A DNA stretch of 17,849 nucleotides from Pseudomonadota bacterium. GTDB taxonomy: Bacteria; Pseudomonadota; Alphaproteobacteria; Rhizobiales; Hyphomicrobiaceae. The position numbers were made by a program, and so were the translations under genes. The notes under the pieces are model-generated. The model was given only the letters and a program-made list of their open reading frames with translations, was not told the origin of the DNA and searched no databases. Positions 1 through 17,849 of the stretch are shown piece after piece (the first letter of the stretch is position 1; each line of letters starts with the position of its first letter). The stretch lies in contig JAEVZQ010000181.1 in the NCBI GenBank assembly GCA_023392135.1, positions 1 through 17,849 of the forward strand, written 5' to 3'.

Positions 1-176
1 TCATACGGCTGCTGCCGCATCAAATTCCACCGGAGCCCGCGGTCCGGGATGTGTTTGCGCTGCTCGCCCACCATATCGATCCGGGCGAGATCGCGGATGT
101 GATCGACCAGCTCCCGGCAGAACTCAAGGAGCTGTGGCCGCAATCGGCCCGCACCTTCCGTGCTCGTACTGGCTGA
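1..176 (+). CDS. DUF2267 family protein, C-terminal end (partial)
   Basis: An open frame enters from the left edge (first whole codon at base 3) and ends at TGA 174-176, giving 57 residues. The text contains VFALLAHHIDPGEIADV followed by QLPAELKELWP. This is the typical end of a DUF2267 repeat, where a helical segment runs into an (L/I)P..L..LWP motif. The family's function is not established; its members are small soluble helical proteins. The gene converges on the leftward operon ending at 295. The 118 bases between hold no gene and no strong terminator that I can see. The start and most of the protein lie outside the window. Confidence 0.72.
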   Translation, partial: IRLLPHQIPPEPAVRDVFALLAHHIDPGEIADVIDQLPAELKELWPQSARTFRARTG

Positions 177-294
177 TGTCGCCGGGAAAAAGATCACTGC
201 ACCCGCTCTCTCATTGCTGATTTCCATGCTCGTGCCGGCCATTCGGCCAGTATCGCGCCCATTCCCAAGCTCGCCCGCCCAGCTCTCATCGACC

Positions 295-585
295 TCACCC
301 TTTGAGCTCGATTTCTACGAAAGCGTACTCGCCATCGCTGGCGTTGATGACGTTGTGATGGACTCCCGCCTTTCGGAAATAGGAAACGCCGCGCTTCAGA
401 TCAGCGTAGGTCTCCTCGCCCTCCGGGGAAACCAGCTTCAGCCGTCCATCGGCCGACGGCACGACGACGTAATCCATCTCGTGCACATGGAAGCCCGTCT
501 CCGCGCCGGGCGCAAACCGCCATTCGGTGACACGGACCCGGTCGTTGTCCACCTGTACCGTCGGGACAGCCTGGGCTGCCGTCAT
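295..585 (-). CDS. Small single-domain cupin protein
   Basis: A 96-residue protein, about the usual size for a one-domain cupin. The first cupin motif is at residues 31-43 (GFHVHEMDYVVVP, with H33 and H35 as likely metal ligands). The second is near residues 68-81 (VSYFRKAGVHHNVIN, with H76/H77). There is no signal peptide, so it is probably cytoplasmic. The ATG at 583-585 overlaps the stop of the NuoEF-like gene in an ATGA arrangement, which implies translational coupling and fixes the start. A longer frame upstream only reads through the coding region of the neighbouring gene. Substrate and role are unknown. Coupling to a formate dehydrogenase subunit hints at a small-acid or metal-related accessory role, but the sequence does not prove it. 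Confidence 0.85.
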   Translation of the reverse strand: MTAAQAVPTVQVDNDRVRVTEWRFAPGAETGFHVHEMDYVVVPSADGRLKLVSPEGEETYADLKRGVSYFRKAGVHHNVINASDGEYAFVEIELKG

Positions 586-2303
586 TTCAGGTCCTCCGGG
601 AAGAACTTGAAGACCGACCGCAGCGGATTGGGCGCTGCCTGCCCAAGCCCGCAGATCGAGGCGTCGGCCATGACCTGTGCGAGATCGTCGAGCACCTCCT
701 TGCTCCAGCTCGGCCCGGACATCAGCATCACCGCCTTTTCCGTGCCGTTGCGGCAGGGCGTGCATTGCCCGCAGCTCTCATCCTCGAAGAACTTCATCAG
801 ATTGAGCGCGACCGCTTTCATGTCGTCCTTGTCGGAAAGGATGACCACCGCGTGGCTGCCGACGAAGCAGCCGTATTTCTCGAGCTGTCCGAAATCGAGC
901 GGAATGTCGGCCATCGATGCGGGAAGGATACCGCCCGAGGCGCCGCCAGGCAGGTAGCCTTTGAACGTGTGCCCTTCCGCCATGCCACCGCAGAGTTCGA
1001 TCAGATCGTGGGCGGTCGAGCCGGCGGGGGCGAGCACCACGCCGGAATTTCGCACCCGCCCGGAAACGGAGTAGGAGCGGAAACCCTTGGCGCCGTTCTT
1101 GCCCTGCGAGCCGAACCAGTCGGCGCCTTTAGCGAGAATTTCCGGCACCCAGTAAAGCGTCTCGACGTTGTTGACGAGCGTCGGCCGACCGAACACGCCG
1201 ACTTGGGCAACGTAAGGTGGCCGATGCCGCGGCAGGCCGCGCTTGCCCTCGATCGACTCGATCATCGCGCTTTCTTCGCCACAGATGTAGGCGCCCGCAC
1301 CGCGGCGGATGTGCACCTTCGTGTGGCGTGTCAGGCCCGCGGCTTCGAGCTTGGGCAGTTCGCGACGCAGGATCTCCAGCAGCGCCGGGTACTCGTCGCG
1401 CATGTAGATAAAGACCTCGGCGGCCTCCACGGCCCATGCGCCGATCAGCATGCCTTCGAGGAACTGATGCGGCCGGCGCTCGAGATAATGCCGGTCCTTG
1501 AACGTCCCCGGCTCGCCCTCGTCGCCGTTGACGGCCATGAGCCGGGGCGCCTTCTCGGCGCGCACGAGACCCCACTTGCGCCCCGTCGGGAAACCTGCGC
1601 CGCCGAGGCCGCGCAAGCCGCCGTCCGACAGCGCCGTGATCACGTCCTCGACCTTGCGCGCGCCGGACAGACAGGACGCCAGGATCTTGTATCCACCGTC
1701 CTCCCTGTAGGCTTCGAAGTCCTGGTATGACGGAATATCCGGATGCGTGTCGCCTGCGGCCAGCAAGGCGCGAACCTTGTCCACGGTGGCATGGTCGACG
1801 TGCTTGTGACCCACCTCGAGCGCCGGAGCCGTATGGCACGAGCCGATGCACGGCGCCCGCACGACGCGCACGCCGGGCGAGGCATCCTGTTGAAGCGCCT
1901 GCAACAAAGACTCGGCGCCCGCCAGCATGCACGAAAGGCTGTCGCAAACCCGGATCGTCACCGCGGGCGGCCGCGCCTCACCGTCGTTGACCACGTCAAA
2001 GTGCGCGTAGAAAGTCGCGACCTCGTACACCTCCGCCATGGGTATACGCATCAGCTCGGCGAGGCCGTGCAGGTGGTCAGCGGGCAGACAATGCTCCGCA
2101 TCCTGAATCTTGTGCAGGTATTCGATCAGTAGAGCGCGCTCGTAAGGACCCGGGCCGATCAGCCGCCGCACGGCCTCGACCTCCTCCTGGCGCAGCACGC
2201 GGCCTTTCGGGAATAGCGGCGCCTTGCGCCGACCGGAGCCGGGATGGTTCCGTCGGCCGCTGCCTTCACCGCTGCGCCGCCCCGAGTTGCTCATATCGTT
2301 CAT
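582..2303 (-). CDS. fdsB: NAD-dependent formate dehydrogenase beta subunit (NuoE-NuoF fusion)
   Basis: A 573-residue fusion. The NuoE/thioredoxin-like [2Fe-2S] part spans about residues 35-185, with C120, C125, C152 and C156 in the CX4C...CX3C pattern. The NuoF part spans about 200-573. It carries the NAD/FMN site GLGGAGFPTGRKW (232-244), the GAGAYICGEES loop (336-345) and the [4Fe-4S] ligands C511, C514, C517 and C551. Length and order match the fused beta subunit of the tungsten- or molybdenum-dependent NAD formate dehydrogenase of Methylobacterium (Fdh1B). The protein would pass electrons from a formate-oxidising alpha subunit to NAD+. The first 30 residues are rich in Gly, Arg and Ser and lie outside the conserved domain. 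The start lies 3 bases after the SucD-like stop. No molybdopterin alpha subunit lies in this window, so pairing with formate oxidation is inferred from family and context. A complex I origin is unlikely because of the fusion and the isolation of the gene. Confidence 0.9.
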   Translation of the reverse strand: MNDMSNSGRRSGEGSGRRNHPGSGRRKAPLFPKGRVLRQEEVEAVRRLIGPGPYERALLIEYLHKIQDAEHCLPADHLHGLAELMRIPMAEVYEVATFYAHFDVVNDGEARPPAVTIRVCDSLSCMLAGAESLLQALQQDASPGVRVVRAPCIGSCHTAPALEVGHKHVDHATVDKVRALLAAGDTHPDIPSYQDFEAYREDGGYKILASCLSGARKVEDVITALSDGGLRGLGGAGFPTGRKWGLVRAEKAPRLMAVNGDEGEPGTFKDRHYLERRPHQFLEGMLIGAWAVEAAEVFIYMRDEYPALLEILRRELPKLEAAGLTRHTKVHIRRGAGAYICGEESAMIESIEGKRGLPRHRPPYVAQVGVFGRPTLVNNVETLYWVPEILAKGADWFGSQGKNGAKGFRSYSVSGRVRNSGVVLAPAGSTAHDLIELCGGMAEGHTFKGYLPGGASGGILPASMADIPLDFGQLEKYGCFVGSHAVVILSDKDDMKAVALNLMKFFEDESCGQCTPCRNGTEKAVMLMSGPSWSKEVLDDLAQVMADASICGLGQAAPNPLRSVFKFFPEDLK

Positions 2304-2306
2304 GGT

Positions 2307-3182
2307 TCAGCCCACCAAAGCTTGCCGCATCGTCTCGCCCACAAGGTCGGCCCGCGGTGCAATCATCACGCCAGCCTCCCGCAATGCTTCCATCTTGGCC
2401 TCGGCACTTCCCGCCTGGCCAGCCGCGAGCGCGCCCGCGTGCCCCATCCGCTGCTGTGCCGGCGCATGTCTGCCGACCACGAGTGCTACAACCGGCTTAT
2501 CGGGCTCGAGATCTTTGATCAATGAGGCCGCCTCCTCCTCGTCGTTTCCGCCGATCTCGCCGATCAGGATGATACCCTCGGTGGCGGGATCGTCGAGGAA
2601 AAGCCGAACGCTGTCTGCGAGCCCGATGCCATGCACCGGGTCTCCACCGACGCCGATCGTGGTCGATTGGCCGAGCCCCGCGGCGGTCGTCTGCGCCACG
2701 ACCTCGCTGGTCAGAGAGGCCGAGCGCGATGCGATGCCGACAGGGCCGCGGCGGGCATTGATGGTCGCCATCACGCCGAGCTGGGTCTCGCCGGGCACGA
2801 GAACGCCCTGCGAGTTCGGACCCACGAGCCGCGTGCAGGAGCCCGCCAGCTTCTGGCGAACGCGGATCATGTCCATCACGGGCACGCGCTCGGTGACACA
2901 GATGACGAGCTCGATGCCGGCATCAATGGCCTCGATCATCGCATCGGCGGCATTGGGCGGTGGGACGAAAACGAGGCTTGCGGTTGCGCCCGTTTCGGCG
3001 ACCGCTTCGGCCACCGTGTCGAACACCGGCACATCGAGATGATGCCGCCCACCTCTGCCGGGGGTGACACCCGCGACGAGCCGCGTGCCGTACGCCACCA
3101 TGCGTGCAACGTGATAGGTCGCTGCCCGGCCCGTCAGCCCCTGGCAGATGACACGCGTATCTCTGTCCGCGAGGACCGCCAT
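2307..3182 (-). CDS. Divergent succinyl-CoA ligase alpha-like subunit (ADP-forming acyl-CoA ligase)
   Basis: A 291-residue SucD/MtkB-family protein (E. coli SucD is 289). It has the CoA-binding fold near the N-terminus (VICQGLTG, 11-18), the GVGGDP segment (177-182), GEIGG (208-212) and the phospho-histidine motif RMGHAGA with H248. The catalytic core therefore looks intact. Conserved spots differ from SucD: GPNCPG is GPNSQG here (S124 for Cys), and SRSGTLTYE is SRSASLTSE (153-160). The ATG at 3180-3182 overlaps the TGA of the beta-like gene (TGATG), so the pair is coupled. An upstream in-frame ATG at 3231-3233 lies inside that gene and was not chosen. With its partner it would form an ATP-dependent acid-CoA ligase. 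Context suggests an acid of oxalate or C1 metabolism rather than succinate, which is inference. Malate-CoA ligase is an alternative. Confidence 0.85.
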   Translation of the reverse strand: MAVLADRDTRVICQGLTGRAATYHVARMVAYGTRLVAGVTPGRGGRHHLDVPVFDTVAEAVAETGATASLVFVPPPNAADAMIEAIDAGIELVICVTERVPVMDMIRVRQKLAGSCTRLVGPNSQGVLVPGETQLGVMATINARRGPVGIASRSASLTSEVVAQTTAAGLGQSTTIGVGGDPVHGIGLADSVRLFLDDPATEGIILIGEIGGNDEEEAASLIKDLEPDKPVVALVVGRHAPAQQRMGHAGALAAGQAGSAEAKMEALREAGVMIAPRADLVGETMRQALVG

Positions 3183-4339
3183 CACGCCGCCTTCCGGGTT
3201 GCGAGTTGCACGGCCGTATTTGCTGCTTCCCACATGTCGCCCGTCTCTATGACAGGAACACCATAGCTTCTGAAGCGGCTCGCGGCGAATTCGGCATTGT
3301 TGCCGGCAAGCCGCATGACGATAGGTGCCGGGCAGGCCCTCCGGCGAACGGCAATGCCTATCCCGTCCGCGATCGTATCGCAGCGCTGCATGCCGCCGCC
3401 GTGCACGTTGACGAGCACGGCCCGGACGCGCGGATTGGCCGCGATCAGCTCGAAGGCATAAGCGATGTCGAGGGTCGAAGCCGTGGTGCGGATATCCATG
3501 AAGTTTGCCGGCCGGCCGCCTGCCGCGTGCAGAAGATCGAGCGTCGTCAGCGCCAGACCGGCCCCGTTGACGACCAGACCGATATCGCCGTCGAGCCGCA
3601 TGTAATTGATCTGATGAAGGTCCGCTGCCAAGGCGACAGGATCGCCGTGCTCCGCCTCACTCACCTCGCGTAGGGCAACGAGATCAGGATGGCGAAAGAG
3701 TGCGCTGTCGTCCACGTTCACTTTGGCATCGAGGGCGACGAGCTCGCCCGAAGGAGTAAGGACGAGAGGGCTCACTTCGACCAGCATGGCATCGAGCGCC
3801 ACCGCCGCTTCCGCAATTTGCGACATCCGCTTCGCCAGCAGCGACACTAGCGACGGCTCGACCCGAAGGGCCAATGCGGCCTCCTCGAAATCTCCCTTGA
3901 CACCCTGTTCGGACAATTCGAGGCGAACAGTGCTGCCGGCATTCGGGTCGGCATCGCGGTCCCGCGCGACGAGGATCAGCGCGCCGGCACTCCGGTCGAC
4001 CAGGACGGCGACGTAGAAATTGCGGGCGAAGGCGACAGCCTCCTCGACATAAACCCAGCGCACCTGCTGACCGGCGGGCCCCGTTTGGGATGTGACGAGC
4101 GGCGAGCCGATCAGCTCCGCTGCCGCTTTTCCGGCTTCATCGGAGCCCGATGTAAAACGAATGCCGCCATTCGCGGCACGATCACCTGCATGCACCTGCG
4201 CCTTGACCACGCATTGCTCCAGCCCCAAGCGACGCGCCACGGACATAGCCTCTGCCGGGCTCGCTGCTATCCGCCCGCGCGGGATGGGCACGCCGAATTG
4301 CGTCAGAAGCTCCTTGGCTTGGAATTCGTGCAGGTTCAT
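3182..4339 (-). CDS. Divergent succinyl-CoA ligase beta-like subunit
   Basis: A 385-residue SucC/MtkA-family protein starting MNLHEFQAKELL, with an ATP-grasp domain followed by the C-terminal CoA-ligase domain. An AGGAGGAG Shine-Dalgarno about 6 bases upstream supports the ATG at 4337-4339. K46 and the VNGAGLA motif with N258 are kept. Several otherwise near-invariant positions are changed. The nucleotide loop GRG (E. coli 53-55) reads DRA. The metal ligand Asn of EINPLV is Ser (EVSPLV, S190), while D204 is kept. DVGGGAT reads DIRTTAS. The substrate loop NIFGGI.RCD reads NVHGGGMQRCD with one extra residue. Both SucC and malate-CoA ligase MtkA normally keep these motifs. The gene is therefore a paralogue with probably altered substrate, or impaired nucleotide use. 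It opens the leftward operon and has a GntR-type operator about 170 bases upstream. Confidence 0.85.
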   Translation of the reverse strand: MNLHEFQAKELLTQFGVPIPRGRIAASPAEAMSVARRLGLEQCVVKAQVHAGDRAANGGIRFTSGSDEAGKAAAELIGSPLVTSQTGPAGQQVRWVYVEEAVAFARNFYVAVLVDRSAGALILVARDRDADPNAGSTVRLELSEQGVKGDFEEAALALRVEPSLVSLLAKRMSQIAEAAVALDAMLVEVSPLVLTPSGELVALDAKVNVDDSALFRHPDLVALREVSEAEHGDPVALAADLHQINYMRLDGDIGLVVNGAGLALTTLDLLHAAGGRPANFMDIRTTASTLDIAYAFELIAANPRVRAVLVNVHGGGMQRCDTIADGIGIAVRRRACPAPIVMRLAGNNAEFAASRFRSYGVPVIETGDMWEAANTAVQLATRKAA

Positions 4340-4742
4340 GGGACGCTCCTCCTGCAGCCCCCTGGCCCGTCGAACCGGCCATTTCTGGCCGTTTCCGCTT
4401 CTTGATCTTCCGCGTCGGGTGGCGGTGAACTGCAGCACTCTTGACGGCGCCCAGCGTTTCAGTCCGCTCCCGCAATCCAGTGTAGCCGAACAACACCGAC
4501 AATCTGGCATACCAAATACCATATGCCAATTGCGCGTCACTGTCGAGCATGCGACCATCAATCTGCAGACGGGACACGTTGCTCAGTTTTGAATGCGGGT
4601 GCTGCTTCTGGCGCACACCTCGGCGGCCGAGCAGATGTCGTCCGGGAGAGGGCTGCGATCCCCGATCGCACGCGAGTACGGGATGACAGTGCGTTCTTGA
4701 AAGAGCTGGCGCGAGGGAAGGTCTGCGCCACAGGAGAATGGG
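4340..4742. other. Divergent intergenic region, sucC-like / terC
   Basis: About 400 bases with no convincing gene; frames here have no recognisable protein and no ribosome site. It must hold the start signals for the leftward ligase/formate dehydrogenase operon and for the rightward terC gene. It contains the 24-base inverted repeat at 4505-4528 (listed separately). A second small perfect inverted repeat, TGCGATC-ccc-GATCGCA, lies at 4654-4670 upstream of terC and has no known role. I looked for the yybP-ykoY manganese riboswitch that often precedes TerC-like genes and did not find its conserved segments. Confidence 0.6.
4505..4528. promoter_or_regulatory. GntR-type operator, third copy, upstream of the sucC-like operon
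   Basis: A perfect inverted repeat, TGGCATA-N10-TATGCCA. Its left part, TGGCATACCA, differs by one base from the TGGTATACCA palindromes beside tctA and gntR. Read leftward, the site contains ATATGGTAT, which is shared with the tctA operator; gntR has GTATGGTAT. It overlaps a plausible promoter for the sucC-like gene: TCGACA (4546-4541), a 17-base spacer, then TATGGT (4523-4518). The overlap with the -10 suggests repression by the GntR protein encoded at 9618. It could also influence terC, but orientation favours the leftward operon. Confidence 0.6.
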
Positions 4743-5513
4743 ATGGAATTGCTAGTTGCGGCAGCCGCGTTCGGGGACCAATTCACCAGCTATGTTCAGG
4801 AACTGCTCGGGATCGACGCGACCATCATCGTAAACATCCTGCGCATCGTCGGCATCGACATCGTCCTTGCCGGTGACAATGCCGTTGTCATTGCGCTCGC
4901 GTGCCGATCTCTCCCGCCGCGACAGCGAATGGCCGGCATCATTCTGGGCGCCGGCGTTGCGGTGCTGCTGCGCATCTTTTTCACTATCCTGATTCAATTC
5001 CTTCTCGAGGTGCAGTGGCTGAAGTTGATCGGCGGCTGTCTTCTGTTCTGGATCGCCGTCAAGCTGCTCACGTCCGAAGAAGGCCAGGAAGGCAGCGTAA
5101 AGAGCGGGACCAGCCTGTTCGAGGCCGTTCGCATCGTCGCGATTGCTGATCTCGTGATGAGTCTGGACAATATGCTTGCGATTGCGGCCGCGGCCGGCGG
5201 CAATACGTATCTCATAATTTTCGGCTTGGCTCTCAGCATTCCCCTGGTCGTTGCCGGCTCGACGCTCATCATGACCCTGCTGACCCGTTTTCCGATTCTT
5301 GTATGGGGTGGTGCGGCGCTGCTCGGCTGGATCGCCGGCGAGTTGATCGCGACGGAGCCCGTCCTGCGTCCCTTCTTCGACAGTCTTGCGCAGAGCCTGC
5401 ACACGACACCGAAGGCCATCGCGCGTGCCATGGAGGTGATTGGCGCACTGGCAGTCATTCTGACTGGCTGGCTGATCGCACAGCGCGCCGGCCGAAAAGT
5501 CGGCCACAGCTGA
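4743..5513 (+). CDS. TerC/YjbE family integral membrane protein (metal-ion export type)
   Basis: A 256-residue protein with six to seven hydrophobic membrane segments and the two family signatures: GIDIVLAGDNAVVIALA (37-53) and DLVMSLDNMLAIA (about 136-148). The acidic D/N residues inside these helices are the conserved metal-coordinating candidates. TerC/YjbE relatives take part in manganese efflux or in metalation of exported proteins; the substrate here is not known. AGGAGA ending 5 bases before the ATG at 4743 supports the start. The protein sits alone between the two leftward operons and shares its upstream region with the sucC-like gene. A direct link to oxalate use is not evident. Confidence 0.85.
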   Translation: MELLVAAAAFGDQFTSYVQELLGIDATIIVNILRIVGIDIVLAGDNAVVIALACRSLPPRQRMAGIILGAGVAVLLRIFFTILIQFLLEVQWLKLIGGCLLFWIAVKLLTSEEGQEGSVKSGTSLFEAVRIVAIADLVMSLDNMLAIAAAAGGNTYLIIFGLALSIPLVVAGSTLIMTLLTRFPILVWGGAALLGWIAGELIATEPVLRPFFDSLAQSLHTTPKAIARAMEVIGALAVILTGWLIAQRAGRKVGHS

Positions 5514-6067
5514 GTCCGGCTCCAGTCTGACTTGGCGGCTCGATTCCGAGCACTGCGCTCGGGGTCAGGTGCGGGTGCGATCAGATCGCTCGCCTGATGT
5601 CTATTTAGAAGCAGGTAGCGGCAGGCACTCGCTTCACCTCTCCCGGAGTTAGAGGGCGGTCCGAAGGGCCGGGCACCACACCAGCGATCGTCGGACCCCA
5701 TCATCCCAACCCTCTCCGCATTGATGAAAAGGAGTTCGGGCGCGAGCTTTGGTTCGCTTCAACCTAAACCGGAAAACTCTAAGACACCACGACGTCGATC
5801 CGAGCCCCTCGGTCCTTGATTGCCGACCGGACCAGTGCGGGCACGAGGACATCCGATCTGGCTTCAGCGCCTCCTGTCAAGGCCGAAAGCGGCGCCGCGC
5901 AGCGCAGGCCTTTGGCGACACACGAGTTGCGCAAAGTTGACAGCGCGCCCGTTCTGCGTAGGCAAATACGGGAAGCCATGCCGCCTCCCGTCTCAGCCTT
6001 TTCATCGGACCCTCCCAAGTGCAGTCCGGTGCCAAACCGCAACACCGAAGAGCATCGGAAGCTATAA
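5514..6067. other. Long stretch without a convincing gene between terC and tctB
   Basis: About 550 bases. A GC-rich hairpin at 5546-5562 is listed separately. Leftward there are two short frames: one with ATG at 5977-5979 ending at 5779 (66 residues, GGGAGG 4 bases upstream), and an overlapping 42-residue frame that starts just downstream of tctB (MKRLRREAAWLPVF...) behind GGGAGGG. Neither resembles a family I know, and the composition (many Arg, Ala and Ser) is typical of chance frames in GC-rich DNA. It may be an eroded gene or untranslated trailer of the tct operon. Confidence 0.4.
5546..5562 (+). terminator. Possible terminator hairpin after terC
   Basis: Perfect 6-base inverted repeat CCGAGC-actgc-GCTCGG beginning 32 bases after the terC stop. 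There is no following T-run, so it is a weak candidate. It could equally be an mRNA 3' end structure. Confidence 0.35.
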
Positions 6068-6586
6068 TCAATAGCCGAAGAAATTCTCGACCGGCCCCTT
6101 CGGCAGAGGCACGAGAAACCAGATCTCAAAGAGGACAAAGAGGGCAAGCGGAATAGAGACACCAACCAAAACCGATCTGACGATCGACTCACGCCCCAGT
6201 ATCAGCATGAACGCGGTGATGAAAATCGCAGCCGCCACATAAAGCCCGAGGAGCTGGATCACCCAAACGAAAGCCAAGGTGGGGATCAAGACCGCGAGGA
6301 CGCGCATCAAGGCCGGTTTAGAAACAAACGACTCACTACCCGCGCCGCCACGCGCGAGCAGGGCGCGTAGCAAATTCATCACGCTGGAGAATGCCATGAT
6401 GGCCGCAATATAAAATGGAAAGTACCCTGATGCCGGCCCCTCGTTTTCCCGCCAATCGAACCCGAGCCGCGCACTGTCGTAGATGACGATCGCGCTCAGC
6501 AGGATAAGGAACAGCGCAGCGACGATGTCCATTGTCCTGTTGGAGACGACGCTCACCTCGTCGCCGGAACTGTCATTGCCGTGCAT
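6068..6586 (-). CDS. tctB: TTT transporter small membrane subunit (TctB family)
   Basis: A 172-residue protein with four predicted membrane helices, the usual size and shape of TctB. The first helix (about residues 18-36) follows a short polar N-terminus. The segment GPASGYFPFYIAAIM (around 49-63) is the family-like G..(Y/F)FP motif. The start was set at the ATG 6584-6586, preceded by AAGGAA at suitable spacing. A frame extending 11 residues further upstream lacks a ribosome site. TctB works with TctA in the inner membrane and with periplasmic TctC to import carboxylates by secondary transport. Here it is the last gene of the leftward order tctA-tctC-tctB. An 82-base gap with a strong hairpin separates it from tctC, which may lower its expression. 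Confidence 0.85.
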   Translation of the reverse strand: MHGNDSSGDEVSVVSNRTMDIVAALFLILLSAIVIYDSARLGFDWRENEGPASGYFPFYIAAIMAFSSVMNLLRALLARGGAGSESFVSKPALMRVLAVLIPTLAFVWVIQLLGLYVAAAIFITAFMLILGRESIVRSVLVGVSIPLALFVLFEIWFLVPLPKGPVENFFGY

Positions 6587-6624
6587 CGCCGTATTCCTTG
6601 GAGAACGATCGAGGAGCAAAAGAC

Positions 6625-6643
6625 AGACCGGAAAATCCGGTCT
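6625..6643 (-). terminator. Hairpin between tctC and tctB (attenuator or mRNA stabiliser)
   Basis: Perfect 8-base inverted repeat AGACCGGA-aaa-TCCGGTCT. A further partial arm TTCGGTCTG lies at 6651-6659, so two alternative stems are possible. In the direction of transcription the stem is followed by GTCTTTTG, a short T-run. It begins 26 bases after the tctC stop. Likely effect: partial termination, or protection of the upstream tctC message, giving more binding protein than TctB. Confidence 0.6.
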
Positions 6644-6669
6644 CGGAAAATTCGGTCTGCCTCAGGTTG

Positions 6670-7686
6670 TTACTTGCCAGCAGCGAGGAAGCCCGCTTCC
6701 TTCATAAGGTCGTAGTGGACCTTCTCGGCATTCTCGACCCACTTCTTGAACTCGTCGCCACTCATGAATGTCTGGTTGAACGCGCCATTATTCATGAAGG
6801 TCTTCCAGTCTTCGGTTTCCCTGATCTTCTGGAAGAGATCGACGTAGAATTTAACCTGGTCCTCGGTAACGCCGCCCGGCATGAAAATGCCGCGCAGCAT
6901 GTGGTACTCCACCGGCAGGCCAGCTTCCATGCAGGTCGGGATATCGCTCCACGCCTTGTCGCTCGTCACCTTTTCGGTATAGGTCGACCGCTTGCTGTCG
7001 AAGATGCAGAGCGGTTTGAGCGCGCCCGACTTCCAGTGCTGAACGGCCTCGATCGGATTGTTGACCGACGAGTTGATGTGCTTACCCACGAGCTGGACAG
7101 CGACCTTGCCGCCGCCCTGGAACGGTATGTAGGTGAACTTCTTACCGCCGGTCTCCCGTTCGATGGCGACCGTGATAATCTGATCCTCCTGCTTGGAGCC
7201 CGTACCACCCATCTTGAACTGCTTGTCGGCACCGGCCTTTACGGCCTCGGCGTATTCTTTCGCCGTATTATACGGAGCGTCCGCAGGCACCCACAGGACG
7301 AACTGGTCCAGCGCCAGCATGGCAACTGGCGTCATGTCCTTCCAGCTGAAGGGGGTTCCAGTGCTCAACGGTGTGGTGAACAGGTTCGAAAGAGTAATGA
7401 TGATCTTATGTGGGTCACCCTTGCTGTTCTTGACCTCGAGGAAGCCTTCCGCACCGGCGCCGCCCGACTTGTTGATCACCACGATGGGCTGATCCATCAG
7501 CTTGTGCTTGCTGACGACGCCCTGGATGAACCTTGCCATCTGGTCGGCACCGCCACCCGTTCCCGCAGGAATGATGAAGGTGACGGCCTTGGTCGGCTCC
7601 CATGCAGCGGCCGGCGGTGCAGTCATGGCGAGCACGGCTGCCAAACTACTTGCAACCGTTGTCAGCGCTTTATTCAGCTTGCGCAT
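6670..7686 (-). CDS. tctC: TTT transporter periplasmic solute-binding protein (TctC/Bug family)
   Basis: A 338-residue protein with a Sec signal peptide: positively charged MRKLNK, a hydrophobic core (VASSLAAVLAM) and an AxA-type site near APPAAA-W at about residue 28. The mature part begins with the Bug-family strand KAVTFIIPAGTGGGADQMAR, where the glycine-rich loop helps bind the carboxylate. Later features include VVINKSGGAGAEGF and VNNPIEAVQHWKSGALKPL. The start at ATG 7684-7686 is chosen because AAGGAG lies about 8 bases upstream and the signal peptide then has normal length. It captures a carboxylic acid in the periplasm for TctAB. Neighbouring oxc and frc suggest oxalate or a related dicarboxylate, but ligand specificity cannot be read from the sequence. 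Confidence 0.9.
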   Translation of the reverse strand: MRKLNKALTTVASSLAAVLAMTAPPAAAWEPTKAVTFIIPAGTGGGADQMARFIQGVVSKHKLMDQPIVVINKSGGAGAEGFLEVKNSKGDPHKIIITLSNLFTTPLSTGTPFSWKDMTPVAMLALDQFVLWVPADAPYNTAKEYAEAVKAGADKQFKMGGTGSKQEDQIITVAIERETGGKKFTYIPFQGGGKVAVQLVGKHINSSVNNPIEAVQHWKSGALKPLCIFDSKRSTYTEKVTSDKAWSDIPTCMEAGLPVEYHMLRGIFMPGGVTEDQVKFYVDLFQKIRETEDWKTFMNNGAFNQTFMSGDEFKKWVENAEKVHYDLMKEAGFLAAGK

Positions 7687-7789
7687 TCTCCAGCTCCTTT
7701 TTCGTTTCCTCAAAATCTTTTCTGATTGTTTTTGGAACCCTCGAGTGGTCCGTTCTTCAAGGTTCGCTCAGCACCTTGTCCCGCATTTG

Positions 7790-9295
7790 TCATGCGGCCT
7801 GCGGCTTTGGCTTCGCGTAGGCGATCAACATCCTGATCCCTGGCCAGAACAGCAAGATAAGGCCCAGCGTCATGATGCCGCCGACAAGCCAGTTCGAAAA
7901 GAATATCGCCATATCTCCCTGGCTCAGAAGCATGGCCTGCCGGAACGATCCCTCAGCCATATCCCCAAGCACCAGCGCCAGAACCAGCGGCGGCAGCGGA
8001 TAGCCGAGCTTGACGAAAACGTACCCTGCCACACCGAACACCACCATCATCCAGACGTCGAATATGGAGTTGTTCACCGTGTAGGCGCCCACCGCGCAGA
8101 TCACGAGGATCACCGGCGCAATGATCGAGAAGGGGATTCGCAAAATTGCGGCGAACAGCGGCACACACGTCAGGATGATCATGAGCCCGACGACGTTGCC
8201 GAGATACATGGAGGCGATCAACCCCCACACGAAGTCCGGTTGCTCGACGAACAGCATCGGCCCGGGTTGGAGGCCCCAGATCATGAGGCCACCGAGAAGC
8301 ACGGCCGCCGTCGGCGAGCCAGGGATGCCCAGTGTCAACATCGGAAGAAGTGCGCTCGTGCCAGCAGCATGAGCCGCGGTTTCTGGCGCGACGACTCCTT
8401 CTATTTCGCCCTTTCCGAAATTCTTCCCATTCTTCGAGAACTGTTTGGCGAGTCCGTAGCTCATGAACGACGCAGGCGTCGCGCCACCTGGGGTAATTCC
8501 CATCCAGCAGCCGATGATGCAGCTGCGCAAGAATGTGAACCAGAACTTCGGGAGCTGCTTCCACGTCTGCAGGACGGCGTCCATCCGAATCTTGGCCCGG
8601 GCACCTGAGAAGCTGAGCCCTTCCTCCATCGAGGAGAGAATCTCGCCGATACCGAACAAACCGATCACCGCGACGAGGAATACGAACCCGTTGAGCAGTG
8701 ACTCGAAACCGAAAGTCATCCGGAGCTGCCCGGTGACATTGTCGAGGCCGACGGAGGCCAAGGCGAAGCCGAGGCACATGGATGCAAGCGTCTTGAACGG
8801 CGAGCCTCTGCCCATCCCGATGAAACTTGCAAATGTCAGGAATTGAACTGCGAAGAATTCGGCTGGGCCGAACTGCAATGCAAAGCTGGCAACCAGCGGG
8901 GCGAGGAAGGTGATGACGATCACTGCGACGATCGCGCCGACGAACGATGAGGTAAATGCCGCCGTCAAGGCTTCATCGGCCCTCCCCTTCTGGGCCATGG
9001 GATGTCCGTCGAACGTCGTGGCGACAGACCACGGCTCGCCGGGAATATTGAACAGGATGGATGTGATCGCGCCGCCGAACAATGCCCCCCAATAAATGCA
9101 ACTCAGCATGATGATCGCCGAGGTCGGCGGCATCGCGAATGTGAGGGGAAGGAGAATTGCGACGCCATTTGCGCCGCCAAGGCCCGGCAGGACTCCGATG
9201 ATGACGCCGAGAAGGATACCTACGAGCATCAGCAGCAGGTTGAACGGCGTCAGAACGACGGCGAAGCCCTGCATAAGCGAGGCGATTTCTTCCAA
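7790..9295 (-). CDS. tctA: TTT transporter large membrane subunit (TctA family)
   Basis: A 501-residue, highly hydrophobic protein of normal TctA length (about 500), with roughly ten to twelve membrane segments. Family hallmarks are GVLPGLGGANGVAILLPLTF near residues 34-53 and, in the second half, the repeat-like MGITPGGATPASFMSYGLAK and LTLGIPGSPTAAVLLGGLM. It is the transport channel of the TTT system. The start is a TTG at 9293-9295. No in-frame ATG upstream fits, the resulting N-terminus aligns with other TctA proteins, and GAGAGG lies about 10 bases upstream. It is the first gene of the tctA-tctC-tctB unit, with its promoter and operator in the region shared with gntR. A 103-base gap with no clear structure separates it from tctC. 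Confidence 0.9.
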   Translation of the reverse strand: MEEIASLMQGFAVVLTPFNLLLMLVGILLGVIIGVLPGLGGANGVAILLPLTFAMPPTSAIIMLSCIYWGALFGGAITSILFNIPGEPWSVATTFDGHPMAQKGRADEALTAAFTSSFVGAIVAVIVITFLAPLVASFALQFGPAEFFAVQFLTFASFIGMGRGSPFKTLASMCLGFALASVGLDNVTGQLRMTFGFESLLNGFVFLVAVIGLFGIGEILSSMEEGLSFSGARAKIRMDAVLQTWKQLPKFWFTFLRSCIIGCWMGITPGGATPASFMSYGLAKQFSKNGKNFGKGEIEGVVAPETAAHAAGTSALLPMLTLGIPGSPTAAVLLGGLMIWGLQPGPMLFVEQPDFVWGLIASMYLGNVVGLMIILTCVPLFAAILRIPFSIIAPVILVICAVGAYTVNNSIFDVWMMVVFGVAGYVFVKLGYPLPPLVLALVLGDMAEGSFRQAMLLSQGDMAIFFSNWLVGGIMTLGLILLFWPGIRMLIAYAKPKPQAA

Positions 9296-9377
9296 CGGAC
9301 GTTTTCCTCTCTATTCATTTTCAACCAGGGTTCTCGATGCCCCGGTCGCTCACAACGTGCGCATCCGTTGCGAATTT

Positions 9378-9393
9378 TGGTATACCATATACC
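9378..9393. promoter_or_regulatory. GntR-type operator at the tctA promoter
   Basis: Perfect palindrome TGGTATACCA at 9378-9387, continuing as ATACC so that GGTATA-cca-TATACC (9379-9393) is also an inverted repeat. It overlaps the predicted -10 (TATATG) of tctA. FCD-subfamily GntR regulators commonly bind short T-G-G-T-x-x-A-C-C-A-like palindromes, and the regulator gene lies next door. Confidence 0.7.
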
Positions 9394-9543
9394 GGCAGTC
9401 GCTTGATGCGCAATCCCGGACTTGATGCTGCTCGGGAATTGCGGTCTTCACATAGCGACCGAAATGCAACCGCCTGTTTACCTGACCGTCAACACCTAGC
9501 GAAACGCGCGTATCGACTTGCCCGCGACAGTGCGTCTGGTGTA

Positions 9544-9553
9544 TGGTATACCA
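9544..9553. promoter_or_regulatory. GntR-type operator at the gntR-oxc-frc promoter
   Basis: Perfect palindrome TGGTATACCA, identical to the tctA copy, overlapping the predicted -10 of gntR (TGTATG 9540-9545). It lies 64 bases before the chosen gntR start. Autoregulation is the simplest reading. The operator also shows that the in-frame ATG at 9543 is not the translation start. Confidence 0.7.
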
Positions 9554-9617
9554 GCATTGTCTGGAAAAATGCTCCGTTTCCCGGTGGAGAACGGATTCAA
9601 CTCGCTCAGGCGTTCGG

Positions 9618-10304
9618 ATGGCCAATACGCAGATCAGGATCACGCCTCTCGGAGAGGCCCAGAGTCTCAAGACTCGGGCCTATGAGGCGCTGAAATCGGC
9701 CATTCTCAACATGAACATCTATGACAGCAATGCCGAGCTGCGTCTCGACGAGCGCCAGCTCTCGGCCCAGTTCGGCGTCAGCCGCACGCCGTTGAGGGAG
9801 GCTCTGGCCCAACTCGACCAGGAAGGGCTGGTCCGCATCGTTGCGCGTCGCGGAATTTACATCGTGCGCAAGACGAAGGCCGAAATCCTGGAGATGATCA
9901 CTGTCTGGGCCGCGCTCGAAAGCATGGCGGCTCGCCTGGCTACCAAGGAAGCAACCGACAGCGAGATCGCCAGCCTGCACGACCTGATCGATGCCTTTTC
10001 CACCGACGAGGTTGCCCGCAAGACGGGTGAGTACTCGGACGCCAATATCCGCTTTCACCAAGCCATCATCGGGCTTGGCAAGTGCGAGCTGATCCGCGAG
10101 CTTACGAACAAGCTGTTCTTTCACGTTCGCGCCATGCGGCATCGGACGATTTTCGAGCAGGACCGCGCACGGCGATCCGTCGTCGATCACAAGGAAATCG
10201 TCGCAGCACTCGAAGCGCGCGATACCGAACGGGCCGAGCGGCTGGTGCGCGAGCACACGCTGCGGCTGAGAGATCACGTTGAACGCTACGTCGACCTCGA
10301 CTAG
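9618..10304 (+). CDS. GntR family transcriptional regulator, FCD subfamily
   Basis: A 228-residue regulator. Residues 15-80 form the winged helix-turn-helix (LDERQLSAQFGVSRTPLREAL followed by the wing VRIVARRGIYIV). Residues 90-220 form the all-helical FCD sensor domain, with the usual Asp/His metal or ligand set: the D and H of SDANIRFHQAI, the H of VVDHKEIV and the H of VREHTLRL. The start at ATG 9618 is preferred over ATG 9543 because the latter lies inside the operator. No strong ribosome site is seen, so the start is somewhat uncertain. The gene heads the oxc-frc cluster (33 bases to oxc) and diverges from the TTT operon. It probably represses these promoters until a small organic acid such as oxalate or a CoA-pathway product binds; the effector is inferred. 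Confidence 0.88.
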   Translation: MANTQIRITPLGEAQSLKTRAYEALKSAILNMNIYDSNAELRLDERQLSAQFGVSRTPLREALAQLDQEGLVRIVARRGIYIVRKTKAEILEMITVWAALESMAARLATKEATDSEIASLHDLIDAFSTDEVARKTGEYSDANIRFHQAIIGLGKCELIRELTNKLFFHVRAMRHRTIFEQDRARRSVVDHKEIVAALEARDTERAERLVREHTLRLRDHVERYVDLD

Positions 10305-10337
10305 CGCCCCCGCAAAAAGACCTGAGGAAGGAGCGAA

Positions 10338-12077
10338 ATGTCCGCGACAGCGCAAGGCATCGAGGCACAAGCAGCCGCTGAAGAGCAGGAGCTGACAGAT
10401 GGCTTTCATCTCGTCATCGAAGCGCTCAAGCTCAACGGCATCACAACCATATACGTTGTGCCTGGAATCCCGATTACGGACCTGGGTCGCATGGCGCAGG
10501 CCGAGGGCATGCGGGTCATCTCATTCCGTCACGAGCAGAACGCCGGAAATGCAGCCGCAATTGCCGGGTTCCTGACGAAGAAGCCCGGCATCTGCCTCAC
10601 CGTTTCGGCGCCCGGCTTCCTCAATGGCCTGACCGCGCTCGCGAACGCCACGACCAACTGTTTCCCGATGATCCTGATGAGCGGCTCGTCCGAGCGCGAG
10701 ATCATCGACCTGCAGCAGGGCGACTATGAGGAGATGGATCAGCTCGCGATCGCCAAGCCGCTGTGCAAGGCAGCCTTCCGTGTCCTGCACGCACAGGATA
10801 TCGGCATTGCCGTTGCGCGCGCCATCCGCGCGGCGGTCTCGGGGCGACCGGGTGGCGTCTACCTCGATCTGCCTGCAAAGCTTTTCCCGCAGGTGCTGAC
10901 GGCTGAGGCGGGAGCCAAGTCGCTGGTCAAGGTGATCGATCCGGCACCGGCGCAAATCCCTGCTCCATCTGCCGTCAATCGCGCGCTCGATGTCCTCAAG
11001 GGCGCCAAACGGCCTCTCATCATCCTCGGCAAGGGCGCGGCCTATGCGCAGGCTGATGACGACATCCGTGCCCTCGTCGAGAAAACGGGCATTCCATTCC
11101 TGCCCATGAGCATGGCCAAGGGTCTCCTGCCCGATACGCATCCGCAGTGCGCGGGCGCGGCGCGCTCGCTGGTGCTGAAAGAGTCCGACGTGGTGATGCT
11201 GGTCGGCGCCCGCCTCAACTGGCTGCTGTCTCACGGCTAGGGCAAGACCTGGGGCAACGCACCCAAGAAGTTCATCCAGATCGACATCGAGCCCAAGGAG
11301 ATGGACTCGAACGTCGAGATCGCTGCTCCCGTAGTCGGCGATATCGGCTCCTGCGTGTCCGCGCTGCTCGGTGGCATCGGCAGCAACTGGCCCGCTCCGC
11401 CCGCCGACTGGGTCAATGCCGTCAAGGCGAAGAGGGAAGAAAACATCGCCAAGATGGCGCCGAAGCTGATGAAGAACACGGCGCCCATGGACTTCCACGG
11501 TGCGCTCGGCGCACTGCGCACGGTCGTTAAAGAGCGCCCCGATGCGATCCTCGTCAACGAGGGTGCCAACACGCTCGACCTCGCGCGGGGCGTCATCGAC
11601 ATGTACCAGCCGCGCAAGCGCCTGGACGTGGGCACCTGGGGCGTCATGGGCATCGGCATGGGATTCTCCATCGCGGCGGCCATCGAGACCGGAAAGCCTG
11701 TGCTTGCAGTGGTGGGCGACAGCGCCTTCGGCTTCTCCGGGATGGAGGTCGAAACAATCTGCCGCTACAAGCTGCCGGTCTGTGTCGTTGTCTTCAACAA
11801 CAGCGGCATCTACCGCGGCGTCGACGTCAATCCGACTGGCGGTCCCGACGTTTCGCCGATGGTCTTCGTCAAGGACGCGCGCTACGACAAAATGATGGAA
11901 GCCTTCGGCGGCGCAGGCGCCCATGTGACGACGCCCGACGAACTGTATCGTGCCGTCAGTGCCGCGATGGACTCCGGCAAGCCGACCCTCATCAATGCAG
12001 TGATCGACCCCGCGGCCGGAACGGAAAGCGGCCGCATCGGCAACCTCAACCCGCAAAGCGTGGTCAAAAAGAAGTAA
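10338..12077 (+). pseudogene. oxc: Oxalyl-CoA decarboxylase interrupted by one in-frame TAG
   Basis: The frame encodes 579 residues (family 560-570) if one amber codon is passed. Oxc is a thiamine diphosphate enzyme that converts oxalyl-CoA to formyl-CoA and CO2. Visible parts are the N-terminal Pyr domain with E66 in [11 protein letters not shown], the middle domain, and the C-terminal PP domain with VVGDSAFGFSGMEVETICRY through VVFNNSGIYRG (about 459-492), the Mg/ThDP site. TAG at 11238-11240 (codon 301) falls in [17 protein letters not shown], where relatives read (L/A)HGKGK(S/T)W, so AAG->TAG explains it. The frame stays open and conserved to 12077. Termination would give 300 residues without the ThDP-binding domain, hence inactive. 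The next ATG (11301) has no properly spaced ribosome site. GAGGAAGGAG before ATG 10338 is a strong start. The change is either real or a sequencing error. Confidence 0.9.
11238..11240 (+). other. Premature amber codon inside oxc
   Basis: TAG in frame with the two conserved halves of oxalyl-CoA decarboxylase. It replaces a lysine codon that family members keep (HGKGK). A single A->T change in AAG suffices. Flanking residues on both sides match the family without any gap, so there is no frameshift. Confidence 0.92.
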
Positions 12078-12090
12078 GGGAGGCATGCAA

Positions 12091-13362
12091 ATGAAAGCTC
12101 TTGAAGGAGTGCGTATCCTCGATTTCACCCACGTGCAGTCCGGCCCCACCTGCACACAGCTTCTGGCCTGGTTCGGCGCCGATGTGATCAAGGTCGAGCG
12201 ACCCGGCGTCGGCGACATCACGCGCGGGCAGCTTCAGGACGTGCCGAAAGCGGACAGCCTCTATTTCACGATGCTGAACCACAACAAGCGGTCGATCACG
12301 CTCGACGCCAAGCACCCCAGAGGCAAGGACGTGCTGGAGCGGCTGATCAAAACCTGCGACGTGCTCGTGGAGAACTTCGCACCCGGCGTTCTGGACCGGA
12401 TGGGTTTTTCCTGGGAGCGTATCCAGGAGCTCAATCCGCGCATGATCTACGCTTCCATCAAGGGCTTCGGTCCGGGGCCCTACGAGGATTGCAAGGTCTA
12501 CGAGAACGTCGCCCAGTGCACGGGCGGTGCGGCCTCCACCACCGGTTTCGACGACGGCCCACCGCTCGTCACCGGTGCACAGATCGGTGATAGCGGGACC
12601 GGCCTGCATCTCGCACTCGGTATCGTCACGGCTCTCTATCACCGCACACACTCGGGCCGAGGCCAGCGCGTCACCTGCGCGATGCAGGACGGTGTGCTCA
12701 ACCTCTGCCGCGTCAAGCTGCGCGACCAGCAACGTCTCGCCCACGGGCCACTGACCGAATATCCGCAGTTCAGCGAGGGCAAGGAGTTCGGCGAAGCAGT
12801 GCCGCGTTCGGGCAACGCCTCGGGCGGCGGCCAGCCGGGCTGGATCCTGAAGTGCAAGGGCTGGGAGACCGATCCCAATGCCTACATCTATTTCATTACG
12901 CAGGCGCCCGTGTGGGAGAAGATCTGCGACGTGATCGGCGAGCCCGAGTGGAAGGCCCATCCCGATTTCGCAACGCCCAAAGCGCGTCTGCCGCGTCTCA
13001 AGCAGGTGTTCGACCGCATCGAGCAGTGGACCATGACCAAGACGAAGCTCGAGGCCATGGAGATCCTCAACAACTACGACATCCCCTGCGGCCCGATCCT
13101 GTCCATGAAGGAGTTGGCGCAGGACCAGTCGTTGCGCGCGACCGGCACGATCGTCGAGGTCGACCATCCGACCCGTGGCAAGTACCTGAGCGTCGGCAAT
13201 CCGATCAAGCTCTCCGCAAGCCCTGCAGACGTAAAGCGCTCGCCCCTTCTCGGCGAGCACACGGATGAAATTCTTCGCGATGTGCTCGGCTATAGCGAGG
13301 AGGAGCTTGCCGCGATCAGGGAAGCCACCGAGCCACAACCGAAACGGGTTGCTGCGGAGTGA
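12091..13362 (+). CDS. frc: Formyl-CoA:oxalate CoA-transferase
   Basis: A class III CoA-transferase of 423 residues (Oxalobacter formigenes Frc is 428). It moves CoA from formyl-CoA to oxalate, making the oxalyl-CoA used by Oxc and releasing formate. It opens [19 protein letters not shown]. The catalytic aspartate is in [10 protein letters not shown] (D167 here, equivalent to D169 of Oxalobacter). [19 protein letters not shown] and the glycine loop SGGGQPGW, followed by KCKGWETD, also match Frc rather than other family members such as BaiF or CaiB. An upstream ATG at 12085 gives two more residues but sits 1 base from the GGGAGG site (12078-12083). ATG 12091 has the proper 7-base spacing and fits the family start better. 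The gene lies 13 bases after oxc, so the two are cotranscribed. It ends at a TGA followed by a REP-like hairpin. Confidence 0.93.
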
Positions 13363-13387
13363 CGATCGCCGATCCCCGCCACCTCAC

Positions 13388-13409
13388 CGTCATCCCCGCG
13401 GAGGCGGGG
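13388..13409 (+). repeat. REP-like palindrome, copy 1 (after frc)
   Basis: CGTCAT followed by a 6-base stem CCCCGC-ggag-GCGGGG (hairpin 13394-13409), 31 bases after the frc stop. The left half and the stem match copies 2 and 3, but the right flank (TGGCGGAT) differs. It may act as a transcript end after oxc-frc. Confidence 0.7.
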
Positions 13410-13485
13410 TGGCGGATGGGGAATCGGGATCGAGGCGGGTGGCAGAACATCAGTAATCAAGTGAACACCTCCGCCCGCTTGAATC

Positions 13486-13515
13486 CGTCATCCCCGCTCA
13501 GGCGGGGATCCACGC
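13486..13515 (+). repeat. REP-like palindrome, copy 2 (left flank of GIY-YIG gene)
   Basis: A 30-base unit: CGTCAT, stem CCCCGC-tcag-GCGGGG, then ATCCACGC. It matches the reverse complement of copy 3 at 27 of 30 positions. Two of the three differences form a compensating base-pair exchange in the stem. Confidence 0.8.
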
Positions 13516-13546
13516 AAGGTGATTGTTAGTTCGACAATTCCGTTTG

Positions 13547-13910
13547 ATGACTAGTCCCCGTGGTCTGAAACAAACTTGCGTCTATATGCTCGCAAGCAGG
13601 CGAGATGGGATCCTTTACGTCGGGGTGTCGAGTGATCTTTTCGGACGCGTGAATCTCCACAAACAAGACTTGATTGATGGATTCACCAAAAAGTACGGTG
13701 TCCACTCGCTCGTGTATTATGAGATGTACGCAACAATGCCGGAGGCAATTCGGCGGGAGAAGCAGCTCAAGAAATGGAATCCGCGCCTGGAAAGTTCGTC
13801 TCATCGAACAAGTGAACCCCGAATGGTCGGATCTTTGGGACGAGACTGGCGAAATCCGCATGAGATCGGCGAGCGGCCAGCAACCGCCTCCCGATGCGGA
13901 AATCCTATGA
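13547..13910 (+). pseudogene. GIY-YIG endonuclease-domain protein, frameshifted
   Basis: The first frame gives a typical small GIY-YIG protein: CVYMLASRRDGILYVGVSSDLFGRV (GIY...YIG equivalents VYM and LYVG, with R at the end), then FTKKYGVHSLVYYE and EAIRREKQLKKWN. After N at 13778-13780 the sequence has CC where one C is expected. The proper end (RAWKVRLIEQVNPEWSDLW) continues in the next frame from 13782 to TGA 13908-13910. Removing one C at 13781-13782 gives about 120 residues, close to the usual 95-110. Proteins of this group are poorly characterised; the domain is a single-strand or nicking nuclease fold. It sits between frc and the folate gene and between inverted REP-like hairpins. A start at ATG 13547 is plausible, and an internal ATG (MLASRR) is an alternative. 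Confidence 0.82.
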
Positions 13911-13917
13911 GGACTTG

Positions 13918-13947
13918 GCGTGGATGCCCGCCTGCGCGGGCATGACG
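13918..13947 (-). repeat. REP-like palindrome, copy 3 (right flank of GIY-YIG gene, inverted)
   Basis: GCGTGGAT, stem GCCCGC-ctgc-GCGGGC, then ATGACG (sharing the C). It is the inverted counterpart of copy 2 and starts 8 bases after the GIY-YIG stop. An ATG inside it is in frame with the folate gene but belongs to the repeat, not to the protein. Confidence 0.8.
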
Positions 13948-13982
13948 GCCAAGAATCGGAAACATCGATCGGAAGGGATCAC

Positions 13983-16622
13983 ATGCGCATCGTAGTTCAC
14001 GGGCAAGAGGCCTTCGGCAAGGCGGTCCTGGAGAAACTGCTCGAACGCGGCGAAAACGTCGTTGCCGTATTCTGTGCCCCGGACAAGGAGGGCAAGGCGC
14101 GCGACCCGCTCGCGGTCTTCGCTGCAGAGAAGGGGCTGCCCGTTCACCAGCCGAAGTCCTGGAAGACGCCCGAAGCACTTGAATTGATGCGCTCCTTCGA
14201 GCCCGATCTGTGCGTGATGGCGTACGTGACGCTCTTCGTGCCACAGCCCGTGATCGATACCCCACGTCTCGGAACCATCCAGTACCACCCATCGCTTCTG
14301 CCGCTGCACCGCGGTCCCTCATCGATAAATTGGCCCATAGCCATGGGCCGCACGCGTACCGGCCTCACGGTCTTCTGGCCGGATGAGGGCCTCGATGAAG
14401 GTCCGATTCTCCTGCAGAAAGAAGTCGACATCGGCCCGGACGAAACGTTGGGCGACGTCTACTTCAAGAAGCTGTTCCCCATCGGCGTCGACGCCATGAT
14501 GGAGGCGGTGGACCTCGTGCGCGCGGGCAAGGCGCCGAAAATACCGCAGGATCATTCGAAGGCGACCTATGAGAGCTGGTTCAAGAAGGATCTGGCCGAG
14601 ATCGACTGGTCGAAGCCCGTTTCCGAAGTCTACAACCTGATCCGCGCCAGTAATCCTGCCCCCGCCGCGTGGAGCATGCTCAAGGGCGCCCGGATCGACA
14701 TCTTCGATTCCGCCAAGCTCGACGGCTCGGGGGCACCCGGTGAAATCATGGCCATCACCGGCGACGGCATTCAGGTCGCCGCCAAGGGTGGTCGCATTCT
14801 CGTAAAACGACTTCGCGCTGCCGGTGGTCAGAAGATTCCTGCAACCGAATATGCAGTCTCCGCTGGGCTCAAGGTCGGAGACCGGTTCGATCCGCCATCG
14901 CCCAAACCAGCAACAACAGCAAAGAAGCAGTCAGGAGGAACGTCCGTGGCCGTCAAATCGGATATCGAGATATCGCGTGAGGCCAAGATGAGGCCGATCG
15001 CAGAGGTCGGCAAAAAGATCGGCATTCCTTCCGAGGCGCTGCTGAACTACGGCCCCACGAAGGCGAAGGTCTCATTCGATTTCGTCAATTCGCTGAAAGA
15101 CCGGAAAGACGGCAAGCTGATCCTGGTGTCGGCCATCAACCCGACACCTGCCGGCGAGGGCAAGACCACGACGACAGTCGGTCTCGGCGACGGGCTGAAC
15201 CGGATCGGCGCCAAGGCCATGTGCTGCCTGCGCGAGCCGTCGCTCGGCCCGTGCTTCGGCATGAAGGGCGGTGCGGCCGGCGGTGGGTACGCCCAGGTGG
15301 TGCCGATGGAGGATATCAATCTCCACTTCACCGGCGACTTCCACGCCATCACGTCGGCGAACAACCTGCTGGCTGCACTGATCGACAATCACATCTACTG
15401 GGGCAACGGCCTGGGCATCGACCCGCGGCGCGTATCCTGGCGCCGTGTCATGGATATGAACGACCGTGCGCTGCGCTCCATCATCAACTCGCTCGGCGGG
15501 GTGTCGAACGGTTTCCCGCGGCAGGACGGCTTCGACATTACGGTCGCCTCCGAGGTCATGGCGATCCTCTGCCTGGCAACCGACCTGAACGATCTCCGGC
15601 GCCGGCTCGGCAACATCGTTTTCGGCATCACGCGGGACAGGAAGCCGATCTACGCGCGCGATCTCAAGGCTGATGGCCCCATGACCGTTCTGCTCAAGGA
15701 CGCGCTGATGCCGAACCTGGTGCAGACGCTGGAGAACAACCCCGTGTTCGTCCACGGCGGGCCGTTCGCCAATATCGCACACGGCTGCAACTCGGTGCTG
15801 GCAACGAAGACGGCGTTGAAGCTCGCCGACTACGTCGTCACGGAAGCCGGGTTCGGTGCCGACCTCGGGGCGGAGAAGTTTTTCGACATCAAGTGCCGTA
15901 AGGCCGGCCTCAAGCCCTCGGCGGCGGTAATCGTCGCCACCGTCCGGGCGCTCAAGATGCATGGCGGCGTGGCCAAGGAGGACCTCAAGGGCGAGAACGT
16001 CGAGGCAGTCCGCAAGGGTGCGGAAAACCTCAAGCGCCATCTGGAGAACGTCGCCAAGTTCGGCATCCCACCGGTGGTGGCGATCAATCGCTTCGTCACG
16101 GATACGGATGCCGAGGTCGCGGCTGTGAAGGAGCTCGCCGAGAGCATGGGGACACGCGCGTTCCTGTGCACGCACTGGGCCGACGGCGGCAAGGGCACCG
16201 AAGACCTGGCCCGCCATGTCGTCGAGCTGTGCGACAGCGGAAAGGCGGACTTCAAGCCGCTCTATCCCGACGAGATGCCGCTGTGGGACAAGATCAAGAC
16301 GATCGCCACGCAGCTCTATGGGGCGTCCGACATCAGCGCCGATGCTTCAGTGCGCAGCCAGCTCAAGGACTTCGAGGCCAACGGCTACGGCAAGCTGCCG
16401 ATCTGCATGGCCAAGACGCAGTACTCGTTCTCCACCAACCCCAACCTGCGCGGTGCCCCTTCAGGCCATGTCGTGCCCATTCGTGAGGTGATCCTGTCCG
16501 CGGGTGCAGAGTTCGTGGTCGTGGTCTGCGGCGATCTCATGCGCATGCCGGGCCTGCCCCGCGTGCCCTCAGCCGAGCAGATGTACGTCAACGAGCACGG
16601 GCACATCGAGAACCTGTCCTGA
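13983..16622 (+). CDS. fhs: Fused 10-formyl-THF hydrolase/formyltransferase domain and formate-tetrahydrofolate ligase
   Basis: An 879-residue ORF with two complete domains. Residues 1-310 resemble the N-terminal formyltransferase/hydrolase domain of 10-formyl-THF dehydrogenase (ALDH1L): [20 protein letters not shown] with H102, then [17 protein letters not shown] with D138. This is the same 36-residue His-Asp spacing as H106/D142 of ALDH1L1. After a Pro/Ala/Lys linker (about 305-321), residues 322-879 are a full-length FTHFS (558 residues). It has [14 protein letters not shown], the ATP loop [16 protein letters not shown], and the [31 protein letters not shown] signature. FTHFS makes 10-formyl-THF from formate, ATP and THF. 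GGAAGG 6 bases before ATG 13983 sets the start; a further upstream ATG (13920) lies in a REP-like repeat. A strong internal ribosome site may also yield FTHFS alone. The role of the first domain is open: hydrolase, or formyl donor/acceptor exchange with formyl-CoA. Confidence 0.88.
14933..14948 (+). promoter_or_regulatory. Internal ribosome binding site and GTG start for the FTHFS domain
   Basis: AGGAGGAA (14933-14940) followed by GTG at 14946-14948, a 7-base gap from AGGAGG. The GTG is exactly in frame with the upstream domain and precedes AVKSDIEIS, where free-standing FTHFS proteins begin. The resulting 558-residue product has the normal family length. It suggests a two-gene ancestry, or two products from one frame. 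Confidence 0.65.
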
Positions 16623-16631
16623 CACGCCTGC

Positions 16632-16660
16632 ACCCTCTCCCTGCCACGCGGGGAGAGGGT
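16632..16660. terminator. Bidirectional terminator hairpin between the folate gene and the SDR gene
   Basis: Perfect 10-base inverted repeat ACCCTCTCCC-N9-GGGAGAGGGT, 10 bases after the FTHFS stop and 32 bases beyond the convergent SDR stop. There is no long T-run on either side. The position between convergent genes supports a shared transcript end. Similar CCCTCTCC repeats are also common intergenic elements in Alphaproteobacteria. Confidence 0.6.
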
Positions 16661-16691
16661 CGGATTGCCCAGACTTGAAGGGATCAGCGCC

Positions 16692-17471
16692 CTACATCGT
16701 CCCCGGGAAAGCGCCGCCGTCGATCACGATATTCTGGCCGGTGATGTAGCCGGCGTGGGCGGAGCATAGGAAGGCGGCCGTCGCGCCGAACTCTTCCGGA
16801 GTCCCGAAGCGCTTTGCCGGAACCTCGCCCTTGCGCGCCGCGTGCACCGCCTCGTAAGGCTGGCCACGAGCTTCGGCGATCTTCTGCGACGTAGCCCTGA
16901 GGCGATCCGTTTCGAAAGGTCCAGGCAGCAGCGCGTTGATCGTGACGTTCCGGTGCACCGTCTTGCGGGCGAGCGCGGCGACAGCGCCGGTAAGACCGGA
17001 ACGGGCGCCGTTCGACAGCTCGAGAGTCGGGATGGGCGCTTTCACGGACGAGCTGGTGATGTTCACGATGCGTCCGAAGCCGCGCTCCATCATGCCGTAG
17101 ACGGTCGCGTGAATGAGCGCGATCGGCGTCAGCATGTTGCCTTCGACGGCCTTGCGCCAGTCGTCGAGCGAGAAGTCCTTGAAGTCTCCCGGAGGCGGAC
17201 CACCGGCGTTGTTGATCAGAATATCCGGGCTGGGACAGGCGGACAGCAGCGCCCGGCGGCCTTCGTCCGTAGTGACGTCGCAGGCGACGGCCGTAACGCT
17301 TGCCGCGCCCAGCCCGCGCAGTTGCTCCGCCGTCGCGTCGAGTGCCTCCTTGCCGCGGGCGCAAATAGTCAGTGCAGCGCCTTCGCGCGCCAGCGCCTCT
17401 GCGCAGCCCCTGCCCAGTCCCTTCGAAGCGGCACAGACGATGGCCGACCTGCCTCTGATGCCAAGATCCAT
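16692..17471 (-). CDS. Short-chain dehydrogenase/reductase with a non-classical active site
   Basis: A 259-residue protein of the classical SDR size. It has the nucleotide loop AIVCAASKGLGRGCAEAL (10-27), CDV (64-66), NNAG (87-90), the serine strand GRIVNITSSS (133-142), and the C-terminal TGQNIVIDGGAFPG. The catalytic Tyr-x3-Lys is absent. At the right distance from the serine the sequence is LELSNGARSGL, so S153 and R157 stand where Tyr and Lys should be. A known subset of FabG-like annotated SDRs shows this pattern; its reaction is not established. The start at ATG 17469-17471 fits the family N-terminus (MDLGIRGRSA), with GGAGG about 12 bases upstream. A frame 25 residues longer exists but is atypical. 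It faces the folate gene and follows corA in the same direction with a 132-base gap. A link to oxalate use is not shown. Confidence 0.85.
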   Translation of the reverse strand: MDLGIRGRSAIVCAASKGLGRGCAEALAREGAALTICARGKEALDATAEQLRGLGAASVTAVACDVTTDEGRRALLSACPSPDILINNAGGPPPGDFKDFSLDDWRKAVEGNMLTPIALIHATVYGMMERGFGRIVNITSSSVKAPIPTLELSNGARSGLTGAVAALARKTVHRNVTINALLPGPFETDRLRATSQKIAEARGQPYEAVHAARKGEVPAKRFGTPEEFGATAAFLCSAHAGYITGQNIVIDGGAFPGTM

Positions 17472-17603
17472 GGCTATCGTGATCCTCCGTTGTTGATGGA
17501 GGGAGACTATGCGCGCCCCTGCATGATGTCGACCACGCTTGCCCATGGAGACCTGCGCGTATGACGACCGCTGGCTCTCGTGTGGCAGAGCGCGGTGGCC
17601 CTC

Positions 17604-17849
17604 CTATAACCAGCCCTTGCGCCGGAAGTAGAGGAACGGCAGCACCGCGGAGAGCACCATCAGCAAGAGCGCCATCGGATAGCCGAAGCTCCAATCGAGC
17701 TCGGGCATGGCACGGAAGTTCATGCCGTAAATGGACGCCACCAGCGTCGGCGGAAGCAGCACGACGGCCACGACCGAAAAGAGCTTGATGATCTGATTCT
17801 GCTCTATGGAAACCAGCCCCAGCGAGGCATCCAGCATGAAGGTTAGCCG
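17604..17849 (-). CDS. corA: CorA-type magnesium/cobalt transporter, C-terminal end (partial)
   Basis: The visible 81 residues run from [22 protein letters not shown] to the stop TAG at 17604-17606. They hold the two C-terminal membrane helices and the hallmark YGMNF motif in the loop between them ([13 protein letters not shown]). The second helix is [18 protein letters not shown], and the basic tail RRKGWL completes the CorA end. CorA forms a homopentameric inner-membrane channel for Mg2+ (or Co2+/Ni2+). The large cytoplasmic N-terminal domain and the start lie beyond the right edge. Confidence 0.92.

Follow-up and report, generated by a model that had tools for sequence, protein, structure and literature searches.

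The window that we analysed, the whole 17,849-nucleotide stretch of DNA, contains a gene (13983..16622, plus strand) that runs uninterrupted for 879 codons plus stop and joins a formyltransferase domain resembling the hydrolase domain of ALDH1L to a complete formate-THF ligase (FTHFS), as assigned from its translation, from Pfam and from database relatives. The fused gene belongs to a predicted oxalate operon, and we propose, at a probability of about 0.45, that its product would serve this operon as a bifunctional exchanger of formyl groups that works mainly in the supply direction.

Both domains are complete within the single frame, as the earlier note on this DNA had claimed: Pfam places Formyl_trans_N at residues 1-161 (2.5e-30), Formyl_trans_C at residues 201-291 (3.3e-19) and FTHFS at residues 325-878 (3.1e-270), and a Pfam scan of the 879-aa product detected these three families and none further. 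The N-terminal domain (residues 1-291; 13983..14855, plus strand), delimited by Pfam, structural relatives and alignments, carries the triad H102/S104/D138, of which H102 and D138 had already been pointed out, and the FTHFS domain (14955..16616, plus strand) scores 926 bits against the equivalog model NF010030 (cut-off 652; model positions 2-556 of 557) and contains the 11-residue ATP loop that had likewise been seen. The linker between them (residues about 302-323; 14886..14951, plus strand), recognised from the linkers of relatives and from model confidence, is rich in Pro, Ala, Lys and Gly and, again as stated earlier, contains no stop codon. We adopted ATG 13983 as the start, not the GTG further 5' at 13920 given in the ORF listing (900 aa), because the residues MRIVVHGQ are common to 13 stand-alone and 20 fused relatives in alignments; GGAAGGG lies immediately 5' of this ATG. 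Some gene predictions for stand-alone relatives carry an N-terminal extension. The fold predicted from the single fusion sequence was poor (pLDDT 35.3), and that predicted with 21 aligned fused proteins reached 64.3 overall, with a good N domain and a mediocre FTHFS part; predicted-model confidence falls below 50 across residues 308-337. Searching with the alignment-based model in Foldseek returned as leading relatives FTHFS 7c11 (2.7e-43) and 4qpd, the hydrolase domain of ALDH1L (5.3e-30).

The same domain pair, which the earlier note had left to be sought in protein databases, occurs there repeatedly: when about 5.8 billion proteins were searched, with 8000 candidates scored and 120 listed, 38 of those 120 proved to have all three Pfam domains, at identities of 63-94%. 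These fused relatives are 878-898 aa long, except one of 797, and their linkers differ in length and sequence. Of the 103 genomes in the family of G004, 84 matched with E no higher than 1e-250; residues 1-878 are matched without interruption in four (G001, G004, G007 and G408), and a further eight are matched along this whole length but with internal stops, as split genes would be. The three-domain relatives, their varied linkers and the four uninterrupted genomes together rule out an assembly error or a missed stop, and a base error is, as far as such comparisons allow a judgement, very unlikely to be the cause of the open frame.

Within a conserved gene pair, the fusion is the rarer arrangement, two adjoining genes being usual. 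A scan of one genome per species yielded 406 confirmed relatives of the first domain, the best 80 of which were taken as loci; FTHFS also matches at 59 of the 80 (3 fused, 56 split), 59 likewise being the number of loci with FTHFS within 1.5 kb downstream of the N gene, and at the 56 split loci 3-292 bases separate the stop of the N gene from the start of FTHFS. Ten of the 21 loci without FTHFS have sequence that ends less than 1 kb from the N gene, and at two of these ten (L059 and L060) the first FTHFS residues were detected at weaker thresholds; at the remaining 11, no FTHFS was found in 1.7-10 kb of sequence. Judged by gene order, the fusion unites operon neighbours. The expectation that FTHFS is normally free-standing stands, but the first domain, which had been expected beside an aldehyde dehydrogenase, is in bacteria commonly a stand-alone protein next to frc and FTHFS; relatives that were all split, which the note had named as grounds for refutation, are not what was seen: the split state is commoner, but fused relatives exist. 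In a tree of the N domain only, built by a quick method from 97 rows (41 fused, 56 split; the partial P0011 and P0039 omitted), the fused state requires at least 3 changes, versus a mean of 31.3 with shuffled labels, and dropping the long row P0040 (96 rows) still gives 3 changes. Fusion was thus gained or lost more than once, and the far smaller number of changes than with shuffled labels, along with identities that span down to 63%, indicates that the fused state has been kept over long times.

The N domain is, by structural relatives and alignment, of the ALDH1L type, in agreement with the earlier note, and not of the Fmt type. Its closest solved structure is the hydrolase domain of zebrafish ALDH1L (6e-67), next to which come Fmt (best 1.3e-45), ArnA and HypX (7.6e-14), and BLAST gives it identities of 39.7 and 39.2% to the zebrafish and rat ALDH1L (231 and 221 bits), compared to 28-34% (119-157 bits) for 11 Fmt proteins of related genomes, a set that omits L091, which the motif filter missed. 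Across the 81 rows used for residue counts (the window plus 80 loci), H102, S104 and D138 are all kept in 81 of 81, R110 and Y196 also in all 81 and F85 in 79; the last three align with zebrafish R114, Y200 and F89, respectively. The zebrafish ALDH1L counterparts are catalytic or folate-site residues according to the part of PMC4388273 available, their roles being given also in an excerpt of PMC6802093. As in ALDH1L1/ALDH1L2 (10-formyl-THF dehydrogenase), with whose hydrolase domain it shares fold, triad, folate-site residues and 39-40% identity over about 306 residues, the domain forms the N-terminal part of a natural fusion. However, the partner here is FTHFS, and the fusion has, by Pfam, neither the aldehyde dehydrogenase nor the carrier-protein domain with its pantetheine serine; where the latter was sought, the inter-domain stretch is the linker of about 22 residues. 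FTHFS itself (EC 6.3.4.3; for example Methylobacterium extorquens 7c11) is matched by the whole second domain, but normally stands alone, at about 557 aa, and is not the C-terminal part of an 879-aa frame.

The operon of the fused gene opens with a GntR/FCD regulator (9543..10304, plus strand; Pfam), behind which lies oxc, encoding oxalyl-CoA decarboxylase (10338..12077, plus strand; TIGR03254, NF006721) and broken by an in-frame TAG at 11238-11240. The halves of this oxc score 557.8 and 407.4 bits on TIGR03254, both under the cut-off of 739.4, and its first half alone clears NF006721 (562.6 versus 557); in relatives, oxc has an open frame over the stretch matched in 53 of 53 checked. Adjoining it is frc, formyl-CoA:oxalate CoA-transferase (12085..13362, plus strand; TIGR03253, 732.7 bits, cut-off 504.2), and between frc and the fusion an ORF scan shows a GIY-YIG ORF (13523..13945, plus strand) beside short repeats. 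Divergent on the minus strand are the tripartite carboxylate transporter genes for TctB, TctC and TctA (6068..9295; Pfam), and the same strand holds a succinate-CoA-ligase-like pair (2307..4561; sucD-like 2307-3233 and sucC-like within 3182-4561; Pfam, NCBIfam) and a NuoE+NuoF-like fused protein, a probable formate dehydrogenase beta subunit (582..2303; Pfam, NCBIfam). No second CoA-transferase was found among the window ORFs scanned, which are part of the window's ORFs.

A similar setting recurs among the relatives: at 71 of the 80 loci the N gene has frc on its own strand no more than 1.5 kb upstream, and of the 75 loci whose upstream sequence extends 1.5 kb or further, 67 do. A TPP enzyme is encoded on 73 loci, as oxc on 53, a 2-hydroxyacyl-CoA-lyase-like gene on 14 and a split sulfopyruvate-decarboxylase-like enzyme on 6, leaving 7 with none; at the six loci with the split enzyme, whose TPP N and C parts reside in two genes (L044 and L051 examined), the N gene follows this enzyme and frc is absent. 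Other genes on the 80 loci are GntR (58), TctA (41), succinate-CoA-ligase-like (26) and FdhB (17). The best solved relatives of the lyase-like protein are 2-hydroxyacyl-CoA lyases (1.4e-78), which, in the portion of PMC11271303 at hand, cleave to formyl-CoA, so that a predicted formyl-CoA-making enzyme, encoded by oxc or the lyase-like gene, is present on 67 of the 80 loci. The lyase-like protein also matches 8vzk, labelled oxalyl-CoA decarboxylase (6e-68), benzaldehyde lyase (7.8e-64) and YfdU-type Oxc (3.2e-48), and reached no NCBIfam cut-off among the matches listed. The pair is also found on the plasmid of a cultured marine isolate, in a series comprising a regulator, oxc, frc, 'fmt_2', 'fhs_2', a universal stress protein, 'argininosuccinate lyase', tctB and tctA, with sucD, sucC and an isochorismatase-family gene divergent from the regulator; with an E threshold of 1e-60, this copy, 53.7% identical, is the only match that 72,556 plasmid records yielded. 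A universal stress protein lies downstream of FTHFS at L025, too, and its cluster is present on 11 loci.

Among 289 genomes drawn evenly from the class, an N relative was detected in 21, an Oxc over cut-off in 12 and both in 9, corresponding to an odds ratio of 66 (Fisher p 1.7e-9) when kinship is ignored and with the centre genome G008 in all counts. Three of the 12 Oxc genomes show no N, and oxalate use can accordingly do without the step. Neighbourhoods of N from 17 of the other 20 genomes include frc in 7, and in G086, G117 and G304 N and Oxc share a strand and lie 1.4-1.8 kb apart, an operon-like arrangement; the remaining 10 neighbourhoods, those of more distant N relatives (54-62% identity), contain neither frc nor TPP genes, indicating that the wider N family is not tied to formyl-CoA. 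At one of these 10 (L098) the order is reversed, with FTHFS directly preceding N. No common theme was found among the neighbours of the distant N relatives, which include SpoU, coproporphyrinogen oxidase, ATP sulfurylase, acyl-CoA dehydrogenase, hydantoinase, a DEAD helicase and a 2OG-oxygenase.

Because the Oxc/Frc cycle merely recycles formyl-CoA, any that is lost must be remade to restart the cycle, and in the excerpted text of PMC3720670 E. coli YfdE, an acetyl-CoA:oxalate CoA-transferase (ACOCT), is put forward as the enzyme that primes oxalate use in the absence of formyl-CoA. Here, as there, oxc adjoins frc and the cycle needs a restart, but the window ORFs scanned place a folate pair next to frc instead of a second CoA-transferase. 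We suggest that the N domain would shift formyl between 10-formyl-THF and the thiol of CoA via H102/S104/D138, while FTHFS would connect 10-formyl-THF with formate and ATP, giving the net reaction formate + CoA + ATP <-> formyl-CoA + ADP + Pi with THF as the shuttle. In the supply direction, formyl-CoA would be made to prime the Oxc/Frc cycle; in reverse, the same enzyme could turn formyl-CoA into 10-formyl-THF for biosynthesis, or gain ATP. The fusion would hold both steps together. Precedents come from the sections available of two sources: the ALDH1L hydrolase domain hands formyl to a 4'-phosphopantetheine thiol (PMC8748788, PMC6802093), and HypX, which serves CO synthesis for NiFe hydrogenase, is proposed to hand formyl from 10-formyl-THF to CoA (PMC6802093).

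Formyl exchange is supported by an operon that encodes both a producer (Oxc) and a consumer (Frc) of formyl-CoA, by the kept triad, by the ALDH1L-like N domain, by the frequency of frc and TPP enzymes on the 80 loci, by the co-occurrence of N with Oxc, by the single, fused FTHFS of G001, G004 and G007 and by the plasmid copy. Against it, no CoA-binding site could be demonstrated by alignment with HypX: we sought a CoA-binding residue common to both and found none that was convincing, as Arg131 of HypX, which contacts the CoA diphosphate, aligns with F161, a Phe in 81 of 81 rows, and at the adjoining K162 no more than 55 of the 81 rows have Lys (the position of Arg131 being taken from the alignment of C. 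necator HypX with equal numbering assumed). Moreover, the CoA contacts of HypX span both of its domains, and its enoyl-CoA-hydratase-like C-terminal domain is absent, by Pfam, from the fusion. The distant N loci without frc or TPP genes, the six nearer loci with a split TPP enzyme but no frc, the Oxc genomes without N, a co-occurrence statistic that ignores kinship and the further matches of the lyase-like protein also count against it. Formyl transfer from THF to CoA is energetically uphill, which argues against the supply direction. HypX shares the His and Asp of the triad with the fusion, but is only about 24% identical over 204 residues, and its triad Ser is replaced, as the accessible part of PMC6802093 describes, where the fusion keeps S104. 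The fuller reading, in which the fusion would be a reversible, folate-shuttled formyl-CoA synthetase that exists in two forms via an internal start and comes from a family of formyl-CoA:THF formyltransferases, widespread but misnamed, that connect the C1 pools of CoA and folate during the catabolism of oxalate and 2-hydroxyacyl-CoA, we consider doubtful.

Several other activities of the N domain would fit part of these observations. As a 10-formyl-THF hydrolase it would act as a PurU-like valve that frees formate and THF when FTHFS over-traps folate, making the product one protein with two opposed, regulated activities. Hydrolase domains are the nearest solved relatives, a heavy formate load during oxalate growth would be expected to trap folate, and the residues named in the available part of PMC4388273 align and are kept, except K205, which is variable here and was found dispensable there; that source discusses hydrolysis by the ALDH1L hydrolase domain with 2-mercaptoethanol as thiol. 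Yet a valve of this kind is improbable, as it would leave the link to frc and the formyl-CoA-making enzymes unexplained, and opposed fused activities with no regulatory domain visible to Pfam would waste ATP. PurU carries an N-terminal ACT domain, for which the fusion has no Pfam match. We regard as equally improbable that the N domain formylates some other acceptor, such as a carrier protein or small amine, with the oxalate operon just a source of formyl: members of the superfamily have many acceptors, to judge from the names of structural relatives, and 10 of the 17 wider-family loci are missing frc and TPP genes, but the recurrent neighbour clusters identified (transporter, regulator, CoA-ligase, dehydrogenase and universal stress protein, and not c12, which has no Pfam match at its 10 loci) include no carrier-protein or amine-pathway gene. 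The stand-alone gene bears the database name 'methionyl-tRNA formyltransferase', and the names of stand-alone relatives and of the plasmid copy would suggest a second Fmt that formylates initiator tRNA. Fmt has the same two Pfam domains, but against its model TIGR00460 the N domain scores 165.2 bits, below the cut-off of 201.5; the AGRG insertion loop, which has a tRNA role in Fmt, is present in 11 of 11 aligned Fmt and in 0 of 81 N rows; and 29 of 30 relatives' genomes, all but G003, encode a separate Fmt that passes the cut-off. On these grounds Fmt identity was rejected, and tRNA formylation is barely credible.

Whichever activity the N domain has, the fusion itself may be functionless, the stop of the first gene having been lost while FTHFS is still started internally and the activities stay as in split relatives. 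An AGGAGG Shine-Dalgarno-like site inside the linker (14933..14938, plus strand) lies 7 nt before an in-frame GTG, from which Shine-Dalgarno energy points to a possible separately started FTHFS of 558 aa (14946..16622, plus strand). By duplex energy with the 16S tail, GTG 14946 ranks first for its Shine-Dalgarno among 47 in-frame ATG/GTG codons, at -10.3 versus -6.2 for the fused gene's own start, and only 5 of the 83 Gly codons of the fused gene are GGA, two of which form the AGGAGG site. In the six split relatives examined, FTHFS starts at ATG, several with a similar purine-rich site 5'. The junction resembles a gene fusion that retained the ribosome-binding site of the second gene. Such a strong internal site makes a separate FTHFS product plausible, and free FTHFS may also be made from GTG 14946 beside the 879-residue product. 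Its release would matter because the fused copy is the only FTHFS found in G001, G004 and G007, the fused hosts among 30 genomes of which 24 have a single FTHFS; this also fits an added role in general one-carbon supply. Ranked in the same way, the junction site is first in L001 (of 48) and L013 (of 38) and second in L005 (of 51), which, with the excess of split over fused relatives (56 to 3), favours a functionless fusion, but it is only seventh of 45 in L112, the last of the five distinct fused genes covered, and the listed fused proteins down to 63% identity with few changes on the tree speak for long retention, making a fusion of no consequence rather unlikely.

Cumulatively, these results confirm what the earlier note had observed and support part of its interpretation. 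Points beyond it are the oxalate-operon setting, the stand-alone N genes and the internal ribosome-binding site. Its statement that it knew no characterised enzyme of this architecture agrees with the open-licence literature, where the titles and abstract starts of the matches listed describe neither the fusion, nor a formyl-CoA/THF formyltransferase, nor FTHFS or Fmt in oxalate operons, an absence that is weak evidence. If formyl exchange by the fusion is correct, its N domain would link formyl-CoA from the breakdown of oxalate and 2-hydroxyacyl-CoA to folate one-carbon metabolism, a connection of which no description was found among the same matches; the label 'methionyl-tRNA formyltransferase' would be corrected for many database proteins, and formyl-CoA, which is of interest for synthetic C1 pathways, would become available from an ATP-driven enzyme.

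The gene for oxalyl-CoA decarboxylase (oxc, 10338-12077) in the window carries an in-frame TAG at 11238-11240 and is collinear apart from this split, and the frame is open across the matched stretch in all 53 relatives checked. The interruption could be either a true pseudogene of this strain or a sequence error. Further downstream, the region between frc and the fusion gene (13387-13947) holds a 140-aa GIY-YIG ORF adjoined by three copies of the CGTCATCCCCGC/CGTCATGCCCGC element, and together these look like a small element, mobile or repeat-associated; GIY-YIG matches occupy the equivalent position in two of the 80 loci of relatives of the fusion's N-terminal formyltransferase domain (L001 and L029).

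Elsewhere in the window, NuoE-like and NuoF-like parts of the formate-dehydrogenase beta type are joined in a single ORF (582-2303), which adjoins a succinate/malate-CoA-ligase-like pair scoring above the alpha cut-off and under the beta cut-offs. On plasmid pLA6_002 of a cultured marine isolate (L141), an isochorismatase-family gene (2053-2658) has sucCD genes on one side and the oxalate operon on the other. A 580-aa ORF (L034:16854-18596), whose cluster occurs near the operon on 10 of the 80 loci, matched nothing in Pfam at a threshold of 0.001 or in NCBIfam at 1e-10.

Other thiamine-pyrophosphate (TPP) enzymes also accompany these formyltransferase relatives. Six of their loci (L044, L050-L053 and L066) lack frc and encode a split, two-gene TPP decarboxylase that is sulfopyruvate decarboxylase-like. 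At L002, L006, L007, L010, L030, L068, L071 and L073, which are among the 14 of the 80 loci that have a 2-hydroxyacyl-CoA-lyase-like gene, this gene stands in place of oxc, with frc, the formyltransferase gene and the formate-THF ligase gene (FTHFS) all retained. Such a lyase-like gene is likewise present in two 1.4-Mb genomes (L094 and L102), on whose fetched stretches no FTHFS match was found. Loci with this lyase-like gene possibly encode an uncharacterised 2-hydroxyacid pathway that proceeds via formyl-CoA.
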